Shown: positions 1-64,000 of the stretch, piece after piece
Position numbering within the stretch: the stretch's first letter is position 1
Layout of the letters: each line of letters starts with the position of its first letter
Source: Desulfobacula sp.
GTDB lineage: Bacteria > Desulfobacterota > Desulfobacteria > Desulfobacterales > Desulfobacteraceae
Assembly: GCA_023701135.1 (NCBI GenBank)
Contig: JAMPXP010000007.1
Span: 124,001 to 188,000 of the forward strand
DNA length: 64,000 bases
Direction: 5' to 3'
Translations under genes and position numbers: made by a program
Notes under the pieces: generated by a model
Told to the model about the DNA's origin: nothing
What the model saw: only the letters and a program-made list of their open reading frames with translations
Databases searched by the model: none

Positions 1-491
1 ATAACGAAAAAAAGCCCCTGGTCTCTGATCAGGCGGCTTGAACATTCAACCAACGCGTCAATGCTGAGGGCGGTTTCATGTCGGGCCATGGCTTTTTGGG
101 GATCAGGATTTATCCTGCCGGTGCCGATTTCCTTATAGGGAGGATTGGAAACAATGATATCAATCCCGGTGCCTGTTCTGTTCCATTGAAGGGTTCTGAT
201 ATCCTTATGAAGAACATGGATCGTTTTTTCAAAACCGTTGGCAAGAATGTTTTTTCTGGCGAAATCAAACAATTCTTCCTGGATCTCAATGCCTGTAATT
301 TTCAGATCTGGATATCTCCGGGCCAGGAGAAGAGAGATGATTCCGCACCCGCATCCCAGATCCATAACGGCTTCATTGCCTTTTGGGCGGATATGGGCGG
401 CAAGAATCAGTGAGTCCAGGGAAAAACGATACCCTTTTTCCGGTTGGGAGATGTTGAGCTGATGAACGTCATCAACCGAGAATTTTTCCAA
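1..491 (-). CDS. trmN6: tRNA1(Val) adenine-N6 methyltransferase family (YfiC/TrmN6-like), 3' end cut by the window
   Basis: Translated on the minus strand, this gives a class I SAM-dependent N6-adenine methyltransferase. It has a leading QPEKGYRFSLDSLILAA block typical of the YfiC family, the SAM-binding DLGCGCGII at residues 44-52 and the catalytic NPPY at 116-119. Family members methylate adenine 37 of tRNA1(Val). About 163 codons are visible and the C-terminus lies beyond base 1. No ATG is available upstream of the conserved block, so I chose a TTG at 491, which overlaps the end of the DciA-like gene by 20 bases and suggests coupling. A related rRNA or protein methyltransferase specificity cannot be excluded from sequence alone. 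Confidence 0.72.
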   Translation of the reverse strand, partial: MEKFSVDDVHQLNISQPEKGYRFSLDSLILAAHIRPKGNEAVMDLGCGCGIISLLLARRYPDLKITGIEIQEELFDFARKNILANGFEKTIHVLHKDIRTLQWNRTGTGIDIIVSNPPYKEIGTGRINPDPQKAMARHETALSIDALVECSSRLIRDQGLFFV

Positions 492-813
492 TTTTAAACC
501 TGATTTTTTTGACCAGGGGTTGGTCAAGGTGATGGTTGATATTCAGGATCATTTCTTTTTCAAGAAATGTGAGCTGATGAATCCATGTCGAACTTGATAC
601 ATTCACGATGAGGATGCCATCCTTGAAGGAATCGGGTTTGGCATTCATGGCAATGGGTTTGCCCACAGCAGCTTCCCAGATATCCCAGATCCGCATCATC
701 CATGTGTCCTGGGTCGGTCTGAATTTTACCAGCGCTGAGTTTAAAATATCACTGATATGAATCAGGTTGCTTTTATTTTTTTTGTCCAATTTGAATATAT
801 CCTTGATCACCAT
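472..813 (-). CDS. DUF721 / DciA-like protein
   Basis: A 113-residue protein of the DUF721 (DciA) type: a short N-terminal helix with SDILNSAL, a central TWMMRIWDIWEAAVGKPIA block, then ILIVNVSSSTWIHQLTFLE and a basic C-terminus. DciA proteins recruit or load the replicative helicase DnaB in bacteria that lack DnaC. This is a short, single-domain version. Its end overlaps the start of the tRNA methyltransferase gene, so the two are probably co-transcribed leftward. The family call is good, but the role in helicase loading is by family only. Confidence 0.7.
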   Translation of the reverse strand: MVIKDIFKLDKKNKSNLIHISDILNSALVKFRPTQDTWMMRIWDIWEAAVGKPIAMNAKPDSFKDGILIVNVSSSTWIHQLTFLEKEMILNINHHLDQPLVKKIRFKIGKILG

Positions 814-1000
814 GAGACCGTTTATTCCATATCATAGAATTCCCTTGGGATATACCAAAAAATACAGGGCTGATCCCTTTCAGAAATTTTTAACGCTGGG
901 CGGATTCCAAAAAAATATTGCCTTTTGGGGTTGATCCATATAAATATGACTGTATTTCAAGCGCTATACTTTAAAGAAATCAAGAAACAGGATATTATTT

Positions 1001-2074
1001 ATGAATTGGGATTGGGATAAATTAAGGGAAAACCAGCAGAAATACGAGAGCAAAAAAGAAGGCGGCGGAATGGGAATGCCTAAGCCACCCCAGATGGATG
1101 AACTGGTGGAGCGGTTCAGAAATCTTAAGAAATCAGGCATCGTCCCCATTGCTCTTTTGATTCTGGTCGCCCTTTTGGCTGTTTCAAGTGTGTTTACGAT
1201 TGCAACCGATGAGGTCGGGGTTATTCAGCGATTTGGGAAGTATAACAGGACGGCCCAGCCTGGATTGAATTTTAAATTTCCGACCGGGATTGAAAAAATC
1301 ACAAAAGTTAAGGTGAAAAGGGTATACCAGGAAGAATTCGGGCTTGATACGGAGAAGACGACGGCCAACTACAGACCGGGAAATGAAAGCGCTTCCCAGG
1401 AAACGCCCCTGATGCTGACCGGGGATCTGAATGTTGCAGTGGTCCCCTGGATTGTTCAATACAGAATTTCAAACCCCCTGGATTATCTGTTTAAAATCAA
1501 GGATGTCACGGCCATTTTGCGTGATATGTCAGAAGCTACCATGAGAACCGTCGTAGGGGATCGAAGCATCAATGAGGTCATCAGTAAACGGGAGGAAATC
1601 GCTCTTGCGGCAAGGGAGATCCTTCAAAAGGAAATGGACCGGGCTCAGTCCGGCATTGCCATCAATACGATTGAGCTTAAAAAGACCAATGTTCCTGATC
1701 CGGTTCAACCCTCCTTTAATGAGGTAAATCAGGCCACCCAGGAAAAAGAACAAACCATCTATAAAGCAAGGGAAGAATATAATAAGGCAGTCCCGTTGGC
1801 CCGGGGTGAAGCGAGACGGGTGATAAAGGATGCTGAAGGGTATGCCATTGACAGAGTTAATCGGGCCAAGGGCGATGCCGATAAATATACGGCTATTTTC
1901 CAGGAATATTTAAAAGCCAAGGATATCACGAAAAAGCGGCTCTATCTGGAAGCAATGCTGGAGGTTTACCCAAAACTCGGGACAAAATATATTATTGATT
2001 CCGACCAGAAAAATATGCTTCCCTTATTGAATATGAGCGGTGGAATTGCACTTCCCCAGAACCAGACACCTTAG
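1001..2074 (+). CDS. hflK: HflK, SPFH-domain subunit of the FtsH-regulating membrane complex
   Basis: A 357-residue protein with a glycine/proline-rich cytoplasmic N-terminus (residues 1-45), one membrane helix (about 48-68) and an SPFH/band-7 domain starting with DEVGVIQRFGKYNRT. A long charged coiled coil follows, including QATQEKEQTIYKAREEYN. HflK pairs with HflC in a large periplasm-facing cage around FtsH and modulates its proteolysis. The hflC gene follows after 24 bases, the usual order. The N-terminal WDWDKLRENQQKY is typical of HflK. No clear promoter was identified in the 187 bases upstream. Confidence 0.95.
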   Translation: MNWDWDKLRENQQKYESKKEGGGMGMPKPPQMDELVERFRNLKKSGIVPIALLILVALLAVSSVFTIATDEVGVIQRFGKYNRTAQPGLNFKFPTGIEKITKVKVKRVYQEEFGLDTEKTTANYRPGNESASQETPLMLTGDLNVAVVPWIVQYRISNPLDYLFKIKDVTAILRDMSEATMRTVVGDRSINEVISKREEIALAAREILQKEMDRAQSGIAINTIELKKTNVPDPVQPSFNEVNQATQEKEQTIYKAREEYNKAVPLARGEARRVIKDAEGYAIDRVNRAKGDADKYTAIFQEYLKAKDITKKRLYLEAMLEVYPKLGTKYIIDSDQKNMLPLLNMSGGIALPQNQTP

Positions 2075-2098
2075 ATAACAAGGCTGGATAGGAATATT

Positions 2099-3034
2099 AT
2101 GATAAAAAATATAATTTTGATTGTTTTTGCGGCAGGTATTTTTCTGGCCTATAATGCAGCATATATAGTTGATGAAACAGAGCAGGTGGTCATCACTCAA
2201 TTCGGAAAGGTGGTGGGTGATCCCATCACCAGTCCGGGTCTGAAATTCAAGCTGCCTTTTTTTCAGAAAGCCAATATTTTTGCTAAAAATCTTTTAACCT
2301 GGAATGGTATCCCCGGCCAGGTCCCGACACAGGATAAAACCTATATCTATGTGGACAGTTTTGCCCGTTGGAAAATTGTGGACCCGGTAAAATTTATTCA
2401 GACCGTGAACAATGAAACCTCTGCCATTGACCGCCTGAATGGAATTATTGATCCTGCGGTAAGGAATCTGATCACCTCTCATCCCTTGGTTGAAACCGTC
2501 AGGAATACAGACAGGTCCATGGATACATTTGAATATGATGTTGATGAAAATGTTCAGCGGGTTCAATATAAAATCAACATTGGAAGAGATGAGATTACAA
2601 GACTCATCGTTCAACAGGCCAGTGAAAAATTAAAAGAGTTCGGTATCGAGCTGGTGGATGTGAAGATCAAACGGATCAATTATATCGATAATGTTCGGCA
2701 GGCTGTTTATGAACGAATGATTGCAGAAAGAAAACAGATCGCAGAAAAATACAGGGCCGAGGGAGCAGGAGAAGCAAGCAATATTCGCGGAGAAAAGGAA
2801 AAGGAACTCCAGGTCATTAAATCCCAGGCATACAGGGATGCCCAGAAAATAAAAGGGGATGCCGATGCTGAAGCGGCAAGAATTTATGCGAGCGCTTATG
2901 GGGCTGATCCGGAATTTTATTCATTTGTGAAATCCCTGGAAGTATACAAGGAATCATTGAAAAAAGATACCACCCTGATCCTTTCAACCAGTTCTGATTT
3001 CATGAAGTATTTAAAAGGGATTGGAAAAGAGTAA
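2099..3034 (+). CDS. hflC: HflC, SPFH-domain partner of HflK
   Basis: A 311-residue protein with an N-terminal membrane anchor (about residues 3-20) followed at once by an SPFH domain (VDETEQVVITQFGKVVG). An alanine/glutamate-rich coiled coil (AERKQIAEKYRAEGAGEASN) precedes a C-terminal hydrophobic segment with EFYSFVKSLEVYKESL. With HflK it forms the membrane complex that controls access of substrates to FtsH. It sits directly downstream of hflK and ends before a strong hairpin at 3041-3075 that probably ends the transcript. Confidence 0.95.
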   Translation: MIKNIILIVFAAGIFLAYNAAYIVDETEQVVITQFGKVVGDPITSPGLKFKLPFFQKANIFAKNLLTWNGIPGQVPTQDKTYIYVDSFARWKIVDPVKFIQTVNNETSAIDRLNGIIDPAVRNLITSHPLVETVRNTDRSMDTFEYDVDENVQRVQYKINIGRDEITRLIVQQASEKLKEFGIELVDVKIKRINYIDNVRQAVYERMIAERKQIAEKYRAEGAGEASNIRGEKEKELQVIKSQAYRDAQKIKGDADAEAARIYASAYGADPEFYSFVKSLEVYKESLKKDTTLILSTSSDFMKYLKGIGKE

Positions 3035-3040
3035 AGAGTT

Positions 3041-3075
3041 GAGTATTGAGTTGAGTTTCTTGCAACTCAATACTC
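3041..3075. terminator. Inverted repeat between convergent hflC and the small basic protein gene
   Basis: The arms gagtattgagttg (3041-3053) and caactcaatactc (3063-3075) pair perfectly over 13 bases around a 9-base loop. The repeat sits in the gap between convergent genes, so it could serve both strands. The plus-strand T-run (attttttctttc) lies about 17 bases downstream and the minus-strand side has only a loose T-rich stretch, so this is a probable rather than a textbook intrinsic terminator. Confidence 0.6.
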
Positions 3076-3090
3076 CAGGTATGGTAAAAG

Positions 3091-3186
3091 CTATTTTTTC
3101 TTTCTCTGGTGTCTGGTTTTGGCAAGGAGTTTTTTGTGTTTATGCTTTCTCATCTTTTTTCTCCGCTTTTTCATTACACTGCTCAA
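3091..3186 (-). CDS. Small basic ribosome-associated protein, COX24/AURKAIP1 (bS22-like) type
   Basis: A 31-codon gene on the minus strand with a TTG start at 3186. A near-perfect ribosome binding site AAGGAGGTGA (3201-3192) lies six bases upstream. The product is extremely basic: it begins MSSVMKKRRKKMRKHKHKK, continues LLAKTRHQRKKK, and has no acidic residue. This closely matches the short conserved proteins carrying the mitochondrial COX24/AURKAIP1 domain, which in several bacterial groups are small-subunit ribosomal proteins of the bS22 kind. I infer a ribosomal role from that resemblance. The RBS quality and the pattern argue that it is real despite its size. Confidence 0.8.
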   Translation of the reverse strand: MSSVMKKRRKKMRKHKHKKLLAKTRHQRKKK

Positions 3187-3301
3187 AAAAATCACCTCCT
3201 TTTAGTTTAGCCTATATTTAAATTGGTTGAGTTGACTGGGCACTATAGCATAGGATTTTGTCAAATGTCCATTTTTTTATTCGTACAGGAAAAGACACAG
3301 G

Positions 3302-3829
3302 ATGCATCAACCTGAATTTTTTAATAGAGAAGAGCTTCTAAAGGTGGAAGAGGCTGTTAAAATTTCAGAAGAGCTGGTGAACAATTTCTTTAAAATGTCT
3401 TCGGGCCAATGGTTGAGAAACCGCTATGATATTAAGACCGCCAGGGATCTTGATAACCATGAGCAGGTCGATGGCCCCTTTGCCCAGGTAATAAAATATG
3501 AAGCACGGAAAAAAGAGGCATCTCTCAGTTCGTCTTCATACACTCTCTATAAGATATGTCTTCAGGACAAGGCCATACTTTGTGCGGCTCAAAGGGAAAA
3601 TTTCCTTCTGGAGCCCTTCCTTTTATATATTCTCAGTCATGAACTTGTTCACATTATTCGTTTTTCGAAGTATAAACAGCGCTATGAGAATAAAAATGAA
3701 GCAGATGTCACTCTGGACGAAGAAAGACAGGTCCACCTTCTGACCTATGAAATTTTAAAGCCTTTTTCTATTCCTGGTTTGATACAAGTATTCGAATTTT
3801 ATAAGGATTGGCGCAAAGGTCACCTCTGA
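3302..3829 (+). CDS. Putative small zincin-like metallopeptidase of unknown function
   Basis: A 175-residue protein with no signal peptide or membrane segment. Residues 113-117 read HELVH inside a hydrophobic helix (YILSHELVHIIRF), the HExxH zinc-binding signature. An acidic stretch DEERQVHLLTYE about 23 residues later could supply the third ligand, as in minimal gluzincins. I do not recognise a named family. A promoter-like sequence and a gap of 107 bases separate it from fmdB, so it may be an independent transcript. Alternatively it may be a catalytically dead relative acting as a regulator. Confidence 0.7.
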   Translation: MHQPEFFNREELLKVEEAVKISEELVNNFFKMSSGQWLRNRYDIKTARDLDNHEQVDGPFAQVIKYEARKKEASLSSSSYTLYKICLQDKAILCAAQRENFLLEPFLLYILSHELVHIIRFSKYKQRYENKNEADVTLDEERQVHLLTYEILKPFSIPGLIQVFEFYKDWRKGHL

Positions 3830-3862
3830 AATTCTTGGCAAAAAAAATATGAACAAACTTTC

Positions 3863-3890
3863 TTGACAAGGAAGAAAGGCGAGTTATTTT
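3863..3890 (+). promoter_or_regulatory. Sigma-70-like promoter for fmdB-groES-groEL
   Basis: TTGACA at 3863-3868 and TATTTT at 3885-3890 with a 16-base spacer, about 47 bases before the fmdB start. The -35 is consensus and the -10 is fair. No CIRCE element (TTAGCACTC-N9-GAGTGCTAA) or clear heat-shock sigma-32 box was found here or before groES. The heat response of this chaperonin operon is therefore not explained by the visible sequence. Confidence 0.5.
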
Positions 3891-3936
3891 ATGAATAATT
3901 TTTCGAGAGGACCAAAAAGAACGGAGAATTGGAAAA

Positions 3937-4203
3937 ATGCCGGTTTACGAGTATCAATGTAAAGATTGCGGGAAAATAGAAGAAGTGTTTCAGAAAATAT
4001 CAGATCCGGTTCGAACGACTTGTTCTCATTGCAAGGGCAATTTGAGCAAACTCATTTCACAAAGTTCATTTCATCTTAAAGGATCGGGCTGGTATGTTAC
4101 TGATTATGGCGGAGCAAAAACAGGGAGTGAAACAAAACCAGAAACAAAAACCGATACATCATCCAGCGAATCAAAAAAGGTTACTGCTAAAGATTCAGAT
4201 TAA
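3937..4203 (+). CDS. FmdB-family zinc ribbon protein
   Basis: An 88-residue protein starting MPVYEYQCKDCG, with zinc-ribbon cysteine pairs at residues 8/11 and 29/32 (CKDC, CSHC). A conserved SSFHLKGSGWYVTDYG segment follows, then a low-complexity Thr/Ser/Lys-rich tail. This is the FmdB/CxxC-CxxC regulatory-protein family named after a putative regulator of formamidase; the molecular role is not established. It lies 72 bases upstream of groES and probably shares its transcript, a linkage I regard as suggestive only. Confidence 0.85.
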   Translation: MPVYEYQCKDCGKIEEVFQKISDPVRTTCSHCKGNLSKLISQSSFHLKGSGWYVTDYGGAKTGSETKPETKTDTSSSESKKVTAKDSD

Positions 4204-4275
4204 ACGAGCAGAACCTCAAAACAAATACACCAAATACATTAACGCAACAAATAGTATGTAAAGGAGAAATTGATC

Positions 4276-4563
4276 ATGAGTTTGAGACCACTAAGTGACA
4301 GAATTCTGGTTCAGCGTGTGGAAGAGGATGTTAAAACCAAAGGCGGTATTATCATCCCGGACACGGCCAAAGAAAAACCGGTAGAAGGAAAAGTCGTGGC
4401 TACAGGCAACGGCCGGATGGGGGAAGACGGAAAACTTCTTCCCATGGATGTAAAAGTCGGAGATCGTGTTCTTTTCAGTAAATACGGCGGAACCGAAGTG
4501 AAAATCGACGGTTCGGATTATCTTATCTTACGTCAGGATGATGTTCTTGGAGTTATTGAATAA
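4276..4563 (+). CDS. groES: GroES co-chaperonin
   Basis: A 95-residue GroES (Hsp10) with [15 protein letters not shown] at the N-terminus, the mobile loop [16 protein letters not shown] that contacts GroEL, and the terminal [11 protein letters not shown]. The heptameric lid closes the GroEL folding chamber. I chose the ATG at 4276 over an in-frame TTG two codons earlier because AAGGAGA at 4261-4267 is optimally spaced for it. groEL follows after 36 bases. Confidence 0.97.
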
Positions 4564-4575
4564 CCATACAGATAA

Positions 4576-6249
<1,674 letters not shown>

Positions 6250-6287
6250 TCCTCCACTAAAATGACCCGATTCATTTGAGTTTATTC

Positions 6288-6318
6288 AGGCTCCTGTATA
6301 TTCATTGTGCAGGAGCCT
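6288..6318 (+). terminator. Hairpin downstream of groEL
   Basis: AGGCTCCTG (6288-6296) pairs with CAGGAGCCT (6310-6318) around a 13-base loop, 39 bases after the groEL stop. The stem is GC-rich but only two T residues follow, so it may stabilise the 3' end as well as terminate. Confidence 0.55.
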
Positions 6319-6340
6319 TACCATTTGAGCGGGATGAGGG

Positions 6341-6376
6341 ATTAAAGCCTTTTGTCTCAAGTGAAAAGGCTTTAAT
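6341..6376 (+). terminator. Second hairpin between groEL and tolQ
   Basis: A perfect 13-base stem: ATTAAAGCCTTTT (6341-6353) pairs with AAAAGGCTTTAAT (6364-6376) around a 10-base loop. It lies just upstream of the tol promoter, so it separates the chaperonin and Tol-Pal transcription units. The A/T-flanked stem can work on either strand. Confidence 0.55.
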
Positions 6377-6382
6377 AAGAAC

Positions 6383-6409
6383 TTGACATGGTAAGTCTGC
6401 TCGTATACT
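6383..6409 (+). promoter_or_regulatory. Promoter candidate for the tol-pal operon
   Basis: TTGACA (6383-6388) and TATACT (6404-6409) with a short 15-base spacer, ending 59 bases before the tolQ start. Both boxes are near consensus, but the spacing is below the usual 16-18. Confidence 0.5.
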
Positions 6410-6468
6410 AAAGTCTATGATTTTTTTGTTTTACACATATCAGGAAGGTAAGCTGTAAGAGAGGTTAT

Positions 6469-7179
6469 ATGGCCAGTGAAAGTATTGGGCTGTTTTATAT
6501 GCTGAGTGAAGCAGGTCCGATTGTTAAGTTCATTATGCTGCTGCTGTTGTTTTTTTCAATAACATCATGGGCGATAATCTTCATAAAGACCAGGTATATC
6601 CGGAAAGCATTTAAAGATTCAGCCGACTTTACGGATATTTTCTGGCAATGCCGGAACCTTGCCGATGCGTTTTCAAAGGCAAAGGCATTAAGATCAAGCC
6701 CCCTGGCAAGAATTTTTATTGCAGCCTATATGGAAATGGCACGGTCCGACGGCAAGGAGACAAGAAAAACAAGCATAAAGAAAATAGAGGGGACCTATTT
6801 ACAGAACATTGGAAGCATTAACCGGTCTTTGAAAAGATCCATGAATGTTGAAAATAGACGATTGGTTCAATTGGTCCCATTCCTTGCAACGGCAGGAAAT
6901 ACAGCACCTTTTATCGGTCTTTTCGGGACGGTCTGGGGGATTATGGATACTTTTCAGGGGATTGGTTTGAGCGGTTCCGCAAGTCTTGCCGTTGTCGCCC
7001 CCGGTATTTCCGAAGCCTTGGTGGCAACGGCAGCAGGGCTGGCAGTGGCTATCCCCTCAGTAATTGCATATAATTTCTTTAACGATCGGATTCGGGTTTT
7101 GGATTCTGAGATGCAGAGCTTTTCTTCAGATGTCTTAAATATAATGGAACGCGATATCCAAAAGCAAATGGAGGAATAA
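6469..7179 (+). CDS. tolQ: TolQ, proton-channel subunit of the Tol-Pal system
   Basis: A 236-residue MotA/TolQ/ExbB family inner-membrane protein with membrane helices at about 18-39, 134-158 and 178-203. The conserved TAPFIGLFGTVWGIMDTF lies at 146-162 and GISEALVATAAGLAVAIP at 179-196. With TolR it forms the proton-driven stator that energises TolA to pull the outer membrane at the division site. Its stop overlaps the tolR ATG by one base. The gene order tolQ-R-A-B-pal-cpoB supports Tol over ExbB. Confidence 0.95.
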   Translation: MASESIGLFYMLSEAGPIVKFIMLLLLFFSITSWAIIFIKTRYIRKAFKDSADFTDIFWQCRNLADAFSKAKALRSSPLARIFIAAYMEMARSDGKETRKTSIKKIEGTYLQNIGSINRSLKRSMNVENRRLVQLVPFLATAGNTAPFIGLFGTVWGIMDTFQGIGLSGSASLAVVAPGISEALVATAAGLAVAIPSVIAYNFFNDRIRVLDSEMQSFSSDVLNIMERDIQKQMEE

Positions 7180-7595
7180 TGCAGGCAGGTTCAGGTAATG
7201 GTCAATTCATGTCTGAAATCAATGTCACCCCCTTTGTAGATGTCATGCTGGTGCTTCTGATCATTTTTATGGTCACGGCCCCCATGATGGTGCAGGGGGT
7301 AGATGTCAATTTGCCCAAAGCAACTGCAAAAGCCTTAAAAAGCAGTGAGGAACGCCTGATTATCTCCATTGATAATGAAATGAAGGTCTATATCAATGAA
7401 CAGGTGGTCAGTGTCGAATTTTTGACCCAGAAACTTACGGCCATACTTGAAAATTTAGAGAACAAGGATGTATATCTCAAGGCGGATAAAGAGATTCCCT
7501 ATGGAATCGTCGTCAATGTTATTTCCAAGATCAAAAAGGCGGGGGTTGACAGTCTTGGGATGATCACGCTGCCGGATAATGAAGATGAGTCCTGA
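7179..7595 (+). CDS. tolR: TolR, Tol-Pal energising subunit
   Basis: A 138-residue ExbD/TolR protein with one N-terminal membrane helix. It contains NVTPFVDVMLVLLIIFMV, where Asp21 is the conserved proton-carrying residue, followed by a periplasmic domain (LPKATAKALKSSEERLI, DKEIPYGIVVNVISKIKKAG). It partners TolQ in coupling the proton gradient to TolA. It overlaps tolQ by one base and is nine bases from tolA, indicating tight co-translation. Confidence 0.95.
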   Translation: MQAGSGNGQFMSEINVTPFVDVMLVLLIIFMVTAPMMVQGVDVNLPKATAKALKSSEERLIISIDNEMKVYINEQVVSVEFLTQKLTAILENLENKDVYLKADKEIPYGIVVNVISKIKKAGVDSLGMITLPDNEDES

Positions 7596-7604
7596 TAAAC
7601 AGGT

Positions 7605-8546
7605 ATGAGCTCCCTGGAAAGTTTTAAAAAGAAAAAGGCATCACTTCTATTATCCCCAATGGATCAGGACAGAAGAACCGGGATGGTTTTTTTGATTGTT
7701 TCGATTGTGGCTCATGGTTTGTTTTTCGGCGTTCTTATTTTTTTTCAGGATTTTCATTTTGCCAGGTCCATGCCCCCGGTTATTCAGATTGACCTTGTCT
7801 CCTTTTCACCTGTTTTAGGCTCGGATAAACCAGGCGGGAGTGGTGGTCAGGAGATTGAGGGCAGTAAAGAAGAGATCCAAAGCGAAAACAAGGAAGCAGG
7901 CCCGCCTGTCCAGCCGGCTGAAGTAAAAAAAGAGGAGCCACCCCCTGTTATCAAAGCGGATATCAGTTTAAAAACAAAACCTAAAAATTTAAAAGACCTT
8001 TTGGCTGAACAGGAAAAAAAGAACAAGGAGGAGGAAAAGAAAAAAGAGGAAAAAATCGATAAAAAGCCTATCCAGCCGGAAACCGATGCCTCAAAAACAA
8101 CGGTTAAGTCAAATGATAAAGCAGATGAAAACAATATGTCCGAAATTCTAGGCCGTCTGCGCAAGAAGGTAGCTGAACAGGGCAAATCAAGGCAGGGGGA
8201 TGGCGGAGCAGGTGAAGGCAAAGGGGGGTCTCCGGATGGAACGGGTATAGGCGGTTCCACTCCCCTGCAGATTTATCTGATGGAGATTGGATCTCGAATT
8301 CAGCAGAACTGGGTGTTTAATGAGAGTCTTGCCAGAATGGACCGGAATCTGGAAGTGAGGATTATTATCAAAATTTTAAAAAGCGGAGAAATAAGGGATA
8401 TTATTTTTGAGACGCGATCTGGGAATCCATATCTGGATGAATCTGCAAAAAAAGCGATTCTAAAGATCAATCCTTTAAAGCCCTTACCGGCAGGAATGTA
8501 TTCCTATGATCTGGGGTTGATTTTTACTCCCCAAGGATTAAAATAA
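7605..8546 (+). CDS. tolA: TolA-like energy transducer with TonB-type C-terminus
   Basis: A 313-residue protein with a short basic cytoplasmic N-terminus, a membrane helix at about 27-47 containing SIVAHG (the Ser/His pair used to contact TolQR), a long Lys/Glu/Pro-rich periplasmic linker (about 90-185), and a glycine-rich hinge. The C-terminal TonB/TolA domain is about 220-313 (PLQIYLMEIGSRIQQNW ... PLPAGMYSYDLGLIF). It spans the periplasm and links the TolQR motor to Pal and TolB. Position between tolR and tolB favours TolA over TonB. Confidence 0.9.
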   Translation: MSSLESFKKKKASLLLSPMDQDRRTGMVFLIVSIVAHGLFFGVLIFFQDFHFARSMPPVIQIDLVSFSPVLGSDKPGGSGGQEIEGSKEEIQSENKEAGPPVQPAEVKKEEPPPVIKADISLKTKPKNLKDLLAEQEKKNKEEEKKKEEKIDKKPIQPETDASKTTVKSNDKADENNMSEILGRLRKKVAEQGKSRQGDGGAGEGKGGSPDGTGIGGSTPLQIYLMEIGSRIQQNWVFNESLARMDRNLEVRIIIKILKSGEIRDIIFETRSGNPYLDESAKKAILKINPLKPLPAGMYSYDLGLIFTPQGLK

Positions 8547-8578
8547 AGTTTAATACTAAAAAACAATATGGTATTTTT

Positions 8579-9916
8579 ATGATGAAAAAAAATGCGCTGC
8601 AGGGTTTATGTTGTGTTCTTGTTATCATGTGTTTCTGGATACCGGTTTGCCATGGGGTTACATATATTAATATCAGCAATCCGTTGTTGAAAAAATCACC
8701 CATTGCTGTGCCGGATTTTAAAGCCTTTAGCAACAGTGCCGAAGAAGTAAGGGATGGAAAAACAGCAGTTCAGATACTCAATGAGGCATTGAATTTTACA
8801 GGCTATCTGAAAACCATGGACCCGATGGCGTTTCTGGCAAATCCGGCTCAATCCGGAATCCAGCTTTCTGAAATCAATTTCAGAGACTGGACCGGAATAG
8901 GTGCGGAATTATTAATAACAGGCGGGGTCCTTGTTGAAAGTCCGGGAAATGTTAAATTTGAATTGCGGCTTTTTGATACATTCAACTCCAAGCTCCTTGT
9001 AGGAAAGGTATATACCGGTCCAGAATCACAGATCCGTAGAATGATTCATATGTTTTGCAGTGAAATATCCTTTGCGTTGACAGGGAAATACGGGGTCTTC
9101 AATACTGAAATGGCATTTGTTTCAACCATGGATGGGAATAAGGAAATATTTACTTGTGATTTTGATGGACAGAATATAAAACAGATCACCTCGCATAAAA
9201 GTATAAGTCTTTCTCCATCCTGGTCATCGGATGGCAAATGGCTGGCTTATGTCTCCTATGCAAAGGGGAAACCAGATCTTTATATTAAGAATCTTAAAGA
9301 AAATCGGGGCTCTATCGTTACTTTAAAAGGAATGAATATCTCACCGGACTGGATGCCGGGCCAATTGAAACTTGCAGCCGCCTTAAGTTTTTCAGGGGAT
9401 CAGGAAATTTATCTATTGACCATCAATGGAGAAGTGATTAAAAGATTAACTGATAGTTTGGGGATTGATGTATCACCAAAGTTTTCACCCGATGGGCAGA
9501 AAATTGCGTTTACATCAAAACGTGCAGGAACTCCCCAGATATATATTCAGGATATTGGCTCCGGAAGTGTTAAAAGGCTGACGTTTGAGGGTTTAAATAA
9601 TACCTCGCCGGCTTGGTGTCCGGACGGTAAAAAAATTGCCTATGTGGGCATAGAAAAGAATCGAATCAATATTTTTGTGATGAGTATTGACTCAGGTGTT
9701 CCGGTTCAGTTGACTGCGGATTCAGGTGATAATGAAGATCCGGTCTGGTCACCTGATGGAAGTATGCTGGCCTTTACGTCAACACGTGAAGGGGATATAC
9801 CAAGGATCTTTGTCATGAATGCGTCAGGAACCGACCAAAGAAGGCTTTTGAGCATGAATGGCAAGCAGACCCAACCGGACTGGTCAATTTCAGATAGTAC
9901 AAGAGAAGGTATGTAG
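8579..9916 (+). CDS. tolB: TolB periplasmic beta-propeller
   Basis: A 445-residue exported protein. The signal peptide spans about residues 1-27. An N-terminal alpha/beta domain (to about 165) is followed by a six-bladed WD40-like propeller with repeats such as SPSWSSDGKWLAYVS, SPKFSPDGQKIAFTSK, SPAWCPDGKKIAYVG and DPVWSPDGSMLAFTST. TolB binds Pal and is released by TolA, freeing Pal to move to the septum. The ATG at 8579 directly precedes the lysine-rich start of the signal peptide. Confidence 0.95.
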   Translation: MMKKNALQGLCCVLVIMCFWIPVCHGVTYINISNPLLKKSPIAVPDFKAFSNSAEEVRDGKTAVQILNEALNFTGYLKTMDPMAFLANPAQSGIQLSEINFRDWTGIGAELLITGGVLVESPGNVKFELRLFDTFNSKLLVGKVYTGPESQIRRMIHMFCSEISFALTGKYGVFNTEMAFVSTMDGNKEIFTCDFDGQNIKQITSHKSISLSPSWSSDGKWLAYVSYAKGKPDLYIKNLKENRGSIVTLKGMNISPDWMPGQLKLAAALSFSGDQEIYLLTINGEVIKRLTDSLGIDVSPKFSPDGQKIAFTSKRAGTPQIYIQDIGSGSVKRLTFEGLNNTSPAWCPDGKKIAYVGIEKNRINIFVMSIDSGVPVQLTADSGDNEDPVWSPDGSMLAFTSTREGDIPRIFVMNASGTDQRRLLSMNGKQTQPDWSISDSTREGM

Positions 9917-9942
9917 TATTTAATAATTAAAAGGGGGAAAAA

Positions 9943-10497
9943 ATGAAAAACAAATTTTGGTTAAATGTATTGATGGCAGTTCTTGTTGCAGGGCTTTTCC
10001 TGACGGTTTCATGTGCAAAAAAAGCAGTTGTTTCTGATGCCGGTACCGTATCCGGTGCAGCGACCACAGAAGATCCCAATGCAAAGGCAAAAGCTGAAGC
10101 TGAGAGACTTGCCGCAGAAAAAGCAGCAAAAGAAAAAGCAGCAAAGATGGCTGCTGCAAGAAAGGCCTTTGAAAATGAGGATGTCCATTTTGACTTTGAC
10201 AGTTCAGAATTGACAGCCGCTGCAAAAGCGTTGTTAAAAGACAAAGCAGCATGGTTAACAGAAAACGCTTCCGCAGCCGTCACCATTGAAGGTCATTGTG
10301 ACGAACGCGGTACAACCGAATACAACCTTGCATTGGGCGACCGTCGTGCCACTGCCGTAAAAGCCTATCTGGTAGACATGGGTATCGCTGCCTCCCGCAT
10401 GAACACCATCAGTTACGGCGAAGAAAAACCAATTGATACAGGAAAAACAGAACTCGCCTGGGCCATGAACAGGCGCGCTCATTTTGCCGTTAAGTAG
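9943..10497 (+). CDS. pal: Pal, peptidoglycan-associated lipoprotein
   Basis: A 184-residue lipoprotein. The signal peptide ends in the slightly off-consensus lipobox TVSC with lipidated Cys24. An Ala/Lys/Glu-rich helical linker (about 45-80) precedes an OmpA-like domain: DVHFDFDSSEL, the diaminopimelate-binding NLALGDRRA region, and the terminal NRRAHFAVK. Pal anchors the outer membrane to peptidoglycan and is the final target of the Tol motor. GGGGG-rich RBS aaaaggggg precedes the ATG. Confidence 0.95.
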   Translation: MKNKFWLNVLMAVLVAGLFLTVSCAKKAVVSDAGTVSGAATTEDPNAKAKAEAERLAAEKAAKEKAAKMAAARKAFENEDVHFDFDSSELTAAAKALLKDKAAWLTENASAAVTIEGHCDERGTTEYNLALGDRRATAVKAYLVDMGIAASRMNTISYGEEKPIDTGKTELAWAMNRRAHFAVK

Positions 10498-10519
10498 TCG
10501 ATTGGATATTCGTTAATAA

Positions 10520-10562
10520 ATTCAGGCGCAATGCTTTTATAGATAAAGTATTGCGCCTGAAT
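10520..10562 (+). terminator. Strong hairpin between pal and cpoB
   Basis: ATTCAGGCGCAAT (10520-10532) pairs exactly with ATTGCGCCTGAAT (10550-10562); the stem can extend inward through gctttt/aaagt. No T-run follows and cpoB starts 33 bases later. It probably attenuates transcription or protects the pal message, setting pal expression above cpoB, rather than acting as a complete terminator. Confidence 0.6.
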
Positions 10563-10594
10563 CATTAAGACCTTTTGGCCGGCGGAGTTGGGTT

Positions 10595-11488
10595 ATGAAA
10601 ATTTATCATCTTTTTTGTATTGTAATCGGTTTCCTATTTTTTTACGGATGTGTCGAACCCCAAAAATTTGTAGCCCTTGAAAACCGGGTGGCTGCAATGG
10701 AAATGGAAAGAAAGAAACAATTAAATGCACAGAGTGAAAAAGATAAAGAGCTCGAAACCATTCAGGAAAAAGTAAAGGAAGGAATCAGGCCTGAAGATTA
10801 TGCGGATATGAAATACGATATTAAGGTCCTGAAAGAAAATAATCAAAGGCTTGAGAATGCTTTGGAAGAAATCAATCATAACCTTGGGAATTATAGTAAA
10901 AAGGATAGGGAAGAACTTGAAAAGAGGGTCGAAAGATTAGACAATGCAATTTCCCAGAATTATGAAAAATTAGTTGAGCTGGAAAAGTATCTGGGCCTTG
11001 AGCCATCCCGTGCCTTAGAGACCGCCCCGGGAGAGAAAGCTTCGGTAGACAGGACGGGAGATGAACACAAGGCCGAAAGCAAGCCCCCTGCTTCAGTGGA
11101 ACCCAAAAACGGGAATGAAGAACAGGAATTATATGCGGCTGCAAAAAAAATGTTCGATGAGGGGGATAAAGCCAATGCACGCAACCAGTTTGAAGAGTTT
11201 ATAAAAAAATATCCAAAGTCTGAAAATGCGGATAATGCAAGATTCTGGATTGCCGAAAGCTATTATTCGGAAAAATGGTTTGAAAAAGCAATCCTTGAAT
11301 ATCAAAAAGTTCTTGAAAATTATCCAAAGAGCAATAAGGCTGCCGCATCAAGGCTTAAGCAAGGATATGCATTTTCAGAGCTGGGTGAAAAAGCCAATGC
11401 CAGGCTCATCCTTAATGAATTGTTGAAAAAACATCCGGATTCCAATGAAGCAAAATTTGCCAAGGAAAAATTAAAAAGCTTACAGTAA
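10595..11488 (+). CDS. cpoB: CpoB/YbgF, Tol-Pal associated TPR lipoprotein
   Basis: A 297-residue protein with a signal peptide and lipobox FYGC (Cys19), an extended coiled coil (about 25-130, the trimerisation region of YbgF), a variable linker, and three TPR_6-type repeats at about 175-297 (LYAAAKKMFDEGDKANARN, NARFWIAESYYSEKWFEKA). CpoB couples Tol-Pal energy to septal peptidoglycan synthesis via PBP1B in E. coli. The lipobox is unusual for E. coli CpoB, which is soluble, but common in related deltaproteobacterial proteins. It ends the tol-pal cluster. Confidence 0.9.
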   Translation: MKIYHLFCIVIGFLFFYGCVEPQKFVALENRVAAMEMERKKQLNAQSEKDKELETIQEKVKEGIRPEDYADMKYDIKVLKENNQRLENALEEINHNLGNYSKKDREELEKRVERLDNAISQNYEKLVELEKYLGLEPSRALETAPGEKASVDRTGDEHKAESKPPASVEPKNGNEEQELYAAAKKMFDEGDKANARNQFEEFIKKYPKSENADNARFWIAESYYSEKWFEKAILEYQKVLENYPKSNKAAASRLKQGYAFSELGEKANARLILNELLKKHPDSNEAKFAKEKLKSLQ

Positions 11489-11501
11489 ATGTATTGTTCC
11501 C

Positions 11502-11987
11502 ATGATTAAAGTAGTAGGGATTGATCCGGGTCTTGCAGGCACGGGGATAGGCATAGTTCAGGGCAGCCAGAGGGATATCCTGGGTTATTCTTTTGGCAGT
11601 ATCGCCACAGAAGCAAAGGATCCGATTCCTTTCAGGCTTAACAAGATTTATTCCAATATCTTGGATTTCCTCTGTGAACAAAAACCTGATTGTGTGATCA
11701 TAGAGGATATTTACTCCCTTGAAAAATATCCTGAATCCGGTATCATGCTAGGCAAGGTTTCAGGGATCATCCTGCTGGCAGTCTATAAGGCGGGATTAAA
11801 TATGGAAGAGATCCCTGTCCGTGAGGTAAAAAAAATCATCTCCGGAAACGGGAATGCCGACAAGCACCAGATGGAACGGGCCATTCGAAACCAGTTGAAC
11901 CATGGTCAGCCCATCCGCCCTTTCCATGCTTCAGATGCATTGGGGCTGGCGTTAACAGGGTACTACAGGTATAAAAACAGGCCATGA
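11502..11987 (+). CDS. ruvC: RuvC Holliday junction resolvase
   Basis: A 161-residue RNase H-fold endonuclease. Catalytic acidic residues are visible as Asp8 in GIDPGLAGTG, Glu68 in VIIED, and Asp145 in HASDALGLAL, with His142. RuvC cleaves Holliday junctions symmetrically after branch migration by RuvAB. The middle of the protein (SLEKYPESGIMLGKVSG) is more divergent than usual, but the four-carboxylate layout is kept. It overlaps ruvA by four bases. Confidence 0.93.
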   Translation: MIKVVGIDPGLAGTGIGIVQGSQRDILGYSFGSIATEAKDPIPFRLNKIYSNILDFLCEQKPDCVIIEDIYSLEKYPESGIMLGKVSGIILLAVYKAGLNMEEIPVREVKKIISGNGNADKHQMERAIRNQLNHGQPIRPFHASDALGLALTGYYRYKNRP

Positions 11988-12613
11988 TCGGATACCTTGA
12001 AGGATCCATTCTGCATTTTGAGTCGGATGGTATTTTATTATTGGCCGGCCATATCGGCTATGAGGTATTCTTGAACCCCCAGGTTCTTGAGAGAATCAGA
12101 TCACAAAATTCCCATAACGACAGTATTGCTCTCTATATTTATTATCATCAGACCGAACGTCAGCCCAAACCGGTTCTGATCGGTTTCCAATCCCTTGAGG
12201 ATAAAGCTTTTTTTCAGGAATTTATCACCGTTGATGCCATCGGCCCCATGAAAGCCGTAAAGGCAATGGATAAGCCCATAAGCGATATTGCACTGGCCAT
12301 AGAAAAAAAAGACACCCATTTTCTATCGGGGTTGAATGGAATCGGAAAACGGACGGCTGAAAAAATTATTGCAACTCTGAATGGAAAAGTTGAACGATTT
12401 ATTTCTGCTGTTGAAGGCCCCAAGTCTGCAGACGCGCCTCCTATAACGGATGATATCAAGGATATTTGTCAGCAGGTTGAAGATGTGTTGACAGAACAAC
12501 TGGGCCATTCCCTTGCATCGGCAAAAAGGATGGTCAAGGAGGCGTTTGAAAGAAACCCTAGGATTTCAACACCTGAGGCACTTTTCGATGAAATTTATCA
12601 GGAGAATCGATAA
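11984..12613 (+). CDS. ruvA: RuvA Holliday junction binding subunit
   Basis: A 209-residue protein with the N-terminal OB fold ([20 protein letters not shown]), central helix-hairpin-helix segments ([32 protein letters not shown]) and the C-terminal RuvB-contact domain ([16 protein letters not shown]). RuvA tetramers hold the four-way junction open and guide the RuvB rings. It overlaps ruvC by ATGA and is followed by ruvB after two bases. Confidence 0.94.
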
Positions 12614-12615
12614 AT

Positions 12616-13650
12616 ATGGGAGACTCAATACTTTCTTATTCTTCTGATAATTCGAATAGAAAAGGGATAGTCACATCGAAAAAGACACTGGATGAGCTGT
12701 CTTCCGATATCATTTCTTTAAGGCCCACCTGTTTTGAGGATTATATCGGCCAGAAAGATACTGTTGAAACCCTGAAAATTGCCATTCAGGCAGCCAAGAT
12801 GAGAAATGAACCCTTGGAGCATATTCTCCTTCACGGCCCACCCGGGCTGGGGAAAACAACAGTGTCCCATATCATTGCCAATGAAATGGGTAAGAATCTG
12901 ACCGTTACGTCAGGTCCGACCCTGGAGAAAGGCGGTGACCTCATCGGGATTCTGACCAATCTGGGTGAGGGGGATATCCTTTTCATCGATGAAATCCATC
13001 GCATCCCAAAAATCGTTGAAGAATTTTTATACCCTGCCATGGAAGATTTTGCCGTAGATTTTGTGTTTGATAAAGGAATTCACGCAAGAAGTCATCGGTA
13101 TCGCCTGAAACAGTTCGTTCTGATCGGAGCAACGACCCGTGTGGGTCTGTTGTCGTCTCCGTTAAGGGATCGATTCGGAATTTTTCGCACCCTTGATTTT
13201 TATTCGCCGGACCAATTGGTAGTGATTGTCAAACGGTCTGCGGCTATTTTAAATACCATCGTTACGGATGATGGTGCAAAGGAACTATCCAAGAGATCCC
13301 GAGGGACGCCAAGAATTGCCAACCGGCTTTTAAAAAGGGTCAGGGACTATTCGTTGGTCAAATCCCATGGGAGGGTCACCCTCGAAAGTGTCAAGGCTGC
13401 TCTCAGCCTTGAGGGTATTGATCATCTGGGATTAACCTCGCTTGACAGAAATTATCTAAAAACAATCCTGGATTTTTACAAGGGAGGACCGGTCGGGATT
13501 GAAGCCATTGCCGCAACATTGCAGGAAGAAACAGATACTTTGGTGGATGTGGTTGAACCGTTTTTGTTAAAAATCGGTTTGGTCCTTCGAACCTCCAGTG
13601 GCAGAAAAACATCGGAGAAAGCATTTGATCATCTTAAGCTTTATCCATAA
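12616..13650 (+). CDS. ruvB: RuvB branch-migration ATPase
   Basis: A 344-residue AAA+ motor with Walker [10 protein letters not shown] (74-82), Walker [10 protein letters not shown], sensor-1 GATTR and the arginine-finger region SPLRDRFG. A winged-helix DNA-binding domain lies at the C-terminus ([15 protein letters not shown]). It drives branch migration with RuvA. The N-terminal 30 residues are longer than usual and variable. It completes a ruvC-A-B operon, probably continuous with the cell-wall genes that follow. Confidence 0.95.
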
Positions 13651-13678
13651 TAAATATAAGGGTCTATTTCAAAGATTG

Positions 13679-15076
13679 ATGGAAACGAAAGCAAATAAAC
13701 AAAAACAAGTTGGGTTATATCTGCTCATTCTCTGTATGGTCGGTATGATATTTTGTTCAAAAATTTTTGCCGAAGAACAGGCTCACCCGTCTGAAATCAT
13801 TAAGCTGCCGGAAAACGAGAACGCTATTTTAGTTGAAAAGAAAAATCAGACGCTGTTCTTATATCGTTCCAAGGCCGGGGAGGTCCAGATCCAATATAAA
13901 ATTCCCTGTTCCACCGGAGAAACGGCCGGAGTGAAACAGAAAGCCGGTGACAGAAAAACACCGGAGGGGATTTATTTTTTAAAGGATGAGTATGAAGATC
14001 AATACCTGTCTCCGATATATGGAACCAAGGCCTTTCCCTTGGATTACCCGAACCTGATGGATAACAGACTCGGCAGAGACGGATCAGCCATTTGGATACA
14101 CGGCACCAATAAAGTTTTAAAACCCATGGATTCCAATGGGTGTATCGCACTGGAAAATTCAAATATTCAAAAATTGGCGGAATCTATAACTCTGGACTCA
14201 ACTCCGGTTATCCTGGTCCAAGAGGTCAGGCAAATAGACAGGGAAACTCTTGCTAAACATGAGCAACAGATCAGTCTTATGCTGGATCAATGGCTTCAAT
14301 CCGTTGCAAAGGGAAGCTATCATGAGTATTTGTCCTTTTATTCTGATGAATATCTCCCTGAGATTGACTGGTGGACGAAATGGATGCAAATACGCAAAGA
14401 TTCTTCCGGAATCGGTTCAAATTTGAAAATTGAAAGAGACAAAACCGGCATCTATTATCAGGGAGATGTTTTTGTGGTCTTGTTCGATTATTCTTTAGTA
14501 AAAGACAATGAAAAAATTTTCTTAGGAAAAAGGAAATTGTTTCTCGAAAAAAAGGGACAAGCTTATAAAATTATCGGAGAGACATTTCAAAATATCTCAA
14601 AAGAATTTACGGCCTCTCAAACACCTTTACTCGCAGCAGCGTTAAAAGCCGACAAACCGGTTTCGAAAACGGAACCAGAAGCAGGAACAAAAACATTAAC
14701 AGCATCCAAATCCGTCAAGGAAGAAAAATCTGTTCCCACAATCCGGCCCGTTCAGGAAACAGTAAACCAGTGGTTGGCAGCATGGTCTGCAAAAGATATG
14801 GATAAATATGCGTCTTTTTATGCTAATCATTTTTATTCTGACGGAATGAACAAGAAAAAATGGGTTGAAAGAAAGAAAACCATTGCCGGGAAAAATGAGT
14901 TTATCAGAGTGACCGGCAAGAAATTTCAAATCAAGCAGACAAATGATACATGCGAGGTTATATTTTTTCAGGACTATAAATCCAGCGGACTATCAACTCA
15001 GGGTGTAAAAAAGTTAAATCTGACGAACAAAGGCGGATCATGGAAGATATATCAAGAGAGCTGGAACGAGAAATAG
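13679..15076 (+). CDS. Csd6-like L,D-transpeptidase-fold peptidase with two NTF2-like domains
   Basis: A 465-residue exported protein with a signal segment at about 10-32. A YkuD (L,D-transpeptidase) domain covers about 45-185, with HGTN (His141) and SNGCIAL (Cys155) as the catalytic pair. Two NTF2/SnoaL-like domains follow: about 195-320 (MLDQWLQSVAKGSYHEYLSF) and about 360-465 (VNQWLAAWSAKDMDKYASFY). The YkuD plus NTF2 architecture is that of Helicobacter Csd6, an L,D-carboxypeptidase that trims muropeptides for helical shape. Here the NTF2 unit is doubled. I chose ATG 13679 because it leads into the signal peptide; an in-frame ATG at 13598 inside ruvB would add 27 basic residues. Confidence 0.8.
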   Translation: METKANKQKQVGLYLLILCMVGMIFCSKIFAEEQAHPSEIIKLPENENAILVEKKNQTLFLYRSKAGEVQIQYKIPCSTGETAGVKQKAGDRKTPEGIYFLKDEYEDQYLSPIYGTKAFPLDYPNLMDNRLGRDGSAIWIHGTNKVLKPMDSNGCIALENSNIQKLAESITLDSTPVILVQEVRQIDRETLAKHEQQISLMLDQWLQSVAKGSYHEYLSFYSDEYLPEIDWWTKWMQIRKDSSGIGSNLKIERDKTGIYYQGDVFVVLFDYSLVKDNEKIFLGKRKLFLEKKGQAYKIIGETFQNISKEFTASQTPLLAAALKADKPVSKTEPEAGTKTLTASKSVKEEKSVPTIRPVQETVNQWLAAWSAKDMDKYASFYANHFYSDGMNKKKWVERKKTIAGKNEFIRVTGKKFQIKQTNDTCEVIFFQDYKSSGLSTQGVKKLNLTNKGGSWKIYQESWNEK

Positions 15077-15963
15077 CCAAATCCAGACCCAAACCTTTCA
15101 GGAAAAACAGAAAAATTAAAATTCTGATTGTGGACGATTTTGGAAAGGTTATATCCGGCAATCATATAAAAATTTTATTTATGCTTTTATTAGTTATCAG
15201 CATTGTGTCGTCTTTAACTTCAGCCATATTTATTTATAAATATTTTGTTTTCTCCCAGGAATCGGTTTCCTATAAGGATCGCTTCCTTTCATCTGAAAAA
15301 AAACTCAATGAATTGACCAGTGAAAAAGAAGTATTGATGGCAAGGCTTGTGATTCTTGGAAAGGAGCCGGGTATTGAAAAAAATATGGAAAAAGATGAAA
15401 AGCCAATGTCAAATACTTTAGAAGAAAAAAACCGAACAACTTCCAAGCCGTCCGGATCACCGGAAAATGATGACGGAACACCCTCAAATTTTCAGTCTGG
15501 CAATGAAAGAGAAAAATCGGCAGGTGCTGCTTTAACTGATCCGGTGGCAGAGGAGGATGCCACTCATCGGACATCAGAGACCAAAGCAATGAATAAAACA
15601 GTTTTGATTGAGAAATTTGCAGTAATCAGAAACAGGGATGGAAAAGATCTATTGGTGCGGTTTGATATCAGAAATATTTCAAAAGACCAGAAGGATGTGT
15701 CTGGAAGAATATTTACAATTTTAAAGCCGGATAACGGCATTGAAAATGAATGGCTTGTTGTGCCGAACGTAGCGCTTAAAAATGGAATTCCTTCAGAACA
15801 TCAAAAGGGACAGTATTTTTCCATCGCTCACTTTAAGCCGGTAAAATTCAGAATAAAAAGTGAAATCGATCCTGATTTTTATAAAAAGGCTTCCATTTTC
15901 ATTTTTAGCAGTGAGGGAGAGCTTATTTTTGAAAAATTGATTGACATCACTGAGGCGGAGTAA
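15040..15963 (+). CDS. Single-pass membrane protein of the putative cell-shape module
   Basis: A 307-residue bitopic protein. It has a basic cytoplasmic N-terminus (1-42, rich in Arg/Lys), a membrane helix at 43-68, a short coiled coil (about 78-105), a disordered Ser/Glu/Thr-rich linker (about 115-185), and a periplasmic beta-rich domain (about 195-305, VLIEKFAVIRNRDGKDLLVR). I recognise no named family. Its start overlaps the Csd6-like gene by 37 bases, and the M99 peptidase and bactofilin follow. The topology resembles Helicobacter Csd5, which ties bactofilin to the wall, though no SH3 motif is apparent. The adaptor role is inferred from context only. Confidence 0.75.
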   Translation: MEDISRELEREIAKSRPKPFRKNRKIKILIVDDFGKVISGNHIKILFMLLLVISIVSSLTSAIFIYKYFVFSQESVSYKDRFLSSEKKLNELTSEKEVLMARLVILGKEPGIEKNMEKDEKPMSNTLEEKNRTTSKPSGSPENDDGTPSNFQSGNEREKSAGAALTDPVAEEDATHRTSETKAMNKTVLIEKFAVIRNRDGKDLLVRFDIRNISKDQKDVSGRIFTILKPDNGIENEWLVVPNVALKNGIPSEHQKGQYFSIAHFKPVKFRIKSEIDPDFYKKASIFIFSSEGELIFEKLIDITEAE

Positions 15964-15991
15964 GCCCTTGATTAAAAACGGTTCAACCATA

Positions 15992-17449
15992 ATGAAAATC
16001 ATCATGTGTCTGTTTATCTCTTCATTCCTTTTCTGCGGGCAAGCTTTGTCCAGCCAGAAGACCCACACGGTCTTTTTCGAAGGAGAGGAAAATGAGCTTC
16101 ATGTTTATCGAATCAAGGGGACTCAGTCCGGTAAAACATTGCTCATTATCGGTGGAATTCAGGGAGATGAGCCGGGAGGATACCTTGCAGCGGATTTCTA
16201 TGCGGATTTCCTGCTTGAAAAAGGAAATCTCATTGTAGTCCCAAGGGCAAACTTCCCTTCTATTTTGAAAATGGAAAGACAGATTAATCAGGATATGAAT
16301 CGAAAATTCCTGGATGATAATATTTCCAATTATGAGACAAAGGTTGTCGGCGTTCTGAAAAAACTCATTTGTGAAAGCGATTGCTTTTTGAATCTTCATG
16401 AAGGTTCTGGTTTTTATTCCCAAAACTGGGAGAGCGAAGAAAGGAATCCTGAAAAATTCGGTCAATCCATCATTATCGATAATTCTGTTCTTCAGGGCAA
16501 AGAGATCGATCTTGAGAAGATGGCGGGGAGGGTTGTTGAAAAGATTAATGCAGGGATTGAAAACAAAGGACATTTTTTTCATGTGAATAACCACATGACC
16601 AATCACCCGGACTCGATTCATAAGGAGCAGTTGAGGTCTGCAACCTATTATGCTTACAATACCTGTAAAATTCCGGCCTTTGGAATAGAATCGGCCAAAA
16701 TACTCCCCTTGGAGCAAAAAGTTAGGCAGCATATCCATGCCATCAATGGATTCATGGATATGCTGGAGATTATTCCCAAAAATCCTAATATTGATTTAAA
16801 AAAACCGGAAATGCAGTATATGATCATTTCCGTCAATAATTCGATTCCGGTTGTTGTTGAAGAAATGCAGCGGCTGAAAATCAATAAGGGGGATACCATT
16901 AAAGTCCATGATATTGTCGCAAATTATGAACGAGGACTTAGTGTGGATGTCCTAGGGCTGGGAAATCAATTTAATGATCTGAAAAATGAACTGGTTGTTC
17001 ATGAATCCACTCGAATTGAAGTCAAAAAGGATTTTTATAAATGCGGGAGTGTATTCATTGATATTGATCCTCAGGCATCAAAGGGGTTAAGCAAGGTTTC
17101 GGTCGTCGAAACTGAAGCGGTATCGGATTTGAGATTTAAGCTCAGAATTAACAATGCGCGTTTATTTGCCGATAATAACAGTCGTGTGACGGTGCGCATG
17201 GGAGATATATTGGTCATTGAAGACATTCTTTCAGGTAAAGTTGATCCGTCGAACTATGTTGTTAATTTTAAAGGATTTGTCGGTAATTTGGATAATAATA
17301 GCGGTGAAGATCGCGGGTATGCCATTCCTATATCCGAAAAGTCACTGTTAAAACGTTACTCTGAGGGTAATAAGGGTAAAATTTACCATGTGATAACAAC
17401 GGTGGACGGAAAAGAAGTCGGGAAAATTTTTATTGATGTCCAGCCATAA
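15992..17449 (+). CDS. M99-family (Csd4-like) peptidoglycan D,L-carboxypeptidase
   Basis: A 485-residue exported protein (signal peptide about 1-21). The zinc site reads GGIQGDEPGG with Gln57 and Glu60, then NLHEGSGFY with His136. The glutamine in place of the usual histidine is the hallmark of Helicobacter Csd4, the M14-like M99 peptidase that cuts tripeptides to dipeptides and sets helical shape. Beta-rich domains occupy about 300-485, as in Csd4. ATG 15992 is chosen because it begins the signal peptide; an earlier ATG at 15941 lies inside the preceding gene. Bactofilin follows within 20 bases. Confidence 0.85.
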   Translation: MKIIMCLFISSFLFCGQALSSQKTHTVFFEGEENELHVYRIKGTQSGKTLLIIGGIQGDEPGGYLAADFYADFLLEKGNLIVVPRANFPSILKMERQINQDMNRKFLDDNISNYETKVVGVLKKLICESDCFLNLHEGSGFYSQNWESEERNPEKFGQSIIIDNSVLQGKEIDLEKMAGRVVEKINAGIENKGHFFHVNNHMTNHPDSIHKEQLRSATYYAYNTCKIPAFGIESAKILPLEQKVRQHIHAINGFMDMLEIIPKNPNIDLKKPEMQYMIISVNNSIPVVVEEMQRLKINKGDTIKVHDIVANYERGLSVDVLGLGNQFNDLKNELVVHESTRIEVKKDFYKCGSVFIDIDPQASKGLSKVSVVETEAVSDLRFKLRINNARLFADNNSRVTVRMGDILVIEDILSGKVDPSNYVVNFKGFVGNLDNNSGEDRGYAIPISEKSLLKRYSEGNKGKIYHVITTVDGKEVGKIFIDVQP

Positions 17450-17468
17450 GCAATTGAGGAGATTTAGA

Positions 17469-17879
17469 GTGGGAATAAAAAACAGCAAGAATCTTTCAAT
17501 CATCGATAAAGAGTTGAAAATAGAAGGCTCGATATCAAGCAGTGGAAAGTTGATTATCAAAGGCCAGGTCACTGGGACAATTGAAGGAGACGTGGTGATC
17601 ATAGCTGAAGACGGACAGGTGAATTCCAGCTCGACAAAAGTATCCAGTATTACCATTGGAGGGAAGTTTAAAGGTGAAGTGACTGCTTCAAAGGAGCTGA
17701 TCATTCTTTCGACGGGAACGTGTGAGGGAAAGGTTGAATGCAAGGATCTTATCGTTGAAAACGGAGGCGTTCTAAACGCTGAAGTAACCTGTAAAACAAC
17801 CAGTAAACTTTCGACGGACAAAGATTCAAGACCCTTCGAGCCCCATGTTATAAGAGATAAGAAACAAATAGAACTTTAA
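17469..17879 (+). CDS. Bactofilin (CcmA-like polymer-forming cytoskeletal protein)
   Basis: A 136-residue DUF583/bactofilin protein with a short N-terminal tail (SLSIIDKELKIEG-like) and a right-handed beta-helix of repeating GxI/V turns (LIIKGQVTGTIEGDVVI, SITIGGKFKGEVTASKEL, LIVENGGVLNAEV). Bactofilins self-assemble without nucleotide and position cell-wall enzymes; CcmA in Helicobacter works with the Csd peptidases. The GTG at 17469 is chosen because GAGGAG (17456-17461) is seven bases upstream. Last gene of the putative shape module. Confidence 0.9.
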   Translation: MGIKNSKNLSIIDKELKIEGSISSSGKLIIKGQVTGTIEGDVVIIAEDGQVNSSSTKVSSITIGGKFKGEVTASKELIILSTGTCEGKVECKDLIVENGGVLNAEVTCKTTSKLSTDKDSRPFEPHVIRDKKQIEL

Positions 17880-17886
17880 AATTTGC

Positions 17887-17913
17887 TTGACAAAATTTTA
17901 AAAAAAATATAGT
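17887..17913 (+). promoter_or_regulatory. Promoter candidate for rplM-rpsI
   Basis: Consensus TTGACA at 17887-17892 and TATAGT at 17908-17913 with a 15-base A/T-only spacer, about 40 bases before the rplM start. It begins right after the bactofilin stop with no intervening terminator. Confidence 0.55.
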
Positions 17914-17952
17914 TATCCCTGATTGTGTTTATGAAAAGGAGTGGTGAAAAAA

Positions 17953-18387
17953 TTGAAAAAATATACATACAGTGCCAAAAGATCTGATAATAAAGAGAAC
18001 TGGTATGTCATCGATGCCAAGGACAAGATTCTTGGGAGACTAGCATCACGGGTGGCATATCGAATTCGCGGAAAGAATAATCCTCTTTTTTCACCCCATG
18101 TTGATACAGGGGACTGGGTGATTATTATCAATGCTGATAAAATTCGCATGACGGGAAATAAATTGGATCAAAAGAAATATTACCGCCATTCCGGATATAT
18201 TGGCGGGCTAACGACGGAGACGGCAAAAGAACTGCTTGCAAAAAAGCCGGAAGAGGTTATTAAAAAAGCAGTTCGCGGGATGCTACCCAAAAATCGTCTT
18301 GGCAGGAAACTTGGCAAAAAATTGTTTGTTTACGCAGGTGATCAGCATCCCCATGCTGCTCAAAAACCTGATGCTATTGAAATTTAA
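17953..18387 (+). CDS. rplM: Ribosomal protein uL13
   Basis: A 144-residue large-subunit protein with [16 protein letters not shown], the [13 protein letters not shown] block, [11 protein letters not shown] and [17 protein letters not shown], all uL13 hallmarks. I prefer TTG 17953 because the product then begins MKKYTYSAK, matching the usual 142-145 residue length. GTG codons at 17941 and 17944 are in frame but abut the AAAGGAG at 17934-17940. rpsI follows after 24 bases, the universal pairing. Confidence 0.95.
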
Positions 18388-18411
18388 GTAAAAAGGACGC
18401 GGTAATTATCA

Positions 18412-18807
18412 ATGGATAGCGGAAATATATTTTACGCGACGGGTAAGAGAAAAGGGTCTGTTGCCAAAGTATGGTTGGTGCCTGGCAATGGAAAAATAGT
18501 GATTAATGATTTAGACGTGAATGAATATTTTGAGCTGAATGTTGCAAAAGATTTATTGACCTCACCTTTAGTCCTTACCGAAAAAAGTGATGCGTTTGAC
18601 GTCAAAGCCACAGTCATGGGCGGCGGGAAATCCGGCCAAGCCGGTGCCATCCGTCTCGGCGTCTCCAAGGCGCTTGTGATTCTTGATCCTGATCTGAGAG
18701 GGGTGTTGAAAAGCGCAGGTTTCCTCACTAGGGACTCAAGGCAGAAAGAGCGTAAAAAATACGGTAAAAAGGGTGCAAGAGCCAGTTTCCAGTTTTCAAA
18801 AAGATAG
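18412..18807 (+). CDS. rpsI: Ribosomal protein uS9
   Basis: A 131-residue small-subunit protein with [54 protein letters not shown] and the terminal FSKR that reaches the P-site tRNA. It is co-transcribed with rplM and followed by a strong terminator. Confidence 0.97.
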
Positions 18808-18835
18808 CCGTTTTTTATATCTTACAATCATCAGG

Positions 18836-18862
18836 AAGGGGCAATCTGTTTGCCCCTTTTTT
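18836..18862 (+). terminator. Intrinsic terminator of rplM-rpsI
   Basis: AAGGGGCAA (18836-18844) pairs with TTGCCCCTT (18850-18858) around a 5-base loop, followed directly by a T-run to 18862: a textbook Rho-independent terminator 29 bases after rpsI. The sbcB start is only 18 bases beyond it. Confidence 0.92.
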
Positions 18863-18879
18863 GTCTTTGTATATTAAAA

Positions 18880-20301
18880 ATGAAGACGTTTTTATTTTAT
18901 GATGTTGAAACCAGCGGTCTAAACCCTGCTTTTGATCAAATCTTAACCTTTGCCTCTATCCGCACGGATCTTAACTTACGGGAAATCAACAGACAGTCTG
19001 TCGTCATTCAATTGCGGAAGGATATTATCCCTTCGCCAAAGGCCTTTTTAACGCATGGGCTGACAACTGACGAATTGGCAATCGGAATTCATGAGTATGA
19101 GGCTGCTCTTAAAATTCATAAACTGGTGAATACGCCTGAGACCATTAGTCTTGGATACAATTCCCTTGGATTTGACGATGAATTTTTGCGCCTCATGTTT
19201 TATCGAAACCTTCTTGATCCCTACAGCCATCAATACAGCAATGGTTGCAGCAGGATGGATATCCTGCCCATTACCGTTGTTTATAGGATCTTTCATGCAG
19301 ATATTATCAACTGGCCTGAAATAGACGGGAAACCAAGCCTTAAGCTCGATCTGATCTCAGATACAAACCATCTTGCCACATCGGGGCGGGCCCATGAAGC
19401 AATGAACGATGTCGAGTCATTAATTGAACTCAGCAAAAAATTATTCCGCCAGAAAAAGACCTGGCATTATTGCCTTGATTTTTTCAGTAAAACAAAGGAA
19501 GAGGCAAGAATCAATGCTATCAAAAGCGATTTTCAGATCCAGGACAGATATTTCAGGATCTGCATCATGATCTCCCTATCCTTCGGCTCAAAAGTGAATT
19601 ATATGGCACCGGTCATCCATATAGGGCAATCTCTTCCTTATAAAAATCAAAGTCTTTGGTTGCGTCTTGATTCAGAAACAATTCCGGGTCTTGGAGATGA
19701 ACTGAATGCCGGGAATGCACATGTGATAAGAAAACGGCCCGGAGATGGATTGATCCTTTTACCGGCCCTTGAACGCTTCTGGAACAGAATGCCCGCATCT
19801 TCAAAACAATTTACCGATGAAAACCTAAAAAGAATTTGCAAACACTGGGAAAAATTCTTTGACTTTATCCATTTTCATCTTGAATACAGATACCCTTTAA
19901 TTCCTGATATAGATCCTGATGCATCGCTTTATCAAGACGGTTTTTTTTCCGGCAAGGAGAAAAAAGAATGCGATTTATTCCATCTCGCCGGAAAAGATCA
20001 GAAATATGGAATAGTCGATCGGATACAGAGTCCTCGGATTAAAGTTCTGGCAAACCGTATTCTGGATCGAAATTTTTCAAAGGGTCCTTTGCAGGCCGCA
20101 AGCAAAGAATATCAAAGCCATTTAGATCAATTGCGATCTGTTTCCGAGGCAAATAAGATCAAGGGGTACAGAGGAGATACGAAATATAGCCGTTACGAGG
20201 CTCTTGAAGAATTAAAAGAACTGGAAAGCACCTTGTTAGATCCTGGGCCGGATCAAAAAAAGATGTTGGCCTGGCTAAATGATTATATAAAAGGATTTTA
20301 A
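18880..20301 (+). CDS. sbcB: Exodeoxyribonuclease I (SbcB-like)
   Basis: A 473-residue protein with an N-terminal DEDD exonuclease domain: FYDVETSG (Asp8, Glu10), LGYNSLGFDDEFLR, and GRAHEAMNDVESLIEL. The central SH3-like ExoI region contains RLDSETIPGL and the C-terminus is helical. ExoI degrades single-stranded DNA 3' to 5' in recombination and mismatch repair. The ATG at 18880 starts right at the catalytic strand; an upstream in-frame codon at 18850 lies in the terminator. The 3' end overlaps the convergent PilZ gene by four bases. ExoI is best known from gammaproteobacteria, so transfer is possible. Confidence 0.9.
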   Translation: MKTFLFYDVETSGLNPAFDQILTFASIRTDLNLREINRQSVVIQLRKDIIPSPKAFLTHGLTTDELAIGIHEYEAALKIHKLVNTPETISLGYNSLGFDDEFLRLMFYRNLLDPYSHQYSNGCSRMDILPITVVYRIFHADIINWPEIDGKPSLKLDLISDTNHLATSGRAHEAMNDVESLIELSKKLFRQKKTWHYCLDFFSKTKEEARINAIKSDFQIQDRYFRICIMISLSFGSKVNYMAPVIHIGQSLPYKNQSLWLRLDSETIPGLGDELNAGNAHVIRKRPGDGLILLPALERFWNRMPASSKQFTDENLKRICKHWEKFFDFIHFHLEYRYPLIPDIDPDASLYQDGFFSGKEKKECDLFHLAGKDQKYGIVDRIQSPRIKVLANRILDRNFSKGPLQAASKEYQSHLDQLRSVSEANKIKGYRGDTKYSRYEALEELKELESTLLDPGPDQKKMLAWLNDYIKGF

Positions 20302-21050
20302 TCTTTTCTGCTCAGTCGTTTGAGTTCTTCAATCTGGGCGTCATGGATGAACTTGTTTAACAGAGCCTCGTTTGAGTTTGAAAGGTTGATGATTTTCAAC
20401 CCAATCAATACATAGCTGTCTGAATACCTGGGATTGATTCTTGTCACCAGAGCACGAATCGGTATGTCCGTCACGGGTTTTTCTTTGTCCGTATCGATCA
20501 ATGTGACCTGGAGTGCCAATTCTTCACCGACCTTTAATTCTAAAAATGGGTTGCGGTTCTTAATATTTGTCTTGGGAATAACAATGCCGAAACCGTTAAA
20601 GGAAACATCTTTTACAGAAAAGTCGTTGGGGCTTTTATACTCAAAATTCTGATACTGAATTGTGGTTTTTATGATATATTTTGTGCTGAGGGGAAGGCGA
20701 AAAGCAGATCGGATATTGGTTTCCTCGATGGGCAACGTATAATTCAGAATCACCGCCGGCACTTTTTTTTTGTTTGCCAGCAGATATTGATCAATCAATT
20801 TGAAATCTCTGCATTTTACACCCAATCTTGCTTTCCTGTTTTTCCCCTGAACGATGGTTGTCAGATGCAGTTCCTTGAAAACCGCCTTTTTTGAGAAAGC
20901 CTTGAGCGGTTGCGCAATCGTAATCGTTTCATTTTTAAAGTCGGCATCATAGATGATGGACGATCTGGAATAGGGTTCCAGGGAATTCATATTGAAAATC
21001 AGTTCCACTCCGACGGATGGAAGAAATATTTTATCAATGGATAGGTTCAA
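20298..21050 (-). CDS. PilZ-domain protein, probable cyclic-di-GMP effector
   Basis: A 250-residue protein with an N-terminal YcgR-like beta domain (about 10-105) and a C-terminal PilZ domain (about 112-245). Both c-di-GMP contacts are present: the RxxxR-type RSAFR at the domain entry and DVSFNG matching D/NxSxxG. It has no membrane segment. Such proteins relay c-di-GMP to motility, pili or polysaccharide machinery. It lies downstream of the HU gene, separated by a hairpin, and is convergent with sbcB. Confidence 0.82.
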   Translation of the reverse strand: MNLSIDKIFLPSVGVELIFNMNSLEPYSRSSIIYDADFKNETITIAQPLKAFSKKAVFKELHLTTIVQGKNRKARLGVKCRDFKLIDQYLLANKKKVPAVILNYTLPIEETNIRSAFRLPLSTKYIIKTTIQYQNFEYKSPNDFSVKDVSFNGFGIVIPKTNIKNRNPFLELKVGEELALQVTLIDTDKEKPVTDIPIRALVTRINPRYSDSYVLIGLKIINLSNSNEALLNKFIHDAQIEELKRLSRKD

Positions 21051-21063
21051 GGTAGAAAATTAT

Positions 21064-21096
21064 TCAGGCAGTATCCGGGTTTCAGATACTGCCTGA
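21064..21096 (-). terminator. Hairpin between the HU gene and the PilZ gene
   Basis: TCAGGCAGTATC (21064-21075) pairs with GATACTGCCTGA (21085-21096), a 12-base stem with a 9-base loop. Read on the minus strand it lies 17 bases past the HU stop and is followed by the T-rich aataattttct, so it probably terminates the HU transcript. Confidence 0.7.
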
Positions 21097-21112
21097 TGAA
21101 TCCTTAGGGATT

Positions 21113-21382
21113 TTATTTTACTGAATCTTTGAGTGCTTTTCCTGGGACAAATTTAGGAACATTTCTGGCTGGGATATTAATTTCTTTTCCGGTTTGAGGA
21201 TTTCTTCCTTTTCTGGCTTTTCGTTTTGCAGTTTTGAATGTCCCAAAGCCGACCAGCGTGACAGAGTCGTTGCCGGACAGGGCTTCAGTTATTGCCTTAA
21301 TGGTACAATCAACCGCTGCCTGCGCGTCTTTCTTGCTGCTAAGTACTTCTGAAACCTTGTTGATTAAATCACCTTTGTTCAT
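21113..21382 (-). CDS. HU-family DNA-binding protein
   Basis: An 89-residue histone-like protein starting [14 protein letters not shown], with [25 protein letters not shown] (given here as separate parts VTLVGFGTF and [11 protein letters not shown]) and [17 protein letters not shown], the DNA-intercalating beta arms and dimer core. HU bends and compacts DNA. I chose the ATG at 21382, eight bases after AAAGGAG, over an in-frame GTG three codons earlier. Confidence 0.95.
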
Positions 21383-21590
21383 CTTGATCACTCCTTTTTT
21401 TAGGTTTTAGAAATTTCCAAATACTAAATTTGTCTTTAAACGCTCTTGTTACGCTTTTATTAAGTCGAATCAGCTTTTCACGGTACGTTACGTCGTTGAG
21501 AAGGGCGTGTCAAGTCTTTATTCACTTTTTTTTTAAAATATATTGCAGGATTTCAAGAAAAAACATAAAATCTTTCAAAAGGAGAAAAAT

Positions 21591-22052
21591 ATGGATGCAA
21601 CCCTTGTTAATCCTTTCATTGAAGGGACTTTACATATTCTTGATACGACTGCGTTTGTCAAAGTGAAACCCGAGCCCCCTTTTTTTAAAACGGACCGGAA
21701 GTCCTTGGGAGATATTTCCGGATATCTTGAGATTTCAGGAGACCTCACAGGTTCGGCTGCCGTCAGCTTCTCAGAGAAGAGCATTCTTGGTATTGTCTCT
21801 GCAATGTTTGGAGAAGATATGACGGAAATTAATGATGATATTAAAGATGCAGTAGGTGAAATCAGCAATATGGTGGCCGGTCACGTTACTACAAAAATTG
21901 CTGAATTGGGCAAGAAGGTAAAGGTTAAGCTTAAAGAGATCAAGATGGGGCAGGATGCCTTAATTCCTCACATGGATGGGTCCAAATATATCCTGGCGCT
22001 TCCTTTCAGAACGACAAAAGGAAAGGTGGTGATCGAGGTCAGTTATATCTGA
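21591..22052 (+). CDS. cheX: CheX-like CheY-P phosphatase
   Basis: A 153-residue protein of the CheC/CheX/FliY phosphatase group. It starts with NPFIEGTLHILDTTAFV, has the FSEKSILGIVSAMFGE block, and carries the catalytic ExxN as Glu90 and Asn93 in DAVGEISNMVAG. CheX dephosphorylates CheY-P in chemotaxis. A good AAAAGGAG precedes ATG 21591, so the earlier in-frame codon at 21543 is unlikely. No other chemotaxis gene is nearby, suggesting a lone or dual-use phosphatase. Confidence 0.85.
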   Translation: MDATLVNPFIEGTLHILDTTAFVKVKPEPPFFKTDRKSLGDISGYLEISGDLTGSAAVSFSEKSILGIVSAMFGEDMTEINDDIKDAVGEISNMVAGHVTTKIAELGKKVKVKLKEIKMGQDALIPHMDGSKYILALPFRTTKGKVVIEVSYI

Positions 22053-22060
22053 CCAGATCC

Positions 22061-22846
22061 CTATCGGCCTATGAGTCGCATATACCATCGAATCAGTTCC
22101 TCTCCAAAAAAAACATACAAAACCGCACCGGCTGAAAGAAAGGGACCAAACGGTATTTTCAATTTCGTATCGGATCTTTTCGTATAAAAAATGGTCGCTA
22201 TTCCTGCAAAGGTTCCGAGCATAGATCCGGTAAATACCGTGAACAAGATCCCTTTAATACCTGTTGCAGCCCCAATCATGGCCAGCAGTTTAATATCTCC
22301 GCCTCCCATGCCTTCCTGCTTTCTCAACAAATAATAGAATGCTGCAACGGCATATAAAAGTCCCCCACCAGCTAAGATTCCCGCAAGGGATTCAAGGAAA
22401 GTCATTTCAGGCAGGAAATAAAATGATGAAGCAAAAATAAATATGCCTGGAATGGATATGCGGTCCGGAATAATCTGATGATCCGCATCAATGAAGGAGA
22501 TGGTTATCAGAACGCTGATGAAGACAAACCAGAAGAAAGCGACAGGGGTAATACCAAATCTTAGAACCAACAAAACGGCAAAGATTCCGGTTAAGGCTTC
22601 AATGAGCGGGTATCGGATAGAGATGGAATGATTGCAGAATTTACAGCGGCCTTTTAACAAGAGATAACCTAAGATCGGAATATTTAGATGAAAGGGGATG
22701 CTATTGCGGCAATGGGGGCAAAAAGAACCCGGTGAAATGATGGATCTATTTTCAGGTATTCTGTAAATGCAGACATTTAAAAAACTGCCGATACAGGCAC
22801 CGACTATAAAAGCAAACCATCCGGGGAAAAGCATATATTCGGTCAT
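22061..22846 (-). CDS. pilD: Prepilin peptidase / N-methyltransferase (PilD type)
   Basis: A 261-residue A24 aspartic peptidase with multiple membrane helices. The cytoplasmic N-terminal loop carries zinc cysteine pairs CPHC (43-46) and CKFC (68-71), typical of bifunctional PilD. Catalytic aspartates are in FIDADHQIIPDRIS and GMGGGDIKLL. It cleaves and N-methylates type IV pilins and type II secretion pseudopilins. It is convergent with cheX and divergent from lon. Confidence 0.92.
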   Translation of the reverse strand: MTEYMLFPGWFAFIVGACIGSFLNVCIYRIPENRSIISPGSFCPHCRNSIPFHLNIPILGYLLLKGRCKFCNHSISIRYPLIEALTGIFAVLLVLRFGITPVAFFWFVFISVLITISFIDADHQIIPDRISIPGIFIFASSFYFLPEMTFLESLAGILAGGGLLYAVAAFYYLLRKQEGMGGGDIKLLAMIGAATGIKGILFTVFTGSMLGTFAGIATIFYTKRSDTKLKIPFGPFLSAGAVLYVFFGEELIRWYMRLIGR

Positions 22847-23043
22847 GGTATTTTGTTCTCATTATAAATTATCTGCATCCTTTAACATCCTTTATTTTTT
22901 TTTTGCAAGGATATTGTAAAATCTGAAATCTGTTTTATTGTACAATCACAATTTACAAGGGTTGTGGATAAATAACACACAGTTGATACCATCACGGGAT
23001 GATAACATTCATCCGTTGTTTCCATAGGAATAAAGGAGTAAGA

Positions 23044-25440
23044 ATGGCCGAGGCAGATATCGATGATCTGATCGAAATTATTGAAAAAGAAAGCAACATA
23101 CAAGATATTCCGACAACGATTCCCATGATGCCCGTCAGGGATGTTGTCGTATTCACCGATATGCTGCTGCCGTTGTTTGTCGGAAGGGAAAAATCCATCA
23201 AAGCAGTTGAAGAAAGCTTTGAATATGATCGTTATATTTTTCTGGCGGCACAGAAAGACTCTGAGATTGAAAAGCCGACCACTGATGATGTTTATACAGT
23301 GGGCACCGTCGGCAGAGTGCAGAAAATGATTAAATTGCCGGATGGTCGGATTAAAGCTCTGGTTCAAGGCATAGCCAAGGCAAAAGCATTGGAATACGTC
23401 AAAAAAAGACCATATTTCAAAGTTCGGATTGAGTTTTTGGAAGACACCGACCCCAAAGCGCTTACCATTGAAGATGAAGCCCTAATGAGAAACGTCAAGG
23501 AGGCCAGTGAAAAATTATTGGCATTGAAGGGGGAGCTATCCGGAGACATCGGTGATTTGTTGTCCCATATTGAATCTCCGGGCAAGCTGGCTGACCTGGT
23601 GGCTTCCAATTTAAACCCAAAGGTGGAAGACGCCCAGGAGCTGCTGGAAATCATTGATGCAATTGAACGGCTGAAAAAGGTCAATGATCTTCTGGCAAGA
23701 GAATTGGATCTTTCAACGGTTCAGGCCAGGATTCAAACCGATGTTAAGGATGAAATCTCCAAAAACCAAAGAGATTATTATTTAAGAGAGCAGGTCAAGG
23801 CCATTCATAAAGAGCTGGGGGAAAATGACGACAAATTTGCCGAAATAGAAGAATTTAAGGCAAAGATAGAAAAATGCAAAATGCCCCCGGACTGTGAGAA
23901 AGAAGCTCAAAAACAATTAAAGCGCCTTGAGCAGATGCATTATGATTCTTCAGAAGCCTCTGTGGTCAGAACCTATCTGGATTGCATTGTAGAGCTGCCC
24001 TGGAGCAAAGCCACCAAAGATTTTTTGGATATTCCCAAGGCCCAGGAAGTTCTGGATAAAAACCATTTCGGCCTGGACAAGGTCAAGGAAAGAATCCTGG
24101 AATATTTAAGCGTCAGAAAATTAAACCCGAATAAAAAAGGGCAGATTATCTGCTTTGTGGGCCCTCCGGGTGCAGGCAAAACCTCTCTTGGTAAGGCCAT
24201 TGCAAAGGCCATGAAGCGCAAATTCCATCGGGTGTCCCTGGGAGGCATCAGGGATGAGGCCGAGATCAGGGGACATCGAAGAACCTATATCGGTTCCATG
24301 CCGGGAAGGATATTGCAGGGGCTTCGTCAGTGCGGGACCAATAACCCGGTATTCATGCTGGATGAAATCGACAAATTGGGAAATGATTTTCGGGGTGACC
24401 CGTCCTCAGCTCTGTTGGAGGCCCTTGATCCTGAGCAGAATTTTGAATTCTCAGATCATTATCTTAATATGCCCTTTGATCTTTCCAATGTGCTTTTCAT
24501 CCTGACGGCCAATATTTCCGATACCATTCCATCGGCATTGCTTGACAGGATGGAAGTGATCGGGGTTCCCGGATACACCCGGGAGGAAAAAAAGGCCATT
24601 GCCCAAAAATACATCCTTCCCAGAAAATTAAAGGATAACGGGCTGATTCGCAGATCGGTCAATTTCAGTTCAGGCGCCATTGAATCCATCATTGCCGACT
24701 ATACTCTGGAAGCCGGGTTGAGAGGTCTTGAGCGGAAGCTCGATACCATTTGCAGAAAAATAGCAAGAAAGATAGCCGAGGGTAAAAAGGGGAAATTCAC
24801 CATTACCCGGCAAAACCTGACCACTTATCTTGGGCCGCCCCAGTTTATAGCAGAACTGGACCAGGAAGAAAGTCAGGTCGGCTTGGCTACGGGGCTTGCA
24901 TGGACGGAAGTCGGCGGTGAGCAGCTTTATATTGAAGTCGCCCTTTACCAGGGCAAGGGCGAACTCCTGGTGACGGGCCAGATCGGTGAAGTCATGCAGG
25001 AATCTGCCCGGGCGGCACTGACCTATGCCAAATCCAATGCAGATAAATTTGATATCAGCAAAGAAGATCTGGATAACAATGATATCCACATCCATGTCCC
25101 GGCCGGTGCAATCCCCAAGGATGGGCCTTCTGCCGGCATTGCCATGGCAACGGCATTAATTTCAGCCTTTACCGGCCGCAAGGTAAACAACAAGGTCGGG
25201 ATGACGGGGGAGATTTCTTTGCGGGGAAGGGTATTGCCCATCGGAGGACTCAAAGAAAAAGCCCTGGGCGCTTTACAGGCAGGAATCGAGCACATCATCA
25301 TTCCGGAAAAAAACAGAAAGGATTTATATGATTTGCCCAAGGTAATTAAAAATAAAATGAAATTTACCTGTGTCCGGGATATAAAAGAAGTCCTTGAAAT
25401 CGCCCTGGAAAAAAAAGATGGACCGGAAGACGTCCAATAA
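23044..25440 (+). CDS. lon: Lon ATP-dependent protease
   Basis: A 798-residue LonA protease with the N-terminal substrate-recognition domain (PMMPVRDVVVFTDMLLPLF), AAA+ domain with GPPGAGKTS and FMLDEIDKLG, and the C-terminal Ser-Lys protease: Ser696 in KDGPSAGIAMA and Lys739 in LKEKALGAL, 43 residues apart as in E. coli. It degrades misfolded and regulatory proteins. ATG 23044 has AAAGGAG immediately upstream. A perfect palindrome ATTGTACAAT lies at 22937-22946 in the leader. tsaB overlaps the 3' end by 23 bases. Confidence 0.97.
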   Translation: MAEADIDDLIEIIEKESNIQDIPTTIPMMPVRDVVVFTDMLLPLFVGREKSIKAVEESFEYDRYIFLAAQKDSEIEKPTTDDVYTVGTVGRVQKMIKLPDGRIKALVQGIAKAKALEYVKKRPYFKVRIEFLEDTDPKALTIEDEALMRNVKEASEKLLALKGELSGDIGDLLSHIESPGKLADLVASNLNPKVEDAQELLEIIDAIERLKKVNDLLARELDLSTVQARIQTDVKDEISKNQRDYYLREQVKAIHKELGENDDKFAEIEEFKAKIEKCKMPPDCEKEAQKQLKRLEQMHYDSSEASVVRTYLDCIVELPWSKATKDFLDIPKAQEVLDKNHFGLDKVKERILEYLSVRKLNPNKKGQIICFVGPPGAGKTSLGKAIAKAMKRKFHRVSLGGIRDEAEIRGHRRTYIGSMPGRILQGLRQCGTNNPVFMLDEIDKLGNDFRGDPSSALLEALDPEQNFEFSDHYLNMPFDLSNVLFILTANISDTIPSALLDRMEVIGVPGYTREEKKAIAQKYILPRKLKDNGLIRRSVNFSSGAIESIIADYTLEAGLRGLERKLDTICRKIARKIAEGKKGKFTITRQNLTTYLGPPQFIAELDQEESQVGLATGLAWTEVGGEQLYIEVALYQGKGELLVTGQIGEVMQESARAALTYAKSNADKFDISKEDLDNNDIHIHVPAGAIPKDGPSAGIAMATALISAFTGRKVNNKVGMTGEISLRGRVLPIGGLKEKALGALQAGIEHIIIPEKNRKDLYDLPKVIKNKMKFTCVRDIKEVLEIALEKKDGPEDVQ

Positions 25441-26134
25441 TTTAAAACTTCTCGCCCTGAGTACGGCGGAACAAGGATGCAGCCTTGCCATAGTGAACGG
25501 GTTTTCACTGGTATATGAAGAATTCAGGACAACCCGGTCGACCCATTCCAGCCGGGTTTTAAAAATGATTGAGGATATGCTGAAAAATCGAGTTGGGGCG
25601 GCACTGGATGATATTGACGGGTTTGTGGTGGCCAGGGGGCCGGGCAGTTTTACAGGACTCAGAATCGGCATCAGTGTTATCAAGGGCCTTTCCTATGCCA
25701 TGAACAAACCGGTGGCGGGAGTCTCAAGCCTTGACGGCATTGCCTTTCGATTCTCCTGCACATCGATTCCGGTGTGCGCCATGATGGATGCAAAAAGAGG
25801 CGAAGTCTATTGCTCGATTTATCATTTCAATGAAGGCCGCCTGACTGAAAAGTCACCAGAGGTCGTTGCCGGCCCCAAAGAGGCCGTTGCCATGACAAAG
25901 GGAAAACCGGCATTATTCGCCGGTTCAGGATCAAAAGCCTATAAAGAGATGATCGAACAGGAAGCAAACCAGCCGGTTTTTACCCAAAGTTTTTTCGATT
26001 ATACCAGTGCCGCAGCTCTGGTTCAGTCCATGTATTTTCGAGACACTTATTTTTCTGAATCCGGACAGGACCTTCTACCGAAATATATTCGGAAATCAGA
26101 TGCGGAATTACCGATTAAGAGCCCTGGATATTGA
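25418..26134 (+). CDS. tsaB: TsaB, tRNA threonylcarbamoyladenosine biosynthesis subunit
   Basis: A 238-residue ASKHA-fold protein with LLALSTAEQGCSLAI at the N-terminus, FVVARGPGSFTGLRIGIS, and a mid-domain VCAMMDAKRGEVYCS. TsaB scaffolds TsaD/TsaE in the making of t6A37 on ANN-decoding tRNAs. The usual first-strand D-T-S is relaxed to LSTAEQ. The ATG at 25418 lies within the end of lon, so translation is probably coupled. Confidence 0.9.
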   Translation: MDRKTSNNLKLLALSTAEQGCSLAIVNGFSLVYEEFRTTRSTHSSRVLKMIEDMLKNRVGAALDDIDGFVVARGPGSFTGLRIGISVIKGLSYAMNKPVAGVSSLDGIAFRFSCTSIPVCAMMDAKRGEVYCSIYHFNEGRLTEKSPEVVAGPKEAVAMTKGKPALFAGSGSKAYKEMIEQEANQPVFTQSFFDYTSAAALVQSMYFRDTYFSESGQDLLPKYIRKSDAELPIKSPGY

Positions 26135-26188
26135 CATAAAAATCATTCCTTGATATTGTAAGCGCCTCATTAATATGGGATCAAAAAT

Positions 26189-26851
26189 ATGGATAATTCA
26201 AAATGGCCGGCGAGGGCGGTTCTGCCTGTTGCTCAACCCGGCCTGATATTTATTGTTATAGCCATCCTTTTTACAGGGATGTTTTTTTATTTTGGGTGGA
26301 TGGGTTTTGCCTGGATCTCTTTGGCGTTGACAGGGTTCATCACTTGGTTTTTTCGAGATCCGGACCGTGACATTCCCAAGGATGAGAAAGGGCTTATATC
26401 CCCTGCCGACGGCAAGGTGATCGTGGTTGAAAAGCAACCCGGATGTGAGTATTTAAACGGGCCCTGTATTAAGGTCAGCATTTTTATGAATGTGTTTAAT
26501 GTCCATGTGAACCGGGTCCCCTTTGATGGTACGGTGCAAAAAATTCAATACACCCCTGGGAAATTCATCAATGCCTCGTTTGATAAAGCATCTGTTCACA
26601 ATGAAAGAAATGCGCTGGTTGTAAAGACACCGGATGGAGCAGAGTATGCCGTTGTCCAGATAGCCGGGCTCATTGCCAGAAGAATTGTGAATTGCGTCAA
26701 GGAAAGAGAGAAAATCACAAAGGGAGACAGATACGGTATGATCCGGTTCGGTTCCCGGCTGGATTTATATCTTCCTGATGATTTTGATGTTGCCGTCCAT
26801 GTTGGTGAAAAGACAAAGGCAGGATCCACTATCCTAGGGTATATGAAATAG
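26189..26851 (+). CDS. psd: Phosphatidylserine decarboxylase proenzyme
   Basis: A 220-residue short-type PSD with two N-terminal membrane segments (about 17-35 and 38-55), SPADGKVIVVE, FMNVFNVHVNRVP and the self-cleavage site RFGSRLD, where Ser189 becomes the pyruvoyl group. It converts phosphatidylserine to phosphatidylethanolamine. pssA follows 15 bases later, so the two consecutive steps of PE synthesis form an operon. Confidence 0.95.
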   Translation: MDNSKWPARAVLPVAQPGLIFIVIAILFTGMFFYFGWMGFAWISLALTGFITWFFRDPDRDIPKDEKGLISPADGKVIVVEKQPGCEYLNGPCIKVSIFMNVFNVHVNRVPFDGTVQKIQYTPGKFINASFDKASVHNERNALVVKTPDGAEYAVVQIAGLIARRIVNCVKEREKITKGDRYGMIRFGSRLDLYLPDDFDVAVHVGEKTKAGSTILGYMK

Positions 26852-26866
26852 ATGAGGATCTAAAAG

Positions 26867-27610
26867 GTGCAGCGCAGAAATTTTAAGAGAAGTATTTATA
26901 TTCTTCCCAATTTGTTCACCTCCATGAATTTATTCTGCGGCTACTATTCCATTATGGCATCAATCCAGTTTAAATTTTTAGAGGCTGCCATTGCTATTCT
27001 TATTGCCGCCGTCTTTGATCTTTTGGATGGAAAAATAGCCAGGGCAACGCATACTACCAGCAAATTCGGTATGGAATATGACTCTCTGGCAGATCTTATC
27101 AGTTTTGGATTGGCCCCGGCCCTTCTCATCTTCCTGTGGGCGCTTCAAACAACCGGAAGATATGGCTGGTCCGCAGCCCTGCTATTTACGGTTTGTGGCG
27201 CATTGAGGCTTGCCAGGTTCAATACCAATACCTCATCCGGACCTGATTTCGAAGGCTTGCCCATTCCGGCTGCGGCAGCCATGAATGTTTCCCTTGTTCT
27301 TTTTTTTCACCGGCTTGAAATCGATCCTGAGCCCTATAAATCAGCCATCCTGGTATTGATGTGGATTCTGTCCTTTTGCATGGTCAGTTCCTTTCCCTAT
27401 AAAAGTCTGAAAAAAGTATCGTTTTTTAAAAGTCTGAAATTCAACCGGCTTGTCGGTCTGATTCTTGTTTTCATTTTTACTGCAACAGAACCCTATATTC
27501 TTCTGTTCATAGTGTTTTTATCATATGTCCTGTCAGGCCCGGTGTCGTCACTGCTGTATCCTCATGCCCCAAAAGGTGAAGAAGAGCGGTACATTGACGA
27601 AGAGCTTTAA
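26867..27610 (+). CDS. pssA: CDP-diacylglycerol-serine O-phosphatidyltransferase
   Basis: A 247-residue membrane enzyme with the CDP-alcohol phosphotransferase motif DLLDGKIAR ... FGMEYDSLAD (Asp51, Asp54, Asp72, Asp76) and about seven membrane helices. It makes phosphatidylserine for the neighbouring decarboxylase. GTG start at 26867 with AGGATCTAAAAGG upstream. Typical length for the Bacillus-type PssA. Confidence 0.94.
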   Translation: MQRRNFKRSIYILPNLFTSMNLFCGYYSIMASIQFKFLEAAIAILIAAVFDLLDGKIARATHTTSKFGMEYDSLADLISFGLAPALLIFLWALQTTGRYGWSAALLFTVCGALRLARFNTNTSSGPDFEGLPIPAAAAMNVSLVLFFHRLEIDPEPYKSAILVLMWILSFCMVSSFPYKSLKKVSFFKSLKFNRLVGLILVFIFTATEPYILLFIVFLSYVLSGPVSSLLYPHAPKGEEERYIDEEL

Positions 27611-27641
27611 AAAAACAAATCAAACGGAGTGAACTAAAAAC

Positions 27642-28109
27642 TTGGAACAAGTACCCATTACAAAAGAAGGCTATGCTGCTTTAAAAAAAGAACTGGAACG
27701 GTTAAAGACCATTGAAAGACCTGAAACGATAAGGTCCATTGAGATTGCCAGGGCCCATGGAGATCTTTCTGAAAATGCGGAATATCATGCGGCAAAGGAA
27801 AGACAATCTTTTCTGGAAGGCCGGATCGGTGAACTCAGTTATAAACTCGGAAATGCAAAAATAATTGATCCCCAAACCGTTCCAAAGGATTGTGTCAGAT
27901 TTGCAAGCAAGGTCCGTGTTGAGAACATGGATTCGGAAGAAGAAGTGGAATATATGATTGTCGGGCCTGACGAAGCAGATATTAAACAGGGGAAGATTTC
28001 GGTTTCTTCTCCCTTGGGAAGTGCTCTTATAGGTAAAAAACCCGGTGATGAGGCTGTACTGCAGGCCCCGGGCGGGAAAAGAGTTTATGAGATTTTAGAG
28101 ATTATTTAA
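27642..28109 (+). CDS. greA: Transcription elongation factor GreA
   Basis: A 155-residue protein with the N-terminal coiled coil (ITKEGYAALKKELERLKTIE, ARAHGDLSENAEYHAAKERQ), whose acidic tip DLSENAEY rescues backtracked RNA polymerase, and the C-terminal FKBP-like domain (ISVSSPLGSALIGKKPGDE). TTG start at 27642 after a GGAG. rpoZ follows after 19 bases. Confidence 0.95.
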   Translation: MEQVPITKEGYAALKKELERLKTIERPETIRSIEIARAHGDLSENAEYHAAKERQSFLEGRIGELSYKLGNAKIIDPQTVPKDCVRFASKVRVENMDSEEEVEYMIVGPDEADIKQGKISVSSPLGSALIGKKPGDEAVLQAPGGKRVYEILEII

Positions 28110-28128
28110 CTATAGTGGAGGTATTGCT

Positions 28129-28338
28129 TTGGCAAGAGTTACAATTGAAGATTGTCTGAAAAATGTGGATAATCGATTTACACTGGTTCATCTGGCGGCA
28201 AAAAGAGTCCGGCAGATAAGAGAAGGGGCCGACCTGTTGGTAAAATCATCGAAAAATGGCGATGTTGTTTCGGTTTTAAGGGAAATTGCCGCCAACCGGA
28301 TTGTGGTCAAAAAAAAGAAGGATAAGGATGAGGAATAA
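28129..28338 (+). CDS. rpoZ: RNA polymerase omega subunit
   Basis: A 69-residue omega subunit: MARVTIEDCLKNVDNRFTLVHLAAKR, here in two parts VTIEDCLKNVDNRF and LVHLAAKRVRQI, then NGDVVSVLREIAANRI and a charged tail. It stabilises beta-prime assembly and can bind ppGpp. TTG start with TGGAGGT seven bases upstream. It sits in a greA-rpoZ unit. Confidence 0.95.
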   Translation: MARVTIEDCLKNVDNRFTLVHLAAKRVRQIREGADLLVKSSKNGDVVSVLREIAANRIVVKKKKDKDEE

Positions 28339-28352
28339 AGGCTGATTAAGGA

Positions 28353-29087
28353 GTGAAGAGCAGCCTGAAAAAAAAGATAGCCCATTCGGTGGGAAAGGCT
28401 ATCTTTGACTGGAAAATGATCCTTGACAAAGAAAAGATTCTGGTGGGCATATCCGGCGGAAAGGATAGCCAGGCCCTTCTGAATATTTTATTTTCTTTTA
28501 AGAAAAAAGCGCCTGTGGATTTTGAAATTCTGCCGGTCCATATTGATGCCGGGTTTCAGGATTCCTTTGCAGAAGATCTTGGTCAATATGTTGAACAGGC
28601 ATATGGTCCTTTAAAAATTGAGTATAAGAATTATGGCATCCTTGCCCATTCTCTTGAAAATAAAGAGAATCCATGCTTTCTTTGTTCCCGCCTGAGAAGA
28701 AACAGGCTGTTTGAAATGGCAAAAGAGCAGGGATGCCAAAAAATTGCATTGGGCCATAATAAGGATGATATCATTGAGACCCTGTTTATTAACATGTTTT
28801 ATGCCGGAAAGATAGCGACCATGAAACCCAAACAGTCTTTCTTCGGCGGAACCCTTGATATCATCAGGCCGTTGTCATATGTTGAAAAAAAGGATATTGT
28901 AAAATTTGCTCAATCCCTTGGCTTGCCTGAGTTTAGGAACAACTGCCCCAGTGCGGATCGAACAAAACGGACAGAGATAAGGCAAATGCTGGAAGATTTA
29001 TATAACCATAATCAAAATATCAAAGGCAATATATTTAGGTCCCTGGGGAATATAGTGCCGGAGTATCTGCTGAACAGACAAATATGA
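28353..29087 (+). CDS. TtcA-family tRNA thiolation ATPase
   Basis: A 244-residue PP-loop ATPase with VGISGGKDSQ (motif at 34-39), a CxxC in NPCFLCSRLRRNRLF, ALGHNKDDIIETLF, and NCPSADRTKRTEIRQML. TtcA makes 2-thiocytidine at position 32 of tRNAs using a 4Fe-4S cluster; the cysteines here would support one. E. coli TtcA is longer (311), so this may be a related family member with another tRNA target. GTG start at 28353. It overlaps folE2 by four bases. Confidence 0.82.
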   Translation: MKSSLKKKIAHSVGKAIFDWKMILDKEKILVGISGGKDSQALLNILFSFKKKAPVDFEILPVHIDAGFQDSFAEDLGQYVEQAYGPLKIEYKNYGILAHSLENKENPCFLCSRLRRNRLFEMAKEQGCQKIALGHNKDDIIETLFINMFYAGKIATMKPKQSFFGGTLDIIRPLSYVEKKDIVKFAQSLGLPEFRNNCPSADRTKRTEIRQMLEDLYNHNQNIKGNIFRSLGNIVPEYLLNRQI

Positions 29088-29863
29088 TAGATATTCAGAA
29101 CCAGCCGGATTACAGAAATATTCCCATAGATAAAGTCGGAATAAAAGGATTGAAATACCCGGTAAAAGTATTGGATAAGACCACGGGCCTTCAATCGACG
29201 GTTGCCCAGATCAATATGTATGTGGATCTGCCCCACCATTGCAAAGGAACCCACATGAGCAGATTTGTTGAAATCCTGAATCTGGTCAGAACAAAGGTAT
29301 CTCTGGAATCTTTAACCAATATCCTGGAGGATATGAAAACCATTCTCGGGGCAAAATCTTCCCATATTGAAATTTCATTTCCCTATTTTATCGAAAAAAA
29401 ATCACCTGAAACAGGATCAAAGGGATTGATGGATTATAATTGTTCCATTATCGGATCTTCCAACGGCAAAAAAAATACCGATATCGTTCTCACCGTGGCA
29501 GTCCCGGTCACATCTGTCTGTCCCTGTTCAAAGGAAATCAGCGAATATGGGGCCCACAATCAGCGCGGTGAAGTGTTGGTCAGCACTCGGTTCAAGAAAT
29601 TCATATGGATCGAGGATATAGTCGGGCTGGTTGAGGCCTCGGCATCCTGTGATATTTTTTCCGTGCTGAAAAGGGAAGATGAAAAATATGTTACGGAAAA
29701 AGCCTATAACAATCCAAAATTTGTCGAAGACATCACAAGGGATGTGGCCCAGGAGCTGATGGCCGATAAAAATATTACCTGGTTTTCCGTAAGCGCTGAA
29801 AATTTCGAGTCCATTCATAACCACAGTGCCTATGCCTATATCGAAAGAGGGGGACTCTCCTGA
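29084..29863 (+). CDS. folE2: GTP cyclohydrolase FolE2
   Basis: A 259-residue type IB GTP cyclohydrolase I with VGIKGLKYPVKVLD, the HHCKGTHMSRFVEIL block, TSVCPCSKEISEYGAHNQRG containing the metal-binding cysteine, and the terminal ESIHNHSAYAYIERGG. It makes 7,8-dihydroneopterin triphosphate for folate and queuosine. The metal-flexible FolE2 form replaces zinc-dependent FolE. No folE or other folate gene is in the window. Confidence 0.95.
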   Translation: MIDIQNQPDYRNIPIDKVGIKGLKYPVKVLDKTTGLQSTVAQINMYVDLPHHCKGTHMSRFVEILNLVRTKVSLESLTNILEDMKTILGAKSSHIEISFPYFIEKKSPETGSKGLMDYNCSIIGSSNGKKNTDIVLTVAVPVTSVCPCSKEISEYGAHNQRGEVLVSTRFKKFIWIEDIVGLVEASASCDIFSVLKREDEKYVTEKAYNNPKFVEDITRDVAQELMADKNITWFSVSAENFESIHNHSAYAYIERGGLS

Positions 29864-29872
29864 TTTTTTTTA

Positions 29873-31066
29873 TCATTGCAGTTGATTTGTCATATTTTTG
29901 AGATGATTCAGAATACTCTCATAGCCCTTGTTCTCCTTGTTTATCATGATAATATAAGGGTAAAGCCTCCCATTTTTCCCTGATAAATATCCTGCCCGGG
30001 TCCGGACGCCGGTCAAGGTTCCTGTTTTAAAAAATTCATTTTCTTCGTGTTTCAGCAATCCATGATAAGGCATGAATTTGCCCAATACCTTCAGCATTTC
30101 GTTGGGTGAAATTCTGTTTCCCCTTGAAAGCCCGGAGCCTTCGTCGATGGTGAGATCTGTCAGGCCCAAATGCCGGCGTGAGAAATCCTGAACCGCCCGG
30201 ACCCCTTTTTCAAGCGTTGCCGGTTCTCCAAAGAGTTTAGCGCCCATGGATAATAGAAGCTGATTGGCAATGAAATTATTGGAGTATTGCAGCAGGCTTT
30301 GAATGACTGCCTTTAATTCATGGGGAGACTGGAAGACACGGGGAGCAGAATTGTTTAAGGCAAATGCCTGGACTTGGACCGAGCCTGTGACAGGTATTTT
30401 TTTTTCAAGAAAATATTTCAGCAATAATCCTGGATACAAATCACTTTGCTCGCGTGAGAGGGTGATTCGTCCCTGTCTTAAATTGGTTTTTCTGATATCG
30501 GCATGGAAAAAATCCAGCAAAGGGGTCTGAGGTTCGCCGCTGATAAAGCATTTTTTGTCCTTGTCCCATTGGAAATGGATGGTGTTGAAATTGGCACACA
30601 GTGCTCCCACCGGGGCATCATACGGGTTTAAAGAGTCTCCTTTGCCCGGAATATCAATGGGTTTCGCGTAATAGGAGGGGTCGATAATGATATGGCGGAT
30701 CTCTTTTATCTTGGCTTTTAAAAGGATGTCTTGACTCAAGTCCTGGATAATTTCGGAAGTCAATAACGGATCCCCATATCCTTTGATATAAACATTTTTT
30801 GATGGTGCATCATAATCATAATGCGTGGGGAAGTGATAGGCTTCCCCCAGAATGTGAATGGCGGCAAGACTGGTCAGGATTTTTAAGGTTGAAGCCGGCA
30901 CAAATGGTTTTTCTTTGTTTTGAGCATAGAGGATCCGGCCCTGGTCATCCGCCAAAATGATCCCCGCATTCACGGTCTCAGCATAAACGCAGGGAATCAT
31001 GGATAAGAAAACAAGCCCGGTCAATATCCCGGAAAGGATTAAAACAGTTAATTTTTTCTTAGTCAT
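29873..31066 (-). CDS. dacB: D-alanyl-D-alanine carboxypeptidase/endopeptidase (PBP4, S13)
   Basis: A 397-residue exported S13 peptidase. The signal peptide ends near residue 29. The penicillin-binding motifs are SxxK as Ser59-Lys62 (PASTLK), SxN in YSNNFIANQ, and KTGTLTG. It trims or opens peptide cross-links in peptidoglycan. It is shorter than E. coli DacB (477), with a reduced insertion domain. Its start overlaps the M18 aminopeptidase end by eight bases, so they are co-expressed leftward. Confidence 0.9.
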   Translation of the reverse strand: MTKKKLTVLILSGILTGLVFLSMIPCVYAETVNAGIILADDQGRILYAQNKEKPFVPASTLKILTSLAAIHILGEAYHFPTHYDYDAPSKNVYIKGYGDPLLTSEIIQDLSQDILLKAKIKEIRHIIIDPSYYAKPIDIPGKGDSLNPYDAPVGALCANFNTIHFQWDKDKKCFISGEPQTPLLDFFHADIRKTNLRQGRITLSREQSDLYPGLLLKYFLEKKIPVTGSVQVQAFALNNSAPRVFQSPHELKAVIQSLLQYSNNFIANQLLLSMGAKLFGEPATLEKGVRAVQDFSRRHLGLTDLTIDEGSGLSRGNRISPNEMLKVLGKFMPYHGLLKHEENEFFKTGTLTGVRTRAGYLSGKNGRLYPYIIMINKENKGYESILNHLKNMTNQLQ

Positions 31067-32486
31067 TATCTTTATAAAAGGCCTTATACCCCAGATAGGT
31101 CATGTACACATCTGCCTTGCTGGATATCTCAAAGGGAGAATGCATGGAAAGAAGTGAAGGACCGCAGTCAAGGACATTCATCCCGAATTTGGCCAGGAAT
31201 TTAGCCACGGTGCCGCCGCCGCCCTGATCGATTTTTCCCAGTTCGCCGGTCTGCCAGACAATATGATTGTGATTGAAAATCTGCCGGATTTTACCGACAA
31301 ATTCAGAACCGGCATCGCTGGCCCCGGATTTGCCGCCGACACCGGTAAATTTGGTGATGCAGATGCCGAATCCCAGTTTTGCAGCATTCATGGCCTCATG
31401 GACATCCTTGAAATCGGGGTCCATGGCGGCATTCACATCGGCCGAAAGGCAGGATGAATGAATCAATGCCTTTCTAAGAGATCTGTTGTCGGTATTTTCA
31501 CCGCTGATAAGGAGAAGATCGGACATGAAATCTTCCAGGAAATTGGATTTTGCCCCGCTGCTGCCCTCACTACCGATTTCTTCTTTGTCAAAGAAAAGGG
31601 CCATGATTGTTTTTTCGGAGGGCTCTGAATCCAGAAACGCTTCAAGGCTTGTAAAGGCACAGACCCGGTCATCCTGTCCATAGGCGCCGATCAAGGATCG
31701 GTCAAATCCGACATCCCTTGCCTTTTCCGAGGGGACGGCTTCTATTTCGGCACTGACAAAATCCTCTTCCGTAATACCATATTGATCAAATAAGCAGTTC
31801 AAGACCCCTAACTTAAACCGGTCTTTTTCATCTTTCCCCCCCAAGGGAAGGCTTCCGACGACCAGATTTAATTTTTCTCCCTCAAACACTTCTGAAATAT
31901 TTTTGTTGGCTTGAGTTTTTCCTGCCAGATGGGGCAGAAGGTCTGTAATGGTAAAGACCGGGTCACTGGGATGTTCGCCGATGGTAATATCAACCCGTTC
32001 ATTATTGGATTTGATAATGGTCCCGTGAAGGGCCAAAGGCAAGGCCAGCCAGTGATATTTCCGGATTCCGCCATAATAATGGGTTTTCATCAACCCCATG
32101 CTCAGGTCTTCATAGATGGGGTTCTGTTTTAAATCCAGCCTCGGGGAATCAATATGGGAGGCAATAATATTGGCGCCGCGCCCGGACAGTTTTTTCCCGA
32201 GGACGGCCAGGGCCACACAGCGGCCCTGAAAAATTTTATATACTTTTTTGATGTTTTTGTGGGTTTTTCCCAAAACCGTATCAATATCTACAAATCCTTT
32301 TTGTTTTGCAGCGTCGATAATTTGACGGGCCGCTTCTCTTTCGGTCTTGGATTGGTCTAAAAACGCCTTGTATTTTTCACAGAACGGGAAAACCTGGTCC
32401 TGATCTTTTTTATCGAGCGCATCAAACACAAGCGGCTGTTTTTTAAGCAAGGTTTCTCTGATTTTTTTAATCCGGGTTTTATTCAT
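31059..32486 (-). CDS. M18-family aminopeptidase
   Basis: A 475-residue cytoplasmic zinc aminopeptidase. Metal and active-site blocks are visible: ASHIDSPRLDLK, FFDKEEIGSEGSSGA, and the late LLSMHSPFEISSKADVYM. M18 enzymes are large tetrahedral particles releasing N-terminal acidic or other residues. No signal peptide. It is upstream of and overlapping dacB. Substrate specificity is not predictable from sequence. Confidence 0.92.
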   Translation of the reverse strand: MNKTRIKKIRETLLKKQPLVFDALDKKDQDQVFPFCEKYKAFLDQSKTEREAARQIIDAAKQKGFVDIDTVLGKTHKNIKKVYKIFQGRCVALAVLGKKLSGRGANIIASHIDSPRLDLKQNPIYEDLSMGLMKTHYYGGIRKYHWLALPLALHGTIIKSNNERVDITIGEHPSDPVFTITDLLPHLAGKTQANKNISEVFEGEKLNLVVGSLPLGGKDEKDRFKLGVLNCLFDQYGITEEDFVSAEIEAVPSEKARDVGFDRSLIGAYGQDDRVCAFTSLEAFLDSEPSEKTIMALFFDKEEIGSEGSSGAKSNFLEDFMSDLLLISGENTDNRSLRKALIHSSCLSADVNAAMDPDFKDVHEAMNAAKLGFGICITKFTGVGGKSGASDAGSEFVGKIRQIFNHNHIVWQTGELGKIDQGGGGTVAKFLAKFGMNVLDCGPSLLSMHSPFEISSKADVYMTYLGYKAFYKDND

Positions 32487-32504
32487 TGATACAGCCCTTT
32501 CTTT

Positions 32505-33047
32505 CTATTTGAACAATTGAAAAAAATCATTCACCATTTCTTTGATCCGATGTTTCATTTTCAGCTTCTCCCACCTGTCGGGAAAGGCAATGGGGCAAAA
32601 ATCAACCCTGACTTCATACACGTATTCGTTTTGTTCTTCAAGGTAAGTCTTTTTTTGAAGGGTTAAAGAGGCCATGATGACACCTTCATAGCTGATTACC
32701 GTATCATTATCCTTTGTCTTTACGGATTTTAATCCGTGATCGACGAGTATATTTTTTAAGGCATTCTCTTTGATGCGCTGCTGGGCAGACTCATTTGATT
32801 CTCCGGGATCGGCAGATATTACTCCTGAAATAAGAATCTGAGAAAATTTTTCCGCCCGGAAATCGTTTTTTGACGGTACCATCAATAGATTGTCATCAAC
32901 CAGTTTGTTTTTCGATGATTTGATATCGTATTTAATATAATAGGTATTCAGTCCTTCATCCGGGTATGTTGCAGGAATAAATACCCATATGGCCGGTAAT
33001 GTACAACACCAGAGATACAGGAAGCAGGGTTTAAAAGCAGCAGGCAT
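32505..33047 (-). CDS. Uncharacterised exported protein
   Basis: A 180-residue protein with a hydrophobic N-terminus (about 7-26, FLYLWCCTLPAIWVFIPA) that should act as a signal or anchor, then a soluble alpha/beta domain (FSQILISGVISADPGESNESA, VISYEGVIMASLTLQKK, YEVRVDFCPIAFPDRWEKL). I do not recognise a family. It is 18 bases upstream of the M18 gene on the same strand and divergent from the LPP20 lipoprotein gene. Confidence 0.65.
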   Translation of the reverse strand: MPAAFKPCFLYLWCCTLPAIWVFIPATYPDEGLNTYYIKYDIKSSKNKLVDDNLLMVPSKNDFRAEKFSQILISGVISADPGESNESAQQRIKENALKNILVDHGLKSVKTKDNDTVISYEGVIMASLTLQKKTYLEEQNEYVYEVRVDFCPIAFPDRWEKLKMKHRIKEMVNDFFQLFK

Positions 33048-33186
33048 GGTTTTTGAATATATTCTTCGTGGATTAAAGTTAACAGTAAATCCTGACGATT
33101 TATCAGTATCATGAAAAATTGTGAGGAATCAATGTAAAAAGGTTTTTAGGGTGTTTAGGTATAATCAGTTGAAAGGGGAAGGGAAG

Positions 33187-33714
33187 ATGAAAAAAATTGG
33201 CTTGATCATATCGGGATTATTTGTTTCCTCACTGTTGTTCTTGGCTTGTGGGAGCTTGCCGTCTTCCACCGTGGGTGGACCGGGAAAGGTTTTGGGCCCT
33301 CCGGGCGGAGAAGCGGATGATCAGAAAATCGTTACTTTTTATGTCATCGGCAAGGGGCTTGAACCTGAAAATGCGCTTTCAAAGGGGGAAGCTGTTTTGA
33401 TGGCGGAAAGGGCCGCTGTTGCAGACGGTTATCGGCAACTGGTTGAAAAACTCCGGGGTGTTTATCTGGAGGCATTCATGAGGGCCGGCCGAGGCACCGT
33501 TGACCAGGAGACCATCCAGGTTCAAACTCAATCCTGGCTTCGTGGAACGGAAATCATGGAGATTACCCAGGGGCAATATGGGATTACAATGGCCAGAATG
33601 AGCTTAAGAATTAATTTTACCAGGGATGGGATGATCTGGTGGCCCGTTGGAATCGGAAGGGATGTCAAGCCGTCTTTCTCCGAAGGCACCATCAATGGCG
33701 GCGGCTCAAGCTAA
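33187..33714 (+). CDS. LPP20-family outer-membrane lipoprotein
   Basis: A 175-residue lipoprotein with lipobox LACG (signal peptide about 1-19), a glycine/proline-rich linker, then an LPP20-type domain: AERAAVADGYRQLVEKLRGV, YLEAFMRAGRGTVDQETIQ, LRGTEIMEITQ. LPP20 proteins are outer-membrane lipoproteins found near flagellar or envelope genes; their exact job is unclear. ATG 33187 is chosen for its AAGGGGAAGGG RBS and signal peptide. The next gene, 69 bases on, encodes an OmpA-like protein. Confidence 0.8.
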   Translation: MKKIGLIISGLFVSSLLFLACGSLPSSTVGGPGKVLGPPGGEADDQKIVTFYVIGKGLEPENALSKGEAVLMAERAAVADGYRQLVEKLRGVYLEAFMRAGRGTVDQETIQVQTQSWLRGTEIMEITQGQYGITMARMSLRINFTRDGMIWWPVGIGRDVKPSFSEGTINGGGSS

Positions 33715-33783
33715 TTTTTGTTGCAGGGAAAGAGACCATCGGTTTAACGTCTTAATATATTGATCCATTTTGGGGAGGATGCC

Positions 33784-34800
33784 ATGAGGAAATTTCTGTT
33801 GCTTTGCAAAGCATTCAGAAAATATATGCCGGTCATATCGGCATTGTTTTTTCTTTCCACTGCATTAGGCTGGTCTGCCGGATATCAGGAAGAAAAACTG
33901 TTGGATACGAATTCATATTCTTTAGATGAATTAAAGAGAAAAACAGACGAACATAAAGTTGAAATCCAAGTTCTTGAGGATCAGATCAAAGACCTGAAAG
34001 CCGACTCAGACTGGATGATATTAAAAATAAATCAGATCCAGGATTCGGGCCGGGTTGTCCAGCCAACTCTGAAAACAGCCCTCCGTCATAAAGAAGACAA
34101 AATCAAAGAACTGACAAAAACAAAAAAAAGACTTGAATCCCTTGTAAAATATTATTCAGCCATAGAGAAATCAAAGCAGGACGGAACCTTTGAAAGTATT
34201 GTCGATAAAAAGATAGCGACCCTTGAATCAACGCCTGAAAAATCTGAAAAGCCTGAAAAAAAAGAGCCCGTTATCCAAGCCAAAGAGACGCCTCCCAAGC
34301 CGGACAAAAAAGCCTTGCAGAAAAATTTGCCGTTTGTTACGGACAATCCAAAAGAAATAACCTCGGTCAGCAGCAGTGAATTACAGGCCGCCATCGACAA
34401 GACAGGGTTACGGGACTGGGTGGAAATTGTCGGATCAGGCACCTGCCTGCGTCTTGAAACAACCCTGCCCATTCTTTTTCCCACCGGCAGCGCCGTCATA
34501 GCCGGAGAGTACAAGCCCTTTTTCCGGAAACTGGCTGATTTGCTTAAACCCTATGATGTTAAAATTCTTGTAAGCGGTTTCACAGACACGGTTCCTATCC
34601 ATAATAAAAAATATCCGTCCAATTTTGAATTGGGCGCCAACAGGGCAACAAATGTGATTCACCTGCTTGTTGCCTATGGTTTGAAACCCTCCATATTTAA
34701 AATCGATTCCACGGGTGAATATAGGTTTGCCGCAAAAAAACCGTCAACGCAGAACGCGTTTGAAAGGCGAGTCGAAATTACCGTTATTTTTGCCGGATAG
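33784..34800 (+). CDS. Exported coiled-coil protein with OmpA/MotB peptidoglycan-binding domain
   Basis: A 338-residue protein with a long signal segment (to about residue 33), a coiled coil at about 45-125, a Lys/Pro/Glu linker (about 138-175), and a C-terminal OmpA-like domain (LPILFPTGSAVIAGEY, ILVSGFTDTVPI, FELGANRATNVIHLL, FERRVEITVIF). The N-R peptidoglycan contacts are present. It probably tethers the envelope to the wall. ATG 33784 follows GGGGAGG; an in-frame TTG at 33760 is less likely. Confidence 0.8.
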   Translation: MRKFLLLCKAFRKYMPVISALFFLSTALGWSAGYQEEKLLDTNSYSLDELKRKTDEHKVEIQVLEDQIKDLKADSDWMILKINQIQDSGRVVQPTLKTALRHKEDKIKELTKTKKRLESLVKYYSAIEKSKQDGTFESIVDKKIATLESTPEKSEKPEKKEPVIQAKETPPKPDKKALQKNLPFVTDNPKEITSVSSSELQAAIDKTGLRDWVEIVGSGTCLRLETTLPILFPTGSAVIAGEYKPFFRKLADLLKPYDVKILVSGFTDTVPIHNKKYPSNFELGANRATNVIHLLVAYGLKPSIFKIDSTGEYRFAAKKPSTQNAFERRVEITVIFAG

Positions 34801-34827
34801 TTACTTCATTTAGGATTATGGTTTCAT

Positions 34828-34863
34828 AAAAAAAAGCATTCTGGACAAGGAATGCTTTTTTAT
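34828..34863 (+). terminator. Intrinsic terminator after the OmpA-like gene
   Basis: AAAAAGCATTC (34831-34841) pairs with GAATGCTTTTT (34850-34860) around an 8-base loop and is followed by a continuing T-rich run. It separates the housekeeping side from the polysaccharide locus. Confidence 0.88.
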
Positions 34864-34871
34864 TTTTCTTC

Positions 34872-34899
34872 TTGACCTGGGCTTGATTTTTCTTATATA
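34872..34899 (+). promoter_or_regulatory. Promoter of the EPS regulator gene
   Basis: TTGACC (34872-34877) and TATATA (34894-34899) with a 16-base spacer. The expected start of transcription is only a few bases before the ATG at 34910 and there is no Shine-Dalgarno in that gap, so the message may be leaderless. Confidence 0.6.
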
Positions 34900-34900
34900 T

Positions 34901-34915
34901 GTTCAAGTCATGAAC
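34901..34915. promoter_or_regulatory. Palindrome over the start codon of the EPS regulator, operator candidate
   Basis: GTTCA-AGTCA-TGAAC is a 5+5 base inverted repeat with a 5-base spacer centred on the transcription/translation start. Its position just downstream of the -10 box is that of an autorepression operator for a winged-helix dimer. No second exact copy was found in the leader of the following operon. Confidence 0.4.
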
Positions 34916-35302
34916 ACCTTTATAGACGAAGAGATTCATCTTAAGATACTCAGGCTCCTACAAGACAATTCCAGGATTACCCAACGGGAAATGAACCAAA
35001 AAATGGGTGTTAGTGTCGGCAAGATCAATTATTGCATTTCCGCCTTATCTGAAAAGGGGCTGATCAAGATTGAACGGTTCAATAAGGCCCACAATAAATC
35101 TGCCTATATGTATCGGCTAACTCCCAAAGGGTTTGAAGAGATTGCGCGGCTGACCCTCAGTTTTCTGAAATTGAAAGTCAGCGAGTACAACAGGATAAAA
35201 CTGGAAATTCAATCACTTTATGGCCAGGTTAATCAAACAGATCTTGAATCCTGCAATGATCCAGGGCTTTTGACGGATTTAAAGACTTTGTCTAAAATGT
35301 AA
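34910..35302 (+). CDS. MarR-type EPS-associated transcriptional regulator
   Basis: A 130-residue winged-helix protein: LKILRLLQDNSRITQREMNQ, MGVSVGKINYCISALSEKGL (recognition helix), a wing IKIERFNKAHNKSAYMYRLTPKG, given here in parts, and a C-terminal helical dimer segment. This matches the small MarR-family regulators that stand at the head of exopolysaccharide loci. It directly precedes the polysaccharide operon and probably controls it. ATG 34910 is chosen over an in-frame codon at 34883 because the latter lies in the promoter. Confidence 0.85.
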   Translation: MNTFIDEEIHLKILRLLQDNSRITQREMNQKMGVSVGKINYCISALSEKGLIKIERFNKAHNKSAYMYRLTPKGFEEIARLTLSFLKLKVSEYNRIKLEIQSLYGQVNQTDLESCNDPGLLTDLKTLSKM

Positions 35303-35315
35303 TTTTTTTATAGAA

Positions 35316-35335
35316 AATCAGGGTTTACCCTGATT
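35316..35335 (+). terminator. Terminator after the EPS regulator
   Basis: AATCAGGG (35316-35323) and CCCTGATT (35328-35335) form an 8-base stem with a 4-base loop, 13 bases past the stop codon. It is followed by gctttatc, so the T-run is weak. Confidence 0.65.
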
Positions 35336-35395
35336 GCTTTATCATCAAGCATATACTATAAGCGTAATTCTTTTTTTGAGTTTCCAAAGAAACCA

Positions 35396-35505
35396 TCGGG
35401 TACAAAATTCTGTAACCGACAGGGCGGAGCTATGTTCGGGGACCTTTGCAGGAGAGGCAAATTTTCCAGGCTAAAGATTTTGATAATTTTTAAACAAGGC
35501 TCAAA
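35396..35505 (+). other. Possible structured leader RNA ahead of the polysaccharide operon
   Basis: In the 207 bases between the regulator's terminator and the first sugar gene there are three local stems: TCGGGTAC/GTAACCGA (35396-35403 with 35412-35419, one mismatch), TTTGC/GCAAA (35445-35449 with 35457-35461) and GCTC/GAGC around 35489-35500. Between the first two lies a purine-rich stretch containing GGCGGAGC (35423-35430). I cannot assign it to a known riboswitch class. It may be an antitermination or regulatory leader. Confidence 0.35.
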
Positions 35506-35542
35506 TGAGCTATTCATTCAGTCAGAAAGTTGAGGTGCTGTC

Positions 35543-36478
35543 ATGAGGAAATTCGCATTAATAGGTGCTGCCGGTTATGTGGCTTCAAGGCATATGAAAG
35601 CAATCAAAGAGACGGGGAACATACTAACGGCGGCACTGGACCCTAATGACAGCGTCGGCATTATCGATAGTTATTTTCCAGGGGCTGATTTTTTTACCGA
35701 ATTTGAACGGTTTGACAGGCATATTGACAAGCAACGCAGAAAAGGGGAGAAGGTCAATTATGTCAGCATCTGCTCTCCCAATTATCTTCACGATGCTCAT
35801 ATCAGGTTCGCATTAAGGAACAATGCTGACGCAATTTGTGAAAAACCCCTTGTATTGAACCCATGGAACCTTGATGGCCTTGAAGAGATCGAGTTGGAAA
35901 CAGAATCAAAAGTGTATAATATTCTTCAACTTAGACTTCACCCTGCTTTAATCGAGTTGAAAAAACAGATAAAAAAGCAAGAAAAAAAACATGAAATTGA
36001 TTTAACCTATATAACTTCCAGGGGGAATTGGTATTTTACTTCCTGGAAAGGGGATATTTCAAAATCCGGAGGCATTGCATCAAATATCGGGATCCATTTT
36101 TTTGATATGTTGATCTGGATATTTGGTAAAATACAAAACAATATCGTGAATGCCCTTGAATTTGATAAAGCAGCCGGATATCTTGAACTTGAAAATGCTA
36201 GGGTAAGATGGTTTTTAAGCATAGACGAAAACAGCCTTCCGAAAGATATACGTTCAGCAGGGCAGAGAACCTATCGATCAATTACTGTGGATGGTAAAGA
36301 AATCGAATTCAGTGGAGGCTTTACAGATCTGCACACGCAAAGTTATCAGGAAATAATTTTAGGGAAAGGTTTTGGGCTGAAAGAAGCACGCCCGAGCATA
36401 GAAGCAGTCTATTATATCCGAAATGCCAAAGCGGAACTTAATAAGGGCGAACTTCATCCATTTATTCAAAAGCTCTGA
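35543..36478 (+). CDS. wbpB: WbpB/WlbA-type UDP-GlcNAc-uronate 3-oxidase (Gfo/Idh/MocA family)
   Basis: A 311-residue NAD-dependent oxidoreductase with FALIGAAGYVASRHMKA, the YVSICSPNYLHDAHI block, CEKPLVLNPWNL and SGGIASNIGIHFFDMLIW. The family oxidises C3 of UDP-N-acetylglucosaminuronate, which the WbpE-type aminotransferase then aminates. Genes for the matching acetyltransferase and aminotransferase follow immediately, so the trio wbpB-D-E is intact. GAGGTG stands before the ATG. Confidence 0.88.
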   Translation: MRKFALIGAAGYVASRHMKAIKETGNILTAALDPNDSVGIIDSYFPGADFFTEFERFDRHIDKQRRKGEKVNYVSICSPNYLHDAHIRFALRNNADAICEKPLVLNPWNLDGLEEIELETESKVYNILQLRLHPALIELKKQIKKQEKKHEIDLTYITSRGNWYFTSWKGDISKSGGIASNIGIHFFDMLIWIFGKIQNNIVNALEFDKAAGYLELENARVRWFLSIDENSLPKDIRSAGQRTYRSITVDGKEIEFSGGFTDLHTQSYQEIILGKGFGLKEARPSIEAVYYIRNAKAELNKGELHPFIQKL

Positions 36479-36512
36479 ACATTTCATTTTTTCGTGAAGG
36501 GATTATAATATA

Positions 36513-37208
36513 ATGCCGGGCGAGTATTTCGTACATGAATCAAGCTATGTTGATGAGGGTGCTGTTGTTGGGAAGGGTTCTAAAATATGGCACTTTTCTC
36601 ATATAATGTCTGGTGCGCAAATTGGAGAACGCTGTAACTTTGGTCAGAATGTGAATGTTGATAGAGGGGTTATTATTGGAAATAATGTCAAAGTTCAAAA
36701 CAATGTTTCAATCTATACCGGGACAACAATAGAGGACGATGTGTTCCTTGGGCCGTCCTGTGTGTTGACAAATGTTTCAAATCCGCGCAGCCAGATTAAT
36801 CGTCATTCTTTGTATGAGAAAACCTTGATAAAGAAAGGCGCTTCCATTGGTGCCAATGCAACCGTTGTCTGTGGCGTGACAATAGGAAGATATGCCTTAA
36901 TAGCAGCCGGAGCAGTTGTTACATCCGATATTCCCGATTATGCCCTCGTTGTCGGAGTTCCGGGAAGACAGAGAGGCTGGGTCAGTCGTCACGGTCATGG
37001 GTTAAAGAATCCGGATCAAAATGGAGTTATGATTTGCCCTGAAACCAAGTACCGATATCAGTTAATTAGCGCGGACAAAATCACTGGGAAACCGTCTTCA
37101 TTTAGAGGTTTTGTTCTTAAGTGTATTGATTTGAATGAAGAAGAACCATTGCCTGAAAATTTGTCCATGGGGGACAAGGATTATGCTTTTTTTAAAACCA
37201 TTAGATAA
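36513..37208 (+). CDS. wbpD: WbpD-type UDP-3-amino-uronate N-acetyltransferase with C-terminal extension
   Basis: A 231-residue left-handed beta-helix acyltransferase built of hexapeptide repeats (IWHFSHIMSGAQIGERCNFG, VIIGNNVKVQNNVSI, GVTIGRYALIAAGAVVTSDI) ending with VVGVPGRQRGWVSRHG. It acetylates the 3-amino group to give UDP-GlcNAc(3NAc)A. WbpD is about 190 residues; the extra 40 C-terminal residues (ICPETKYRYQLI onward) are an unassigned extension. It lies between wbpB and wbpE. Confidence 0.88.
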   Translation: MPGEYFVHESSYVDEGAVVGKGSKIWHFSHIMSGAQIGERCNFGQNVNVDRGVIIGNNVKVQNNVSIYTGTTIEDDVFLGPSCVLTNVSNPRSQINRHSLYEKTLIKKGASIGANATVVCGVTIGRYALIAAGAVVTSDIPDYALVVGVPGRQRGWVSRHGHGLKNPDQNGVMICPETKYRYQLISADKITGKPSSFRGFVLKCIDLNEEEPLPENLSMGDKDYAFFKTIR

Positions 37209-37230
37209 ATAGTTTAAGGACTTAATCAAA

Positions 37231-38325
37231 GTGCAATTTATTGACCTTAAAGCACAGTACCGGAGGATAGAAGGAAATATAAATCAGCGGATTAAGACTG
37301 TTTTGGAACATGGTCAGTATATTATGGGACCGGAGGTACAGGAGTTGGAAGAAAAACTGGCCGCCTATGTGGGAGTCAAACATTGTATTGGTGTGGCCAG
37401 TGGATCTGATGCGCTTCAGGTTGCATTTATGGCGATGGGCATAGGTCATGGAGATGAGGTGATTACCACGCCATTCAGTTTTATTGCCACTGCTGAGATC
37501 ATAGCCATTTTAGGAGCAACTCCGGTTTTTATTGATATTGACCCCAAAACCTACAACATGAATCCGGGTTTGATCGAAGCTGCTGTTACAGAAAAAACAA
37601 AGGCAATACTTCCAGTTAGTCTTTATGGGCAATGCGCTGATTTTGATCTCATCAATAGTATAGCCCGGCAAAACAATATTTTTGTTATTGAGGATGGTGC
37701 CCAGTCCTTTGGCGCCATTTACAAAAATAGGCGTTCCTGCGGGCTTTCAACCATAGGCTGCACATCTTTTTTCCCTTCCAAACCTCTTGGGGCCTATGGT
37801 GATGCCGGAGCTTGTTTCACAGATGACGATGCCCTTGCCAAAGCCATGCGTGAAATAAGGGTTCATGGTCAAGACAGGCGGTATCATCATTCCCGTCTTG
37901 GCTTTAACGGGAGGCTGGATACCCTTCAGGCAGCTATATTATTGTCAAAATTTGATATTTTCCCTGAAGAAGTTGAAAAGAGAAGTGTCATCGGCAACCG
38001 ATATTCATCAATGATTCGGGAACAATGTCCGGAAATCATCACTCCTTTTATTGAAGAGTGGAATAGATCTGTTTTCGCCCAATACACCATCCAGGTAAAG
38101 GATAGGGCCAATGTTCAATCCAAGCTTAAGGGAAACGGCATCCCCACCGCAGTTCATTATCCGATACCGCTACATAGGCAACCTGTTTTCAAAAACCAGA
38201 GCATCAGCCTTCCTGAATCCGAGATGCTGGCCGAGAGGGTACTCAGCCTGCCTATGCATCCTCACCTGAAGGTGGAAGATCAAAAGCGGATTGTTGATAG
38301 CCTCTGTCGTTCGATATCGTCTTAG
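37231..38325 (+). CDS. wbpE: WbpE-type PLP aminotransferase for the 3-amino uronate sugar
   Basis: A 364-residue DegT/DnrJ/EryC1/StrS enzyme starting QFIDLKAQYRRIE, with GVASGSDALQVAF, FVIEDGAQSFGA and the PLP lysine in TSFFPSKPLGAYGDAGA. It adds the C3 amino group using glutamate, in a NAD/alpha-ketoglutarate cycle with WbpB. GTG start at 37231. It closes the wbpB-D-E set; a 131-base gap follows. Confidence 0.9.
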   Translation: MQFIDLKAQYRRIEGNINQRIKTVLEHGQYIMGPEVQELEEKLAAYVGVKHCIGVASGSDALQVAFMAMGIGHGDEVITTPFSFIATAEIIAILGATPVFIDIDPKTYNMNPGLIEAAVTEKTKAILPVSLYGQCADFDLINSIARQNNIFVIEDGAQSFGAIYKNRRSCGLSTIGCTSFFPSKPLGAYGDAGACFTDDDALAKAMREIRVHGQDRRYHHSRLGFNGRLDTLQAAILLSKFDIFPEEVEKRSVIGNRYSSMIREQCPEIITPFIEEWNRSVFAQYTIQVKDRANVQSKLKGNGIPTAVHYPIPLHRQPVFKNQSISLPESEMLAERVLSLPMHPHLKVEDQKRIVDSLCRSISS

Positions 38326-38456
38326 TCTATTATTATTAAAGGGTCTTGGGCGGGGATTCGTTTTTAATCATGCCCTATGAATAAAAAAAATGCTCAGTTT
38401 ATACAAAGGCGTTTTGTAATCAATAATGTCAATATATTAGGGGAGGCGGCAAGCAT

Positions 38457-39413
38457 ATGATTTCCAACAAGCATATCTTTATTACCGGTGGAGCCGGTTT
38501 TATTGCTTCAACACTGGCATCAAGGCTGTGTGGATTAAATAAAATCGTTCTTTTTGACAATCTTACCCGTAATACTGTGCAACATACCTCATTGCTGGAT
38601 GATAAAAACATCTCACTGATCTCTGGGGATGTTCTGGATTTCAATTCTATGAACCAAGCCATGGAAGGTGCTGATATTGTCGTGCACGCCGCTGCTATAG
38701 CAGGCATTGATACGGTTATAAAAAATCCGATCAAGACCATGGAGGTTAATATAATAGGCACCTCAAATGTTCTTAAGGCTGCGCACGAAAACAGAGTAAG
38801 AGATCGTGTACTGGACTTTTCAACATCTGAAGTTTTCGGTTCAATGGCCTACCGCGTCACCGAAGACATGAGTGCGGTTTCAGGTTCAGCGGGAGAAGCC
38901 AGATGGGTGTATGCCGTTAGCAAGCTGGCTGGAGAGCATTTGGCGAATGCATATTTTAAGCAGCACGGACTTCCTTGTGTGACTATCCGTCCCTTTAATA
39001 TCTATGGACCTGGTCAAACCGGGGAGGGTGCGATTCAGATTTTCATACGCAAAGCATTAAAGAATGAACCCATTACAATTTATGGTGATGGTACCCAGAT
39101 TCGTGCTTGGTGTTATGTAGATGATATGATTGAAGGGCTGATGTATGCTTTGGAAAATACAAAAGCCGTGGGCGAGTCTTTCAATATTGGAAACAGTCGT
39201 GCCGTAACCACAATCTATGGACTGGCCCAGACAGTATGCCGAGTGTTGGGCTCGGACTCGAAAATTGTTTTTAAAGATGCATTGTCGGCAGATATAGAAT
39301 TGCGCATACCAGAGACGAGAAAGTCTGAAGAATTATTAGGATTCAAAGCAAAAGTGGATCTTGAGGAAGGAATTCGTTTAACGGCCAAATGGTATCAGGA
39401 CAACGTTTTATGA
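38457..39413 (+). CDS. NAD-dependent nucleotide-sugar epimerase/dehydratase (first pair)
   Basis: A 318-residue short-chain extended reductase with [14 protein letters not shown] (Rossmann), FSTSEVFGS, the catalytic [15 protein letters not shown] and the conserved late [17 protein letters not shown]. It could be a 4-epimerase, 4,6-dehydratase or decarboxylase. The next gene, overlapping by four bases, is a sugar aminotransferase, so a keto intermediate is likely. GGGGAGGCGG precedes the ATG. Confidence 0.83.
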
Positions 39414-40519
39414 TCAGGCTGGCATCACCTGATATCAGGCCTGAAGATATCGCAAGGGCGGTGGATGTCATTGAAAGCGGAAATCTGATACAGGGTTCCA
39501 ATGTTAAAGCATTTGAAGATTCATTATGTGAATTTTCAGGGTTGTCGGATTGCGCAGTTGTTTCATCGGGTACAGCAGCACTCCATCTGGCATTGATTGC
39601 ACTTGGTATTAAATCCGGAGATGTCGTCATAGTGCCGGCATTTACTTTTCCTGCAACAGCCAATGTTGTTGAAGCCATAGGAGCAGATATTCTGTTGTGT
39701 GATGTAAGTGACAAGAGCTATGTAATGGGGCCAAAGAGGCTCGAAGATTTGATAGCTGCCAACAAGGACAGGAATATCACGGCGGTCATTGCGGTCCATG
39801 AGTTCGGCTATCCTGCAGAGATCGCTGAGATTTCCCGGATATGTTGCAAATATGGGCTCAAACTTATTGAAGATGCTGCCTGCGCTCTTGGTACAACGGC
39901 TGATTCCCACCATCCTGGATATTACAGTGATGTGGCGTGCTTTTCATTCCATCCCCGTAAAGCCATAACGACCGGTGAAGGCGGCGCACTCCTGTCTCAT
40001 AATAAGAATTTGATCAGTCAAATTAAAATTTTAAGGAATCATGGCATTGATCTTTCCAATGAAATGATCGATTTTATTGCTGCCGGATTTAACTACCGCA
40101 TGTCGGATTTTCAGGCAGCTCTGGCAATCGGTCAGTTGGAGCGGTTTGGGCAGGAACTTGTCAGACGTGAATATCTTGCCGGATTCTATGCTACTTTGCT
40201 TGAGGATTGTACGCGAATTTCATTGCCCAAGAATGTGCCGGGACATTCTTGGCAAAGTTTCATGACGGTTGTTGATGAGGATGTTGACAGAAATATGCTG
40301 ATTCCTGCAATGGCAGACACAGGCATACAGGTGAATCTTGGGGCCCAGGCTCTGAATTGTCTAAAATATTACAGGACAAAATATGGTCTAAGTGATACGA
40401 GTTGTCCGGCAGCCGCCAGATTATATCACTCCGGCCTTGTATTGCCCCTTTATGGTAAAATGCAAGACACCGATGTGGAAAAAGTTTGTTCTGTGCTGCA
40501 AAAGTTGCTGTCTAAGTGA
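39410..40519 (+). CDS. DegT-family sugar aminotransferase (first pair)
   Basis: A 369-residue PLP aminotransferase with [48 protein letters not shown] and the PLP lysine in [16 protein letters not shown]. That signature is typical of perosamine/4-amino-sugar synthases. ATG 39410 gives an ATGA overlap with the epimerase gene. It resembles the later gene at 49666, with the same HPRK-ITTGEGG site. Confidence 0.87.
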
Positions 40520-41520
40520 AAAAATATATACTCAGTGGGGTTGGAATTGGTGTCAGTTTCCTTCTGCTATGGATTACACTTCGAAATTATAACCTGGATG
40601 AAATTGGGCATGCACTGCTTACTGCAGATATTCGATATCTTTTAGCAGGTGCATGTCTGATATTACCCAGTTTTATAATGCGTGCAATCAGATGGAGGTT
40701 TCTTTTTTCATCGGCAATGAAACCATCGATAAAGTCATTGTTTTTATCAATGATGATAGGTTATCTGGGCAATAATCTATTGCCTGCACGCGGAGGCGAA
40801 CTGATAAGGGTCTATATCTTAGGAAAAACCAATGGAATTTCTAAAAGTCTTGTTTTTGCGACGGTACTTGTTGAAAAAGTAACTGATCTTCTTATTCTTT
40901 TGCTGTTGCTTGCGGCTGTAATATGGATATTCCCATTCCCCGCGTGGCTGGTAAGTGGTGGCGCTGTGATCGGAGTCTTTGCTATCACTGCACTATCCTT
41001 TTTGATTGCTATAGCTTTTTCCGGAACCAGACTGATAACCTTTATAAAGACCAGCATGAGCCCTGTCATGGCATCATACACTGTTGTCAAGAAGGTTGAA
41101 AATATTCTAATCGGGCTTATTGATGGTATAAAAATACTTCGCAGACAGAAAAATATGCTTGCCTATTTTTTATTCTCAGGAATTGTCTGGATTATAGAAA
41201 TATCCATAGTCTGGCTCATTGCTAAAAGTTTCAATCTGCCGCTTTCCTTTCACGAAGCACTATTTGTTATGCTTGTTATCGGCATAGGAAGTCTTGTCCC
41301 TTCGGCACCAGGAAATGTTGGAACATTCGAGTTTTTTACGACCAATGCAATGGGGCTGCTTAATATATTAGGTGGGTCTGTTTTGGCTTTTTCCCTTGTG
41401 CTGCATGCTTTAACCTTTATTGGAGCTTTATTGATTGGTGGAATATGCGCTTATGTATCAGGTCTGAAATTGTTTAGTGAGGTTAATAGCCTTGCAGATA
41501 ATATAGAATCTACTTCATAG
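40516..41520 (+). CDS. Flippase-like integral membrane protein (LPG synthase TM / UPF0104 family)
   Basis: A 334-residue protein with about eight membrane helices. The motifs YLGNNLLPARGGELIRVYILG, given here as YLGNNLLPARGGE and RVYILG, and GSLVPSAPGNVGTFEFF are those of the lysylphosphatidylglycerol-synthase membrane domain family. Members in polysaccharide loci are proposed lipid or glycolipid flippases. GTGA overlap with the aminotransferase gene shows coupling. Confidence 0.85.
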   Translation: MKKYILSGVGIGVSFLLLWITLRNYNLDEIGHALLTADIRYLLAGACLILPSFIMRAIRWRFLFSSAMKPSIKSLFLSMMIGYLGNNLLPARGGELIRVYILGKTNGISKSLVFATVLVEKVTDLLILLLLLAAVIWIFPFPAWLVSGGAVIGVFAITALSFLIAIAFSGTRLITFIKTSMSPVMASYTVVKKVENILIGLIDGIKILRRQKNMLAYFLFSGIVWIIEISIVWLIAKSFNLPLSFHEALFVMLVIGIGSLVPSAPGNVGTFEFFTTNAMGLLNILGGSVLAFSLVLHALTFIGALLIGGICAYVSGLKLFSEVNSLADNIESTS

Positions 41521-41530
41521 GGGTATAACA

Positions 41531-42589
41531 ATGTATGGCATAAAAGATATTGAGATTTTACATAAAGCCGGAATCGCAAATCCTCTTAGATTGAGAAGGG
41601 TTATATATAAGACTATTGATTCTCTCAATCTTGACCTGAAGAATCTTACAGTACTTACTGAAGCCGCCAGTGGTCCATACGCCGTAACCCCTATTATTGC
41701 TGCCGTTGCTGGTGCGGATAGGGTTTTAGCCCTGACGCGTGATTCTTCATATGCGACAGTTGACGAAGTTAAAGAGCAGACCAGGGCATTGGAAAAAATT
41801 TGTGATGTATCTGACCGTATCGATATTTTTACGGAACGGACACCGCAGATTTTTAGCCAGGCGGATATAATAACCAATCTTGGTTTTGTCAGACCACTGG
41901 ACAGCGTTGTCATCGCTCATATGAAATCAACCGCAGTGATTCCTTTGATGTGCGAAACATGGGAGTTCAGGGAAGGTGATGTTGACATTGCGACATGTAA
42001 CGCCAGAGGGATAAAAGTTTATGGTACAAATGAAGACTATCCCGGGCTTGAGGTATTTTCTTACAGTGCCTGGCTTTGTATGAAACTACTTCATGACGCA
42101 CATATCGAAATTCACAAAAGTAAAATTACTATTGTAAGCACAGACAAATTCGGTGTGGTTATTGAAAAGTTTTTGGCTTGTAACGGAATCAATGTTTTTC
42201 TGGTGCCCAAGGTAGATGTCAACTGTATTGAAGATGCAGACGCTTTAGTTATTGCTGATTACACGCGTGATGACCAAATTATCGGAGACAGGGGTGATGT
42301 GACTGCGGAAGAGATTTTTGGTATTGCTCCGCACTTAACCATAGTGCAATTCGCTGGAATAATTGATATTGAGGCCGTAAAGAAGTTCGGCTTGAATATT
42401 TATCCAGGTATAGAATTGCCTTCCCGTCGGATGGTCAGAACCCTTGGTGAATTGGGGCCAAGTCCTGTTGTTGAATTACATGCTGCTGGGTTAAAAGTCG
42501 GAGAATATATCATTAAAACAAAAAGCAATAAATTAGATACGCCTTATAAAGGATTATGTCAGAATTTAAATGACTTTTTAAAAGGATGA
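41531..42589 (+). CDS. Rossmann-type protein of unknown function
   Basis: A 352-residue soluble protein that I do not recognise by name. The N-terminal half contains VLTEAASGPYAVTPIIAAVA and VLALTRDSSYATVDEV. The middle resembles 2-hydroxyacid dehydrogenases (NARGIKVYGTNEDYPGLE), followed by KITIVSTDKFGVVIEKFL, a possible degenerate nucleotide-binding turn without a GxGxxG. Conserved-looking Cys and Asp/His residues are dispersed. Ten bases after the flippase gene and three before a methyltransferase frame, it is inside the operon and presumably acts on a sugar or lipid precursor. Confidence 0.7.
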   Translation: MYGIKDIEILHKAGIANPLRLRRVIYKTIDSLNLDLKNLTVLTEAASGPYAVTPIIAAVAGADRVLALTRDSSYATVDEVKEQTRALEKICDVSDRIDIFTERTPQIFSQADIITNLGFVRPLDSVVIAHMKSTAVIPLMCETWEFREGDVDIATCNARGIKVYGTNEDYPGLEVFSYSAWLCMKLLHDAHIEIHKSKITIVSTDKFGVVIEKFLACNGINVFLVPKVDVNCIEDADALVIADYTRDDQIIGDRGDVTAEEIFGIAPHLTIVQFAGIIDIEAVKKFGLNIYPGIELPSRRMVRTLGELGPSPVVELHAAGLKVGEYIIKTKSNKLDTPYKGLCQNLNDFLKG

Positions 42590-42610
42590 GAGATGGGGGA
42601 GGTCGACTAT

Positions 42611-43408
42611 ATGGATGACGAAATCAGAAAAACAATAAGTGAAATTCAAGAGTATTATAAAAAAAGAGCTAATGATGGTAAATATGCCACTTCACCTGAT
42701 TTTAATTTGCGTGAGGTTGAAATCCACTATTTATCTCAATGGCTTAATGACGGAAAAAAAATTCTAGATGTTGGCTGTGGCAATGGTTATTCCACGTTGT
42801 CTCATGCAGCTAGATTTAATTCATGTTTTGTTGGAATAGATTTTGTTCCGGAAATCATTCAGTCTGCCAATGAACTTAAAAACCAGTTTAAATTGTTGGG
42901 AAGTGTAGATTTTAAAAATGGAGATGTCACAGATCTTAGATTTGAAAATGAATCCTTTGATATTGTAATTAGTGAAAGGTGCCTTTTGAATTTACCCGCA
43001 AAAGATCTACAGTGGACTGCAATTAAAGAAATATCACGCGTTTTAAAAAAAGGAGGCCATTACTTAATGTTAGAAGGTTCCCTCCAAGGTCTTCATAAAA
43101 TGAATGATATTAGAGAGAAATTCGACCTCGAACCTATTCCGGAGGCTGAAAAATCCTATAATTGGTTTAGTAATAAATTTGATGAAGATGAAATGCTGTC
43201 TTATTCAAAACAGCACTTTTCTTCATTGGAAACTATTCAGAGATTTGGAATGTATTTTTTCATATCCCGTGTAATTCATCCTCTTCTTGTGAGCCCGGAT
43301 CAACCTAAATATGATGCAAGAATTAATGAAATTGCCAAAAATATCTGTCTGCAGATTCCGGATTTTGAAAACATAGGACATGAGGCGCTTTATGTGCATA
43401 AAAAATAA
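42611..43408 (+). CDS. SAM-dependent methyltransferase (AT-rich)
   Basis: A 265-residue class I methyltransferase with ILDVGCGNGYSTLSHA (SAM site), FVGIDFVPEIIQSA, and FDIVISERCLLNLP. Probably sugar O- or N-methylation. I chose ATG 42611, eight bases after GGGGGAGG; an in-frame ATG at 42593 is possible. The base composition is visibly more AT-rich than the genes before and after, suggesting an inserted cassette. Confidence 0.82.
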   Translation: MDDEIRKTISEIQEYYKKRANDGKYATSPDFNLREVEIHYLSQWLNDGKKILDVGCGNGYSTLSHAARFNSCFVGIDFVPEIIQSANELKNQFKLLGSVDFKNGDVTDLRFENESFDIVISERCLLNLPAKDLQWTAIKEISRVLKKGGHYLMLEGSLQGLHKMNDIREKFDLEPIPEAEKSYNWFSNKFDEDEMLSYSKQHFSSLETIQRFGMYFFISRVIHPLLVSPDQPKYDARINEIAKNICLQIPDFENIGHEALYVHKK

Positions 43409-43426
43409 TAGCAATTTAGTTTTCGC

Positions 43427-44626
43427 GTGGTAGCTGCTTTGAATATTGTTATTATAACATCAATGTTTCCGCCTGCCAGAACAGGGACCTCTTTTTATAC
43501 TGCAAACCTTTCAAGAGAGCTGTCAGGCAATGGGAATGCGGTGTCCGTAATTACTTTAGATTATGCGGGATCTGGGTTGGATGACTCGGCGGAAATAAAA
43601 AAGTATAATACATATACCATACCTACTTTGAGTTTTTCAGTAAAGGGATGGTTTAAGCATTTTAGAATATGTTCAATCTTGCCGTCAAACTATTACAAGG
43701 TTCACAAAATAGTTAAAGCAGCTAATCCTGATGTCATTTTACTGGTGAATCATTACCTTGATATTGCATTCCCGGCAATTTTTGCATCGATCGTCAATAC
43801 AGTTCCCTTGATCTGCTCCGTGGGAACTCAATTGCAATCCTGTAATCCTTTTAGGAATAAAGTCCTTAATTTTTTTGACCGGTTGATTTGTGGTCATTTT
43901 ATCTTCCCTTTTTGCTATAAAATAATAGCATGGGATAAGGAGATTTTGCGTTATCTTAACGATTTGCATGGAAGCAAGGTGACGGATAAGTGCGAGGTTG
44001 TCAATTGGGGAGTCAACGGCGCTCCTGAAGAATTTATCTCGCATGAGCATGATTATTCGCTCCATAATCAGATTCTTGGTGTGGGTGCAGTAAGCGAACA
44101 GCGGAATTTTTTGTCACTTGTGGAGGCATTCGGTATTGTTGCATCGAAGTATCCGGATCTTAAGCTTAAGGTAATCGGCCATATTTATTATGATGCAGCG
44201 GTTCGTCTTGCACAACGGCTTGGTCTGTCAAATAGGGTTATCTTCACCGGTGAATTGCCCCATAGTGAGGTGCTGTATGAAATCAAGCGAAGTGATGCCT
44301 ATTTTGTTTCACTGACTGCAAAATATGTTGGACTTGGTACCGCATCCATTGAGACTATGATGATGGGCGTGCCGGTTATCGCCAATATCCCTGGAGATCT
44401 ACTGGGCAGTCATATTCTGAAGGATATGGAGGATGTCATTCTTTGCCACGGTTTGTCATCCTCCCAGGTAGCCGATAAATTGTGCATGCTGTTTGATTCA
44501 GCATCATTGCGAACTTCAATAGGTCAAAACGGCCGCAGGTTTGTTAAAAAATTCATGTCATGGGACAAAGTATCGGCAGATATGTGCTCCGTTTTCAATA
44601 GCTGTATCGGAGTTAGCAATGATTGA
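43427..44626 (+). CDS. Family-4 glycosyltransferase
   Basis: A 399-residue GT-B enzyme with an N-terminal acceptor domain (FPPARTGTSFYTANLSRELS) and a C-terminal donor domain including GVGAVSEQRNFLSLVEAF, VIFTGELPHSEVLYEIKRSD and the EX7E-like GLGTASIETMMMGVPVIAN. It probably adds one sugar of the repeat unit at the cytoplasmic face. GTG start at 43427. It overlaps the following membrane protein gene by eight bases. Confidence 0.85.
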   Translation: MVAALNIVIITSMFPPARTGTSFYTANLSRELSGNGNAVSVITLDYAGSGLDDSAEIKKYNTYTIPTLSFSVKGWFKHFRICSILPSNYYKVHKIVKAANPDVILLVNHYLDIAFPAIFASIVNTVPLICSVGTQLQSCNPFRNKVLNFFDRLICGHFIFPFCYKIIAWDKEILRYLNDLHGSKVTDKCEVVNWGVNGAPEEFISHEHDYSLHNQILGVGAVSEQRNFLSLVEAFGIVASKYPDLKLKVIGHIYYDAAVRLAQRLGLSNRVIFTGELPHSEVLYEIKRSDAYFVSLTAKYVGLGTASIETMMMGVPVIANIPGDLLGSHILKDMEDVILCHGLSSSQVADKLCMLFDSASLRTSIGQNGRRFVKKFMSWDKVSADMCSVFNSCIGVSND

Positions 44627-46577
44627 TTTTTTGACCATAACCTTGTCCGCCACAATGATGGCCCTCCTATACAACTTGATTCTAAGTGCGGCAGGTTATT
44701 TGTTTTGTCGTATCATACTTGGCCCGGGTTGGACGAATCGGTTTGTAGGTGGCCTTTCTCCATTGGTAATCGGTCTGGCATTGGGCCAGGCAGTAATGGG
44801 CTCCGTCTGGCAAGTGATGGCTGTTTTTGGACTGTTTCAGATTGGAATAGTTACGTTTGTTTTAGGGGGCATCCTTCTTTGTTTTGGTATTGTATTTAGA
44901 ACTGGTATTAAGTGGCGTGCAAATAGCGGATGGTTGAAAAGAGGGTTTGTTCGGGTTCCTGTTTATGGCTGGATTTTGCTGACAGGCCTGGTTGTTGTAA
45001 TCACAGCAACATGGATCCGCAGTTTCGGCTGGCCCGATGGAGATGCAATGGCGTTCTATCTGGCACAGCCAAAGCTAATTGCCTTTACCGGAGCCCTTAC
45101 CCCGGTAGCCGACTATGAAAGTTTCGCTGAAATAGGTTTGTTTGCAGAAATGCATTCTGCCGTCATGTATCTTTTTAGTGGAGAGATGGCAGCACGGGCA
45201 TGGTTGTGGCAGTCAGGGATGTTATTGGTTTTGAGTATGGTGGCCTTGAGTGTTGAGACCATGTTGCCTATAGGTGCAAGTATTCTCGTTTCCGCCACAG
45301 TACTTACCTCCACAGCCATCCTTTTTGTGATGACCGATGGAAAGACGGATCACGTTGGAACTGCCTGGGCCATTGCTTCATTGTTGACGGCTTTGAAAAT
45401 TGAATGGCAGTCCCCCTGGCGTCCCGTATTTCTTGCCGCACTTCTTGCAGGTTTGGCAGGTTTGGCAAAGCTCTCGTTTCTGGTTGGCCTGCCCATAATT
45501 TTAGCGATTCTAACAATTGACCGCCTCTTTTCAACACGAAGGACTCATCATATTAACCCTTTAGTGGTAAGGGTGATTGCAATTGCCTGTGTGGCTGTTG
45601 CCGGTGTTGTTGTAGCATGGTCATCTTTGATGATTAAAAATTATATTGTCTATGGTGAACTCTTTGCACCCTTCTATTATTTAGGAGGTGGTTCCGGACA
45701 TATGTTAAACCAGGTTTGGTTCTCTCCGGAAAACACGCGATGGATATTGCTGACTTACCCATTTGCGCTGATCTATGGCAAATACCCCATGCAGGCCGGG
45801 AATTTGTCACCTCTGCTGCTGGCCTTTGTGCCTATGCTGATTCTGGCATGGCGACAAGGATTTAAGCCCGGCCGTTCTTCTGTCACACTTGCCATTGCCG
45901 GTTTGGTATCTGTGTGTATGTGGATGCTCTTGCGTCCTTCTGTGCTGGCACCCCGTTATATATTCCCAATGACGCTTTGTGTGGTTCCTCTTTTGGCGGG
46001 TGGTGCTGATTTCTGGCTCAGTAAAAGTGTCAGTCGTTTTGCTGTACTCCTGATTGTTTCAGCAATACTTGTCCATACCGCGTTAATTGGTTTGCGGTTT
46101 CACCAGGGTTGGCCGCTTACACAGCTTTATGCCACGAATCAGAAACCAGACGGACTGCTTGTAGCTGGCGATCACTTAGGCATTGATGCCTACCCGGGGG
46201 CTCGATTTTTGGTAGCATCCTATTATAAATCATTCTTAGAATCTAAAGTATTGGCCTGCACAATCAGCTCAAAGGAAAAGGCGAGACTGCAGCAGTTGAA
46301 TCCTGCGTCACCGGCCGAAATGTGGGCGTGTCTTTATCAAAACGGAGTGACCGATATCATGATGTATCGACCCACTCACCCAAGGCTGCTGGGGCAGTTG
46401 CCGGAAGTGGATGAAACACCCGATTGGCTTGATGTGACTGAAGAAATATATAGTCCGATTGTGTCAGTTTTCAGGATACGCTCACATGATGGCACAGCTC
46501 CGCTAATTGACGGCTGTGATGCTGATTGCCTTAAGTCGATTCGTTTTTCCAATAGAGTAGAATGCGTTAAACAATGA
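44619..46577 (+). CDS. Large polytopic membrane protein, GT-C/ArnT-like glycosyltransferase candidate
   Basis: A 652-residue protein with about 12 membrane helices and a soluble C-terminal region (about 510-652). After the third or fourth helix is a periplasmic loop SFGWPDGDAMAFYLAQPKL with acidic residues, resembling the DD/DE loop of GT39/GT83 lipid-linked sugar transferases. ATG 44619 lies eight bases inside the preceding gene; a longer reading frame start at 44541 is wholly inside it. The GT-C role is inferred from topology and loop. Confidence 0.72.
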   Translation: MIDFLTITLSATMMALLYNLILSAAGYLFCRIILGPGWTNRFVGGLSPLVIGLALGQAVMGSVWQVMAVFGLFQIGIVTFVLGGILLCFGIVFRTGIKWRANSGWLKRGFVRVPVYGWILLTGLVVVITATWIRSFGWPDGDAMAFYLAQPKLIAFTGALTPVADYESFAEIGLFAEMHSAVMYLFSGEMAARAWLWQSGMLLVLSMVALSVETMLPIGASILVSATVLTSTAILFVMTDGKTDHVGTAWAIASLLTALKIEWQSPWRPVFLAALLAGLAGLAKLSFLVGLPIILAILTIDRLFSTRRTHHINPLVVRVIAIACVAVAGVVVAWSSLMIKNYIVYGELFAPFYYLGGGSGHMLNQVWFSPENTRWILLTYPFALIYGKYPMQAGNLSPLLLAFVPMLILAWRQGFKPGRSSVTLAIAGLVSVCMWMLLRPSVLAPRYIFPMTLCVVPLLAGGADFWLSKSVSRFAVLLIVSAILVHTALIGLRFHQGWPLTQLYATNQKPDGLLVAGDHLGIDAYPGARFLVASYYKSFLESKVLACTISSKEKARLQQLNPASPAEMWACLYQNGVTDIMMYRPTHPRLLGQLPEVDETPDWLDVTEEIYSPIVSVFRIRSHDGTAPLIDGCDADCLKSIRFSNRVECVKQ

Positions 46578-46747
46578 ATAGGTTTCAGATGAGAACAGTA
46601 TTTATCGTCTTTTGGGTATTTTTAGTGCTCGCAGTCAACTGGGTTGCTGATGTGGAAGTTGTTGCCAAATTGGCTGTGGACCATCCATTTATTGAGTTCG
46701 TTCATAAAGCCATATGGCCTTATATCCATCGTCCCTATGTGTTTTAA
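46574..46747 (+). CDS. Small single-helix membrane protein, translationally coupled
   Basis: A 57-residue product whose ATG overlaps the stop of the GT-C-like gene (ATGA). It has one hydrophobic helix at about 8-25 (TVFIVFWVFLVLAVNWVA), then a short tail ending WPYIHRPYVF. I recognise no family. The coupling and the plausible helix suggest a partner or stabilising subunit of the preceding membrane protein, but chance coding cannot be excluded. Confidence 0.5.
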   Translation: MNRFQMRTVFIVFWVFLVLAVNWVADVEVVAKLAVDHPFIEFVHKAIWPYIHRPYVF

Positions 46748-46840
46748 TAAAATGATTTCAAGAAACATTTTACCAGTATTGTACAAGCAATTGGGTATGA
46801 CATGCTGATATGATTAGAGACCTCATATAAAGGCGGAAAT

Positions 46841-48655
46841 ATGTGCGGTATTGCAGGACTTTTTTCTTTATCAATGGGTATGGAGCTGAAAAATGAAGCG
46901 GTATCCCGCATGCTCAAAGCCATGCATCACCGTGGACCAAATGCCTCAAATCTGAGTGCGCATGACATTGGCGTGCTTGGCCACTCAAGACTGTCGGTTA
47001 TAGACCTTTCTGCCGATAGCCACCAGCCCATGAGGAGAGGGGATGTATGGATTGCATACAACGGTGAAGTCTATAATTTTCAAGAAGAGCGCAAACTGCT
47101 TGAACTTAAAGGCTTAAGGTTTTTTACCAAATCTGATACTGAGGTTTTGTTAGCCCTTTATGAGCATTATGGTGAACAATTTGTTACCCGATTGCGCGGC
47201 ATCTTTGCCTTTGCCCTCTATGATGAACGCACCGAGAGCCTTCTGTGTGCCCGTGACCATTTAGGGATAAAGCCTTTTCTTTATTCTCAGCAAGGTGGTG
47301 ATTTAATTTTTGCTTCTGAGATTAAGGCATTGCTTGCTTCAGGTCGAGTTTCCAGAGAAACTGACCGAACCAGTCTGCATGCGTTGATGCGGATAGGATC
47401 CGTGCCTCAACCTCGCACTATTTTGCGCGATGTTCGTTGCCTCATGCCAGGGCATATGATGCATTGGAAAAATGGCAAGCTTAACATAAAACGGTATTGG
47501 CAAATGGAAACGGGAAGAGTGCCTTTGAAAGGTCTTTCCTATCAGGATTTGATGGAAGCCACAAAAAAATGTGTGACTGAAAGCCTAAAACTTCAGCTTG
47601 TTGCCGATGTACCTCTGGGTGCATTTCTTTCTGGCGGTATTGACAGTTCGCTGCTCGTGGCGCTCATGCAGCATTCACAGGGAAATGTGCGTACGTTTTC
47701 CGTAGGTTTTGAATCCGGCCTAAACACAATCAGTTACGACGAAACAAATGATGCGGAAATGGTAGCTGGCTATCTTGGCTGCCGTCACGAGACCATTATT
47801 GTTGAGCGTAGTGAAATATTGAAGTGTCTACCAATCATAGCCCGTGATCTCGACCATCCAACAGTGGATGGCGTTAACTCGTGGTTTGTTTCCAGAGCTG
47901 CCGCACAAGAGCTTACCGTTGCTATTTCAGGCACGGGTGGAGATGAACTCTTTGCCGGGTATCCCTGGTTTAATGCCCTGTTTGAAGCTGGGTCACAGCC
48001 GGCATGGAAGCGCTGGCTTCAACGGTGCCTAAAAAAGGATGATTTCATTAGACGTTATGCAGCTCATTACTCCATATTCAGCCCGGAACAAACACTTGAA
48101 CTGTGCCCTGATGTTTCCAGTGATCCATTGCGGCTTGATCCGCTTCCAACTGCTGATGTTCTGGAACGGGTTACGGGACTTACTCTATCCGGGTATACAG
48201 GCAATCAGCTCCTGTTCGATATTGATACAGCTTCCATGGCTCATTCACTTGAGGTGCGGGTTCCTTTGCTGGACGTAAAATTGCTTGATTTTGCACTTTC
48301 GCTTCCCCCTGAAGCCAAAATTGGCTTGGGAAATGCTACGGCACCAACCGGAAGTTATGCCCACACAGGAATCAAACGGATACTCCTTGATATCGGCAAA
48401 GATATGCTTCCGCCAGAGTTTACCAAACGAACCAAACGCGGGTTCACACTCCCATTTGATGGCTGGCTGCGCAGTCTGTTGCGGGATACCTGCCGTGAAC
48501 TTCTTTCTGAAGAAGTTGTACGTCGCCGTGGTTTTTTCAGCCCAGCCGCTGCCATTTCCGTCTGGTCTGATTTTGAAAACCACAAGGCCTATTGGCCACA
48601 AGTTTGGATATTGATGATGACGGAACTGTGGGCACAGCAGGTGCTTGACGCTTAA
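46841..48655 (+). CDS. Asparagine-synthetase-like amidotransferase 1
   Basis: A 604-residue AsnB-family protein. The N-terminal glutaminase starts MCGIAGLF, with Cys2 nucleophile and YNGEVYNF. The synthetase domain has the PP-loop FLSGGIDSS at about residue 262-270. In place of the SGEGSDE of true asparagine synthetase it reads SGTGGDELFAGYPW, with Thr365 where E. coli has the catalytic Glu348. In polysaccharide loci such enzymes (for example WbpS) convert uronic acid carboxyls to amides, which I infer here. It is followed by an epimerase-aminotransferase pair. Confidence 0.85.
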   Translation: MCGIAGLFSLSMGMELKNEAVSRMLKAMHHRGPNASNLSAHDIGVLGHSRLSVIDLSADSHQPMRRGDVWIAYNGEVYNFQEERKLLELKGLRFFTKSDTEVLLALYEHYGEQFVTRLRGIFAFALYDERTESLLCARDHLGIKPFLYSQQGGDLIFASEIKALLASGRVSRETDRTSLHALMRIGSVPQPRTILRDVRCLMPGHMMHWKNGKLNIKRYWQMETGRVPLKGLSYQDLMEATKKCVTESLKLQLVADVPLGAFLSGGIDSSLLVALMQHSQGNVRTFSVGFESGLNTISYDETNDAEMVAGYLGCRHETIIVERSEILKCLPIIARDLDHPTVDGVNSWFVSRAAAQELTVAISGTGGDELFAGYPWFNALFEAGSQPAWKRWLQRCLKKDDFIRRYAAHYSIFSPEQTLELCPDVSSDPLRLDPLPTADVLERVTGLTLSGYTGNQLLFDIDTASMAHSLEVRVPLLDVKLLDFALSLPPEAKIGLGNATAPTGSYAHTGIKRILLDIGKDMLPPEFTKRTKRGFTLPFDGWLRSLLRDTCRELLSEEVVRRRGFFSPAAAISVWSDFENHKAYWPQVWILMMTELWAQQVLDA

Positions 48656-48706
48656 GCGGGTCTAAAGTTTTACAATAATAAAAAATGAATGGAGACTTGT
48701 ATACTT

Positions 48707-49669
48707 ATGAATTTATCTGAAAAAAGGATAGTCCTTATTGGAGGCGCGGGTTTGGTAGGGTCTCATATTGTTGACCAACTCATCAAAGAACCTGTTTCCG
48801 AGATTGTCGTATTTGATAATTTTGTTCGCGGTTCACGAGCCCATCTGGCCGATGCATCGAAGTCATCCAAGGTTCGGATAGTCGAAGGTTCTATGACTGA
48901 TGGCACTGCATTGCGCGAAGTACTTAAAAATGCAGATGGTGTTTTCCTGCTGGCATCTCTATGGCTTGGTGAATGCGTCAGTGATCCAAGAAGTGCTTGG
49001 CAGGTGAACACCATGGGGACTTGGGAAGTGATAGAAGCCTGTCTTGAGCAAGGGGTTCAACGCATTGTTTATTCCTCGTCCGCATCGGTGTATGGCAATG
49101 CCCTCGTTACACCCATGACGGAAGACCATCCTTTTAACAACCGCACCACCTATGGCGCCACAAAAATCGCCAATGAGCAGATGTTACGTGCCATTTATGA
49201 ACAGCATAAGATACCGTACATAGGCTTTCGTTATATGAACATCTATGGCCCCCGTATGGATTATCATGGTACTTATGTCAGTGTCATCATGAAGGTGTTG
49301 GACCGTATTTTTGCTGGAAAACCACCTCTTGTCTTTGGTGATGGGAGTCAGATGTTTGATTTTATCTATGTTGATGACGTCGCTCGTGCCAATATTTTGG
49401 GCATGAAGGCGGAATGTGCCGATGAGTTTTTTAATATCGGAACAGGAATTGGCACTACCATCAAAGATGTTGTTAATCTTCTCCTTAAACTTACAGCTTC
49501 TGATCAGAAAATTGAATATCGTCCTGAAGAAACAAGTTTTGTAACCTACCGTATCGGTTCCACAGAAAAAGCGGAAAGGCTGTTCAATTTCAAAAGCATT
49601 ATACCCCTTGAGGAAGGCTTGAAAAAAGTCGTTGAATGGCGCTTGGCCGAAAAGGATAATAATCTATGA
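48707..49669 (+). CDS. NAD-dependent nucleotide-sugar epimerase/dehydratase (second pair)
   Basis: A 320-residue extended short-chain reductase with IVLIGGAGLVGSHIVDQL, YSSSASVYGN, catalytic YGATK and RYMNIYGPRMDYHG. It may be a UDP-sugar epimerase or dehydratase feeding the aminotransferase that overlaps it by four bases. ATG 48707 gives a protein starting at the first beta strand. Another in-frame ATG at 48689 adds only six residues. Confidence 0.83.
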   Translation: MNLSEKRIVLIGGAGLVGSHIVDQLIKEPVSEIVVFDNFVRGSRAHLADASKSSKVRIVEGSMTDGTALREVLKNADGVFLLASLWLGECVSDPRSAWQVNTMGTWEVIEACLEQGVQRIVYSSSASVYGNALVTPMTEDHPFNNRTTYGATKIANEQMLRAIYEQHKIPYIGFRYMNIYGPRMDYHGTYVSVIMKVLDRIFAGKPPLVFGDGSQMFDFIYVDDVARANILGMKAECADEFFNIGTGIGTTIKDVVNLLLKLTASDQKIEYRPEETSFVTYRIGSTEKAERLFNFKSIIPLEEGLKKVVEWRLAEKDNNL

Positions 49670-50835
49670 AGATTCCCATATCAAAACCATGGTTCGGTGA
49701 AGAAGAAAAACAGATCATTGCTGAGGTTATAGAATCTGGATGGGTCGTTCAGGGCCCCAAGGTATCGGCGTTTGAACACAAATTTTGCGGATACTCCGGT
49801 TCGAGTTTTGCTTTAGCAACTTCCTCATGTACTACGGCTTTGCATCTTGCCCTTTTATCATTAGGGATGGCTCCCGGCTCCGAGGTTGTCGTTCCGGCTT
49901 TTACCTGGGTGGCCACCGCAAACGTGGTGGAGATGATCGGTGCTCATCCGGTTTTTGTTGATATTGACCCGAAGACGTACAATATGGATGTAAAACTCCT
50001 TGAGAAAGCCATTACACCCAAGACACAAGCAGTCATTCCTGTTTCACTTTTCGGCTTGAGCGCAGATATGGGGCCCATTCTGGATTTGGCCCGAAAGCAT
50101 GGATTCAAAGTTATCGAAGATGCCGCCTGCGCTTTGGGCTCCTTGTACCAAGGTCATCACGCTGGGACTCTGGGCGACGCCGGGTGCTTCAGTTTTCATC
50201 CGAGAAAGTCCATAACCACCGGCGAGGGAGGTATGTTGATAACCGGTAGCAATGCCGTATCAGATGTTGCTCGGTCGTTGCGTGATCATGGTGCTTCAAT
50301 CACCGACTTATCCAGGCATTTGGGGGCACGGCCCTATCTTCTTCCGGAGTTCAATCATTTGGGTTACAATTATCGAATGACGGATCTCCAAGGAGCATTG
50401 GGTGTGATACAGATGGAACGTCTGGAACAGATAATAGAGCGCCGCATAACCCTTGCCCGACGTTACGATGATGCTCTTAAGGAATTTTCCTGGTTGAGCC
50501 CGCCCTTTGTTCCAGATGGCTATCGGCATGCCTATCAAGCGTATGTTTGTCGTTTTTTGCCGGAAACTGTCAGCCTGGATCATGTGGCCGAACAAAACGC
50601 CAAGCGCAATGCACTGATGGATCGCCTTGAAGCAGTTGGAGTTTCCACTCGCCCGGGAACACATGCCGTCCATATGTTGGGCTATTATCGGAACAAATAT
50701 GGGCTTAAACCGGTCGATTTCCCTCAAGCCTATCTGGCGGATCAATTAACGTTAACATTGCCCCTATATGCTCAAATGACGGAACAAGAGCAGGGCTATG
50801 TTATTGCTGCACTGGAAGCCAATTATGAAATATAG
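49666..50835 (+). CDS. DegT-family sugar aminotransferase (second pair)
   Basis: A 389-residue PLP aminotransferase with WVVQGPKVSAFE, ATSSCTTALHLALLSLG, VVPAFTWVATANVVEMIGA and the PLP lysine in [16 protein letters not shown]. Similar in arrangement to the gene at 39410. It probably makes a second amino sugar for the polymer. ATGA overlap with the upstream epimerase. Confidence 0.88.
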   Translation: MKIPISKPWFGEEEKQIIAEVIESGWVVQGPKVSAFEHKFCGYSGSSFALATSSCTTALHLALLSLGMAPGSEVVVPAFTWVATANVVEMIGAHPVFVDIDPKTYNMDVKLLEKAITPKTQAVIPVSLFGLSADMGPILDLARKHGFKVIEDAACALGSLYQGHHAGTLGDAGCFSFHPRKSITTGEGGMLITGSNAVSDVARSLRDHGASITDLSRHLGARPYLLPEFNHLGYNYRMTDLQGALGVIQMERLEQIIERRITLARRYDDALKEFSWLSPPFVPDGYRHAYQAYVCRFLPETVSLDHVAEQNAKRNALMDRLEAVGVSTRPGTHAVHMLGYYRNKYGLKPVDFPQAYLADQLTLTLPLYAQMTEQEQGYVIAALEANYEI

Positions 50836-50995
50836 TTTTTCGAACCGAAATAAAGCAACAAACAAAGGTTTCCAAATCTGAATAAAAAGTTGAAAAGAGA
50901 TCTTGCAGCCGACAGCCTATAACAATATAGAACATAATTGATCATAAAAGGATCAGTATCTATTACAACAGTGTATACATAAAAGCTCTGGGGTT

Positions 50996-52015
50996 ATGAC
51001 ATTCGCGTTTATAAATTCTTATACTGTAGAGGGAATAAATTTTATATGCCCTGAGCATTTGATGGATCTTCACCCAACCTATGGACAGAATAATGAATTA
51101 TGCGCCTTGATGTGTCCAAATGGTTGTTGTTTTCCTGTGGTCAACAATATCATTCGATTCGTTTCAAATTACAATTACGCAAATTCATTCGGCTTGCAAT
51201 GGAATACTTTTAGAACAACTCAACTAGACTCTCAAACGGGTTTGTCTGTTTCCTATGATCGACTACAGCGTTGTTTAGGAGGCTCATTGGCATGCGTAAA
51301 GGATAGGTTGATCTTAGAAGCCGGCTGTGGAGCTGGCCGTTTTACCGAGATTCTTCTTAAGGCAGGTGGACGTGTGGTGGCAGCAGATATTTCTTCAGCA
51401 GTCGAAGCAAATTGTCTTAACTGTCAATCTTTTGATCATTACTGGCCCATTCAAACCGATATTGTTCGCTTGCCGTTTGAGAATAATCAATTTGATTTGG
51501 TAATTTGTATTGGAGTTTGTCAGCATACTCCAAGCCCGGAAAAAACTATCGAATCTCTTTGTGCACAAGTCAAACCCGGTGGATTATTGGTCTTGGATCA
51601 CTACACCTATGGTTATCCTGTTACGCTTTCGCGCAGACTGATACGTTCATTATTACTGACTGTTTCAGAAAACATGGCATTAAACTTTTGTAAACTCATG
51701 ATTCTATTCCTTTGGCCAATTCACAAAAAACTTTGGGAGAAGGCGTTGAAATCTTCTTTTTGGGCATCGGTTCGTAACAAATTTGTCAAGTTTTCTCCTG
51801 TCGTTGATTATCATGATTCCTATCCACAGCTTTCGCCAGGACTTCTTAAAGCTTGGGCTTTATTAGATACACACGATACGCTTACAGATGTCTATAAACA
51901 TTTACGCAGTGCCAAAGAAATTTTTAACAAATTGAGCTCGTGTGGGATGATAAATATTGAAACCAGTTATGGCGGCAATGGCGTAGAGGCCAGGGCCAAC
52001 AAACCGAATATTTGA
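50996..52015 (+). CDS. SAM methyltransferase with N-terminal Trm112-like ribbon
   Basis: A 339-residue protein. The N-terminal 60 residues (ICPEHL, LMCPNGCCFPVVNNIIRFV) look like a Trm112-type zinc ribbon, partly degenerate. A class I methyltransferase domain follows with LILEAGCGAGRFTEILLKAG, VVAADISSAVEANCL and FDLVICIGVCQHTP. Target unknown; probably a sugar. It stands alone after a 160-base gap that has no other gene or obvious promoter. Confidence 0.82.
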   Translation: MTFAFINSYTVEGINFICPEHLMDLHPTYGQNNELCALMCPNGCCFPVVNNIIRFVSNYNYANSFGLQWNTFRTTQLDSQTGLSVSYDRLQRCLGGSLACVKDRLILEAGCGAGRFTEILLKAGGRVVAADISSAVEANCLNCQSFDHYWPIQTDIVRLPFENNQFDLVICIGVCQHTPSPEKTIESLCAQVKPGGLLVLDHYTYGYPVTLSRRLIRSLLLTVSENMALNFCKLMILFLWPIHKKLWEKALKSSFWASVRNKFVKFSPVVDYHDSYPQLSPGLLKAWALLDTHDTLTDVYKHLRSAKEIFNKLSSCGMINIETSYGGNGVEARANKPNI

Positions 52016-52114
52016 ATTTTATAAATCGAACCGGATTGCATTCATTTGGCAAGAAGTTCAAGTCTAAAAATCGATCATTTCTTATATTAAAATATATTTA
52101 AGGCTTAATTTTAT

Positions 52115-54028
52115 ATGTGCGGTATAGCAGGAATATTCAACCTTGATGGTGCCCCTGTATCACAGGTCATACTGAAACGGATGACCGATGCTATAGCCCA
52201 TCGGGGGCCCGATGGCGAAGGCCATATAGTGGAAGGCCATGTGGGGATAGGCCATAGGCGTCTTGCCATCATCGACCTTTCGCCTGCAGGCCATCAGCCA
52301 ATGCAGACAACCGATGGAACCCTGATACTTACCTATAATGGGGAGATTTATAATTTTCAAGCACTACGGACCGAATTAGAAAGTCTCGGGCACCACTTCC
52401 ACTCTCGGACCGACTCAGAGGTGGTACTGAATGCTTACGCCCAGTGGGGTGCCGCTTGTGTTTCCCTTTTTAACGGTATGTTTGCCTTTGCCATTTGGGA
52501 TAAACAGAACCAGAAATTGTTTATGGCTCGTGACCGTTATGGTATCAAACCTATCTATTATGCTATCTTCGGGTCGACACTTCTGTTCGGTTCAGAACAA
52601 AAAGCCATGTTCCAGCACCCGGCCTGCAGAAGAGAGCTTGATACTGATGTAATGCTTGAATATTTCACCTTTCAGAATATCTTCACTGATCGGACCTTTC
52701 TGAAAAGTATAAAGCTTCTCCCGGCAGGATGTTACGCAACCATTCCCCTTGGTGGTACTGGGCTGGAAATTATCAAATACTGGGATTACTTTTTCCAAGA
52801 ACCGGAACAACCGCTTGCTGAAGAGGAATATGTTGAAGAACTTGATCTTCTTTTTCGTCAGGCAGTCAACCGGCAATTGGTCAGTGATGTTGATATTGGT
52901 TCTTATCTCTCCGGCGGTATGGACTCCGGATCCATTACTGCCATTGCTGCCAAACAATTGCCATACATGAAAACCTTCACCTGCGGTTTTGATCTCAACT
53001 CGGTTTCGGGTCTTGAAATCAGTTTTGATGAACGTTCCAAAGCCGAGTACATGTCATATCTGTTCAAAACGGAGCATTATGAAATGGTTTTAAAATCAGG
53101 TGATATGGAGAGGATCCTTCCCCGAATGGCCTGGCATCTCGAAGACCCCAGGGTCGGACAGAGCTACCCAAACTTCTATACTGCCCAACTGGCATCCAAG
53201 TTTGTCAAGGTGTGTCTTTCCGGTGCCGGTGGTGATGAACTGTTCGGCGGTTACCCATGGCGTTATTATCGTGCAGTGGTTAACAATAGCTTTGAAGACT
53301 ATGTGGATAAATACTATGCCTTCTGGCAGAGATTGATGCCCAATTCAACAATTAAAGAGGTTTTTGCCCCCATTTGGAGAGACGTAAGCCATGTCTGGAC
53401 TCGTGATATCTTCCGTGACGTCTTCCACAAGCATGAGCATAAGTTGGAAAGCCCCGAGGACTACATTAACCATTCCTTATACTTTGAGGCAAAAACTTTC
53501 CTTCACGGTCTTTTGGTAGTTGAGGACAAGCTTTCAATGGCACACTCTCTTGAAACTCGTGTTCCTTTTCTGGATAACGATCTGGTTGATTTTGCCATGC
53601 GCCTGCCCGTGAGTATGAAGCTTCGAGGCCTTGCAGAATTTGTAGAGATGAATGAGAACGAGCCTGGATTTAAAACAGCCAAATATTTTCAAAAAACCAA
53701 TGACGGCAAATTGCTTCTGCGCAAGGTAATGGAGCGATACATCCCCAGCCGGATAACCGATGCAGAGAAACAGGGCTTTTCAGCTCCGGATGCCTCATGG
53801 TTCAAGGGAGAAAGCATTGACTATGTAAAAAGGGTTCTGTTTGATAAGCATTCCAGAATTTACGATTATATGGATCGTAATGCGGTGCTGCGTATGGTTA
53901 ATGAACATCTGGAAGGCAGACAGAACCGCCGGCTGTTGATCTGGTCGTTGCTCAATGTGGAAAATTGGATAAGGCTTTTCCTGGATGAGCAGAATGCGTG
54001 TGTCATGTTGGAAGGTAAACTATCATGA
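52115..54028 (+). CDS. Asparagine-synthetase-like amidotransferase 2
   Basis: A 637-residue AsnB-family protein: MCGIAGIFNLDG with Cys2, glutaminase YNGEIYNF, and PP-loop YLSGGMDSG. The synthetase loop SGAGGDELFGGYPW has Ala371 at the place of the E. coli Glu348 catalytic residue. The C-terminus continues through VVEDKLSMAHSLETRVPFLD. Like its paralog at 46841 it may amidate a uronic acid or similar carboxyl. It overlaps the ABC permease gene by four bases, linking it to polymer export. Confidence 0.85.
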   Translation: MCGIAGIFNLDGAPVSQVILKRMTDAIAHRGPDGEGHIVEGHVGIGHRRLAIIDLSPAGHQPMQTTDGTLILTYNGEIYNFQALRTELESLGHHFHSRTDSEVVLNAYAQWGAACVSLFNGMFAFAIWDKQNQKLFMARDRYGIKPIYYAIFGSTLLFGSEQKAMFQHPACRRELDTDVMLEYFTFQNIFTDRTFLKSIKLLPAGCYATIPLGGTGLEIIKYWDYFFQEPEQPLAEEEYVEELDLLFRQAVNRQLVSDVDIGSYLSGGMDSGSITAIAAKQLPYMKTFTCGFDLNSVSGLEISFDERSKAEYMSYLFKTEHYEMVLKSGDMERILPRMAWHLEDPRVGQSYPNFYTAQLASKFVKVCLSGAGGDELFGGYPWRYYRAVVNNSFEDYVDKYYAFWQRLMPNSTIKEVFAPIWRDVSHVWTRDIFRDVFHKHEHKLESPEDYINHSLYFEAKTFLHGLLVVEDKLSMAHSLETRVPFLDNDLVDFAMRLPVSMKLRGLAEFVEMNENEPGFKTAKYFQKTNDGKLLLRKVMERYIPSRITDAEKQGFSAPDASWFKGESIDYVKRVLFDKHSRIYDYMDRNAVLRMVNEHLEGRQNRRLLIWSLLNVENWIRLFLDEQNACVMLEGKLS

Positions 54029-54858
54029 GCCGCCTCAACCCGATAAAACACTTCCTGGCTTTCCGTGAACTTGTCGGGCTACTCACACGTCACCGTCAAT
54101 TGACCTTTGAAATGGCTAAGCGTGAAATAACCGAGCGTTATTCCGGCCAGGTATTTGGTGCTTTCTGGACCATCGGGCATCCGCTTTGTCTTATGGGGGT
54201 TTATGTATTCATCTTTGCTGTTGTCTTTAAGATTAAAATCGGAGGTACACTTGAATTGCCGCTTGATTACACCACCTACCTCCTCTCCGGACTCATACCC
54301 TGGATGTGTTTCCAGGAAACGCTTTCTAAAGGGGCCGGTGTCATTATAGCCAACGCCAACTTGGTCAAACAGGTGATATTCCCGATAGAAATACTACCGG
54401 TTAAGGGAGTAATCGTATCTCTCCTTAATCTGCTGATTTCTCTTTTAATCCTGATCATCTATGTGCTTGCAACAAATCACTCCCTTCCGGCGATGTATTT
54501 GATGGTGCCAATCCTTGTTTTACTGCAGACACTCGGTATGATAGGCGCCAGCTATATTTTATCCTCCGTTGGTGTCTATTTCAGGGATCTAAAGGATTTT
54601 ATACAAGTTTTCTGTATGATCGGCATGTATATCATGCCGATTTTTTATCTTCCCAGTCAGGTTCCGGCGATATTCAGATTTGTTTTGTATATCAATCCAT
54701 TCAGTTACCTGGTCTGGTGCTATCAAGATATCCTTTATTTTGGAAGAATACAGCATTGGTGGGTATGGGCAGTCTTTGCTATTCTTTGTCTGGGAGCTTT
54801 TTATGTGGGTTACCGTGTGTTTAGAAAATTGAAAACCATGTTTGGAAATGTACTTTAA
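54025..54858 (+). CDS. wzm: Polysaccharide ABC exporter permease (Wzm type)
   Basis: A 277-residue ABC-2 permease with six membrane helices. An N-terminal amphipathic stretch contains KREITERYSGQVFGAFWTIG, then GLIPWMCFQETLSKG, and the late FYLPSQVPAIFRFVLYINPF. It forms the channel that moves lipid-linked polymer across the inner membrane with the ATPase encoded next. ATGA overlap with the amidotransferase gene. Confidence 0.92.
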   Translation: MSRLNPIKHFLAFRELVGLLTRHRQLTFEMAKREITERYSGQVFGAFWTIGHPLCLMGVYVFIFAVVFKIKIGGTLELPLDYTTYLLSGLIPWMCFQETLSKGAGVIIANANLVKQVIFPIEILPVKGVIVSLLNLLISLLILIIYVLATNHSLPAMYLMVPILVLLQTLGMIGASYILSSVGVYFRDLKDFIQVFCMIGMYIMPIFYLPSQVPAIFRFVLYINPFSYLVWCYQDILYFGRIQHWWVWAVFAILCLGAFYVGYRVFRKLKTMFGNVL

Positions 54859-54873
54859 CTTTTTGGAGCAAGC

Positions 54874-56682
54874 ATGACAGAACCTGTCATTGAAATTAAA
54901 AATCTTTCTAAAGCGTATCAGATATATTCTAAACCATCGGATATGATTATCGAGATGATAACAGGAAGAACACGTCACGATCTTTACTGGGCATTGAAAG
55001 ATATTTCATTTTCGATAAAGGAAAAACAGCGTATCGGTATTATAGGTCCCAACGGCTCCGGCAAAAGCACCCTTCTCAAGTTGATAACCGAAAATTTAAC
55101 GCCAACTTCAGGCACCATCACCGTCAACGGCAAAATCTCAGCCATGCTGGCGCTTGCCTCTTCGCTGAATCCCGAAGAGGACGGTATCAGCAATATCAGG
55201 TTCAATTTGCTGATGAATGGCTGTAACCCTAAAATTATTCCATCTTTGACAGAAGATATCATTGAATTTACCGAACTGGGACCTTTTATCTATTCACCGG
55301 TGAAAACTTACAGCACCGGAATGAACGCCCGCCTCTCCTTTGGTATTACCACGGCAATGAAACCTGAAATTTTAGTCGTTGACGAGATACTTTCGGTTGG
55401 TGATGGTTATTTCATGGGCAAGGCCATGAACCGGATGATCAAGCTTTGTGATACAGGGAAAGCCTTGATTTTTGTCAGTCACAGCGTCAGTGACGTCAGG
55501 AAACTCTGTGACACAGCCTTGTGGCTGGAAAACGGCTCTGTTCGAAAGCTTGGCCCTGTTGAAAAAATCTGTGGGGAGTATGAAGAAGACTACACTAAAA
55601 AACGTGATGCCTCAGAGCGTATCGGCAACAGGGAAAAGCAGAAGAATATCCGCATTGGAAGCGTTGCACCGGGCAGCTTTGATAGCCCCGGGCTCCAGCG
55701 TCTGCGTATCGTACCGGAGGACTCGGAAAAGGAATTTTCCGACATTCATTACATCCGCAACATCCAGCTCGATCTTGATGACAATGAACAGATAAAGGTG
55801 CCGATGGAATTTTGTACTCTTTCCGTGGAACAGCCATCCTGCCTTGATGTGCTTGGCTCGGAATGGGGAAGATTTTATAACCGTCACGGAGCGGACTGCC
55901 GCCTGCTTTTTGCCAATACGGGAAAATCACACGGCGGGCACCTGCTGTTTCATCCCGGAGAAAAACGTCTGGAAAATAAAGAAATCAAGGTTTCCTGCTC
56001 TTTTCTTGCAAGCTCCCACTCGGATACTGAAAAACTTGTCATTGAATACCTTGACTGCACAACTGTATCATGGCAGAGGGCAGGGGAGTGCATTTCTGAA
56101 AGGCACGGCACCCATTGGGAAAGGGTATCTGCCTCATTTGCCATGCCGCTTGCAACTGCTGAACAGATTGAACTGGCCAAGGAAGTTATCGCTATGCGGG
56201 CCAAGCCCGATGTCGAGATTATAGATGTTGCAATCTATTCGGACGATGAGCAAGCCGTGGTTGTCAAAGAGCGCCAACCGTTCGATATAAGGGTTACTAT
56301 TCGGGCCAACCGCTTGGTTGAAAGGGCTGATGTGACAATATGCCTATACAAATCAGATGGTACTTATGTTTTTTGGCAATCCAGCGGGATGAATCCGGAT
56401 AACATATATGATACCTCACAGAACATCTTTAATCTTGAAGGGACTGCAGAGATCACGTTCCGATTTGAACAGAATTTGCTAAATGAGGGGAAATATGAGA
56501 TTCACGTTGCCTGTGCAAACGGATTTGATATTACTTACAATAATCCACAGTCAGAGCAATATGATATCAAGATAGGATTTGGTTCTTTAGTTATATTAAA
56601 AGAATTTTCAGAACAAAACATGGATTTTGGTCAGTTGAACATGAGAGTTCCTGTTGATGTTTACATTATTGGGAAGGGATAG
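54874..56682 (+). CDS. wzt: Polysaccharide ABC exporter ATPase (Wzt type) with enlarged C-terminal region
   Basis: A 602-residue protein. The nucleotide-binding domain (1-240) has Walker A GPNGSGKST (58-66), signature YSTGMNARLSFG and Walker B ILVVDE (166-171). The C-terminal half is much longer than usual: a middle beta-rich region about 265-435 (contains MEFCTLSVEQPSCLDVLG and LVIEYLDC) and a Wzt_C-like jelly-roll at about 440-602. Wzt C-domains read the capped end of the O-polymer. The middle domain may recognise an additional modification. Last gene of this block, followed by a 152-base gap without a clear gene. Confidence 0.92.
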   Translation: MTEPVIEIKNLSKAYQIYSKPSDMIIEMITGRTRHDLYWALKDISFSIKEKQRIGIIGPNGSGKSTLLKLITENLTPTSGTITVNGKISAMLALASSLNPEEDGISNIRFNLLMNGCNPKIIPSLTEDIIEFTELGPFIYSPVKTYSTGMNARLSFGITTAMKPEILVVDEILSVGDGYFMGKAMNRMIKLCDTGKALIFVSHSVSDVRKLCDTALWLENGSVRKLGPVEKICGEYEEDYTKKRDASERIGNREKQKNIRIGSVAPGSFDSPGLQRLRIVPEDSEKEFSDIHYIRNIQLDLDDNEQIKVPMEFCTLSVEQPSCLDVLGSEWGRFYNRHGADCRLLFANTGKSHGGHLLFHPGEKRLENKEIKVSCSFLASSHSDTEKLVIEYLDCTTVSWQRAGECISERHGTHWERVSASFAMPLATAEQIELAKEVIAMRAKPDVEIIDVAIYSDDEQAVVVKERQPFDIRVTIRANRLVERADVTICLYKSDGTYVFWQSSGMNPDNIYDTSQNIFNLEGTAEITFRFEQNLLNEGKYEIHVACANGFDITYNNPQSEQYDIKIGFGSLVILKEFSEQNMDFGQLNMRVPVDVYIIGKG

Positions 56683-56834
56683 CAGTGAACAGAAAAAAAA
56701 GGCATGGTAATTTTTATCCACTATAAATGTGATTTATATAACCGATGCATATTGCATTGCCCAATTTGTAATAATATGCCCATCTCGTTGATCGACAAGG
56801 GTGAAAACTTGCCAGATAGATATGAAAGAGCCAC

Positions 56835-58430
56835 ATGACCACGCAAATTTTATATACAACATTCATAATCATAATTTTCGCTCTGTCCGTCGTTGCCATG
56901 CGCATAGAAATCCGGCGCAATTATCCCCATGCAATTGTTGGTGATGTCTTTTTTCATCTTCTCTGCGCTCGGGCCATACGGGCAAACGGGATGCGCATAC
57001 CCAGGGTATTACCTGGGTTCCTTTGGGATACGGGTTATACTTATCCGCCGTTTTACCATTGGCTGCTGGCGTGCTTCCCTGAAAACAGAAGGTTAGTAGC
57101 CGAGCGCTTTACCAGTGTAGCATTTGATCTGCTGCAGACGACAGCGGTGTTTGGTATCGCATACCACCTATTTGTACAAACCGGTTCGGGTGAACAACCC
57201 TTGTTGAAAGCTTCAGCAGTTGCAGCGGCAAACCTGCTCTCGCCGGTGTTTAATGCCCAAATATGGGGACCTCGGGTGGTCACCGGAACGGCTCGCCCCT
57301 TGGGGGAAGCTCTTTTTGTGCTCGCTGTTATTGCAGCGCTGCTGTGGGAACTGGGATTAGGAATATGGTTTGCCGGAATAGCTGCATTGTTGTTTGGCCT
57401 GTTACCTCTGACTTCAAAGTTCGGGTTTCAGGTATTGATCTTTTTTGCAGTGTTTCTTGCTGTTTTGTTTAAATGGCAGTGGCTGCTGATGATAGCAGTC
57501 GGTATTGTTCTGGTATGGTGCCTTTCCGGAGGTCTTACCGGCAGAGTTGCCATGGGGCATTACCGTCACTCTCTCTTTTATTTTCTTTATCTACAGAATC
57601 ACTACTTCGGTTTGAAACGTGGTCAGTCCGGTTTTTTTGGCACAAAGGAGTATATTAACCGCGTGATTGATGCCATCAAATCAGTATTGAACATTCCGAA
57701 GTTTTTAAAGTGGGCCATTTTCGAGCGCAATTTTTATCACATCATGTTTTTCTATAATCTGCACATGTGGATTGTAGTTGCGTCTTTGCTGTTTTTGGGC
57801 TTATCATCAATTGAAAACCTGCCGGCCGGCAAACTCCTTGCCCTTTTGGGGCTGGCTCCCCTGCTACCTGCATTACTGACCAGTCTGCCGGGACTCCGGT
57901 TCCTTGGTGAAAATTATCGCTATTTTGAATATTATCAGTGGATTTACTGGGTGCTGTTGATGGCGGTTTCTCCCGCTGCCTTTATTATCATTGCTGTCAT
58001 TGCAGGGTTATTCAGCATTGTTTTGATTCATGATTCAGCTAAACAGGTAAAAGTGTGGAACCAGGATTATGTGGAAACCGAACCTTTTTTTTCAGCACTA
58101 AGGAAACAGCTTACAGGGGAATCACTTTTCCCGCTGGGTGGAAGATATTATGAATGTCTTTACCGTACCAATTTGCCGATTCTATTCTGGCCTGCAAACA
58201 TGAGGCTTGAGGCTGTGCCCCTGGATGATCTGAAAGAATTATTCGATTCTTTTCCGTATCCCAAACCGGGTACCGGTTTTCAGCAGGTGATAAGGACATA
58301 TGGAATAAATTATATCATTTGTCAAAAAGAAGTAGCCGCTTGCATGCCTGCCTCAAATTTTGATGGCCTTGAGCATGTGGAAGTCCCTTCCTGCAGCATG
58401 ATGCTTTTTCGGCTTCCCAGCCATTCTTGA
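56835..58430 (+). CDS. Polytopic membrane protein, GT-C-like glycosyltransferase candidate
   Basis: A 531-residue protein with about ten membrane helices. After the first helix comes NYPHAIVGDVFFHLLCARAI and then WDTGYTYPPFYHWLLA, an acidic periplasmic loop as in GT-C enzymes. A soluble tail (about 440-531) follows. It is likely to transfer a lipid-linked sugar or modify the polymer on the periplasmic side. The family is uncertain and activity is inferred from topology. Confidence 0.68.
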   Translation: MTTQILYTTFIIIIFALSVVAMRIEIRRNYPHAIVGDVFFHLLCARAIRANGMRIPRVLPGFLWDTGYTYPPFYHWLLACFPENRRLVAERFTSVAFDLLQTTAVFGIAYHLFVQTGSGEQPLLKASAVAAANLLSPVFNAQIWGPRVVTGTARPLGEALFVLAVIAALLWELGLGIWFAGIAALLFGLLPLTSKFGFQVLIFFAVFLAVLFKWQWLLMIAVGIVLVWCLSGGLTGRVAMGHYRHSLFYFLYLQNHYFGLKRGQSGFFGTKEYINRVIDAIKSVLNIPKFLKWAIFERNFYHIMFFYNLHMWIVVASLLFLGLSSIENLPAGKLLALLGLAPLLPALLTSLPGLRFLGENYRYFEYYQWIYWVLLMAVSPAAFIIIAVIAGLFSIVLIHDSAKQVKVWNQDYVETEPFFSALRKQLTGESLFPLGGRYYECLYRTNLPILFWPANMRLEAVPLDDLKELFDSFPYPKPGTGFQQVIRTYGINYIICQKEVAACMPASNFDGLEHVEVPSCSMMLFRLPSHS

Positions 58431-58468
58431 ATATTTATCATTTCACAAAGCCATAGAGGATTAACAGC

Positions 58469-59422
58469 ATGTCTGCATTTACACGATTAGGTATCCAAAA
58501 GTCCGAGGCATTGTCAGCAGAAGAGTATTCGCTTAACCAGGCCCAGACCAGCAACACATTTGCCTATAAATGGGCGAATCGTGAAACCTATGAATCTGAA
58601 GCGGCAAAATCCCATGCCCGAGACTGGCTTTTCGAGCGCTACTGCGGAGGGAACCCCTCTTTACTCGACATCTGGCTTTCCGGTGGTCGAAAGCTGATCC
58701 TTGATGCCGGATGCGGGTCCGGTTTTACCAGTCTCATCTTTTTTGGTGAACGCTTGCGTGACCATGATTATCTGGGGGTTGACATATCAGATGCTGTCAA
58801 TATTGCTGCCGAACGGTTTGCTGAAGCGGGTTTACCCGGAGATTTTTTAAAGTCAAGCCTTATGACTCTGCCCATCCCTGAAAGCACACTTGACATGATA
58901 TATTCTGAAGGCGTTCTGCATCACACAGACAATACAGAAGATGCCATCGTGAACCTTACCCGATTGTTGCGAAACGGCGGGCGGTTTTTGTTTTATGTAT
59001 ATGCTAAAAAAGGCCCGGTGCGCGAGTTTACCGACGACCATATCCGGCATTATCTTAAGAATATGAATGATGACGATGCCTGGAGCGCTCTTGAGCCCCT
59101 TACAAAACTTGGTAAGGCATTGGGAGATCTTGATATGGAATTTGAAGTGCCTGAAGATATTCCCTATCTGGGCATAGCCAAAGGCAAGGTCAATCTGCAG
59201 AGGTTCTTTTACTGGAATTTCTGTAAGATGTTTTACCGCCCCGAGTTCACACTGGATGAAATGAACCACATCAATTTCGACTGGTTCCGGCCAATGAATT
59301 GCCATCGCCACACTCCGGATGAAGTGCGTGGATACTGTGATAATGCCGGCCTTGAGATTGAACGGATGAATATTCAGGAAGCCGGCATCACCGTTGTCGC
59401 ACGCCGTAAAGGTAACGAGTGA
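58469..59422 (+). CDS. SAM-dependent methyltransferase
   Basis: A 317-residue protein with LILDAGCGSGFTSLIFFGE, LGVDISDAVNIAAERFAEAG and MIYSEGVLHHTDNTEDAIVN. Class I fold, with an extra N-terminal segment of about 60 residues. Probably a sugar methyltransferase. GTGA overlap with the next gene marks the start of a tightly coupled tailoring trio. Confidence 0.85.
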   Translation: MSAFTRLGIQKSEALSAEEYSLNQAQTSNTFAYKWANRETYESEAAKSHARDWLFERYCGGNPSLLDIWLSGGRKLILDAGCGSGFTSLIFFGERLRDHDYLGVDISDAVNIAAERFAEAGLPGDFLKSSLMTLPIPESTLDMIYSEGVLHHTDNTEDAIVNLTRLLRNGGRFLFYVYAKKGPVREFTDDHIRHYLKNMNDDDAWSALEPLTKLGKALGDLDMEFEVPEDIPYLGIAKGKVNLQRFFYWNFCKMFYRPEFTLDEMNHINFDWFRPMNCHRHTPDEVRGYCDNAGLEIERMNIQEAGITVVARRKGNE

Positions 59423-60492
59423 TCAGATCGGCTTATAATGTTATACCTTTGTCGCAAGAACATTATGCTGCCTATGATGAATTTGTATCAAAGACGGATA
59501 CCAGCCTTTTTTATGCCTCCCGCGCTTATAAGGATTTTTTGGAATCCCTTCTGGGTTGCAGATCTCTTTATTCCCTCGCAATCGACAACAGGCAAACCAT
59601 TGTCGGGGCACTGCCGATGATGCTCAGCAGGCCGGGCCCCTATGGCACTGTGGCAAATTCATTGCCCTATTATGGCAGTAACGGAGGGGTAATCCTGGGA
59701 ACATGCATAAACGAAATTGAACGCGCAGCAATACGCACAGCGCTGTTGGATGTTTGCATGACACAGTTGACGCAAGAGAAATGCGCATCTGTTACACTAA
59801 TAACCAATCCGTTATATGACGATTCTAACTGGTATAATGGATATTTTGGAGGTTGCCTGCAGGATGAGCGAATAGGCCAGATTACACTTTTGCCTGATTC
59901 AGGCGACAAGGGGGAACAACTATTGGGAAGGTTTGAAGATCCGCGTCCACGCAATATCAGAAAAGCGATAAAATCGGGGATTACCTGGAGGATTTCAATG
60001 AGTGACGCAGATATTTTATTTTTAAGAAATACTCATCAGGATAATATTTCGGCAATTGGAGGGATTCCCAAGACGGAATTTTTTTTTTCATCTTTAAAAA
60101 AATATTTTAACACCGATCAGTTCCGTGTTTTCGTAGCTGAACACAAAGGCAGGCCGGTAGCGGCATTGCTGCTTTTATATTTTAACCGAACAGTTGAGTA
60201 TTTTACCCCTGTTGTTGTAGAGGAATATCGATCTTTTCAGCCATTATCTCTCCTTATTTTTGAAGCCATGAAGGATGCTATGCAGAATGGATATCGTTTT
60301 TGGAACTGGGGTGGTACTTGGCTGGCCCAAAAGGGGCTGTACAAGTTTAAAAAAAAATGGGGGAGCACGGATCTTACTTACCGCTATTTTACAAAGGTAT
60401 TTCATAATGGGCTGCTTGGGGCTTCTCAAAAAGAGTTGCTTGAGCAATATTCTAATTTTTTTGTTGTTCCGTTTAAGGATTTGAAAAGATGA
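59419..60492 (+). CDS. FemAB/GNAT-type acyl- or aminoacyl-transferase
   Basis: A 357-residue protein with GNAT-like folds: YASRAYKDFLESLLGCRS, VGALPMMLSRPG, FVAEHKGRPVAALLLLYF and WNWGGTWLAQKGLYKFKKKWG (the FemAB/BioF2-like C-terminal signature, split here). Such proteins transfer an acyl or aminoacyl group to an amine. It could N-acylate amino sugars of the polymer. GTG start at 59419. Overlaps both neighbours by four bases. Confidence 0.78.
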   Translation: MIRSAYNVIPLSQEHYAAYDEFVSKTDTSLFYASRAYKDFLESLLGCRSLYSLAIDNRQTIVGALPMMLSRPGPYGTVANSLPYYGSNGGVILGTCINEIERAAIRTALLDVCMTQLTQEKCASVTLITNPLYDDSNWYNGYFGGCLQDERIGQITLLPDSGDKGEQLLGRFEDPRPRNIRKAIKSGITWRISMSDADILFLRNTHQDNISAIGGIPKTEFFFSSLKKYFNTDQFRVFVAEHKGRPVAALLLLYFNRTVEYFTPVVVEEYRSFQPLSLLIFEAMKDAMQNGYRFWNWGGTWLAQKGLYKFKKKWGSTDLTYRYFTKVFHNGLLGASQKELLEQYSNFFVVPFKDLKR

Positions 60493-62222
60493 ACATAATG
60501 GGGCTTCATGTGACCGGGAGTCAGACCTCAGCAATTTTGTTGCGTGATGGCGATATTATATGCGGTGCGGCAGAGGAGCGTTTTGACCGGATAAAACAAA
60601 GCAGGGCTTTTCCCCGGAAGGCAATACAGTATTGCCTGTCAAAGGCCGGGTTGAAGACAGTGGATGAGCTTGATGCTGTTGCAGTTTCATGGAACCCGGC
60701 AATCAATATGGCAAACATTAACTTGTCCGGATTTACCCAGTGGCGACGTTATGATCCTGAATGGCTCTATATTGTTCCCAACAATCTCATGGGATTGTCG
60801 AATTGCCGGGAGGCAAACTGTGACATGCTGTCTATGCTTTTCCCGGGCGGTCCTCTGTGCCCGGTGTATTATGTCGCTCATCACCGTGCCCACCTCGCCC
60901 ATGCCGTCTATCAGAGTCCTTTTGAGAAATGCTTAGCTGTTTCAATTGACGAATATGGGGAATTGGCAAGTGTAACTGTTGCCCATTTTAGTAATGGCCG
61001 ATTTACCATTCTGAAGGAAATTCCATACCCCAATTCGCTTGGCGTCTTCTTTGCCGCAATCACAGAATACTTGGGGTTCACCCCAAACTCAGACGAATGG
61101 AAGGTGATGGGGGCGGCAGCTTATGGTGATCCGGGTCGCTATAGATCTCAGATAGAAGATCTATTGGCTTGGGATGAGGCTAAGGGAGAATGGCAGCTTG
61201 ATACCCGGTTGATTGAACACAGCAATATGAAACGGGGCGGATACCTGAACGATATGCTTACGTCGAAAATCGGCATTCCCGTGCGCACTGCAGACGATGA
61301 TCTGCTGCAACAGCACTACGATCTTGCCGCATCAGCCCAGGCTGTGTTTGAGCAGCGTCTATTCCAACTGGTTTCTCACTATGCCACAGCAGCCGGAGAA
61401 ACAAATCTTGCCGCATCTGGCGGCTGCTTTATGAATTCGCTGGCCAATGGAAAGCTTATTGCTAATACGCCTGTAACCAAACTGTTCATCCCATATGCCG
61501 CAGCCGACAATGGAGGGGCCATGGGGGCGGCGCTGCATGTGTGGCATAATCACTATCATCACCCGCACCTTCGGTGTGCTGTGCCACCTTCTCCATATCT
61601 TGGGCCTGATTATTCCGATGAAGAGATTGAGGCAACGCTCAAACGCTTTGGGTTGACATTCCGTAAGGTCGAAGAACCGGAACGCTTTTGTGCAGAGCAG
61701 TTGGCAGTAGGCAAGCTTGTAGGATGGTTTCAGGGATGCATGGAATATGGTGAAAGGGCCTTGGGGAACCGTTCTATCCTGGCTGATCCAAGAGATCCAT
61801 CAATGAAGGAAAAGATAAATGCAGCCGTGAAATACCGTGAGGCGTTCCGGCCCTTTGCTCCTTCGATTCTGTTTGAACGGGTTTTGGAATATTTTGATAT
61901 CCCTGAGGGAGTAGAGGTGCCTTATATGGAACAGGTATATCCGATTCGGCCGGAGGTGCGTGATCGGATACCGGCTGTGGTACATGTTGACGGGACCGGA
62001 AGGCTGCAGACGGTTCACCCAGATATCAATCCGCTTTTCCATGGTTTGATCAGCGAATTTGAAAAAATTACGGGTATCCCTTTGATCTTGAATACGTCCT
62101 TTAACATACAAGGAGAGCCGGTCGTATGTTCACCCGCAGATGCTGTTAGGACATTCTATACTTGTGGGCTTAATACGCTTATAATAAGTAAGTACTGTAT
62201 AGTGAAGGATAAGATATGTTAG
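60489..62222 (+). CDS. NodU/CmcH-family carbamoyltransferase
   Basis: A 577-residue enzyme with N-terminal ASKHA-type domain (GLHVTGSQTSAILLRDGDI, AAEERFDRIK), the metal-binding HHRAHLAHA at 131-139, SGGCFMNSLANGKL, and the C-terminal ALGNRSILADPRDPSMKEKIN. NodU family members O-carbamoylate sugars using carbamoyl phosphate. It overlaps the GNAT gene and is followed by a methyltransferase gene seven bases into its end. Confidence 0.9.
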   Translation: MNIMGLHVTGSQTSAILLRDGDIICGAAEERFDRIKQSRAFPRKAIQYCLSKAGLKTVDELDAVAVSWNPAINMANINLSGFTQWRRYDPEWLYIVPNNLMGLSNCREANCDMLSMLFPGGPLCPVYYVAHHRAHLAHAVYQSPFEKCLAVSIDEYGELASVTVAHFSNGRFTILKEIPYPNSLGVFFAAITEYLGFTPNSDEWKVMGAAAYGDPGRYRSQIEDLLAWDEAKGEWQLDTRLIEHSNMKRGGYLNDMLTSKIGIPVRTADDDLLQQHYDLAASAQAVFEQRLFQLVSHYATAAGETNLAASGGCFMNSLANGKLIANTPVTKLFIPYAAADNGGAMGAALHVWHNHYHHPHLRCAVPPSPYLGPDYSDEEIEATLKRFGLTFRKVEEPERFCAEQLAVGKLVGWFQGCMEYGERALGNRSILADPRDPSMKEKINAAVKYREAFRPFAPSILFERVLEYFDIPEGVEVPYMEQVYPIRPEVRDRIPAVVHVDGTGRLQTVHPDINPLFHGLISEFEKITGIPLILNTSFNIQGEPVVCSPADAVRTFYTCGLNTLIISKYCIVKDKIC

Positions 62223-63448
62223 ATGCAAGATTCCTTTCAACTTTAGTATGTCCGTTATGCCATAATCAAGTTATGGAGAATAATGGGCTACTCCAATGTT
62301 CTAAATGCAAGTACCAGTGTAATATTAATAATGATATACCAGATTTCACTGATGCATGTGGCGGTGAAGATGATATTAGTAAATTAAAAATACAAGAATC
62401 ATACCTTAATTATCTTAATTTGCAAAAGGTAGGCATTTTTTATATACCATATGTAAATTACGATGTAATGAAGCTATATTTGAAAAAAACACCCTCATTT
62501 TTTAATAAATTACTAATTAAATTTCATCTCCATCATCCAGCCGTAATAAAATCAATAAAAACGCATCATAAATTATTCGATATTATTCATAATACCATTG
62601 AAGCAGATTCTAAGAAATCGCTATATGAAACTGATTACATTAAATATTTAGAATTGTACGGATACAAACCATTTCTAGCCTATTTCAAGTTTTTAGAAGG
62701 GCAATTATTTAGGCATTTAAGCGATACATATTTTGGCGAGAACACTATGGAAATTGGAGTTTCAGATTCAAAAACAAGTAATCTTCACTTTTTCAGCAAA
62801 TATATAGAATTTGGTACTGACTATACAGGATCAAGACTCCATTCAGGGCTTCATAGGAACAAGTATCTATTTTCTAGTTCAGCCAAGGCATTGCCAATAA
62901 AAAGTAATTGTATGAAATCTGTTTTTCTTGTTCATATTTTTGATGATTTGAATTTTGATATTAAATATGCATTACAAGAAATCAATAGAGTATTGATTGA
63001 CGGTGGCTATGTTATTTTTTCATGCTCAAACGACAAATATGTTTCCCACCAAACTCATAATAAAATTAGCAAGCTCATACGCATGAGTAAAAATGATTTC
63101 GAAAAATATAAAAAAATGCGGTATCCAGAGATAAATATACTAACAAAAGATGAACTTAACTTAGCACTTATTTCAACCGGATTTGAAATTGTTGAATATA
63201 TCGAATTTCAAGATATAGAACATTCATGGTTATGGGATATTGGACTGACTATAGAGGTGGGTAATGGTAAAATTAGATATCATAAACTTGAAGACGAAAG
63301 TTCAAGAAAACATTACATTGACCATATAATAATGAGCTTGGATAAATTATATAATGATGAATTACGCAAAAGCCAAGATGGTATATTAGACGGGATGCAT
63401 TACTTATGTATTGCAAAAAAGAATGATAGCTCCATTAAACAAGGATAA
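62216..63448 (+). CDS. SAM methyltransferase-like protein with N-terminal zinc ribbon (AT-rich)
   Basis: A 410-residue protein. The N-terminus LVCPLCHNQVMENNGLLQCS and CKYQC form a Trm112-type ribbon. A central segment (NTMEIGVSDSKTSNLHFFSK) shows a degenerate SAM motif, and VLIDGGYVIFSCSNDKYVSH looks like the late strand of a class I methyltransferase. Composition is strikingly AT-rich against the preceding gene, so this is probably a late acquisition. Overlaps the carbamoyltransferase gene by seven bases. Confidence 0.75.
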   Translation: MLDARFLSTLVCPLCHNQVMENNGLLQCSKCKYQCNINNDIPDFTDACGGEDDISKLKIQESYLNYLNLQKVGIFYIPYVNYDVMKLYLKKTPSFFNKLLIKFHLHHPAVIKSIKTHHKLFDIIHNTIEADSKKSLYETDYIKYLELYGYKPFLAYFKFLEGQLFRHLSDTYFGENTMEIGVSDSKTSNLHFFSKYIEFGTDYTGSRLHSGLHRNKYLFSSSAKALPIKSNCMKSVFLVHIFDDLNFDIKYALQEINRVLIDGGYVIFSCSNDKYVSHQTHNKISKLIRMSKNDFEKYKKMRYPEINILTKDELNLALISTGFEIVEYIEFQDIEHSWLWDIGLTIEVGNGKIRYHKLEDESSRKHYIDHIIMSLDKLYNDELRKSQDGILDGMHYLCIAKKNDSSIKQG

Positions 63449-63457
63449 TTGTTACTC

Positions 63458-64000
63458 ATGTCATTTGGTTATTTGAAGCCGAAAATTACTGCTTCCGTTA
63501 CCGATTCGCCACAACAGTGGTGCAATGAATTAAGAAAGCAAATTGAAGGCTTTAACAATCTATTAAAACGCATTCAAGTAAAAGCCGTAAAAGAAATGCT
63601 GAATCTAAGCACTGATCATGCGGTTCTAGAACTGGGAGCAGGTACATCTATAGGATATGCAGTTGAATTTTCAAAACTTGTTCGTAAATATATTGCGACG
63701 GATATTGCTGACTTGAAATCTATAAATGAAGGATATAAACTGCCTGCAAGTCTAACGCTGCGTTCGTGTGATGCACATTCATTGCCTTTTAATGACAATA
63801 TGTTTGATATCGTGTTAATGTCTGAAGTAATCTCGGTGCTCAAGGATCCGATCAAGGCATTGCATGAGGTGCGACGCGTACTGAGACCGAAAGGGCGAGT
63901 GGTGATCGTAAGTGGCGGTCAATACCTGCATGTGAAGGATTTTTACACTTCCCGAAACCCCTTGGTACGTAGACTGCTGAAAAAAGGAATAAAGTTTGGG
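63458..64000 (+). CDS. SAM-dependent methyltransferase, cut by the window end
   Basis: About 181 residues are visible from ATG 63458. The N-terminal helical region (SPQQWCNELRKQIEGF) leads to VLELGAGTSIGYAVEFSKLV (SAM site), YIATDIADLKSI and the class I VLMSEVISVLKDPIKALHEV. The frame is open to the end of the window, so the C-terminus is missing. It is the third methyltransferase in the last 6 kb. Target unknown, probably a sugar. Confidence 0.82.
   Translation, partial: MSFGYLKPKITASVTDSPQQWCNELRKQIEGFNNLLKRIQVKAVKEMLNLSTDHAVLELGAGTSIGYAVEFSKLVRKYIATDIADLKSINEGYKLPASLTLRSCDAHSLPFNDNMFDIVLMSEVISVLKDPIKALHEVRRVLRPKGRVVIVSGGQYLHVKDFYTSRNPLVRRLLKKGIKFG

Follow-up and report, generated by a model that had tools for sequence, protein, structure and literature searches.

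A bactofilin gene clustered with genes for a bitopic protein and two putative cell-wall carboxypeptidases in Desulfobacula sp.

Results

Organization of the locus

The window analyzed here is a stretch of 64,000 nt of contig JAMPXP010000007.1 from Desulfobacula sp. It contains four genes, designated A, B, C, and D, which are arranged head to tail on the plus strand (positions 13679–17879, Table 1). The genes A and B overlap by 37 bases, and gaps of 28 and 19 bases separate B from C and C from D, respectively. Thus, the coordinates agree with the initial annotation, which had described four head-to-tail genes that overlap or lie close together, and this gene cluster was confirmed. The cluster lies between the ruv genes, of which ruvB was identified by Pfam and ruvC and ruvA were named from sequence, and rplM-rpsI, likewise named from sequence. 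The same upstream neighbors precede the cluster in many relatives. An OmpA-family gene and a TPR gene are found in the region upstream of ruv. Promoter-like sites are somewhat more frequent than expected by chance, and terminator-like stems occur at chance level.

Table 1. Features of the locus and its flanks (positions in the window).
Feature	Position	Strand	Description
ruvC-ruvA-ruvB	11502..13650	+	directly 5' of A, 28-base gap
Gene A	13679..15076	+	signal peptide, YkuD L,D-carboxypeptidase-type domain, two NTF2-like domains
Second (C-terminal) NTF2 domain of A	14753..15058	+	residues 359-460
Gene B	15040..15963	+	putative bitopic adaptor of 307 aa; no Pfam or NCBIfam model for its family
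Cytoplasmic beta-hairpin, transmembrane helix, and start of long helix of B	15109..15240	+	predicted (AlphaFold); similar to LmdC-type M23 N-termini
Periplasmic Ig-like beta-sandwich of B	15601..15945	+	residues 188-302, predicted (AlphaFold, fold search)
Gene C	15992..17449	+	M99 D,L-carboxypeptidase-like, signal peptide, C-terminal Ig-like region
Gene D	17469..17879	+	bactofilin (Pfam), about 136 aa
rplM-rpsI	17941..18807	+	ribosomal protein genes, directly 3' of the cluster
Terminator-like stem	18833-18861	n/a	3' of rplM-rpsI; number of such stems near chance

The putative carboxypeptidases and the bactofilin

The product of gene A, the signal peptide of which was called by eye, matches Pfam YkuD (2e-19, residues 48-178) and, in two stretches, the Cds6_C NTF2 domain (9e-20), and is the only Cds6_C match in this genome (profile search, E ≤ 0.001). 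A YkuD domain followed by a Csd6-type NTF2 domain, both above the Pfam cut-off, is the architecture of Csd6, Pgp2, and Bd1075. The catalytic stretch, HGT..SNGCIAL, contains the catalytic His and Cys (HGTNKVLKPMDSNGCIAL). Two places after the Cys, A has an Ala, not an Arg, as do Csd6, Pgp2, and YafK; an Ala at this position is described as common to YafK-like and Csd6-like enzymes, and Bd1075 is reported to have a Val there (PMC8938487). Among solved structures, the closest relative of A is Bdellovibrio Bd1075 (7o21, 6e-40), followed by Pgp2 (6xj7) and Csd6 (4xzz; phmmer). The initial annotation had called A Csd6-like, which holds for the YkuD-NTF2 architecture but not for the closest structure. 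As judged from these matches, A is a Csd6/Bd1075-type YkuD-NTF2 protein and a putative L,D-carboxypeptidase.

Gene C encodes the only M99 protein of this genome (E ≤ 0.001), with a Pfam Peptidase_M99 match of 4e-39 (135 bits, cut-off 27) and a weak M99_C match (0.03). The residues of the M99 site, taken from the description of Csd4 (PMC4220969) and mapped onto C by alignment, are retained, namely the QxxE..H metal site, the catalytic Glu, and two Arg; the metal ligands Q58, E61, and H137 as well as R97, R105, and E234 are invariant in 16 relatives. However, the similarity of C to Helicobacter pylori Csd4 amounts to 113 bits and covers the catalytic domain only, whereas a Csd4-type M99 protein of the same phylum scores 353 bits, with most of its sequence covered. 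The proposal that C is Csd4-like thus stands for the catalytic domain, but Csd4 orthology was rejected, because full-length close similarity is absent; on the evidence of these scores, C is a member of a sister subfamily of Csd4. Separate Csd4-type genes are present in 17 genomes of the same family, 9 of which have both kinds of M99, and for none of these 17 genes does a bactofilin match lie on the same contig at a distance of up to 20 kb, with no correction for contig ends.

The product of gene D matches Pfam Bactofilin (3e-20, 72.7 bits, cut-off 27.9), so that all three profile assignments of the initial annotation (M99, Csd6 NTF2, bactofilin) proved correct. D is the only bactofilin of this genome (E ≤ 0.001). 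Its start was placed at GTG 17469, which has GAGGAG upstream and fits the length of the relatives; the alternative is ATG 17436. An MFxK-type N-terminal membrane-targeting sequence was not found in D by a simple motif scan, in which starts are uncertain. The same scan found the motif in 3 of the 72 bactofilins of the loci L142-L221, in 0 of the 20 of L222-L241, and, within the phylum, in 7 of 15 bactofilins of M99 loci and 11 of 40 others. The operon bactofilin of L069 starts with MWxK, and that of L215, which is located upstream of A, has no motif match. Most other bactofilins of the phylum apparently also lack the motif, which is described as not obligatory in this phylum (PMC12448750), and its absence from D may be taken as a weak hint.

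The bitopic protein B and its resemblance to LmdC-type peptidases

Searches of Pfam and NCBIfam with B gave nothing above the cut-off (DUF5067, 0.05), including no M23 peptidase domain in Pfam. A profile built from a 19-member family alignment matches 69 of 198 genomes of the phylum (E ≤ 0.001, N-terminal-only matches counted in). The AlphaFold model predicts two short strands (30-31 and 37-38, low to middling confidence) in a hairpin of about residues 24-40 and a helix from 40 to 107. Together with a membrane span called by eye and a topology derived from sequence, it describes a single-pass membrane protein with a short cytoplasmic N-terminus, as the Csd5 type requires. The predicted periplasmic domain has a pLDDT of about 90 or more and Z scores of up to 10.9 with GH2-type Ig domains. 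When the solved structures were searched by sequence, the 60 matches listed of 118 included membrane and coiled-coil proteins. No SH3 protein was among the fold-search matches listed, and neither the model nor the fold search, which did not compare B with Csd5 directly, supports B as Csd5 or as an SH3 protein. Csd5 is described as confined to H. pylori and H. acinonychis (PMC3310797). Thus, of the earlier view of B as a Csd5-like membrane adaptor, the modeled single-pass topology is retained, but the identity with Csd5 is unsupported in view of the predicted Ig-like sandwich, the restricted range of Csd5, and the resemblance of its N-terminus to LmdC-type M23 proteins.

The N-terminal hairpin-membrane segment of B resembles the N-termini of LmdC-type M23 peptidases, and the hairpin of LmdC is required for its recruitment by bactofilin (PMC10945521). 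Of the 20 N-terminal-only matches of the B profile that include the hairpin, 13 are LmdC-type M23 peptidases (12 of the 19 fetched and L047); 15 further weak matches that start later in B were left outside this count. Three of the LmdC-type matches, as well as two proteins of 101-111 aa (L244, L256), are encoded directly 5' of a bactofilin gene. A comparison of the B profile with 20 M23 sequences gave P 7e-8, with 0 of 200 column shuffles as high; it is partly circular, because 12 of the sequences had been found via the B profile. With M23 sets found without the B profile, P was 0.0037 in one (7 of 100 shuffles as high) and 0.028 in another, for which the forward direction exceeded all 100 shuffle sets and the reverse control failed (49 of 100). 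With the reservations of this partial circularity and of the weaker values for the independent sets, B has the feature of an LmdC-type client, a predicted cytoplasmic beta-hairpin before the membrane helix. In L058 and L063, C and D are separated by an LmdC-type M23 gene, and an M23 gene adjoins the bactofilin gene in 2 of 40 loci around top-scoring bactofilins (strict motif scan, which missed L091). The M23 proteins were recognized by motif, and those of L058 and L091 were confirmed by Pfam.

In three loci (L066, L067, L068), A carries the periplasmic domain of B at its C-terminus. These fusions were found at E 1e-24 to 1e-28 with a profile built without them.

Conservation of the cluster

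All four genes are present in 43 of 50 well-flanked loci of the closest M99 relatives, which had been chosen for similarity to C, and have the same order in 40; the neighborhood in relatives that the initial annotation had made the test of its proposal is therefore real. The 80-locus set, the best 80 of 238 relatives, overlaps with the phylum sample (the contigs of L211 and L217 resemble those of L058 and L063). Of 40 M99 loci in the evenly drawn sample of the phylum, 27 have A upstream of C, and 14, from 8 families, have D, sought within the loci themselves, as part of the cluster. Within the family of Desulfobacula, a bactofilin gene is found within about 2 kb of the operon-type M99 gene in 33 of 34 genomes, as read from coordinates; in the single exception, the M99 match lies 736 bases from a contig end. 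Hence, the arrangement is more frequent than expected by chance. Moreover, in the phylum sample, Cds6_C was detected in 39 of 42 genomes with M99 versus 15 of 156 without it (p 2e-25). The corresponding family counts are 38 of 42 and 2 of 44 (p 3e-17), and bactofilin is present there in 42 of 42 genomes with M99 versus 24 of 44 others. A chance neighborhood was rejected on the basis of the locus counts in the phylum sample and of the distances and co-occurrences within the family. Taken together, the four-gene cluster, of which no description was found in the literature searched, appears to be conserved in sulphate-reducing bacteria and their relatives, with matches in records of Desulfobacula, Desulfocicer, and Desulfospira joergensenii. 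The cluster is present in the cultivable strain D. joergensenii DSM 10085 (L171).

Incomplete loci lacking C were examined in 19 cases, taken from 32 family genomes with a bactofilin but without an operon-type M99. B adjoins D in 18 of the 19, one having a B remnant only, and in five of them B is cut to its N-terminal part (one at a contig end). The C-less state of L222 may be due to a frameshift or pseudogene. As a class, these loci are not assembly accidents: they come from 19 genomes, B and D stand alone in two single-contig assemblies (G225, G252), and A has a clean end behind the first of its NTF2 domains. The presence of C requires seven changes on a quick RuvABC tree, and at least four of them are forced by starred branches. 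Another family also has B-D pairs that lack A and C (L268, L269, L270). The second NTF2 domain of A is cleanly missing from six C-less loci whose genomes have no M99 match at all and is kept in two whose genomes hold an unlinked Csd4-type M99, and thus tracks M99 across all eight C-less loci with A. Full-length B persists in some loci with neither A nor C, and two B relatives (L264, L267) have none of A, C, and D in the stretches read; therefore, the periplasmic domain of B would not be an enzyme dock only. Conversely, A-B pairs for which the stretches read contain neither D nor C (L261, L262, L263, L265) exist besides the B-D pairs, which indicates that B links both sides.

Discussion

The four genes probably constitute a bactofilin-directed module for cell-wall trimming, in which the bactofilin would recruit, via B, a pair of enzymes that trim in two steps, A before C; to this extent, the module interpretation of the initial annotation is partly supported. 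D would polymerise beneath the inner membrane, and B would bind it directly through the cytoplasmic hairpin, span the membrane, and present the Ig-like domain in the periplasm, where a long helix followed by a flexible linker would carry it. This domain would gather or position A and, with A, also C. A, as an L,D-carboxypeptidase, would trim tetrapeptides to tripeptides, and C, as a D,L-carboxypeptidase, would then trim tripeptides to dipeptides. Confined to the wall over the filament, such trimming would alter local wall growth and, through it, cell form; curvature, an ovoid form, or a pole are possible outcomes. Several observations argue for this module: the catalytic residues of A and C are kept, and the two co-occur; the B domain is fused to A in some loci, and the B-D pair is stable without C; the N-terminus of B resembles that of LmdC-type proteins, and two of the clusters contain an M23 gene; and the second NTF2 domain of A is lost without M99. 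Against it count the A-B-C loci without D (9 of 40 in the phylum sample, one ending at a contig end behind C), the A-C pairs that lack both B and D (4 of 40), and the M99 loci without A beside C (13 of 40), as well as the family genomes G227 and G230, with a Csd4-type M99 and no Cds6_C, and G215 (1180 contigs), with Cds6_C beside a bactofilin and no M99. Furthermore, A and C may reach the periplasm freely, without touching B.

An alternative is an envelope operon that is conserved but only loosely linked, in which A and C would be enzymes of wall recycling or maintenance and B-D a separate scaffold unit sharing their transcription: B-D persists without A and C, A-B-C or A-C exist without D, and B stands alone in two stretches. 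We consider this unlikely, because three loci have the B domain fused to A, A-B pairs without D or C connect B with both sides, and the second NTF2 domain tracks M99. Still less probable is that A is a YafK/DpaA-type amidase that frees lipoprotein from the wall. LdtF_DpaA_YafK tops its NCBIfam matches, although it scores 35.6 bits where the cut-off is 365, and the Ala after the Cys is common to both enzyme types; in contrast, the L,D-carboxypeptidase Bd1075 is by far the best solved structure, the NTF2 domains are of the Csd6 type, and A co-occurs with M99, the known member of which, Csd4, acts on tripeptides (PMC3310797).

The alternative of a morphogenetic task other than curvature, such as an ovoid shape, a pole, or the division site, conflicts with the module only in the final phenotype, and we give it not quite an even chance. 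Desulfobacula and Desulfocicer are oval or coccoid genera, and Desulfospira joergensenii is curved; cluster matches thus come from both, and the OmpA-family and TPR genes upstream of ruv would also suit such a task. However, in several species, curved or helical form depends on Csd4, Csd6, Bd1075, or bactofilin-M23 systems (PMC3310797, PMC8938487, PMC10945521). No usable cell-shape data for Desulfospira and Desulfobacula were found in the literature.

As a tentative extension, to which we give somewhat less than an even chance, B could represent a new class of interchangeable bactofilin adaptors. The docking segment (hairpin, membrane helix, and rod) would be common to LmdC-type endopeptidases and could carry an M23 enzyme or an Ig-like domain that holds enzymes, or else end without any such addition; the filament, maybe without a membrane anchor of its own, would run a two-step carboxypeptidase line, in which the second NTF2 domain of A would pass the substrate on to M99. 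This would explain how a cytoplasmic filament aims carboxypeptidases of the Csd6 and Csd4 types. The placement of curvature-setting carboxypeptidases (Csd4, Csd6, Bd1075) on one side of the cell is a standing question, and side-wall targeting in general is called unexplained in the Bdellovibrio study (PMC8938487). Here, one locus ties such enzymes to a bactofilin via a small putative adaptor, and its natural deletions and fusions make the question directly testable.

Bactofilins recruit M23 endopeptidases and a wall synthase. A bactofilin with a wall hydrolase is thus of a known kind, and the new point is B. In Hyphomonas neptunium and Rhodospirillum rubrum, as here, the neighbor of the bactofilin gene encodes a bitopic protein that has a cytoplasmic hairpin and a membrane helix, and wall hydrolysis is coupled to the filament, a coupling that we propose for the present cluster (PMC10945521). 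Unlike LmdC, B has no M23 peptidase but a predicted Ig-like domain, and the putative carboxypeptidases are encoded as separate proteins; A itself carries the Ig-like domain in three loci, and an M23 gene belongs to the cluster in some relatives only. In Campylobacter jejuni, which has Pgp1 and Pgp2, the bactofilin gene 1104 is located downstream of and overlaps with a wall hydrolase gene, but the partner, 1105, is an M23 peptidase, and the account of that cluster places no M99 or Csd6 genes in it (PMC10151779). The H. pylori proteins Csd4, Csd5, Csd6, and CcmA are of the same functional types, that is, a D,L- and an L,D-carboxypeptidase, a single-pass membrane protein, and a bactofilin. According to the initial annotation, the genes for Csd6, Csd4, and CcmA are scattered in the H. 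pylori genome, whereas the genes described here are clustered, C belongs to a sister subfamily of Csd4, and B is likened to Csd5 by type only. In Bdellovibrio, the NTF2 domain of Bd1075 targets the protein to the convex face of the cell (PMC8938487); in contrast to Bd1075, A has two NTF2 domains and is encoded in a bactofilin cluster.

The gene cluster and its conservation

Genes A to D (Table) lie on contig 12 of the 4.8 Mb genome. The initial annotation had described them as a series encoding a YkuD protein with NTF2-like domains, a bitopic membrane protein, an M99 carboxypeptidase and a bactofilin, and gene calls and Pfam searches confirmed all parts of this description. The solved structures nearest to A are Bd1075 (6e-40), followed by Pgp2 and Csd6. 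None of the Pfam and NCBIfam models matched B over the cut-off, and D is the sole bactofilin found in the genome.

Genes of the cluster and their neighbors in the window
Gene	Position	Strand	Identification
ruvC-ruvA-ruvB	upstream of A-D	same as A-D	ruvB by Pfam; ruvC and ruvA named from sequence
A	13679-15076	+	YkuD domain and two NTF2 domains
B	15040-15963	+	bitopic protein; 37-base overlap with A
C	15992-17449	+	Peptidase_M99 domain
D	start most likely GTG 17469, GAGGAG ahead	+	bactofilin
rplM-rpsI	downstream of A-D		named from sequence

Across 198 genomes drawn evenly from the phylum, M99 was found in 42 (40 over the cut-off), Cds6_C in 54 and bactofilin in 128. All 40 over-cut-off M99 loci were surveyed, namely the window and 39 fetched loci. 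In 27 of them A precedes C, whether or not B intervenes, and B is a separate gene between A and C in 21; no A was seen beside C in 13. Fourteen loci, from 8 families, include D in the cluster, where it lies downstream of C (9), downstream behind an M23 peptidase gene (2) or upstream of A (3). Nine loci have A-B-C without D, one of them cut at a contig edge, and four have A-C without B and D. The four-gene module proposed in the initial annotation recurs among the relatives of C: in the best 80 of 238, a set biased to close kin, 50 loci had at least 2.6 kb upstream and at least 1.5 kb downstream of C, and 40 of these 50 show the order A-B-C-D (the others: two A-B-C-M23-D, one D-A-B-C, three B-C-D, one A-C-D and three A-C). 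In 41 of 61 A/B pairs the two genes overlap by exactly 37 bases. In the own family, Desulfobacteraceae (86 genomes), 34 genomes carry a C-like, operon-type M99, and, judged from coordinates, a bactofilin lies within about 2 kb in 33 of them; in the one remaining genome, 736 bases separate the M99 match from a contig end. For the 17 family genes of the separate M99 subfamily close to Helicobacter pylori Csd4 (Csd4-type), no bactofilin match was found within 20 kb on the same contig, contig ends not being allowed for. It is very likely that the four genes form a module.

The two enzymes

The A- and C-type enzymes go together. Cds6_C was found in 39/42 M99 genomes of the phylum sample versus 15/156 others, and in 38/42 versus 2/44 in the own family; as the genomes are related, p-values for these counts overstate independence. 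Genomes G227, G230, G268 and G282 have M99 without Cds6_C, and G215 and G249 the reverse. A retains the catalytic stretch HGT..SNGCIAL. In C, Q58, E61, H137, R97, R105 and E234 are invariant in 16 proteins and, mapped by eye in an alignment, fall at the positions of Csd4 residues Gln46, Glu49, His128, Arg86, Arg94 and Glu222 (PMC4220969). C is nevertheless not Csd4 itself: it scores 113 bits against Csd4, over the catalytic domain, whereas a Csd4-type protein from the same phylum reaches 353 bits. Nine family genomes contain both M99 kinds.

In six loci without C, from genomes without any M99 match and in two separate parts of the RuvABC tree, A stops cleanly behind the first of its NTF2 domains; the two C-less loci examined from genomes with an unlinked Csd4-type M99 retain both domains. 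As a hint, presence of the second domain thus goes along with the M99 partner across these eight loci.

Loci lacking C or A

Bactofilin occurs without an operon-type M99 in 32 family genomes, and 19 loci from these were examined. B directly precedes D in 18 of them (in L222, only a C-terminal remnant of B is left), and A is present in 8. At L225, L226, L230 and L231, and also at L223 (at a contig end), the helix, hairpin, membrane span and rod are all that is left of B (113 to 132 residues), and D starts at most 81 bases behind the shortened B. Seven changes in the presence of C are needed on a quick RuvABC tree (57 loci), at least 4 of them forced by well-supported branches. Every C-less row falls within one clade and the 20 rows outside it all have C, so we read these changes as repeated losses. 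Another family likewise has B-D pairs lacking A and C (L268, L269 and L270), and the orders M23-D-B and A-B-D were found in L091 and L266, respectively. Within the stretches read, A-B pairs stand without C and D in L261, L262, L263 and L265, and B relatives without A, C and D in L264 and L267; these loci speak against a fixed unit.

B as a putative adaptor

According to its model, B has a short helix and a small hairpin (residues 30-38, at low to middling confidence). One helix (40-107) contains the membrane span and is followed by a disordered linker and a beta-sandwich (188-302) modeled with confidence. The sandwich resembles the Ig-like domains found in GH2 enzymes (Z up to 10.9), but this fold is widespread and says nothing about function. 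In L066, L067 and L068, A carries this domain as a fusion at its C-terminus, where a profile built without the fusions detects it at 1e-24 to 1e-28.

A B profile retrieved full B genes and weak matches confined to the first part of B, of which 20 include the hairpin; a further 15 weak matches start past it. Thirteen of the 20 (12 of 19 fetched, plus L047) are built like LmdC, a bitopic M23 peptidase with cytoplasmic hairpin and membrane helix that partners bactofilin; a bactofilin gene directly follows 3 of the 13. The L244 and L256 proteins (101 and 111 residues) also directly precede one. The conserved cytoplasmic hairpin of LmdC is required for recruitment by bactofilin, and its N-terminal cytoplasmic peptide binds bactofilin at about 15 micromolar (PMC10945521). 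Profile-profile comparison of the B N-terminus with 20 M23 N-termini gave P 7e-8, partly circular because 12 of the 20 had been found with B, and 0/200 shuffles of the pre-membrane columns reached the score. For M23 sets obtained independently of B, P was 0.028 in one comparison and 0.0037 in another, in which 7/100 shuffles scored as high; in an earlier B/M23 hairpin comparison, one direction of the control failed.

By simple scan, with start codons uncertain, an MFxK-type membrane-targeting start is absent from D, from 69/72 bactofilins of L142-L221 and from 20/20 of L222-L241. It is present in the bactofilins that follow an M23 gene in L058, L063 and L071, and in those located upstream of A in L066, L067 and L068. 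This pattern may hint that B anchors D, weakly so because the operon D of L069 starts with MWxK and the motif occurs in only 11/40 other phylum bactofilins in the same scan.

Taken together, the fusion to A, the natural deletions and the N-terminal module link B to either side of the membrane, and B probably acts as an adaptor. D filaments would bind B, B would place A at the filament, and C would be positioned there through A or alongside it, so that stem peptides at the filament would be cut from tetra to tri to di. The analysis itself shows sequence facts, and binding, activities and an effect on shape are expected from the protein families named; a role of the module in curvature as such is possible but uncertain.

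Separately, about 100-110-residue proteins consisting only of hairpin, membrane helix and coiled coil are encoded directly upstream of bactofilin genes at L244:1007-1312, L256:970-1305 and L076:3154-3459, possibly stand-alone bactofilin anchors.

Related systems and further observations

The pairing of bactofilin and M23 genes is well documented (PMC10945521). Csd4 is established in delta- and epsilonproteobacteria (PMC3310797), and Bd1075 in Bdellovibrio (PMC8938487). Among the open-access matches listed, no title or abstract opening gave the cluster or B as its topic. In L058:5721-9620 and L063:4236-8137, an LmdC-type M23 gene lies between C and D. With an L,D- and a D,L-carboxypeptidase, a membrane protein, an M23 peptidase and a bactofilin, these five genes represent each functional type in the shape set of H. 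pylori. Their near relative L071 has B, M23 and D, and no recognized C.

L261:755-4016 and L262:2788-6094 encode a Csd6-like protein of 800-840 aa that contains repeated domains, directly followed by a B relative; their family has an unlinked Csd4-type M99. Genera g147 and g152 of family f1 offer natural material for a cell-shape comparison: in one, 10/10 sampled genomes, several incomplete, lack M99 and bactofilin, and in the other, 11/13 have both or neither.

Just upstream of ruvC (9943-11488), the window contains a Pal-like gene of the OmpA family and a CpoB-like TPR gene; these two genes, ruv, A-D and rplM-rpsI form a single long co-directional run. In two other families of the same taxonomic order, ruvB and A are separated by a SAM hydroxide adenosyltransferase gene (L043:11193-12008 and L069:10931-11740).
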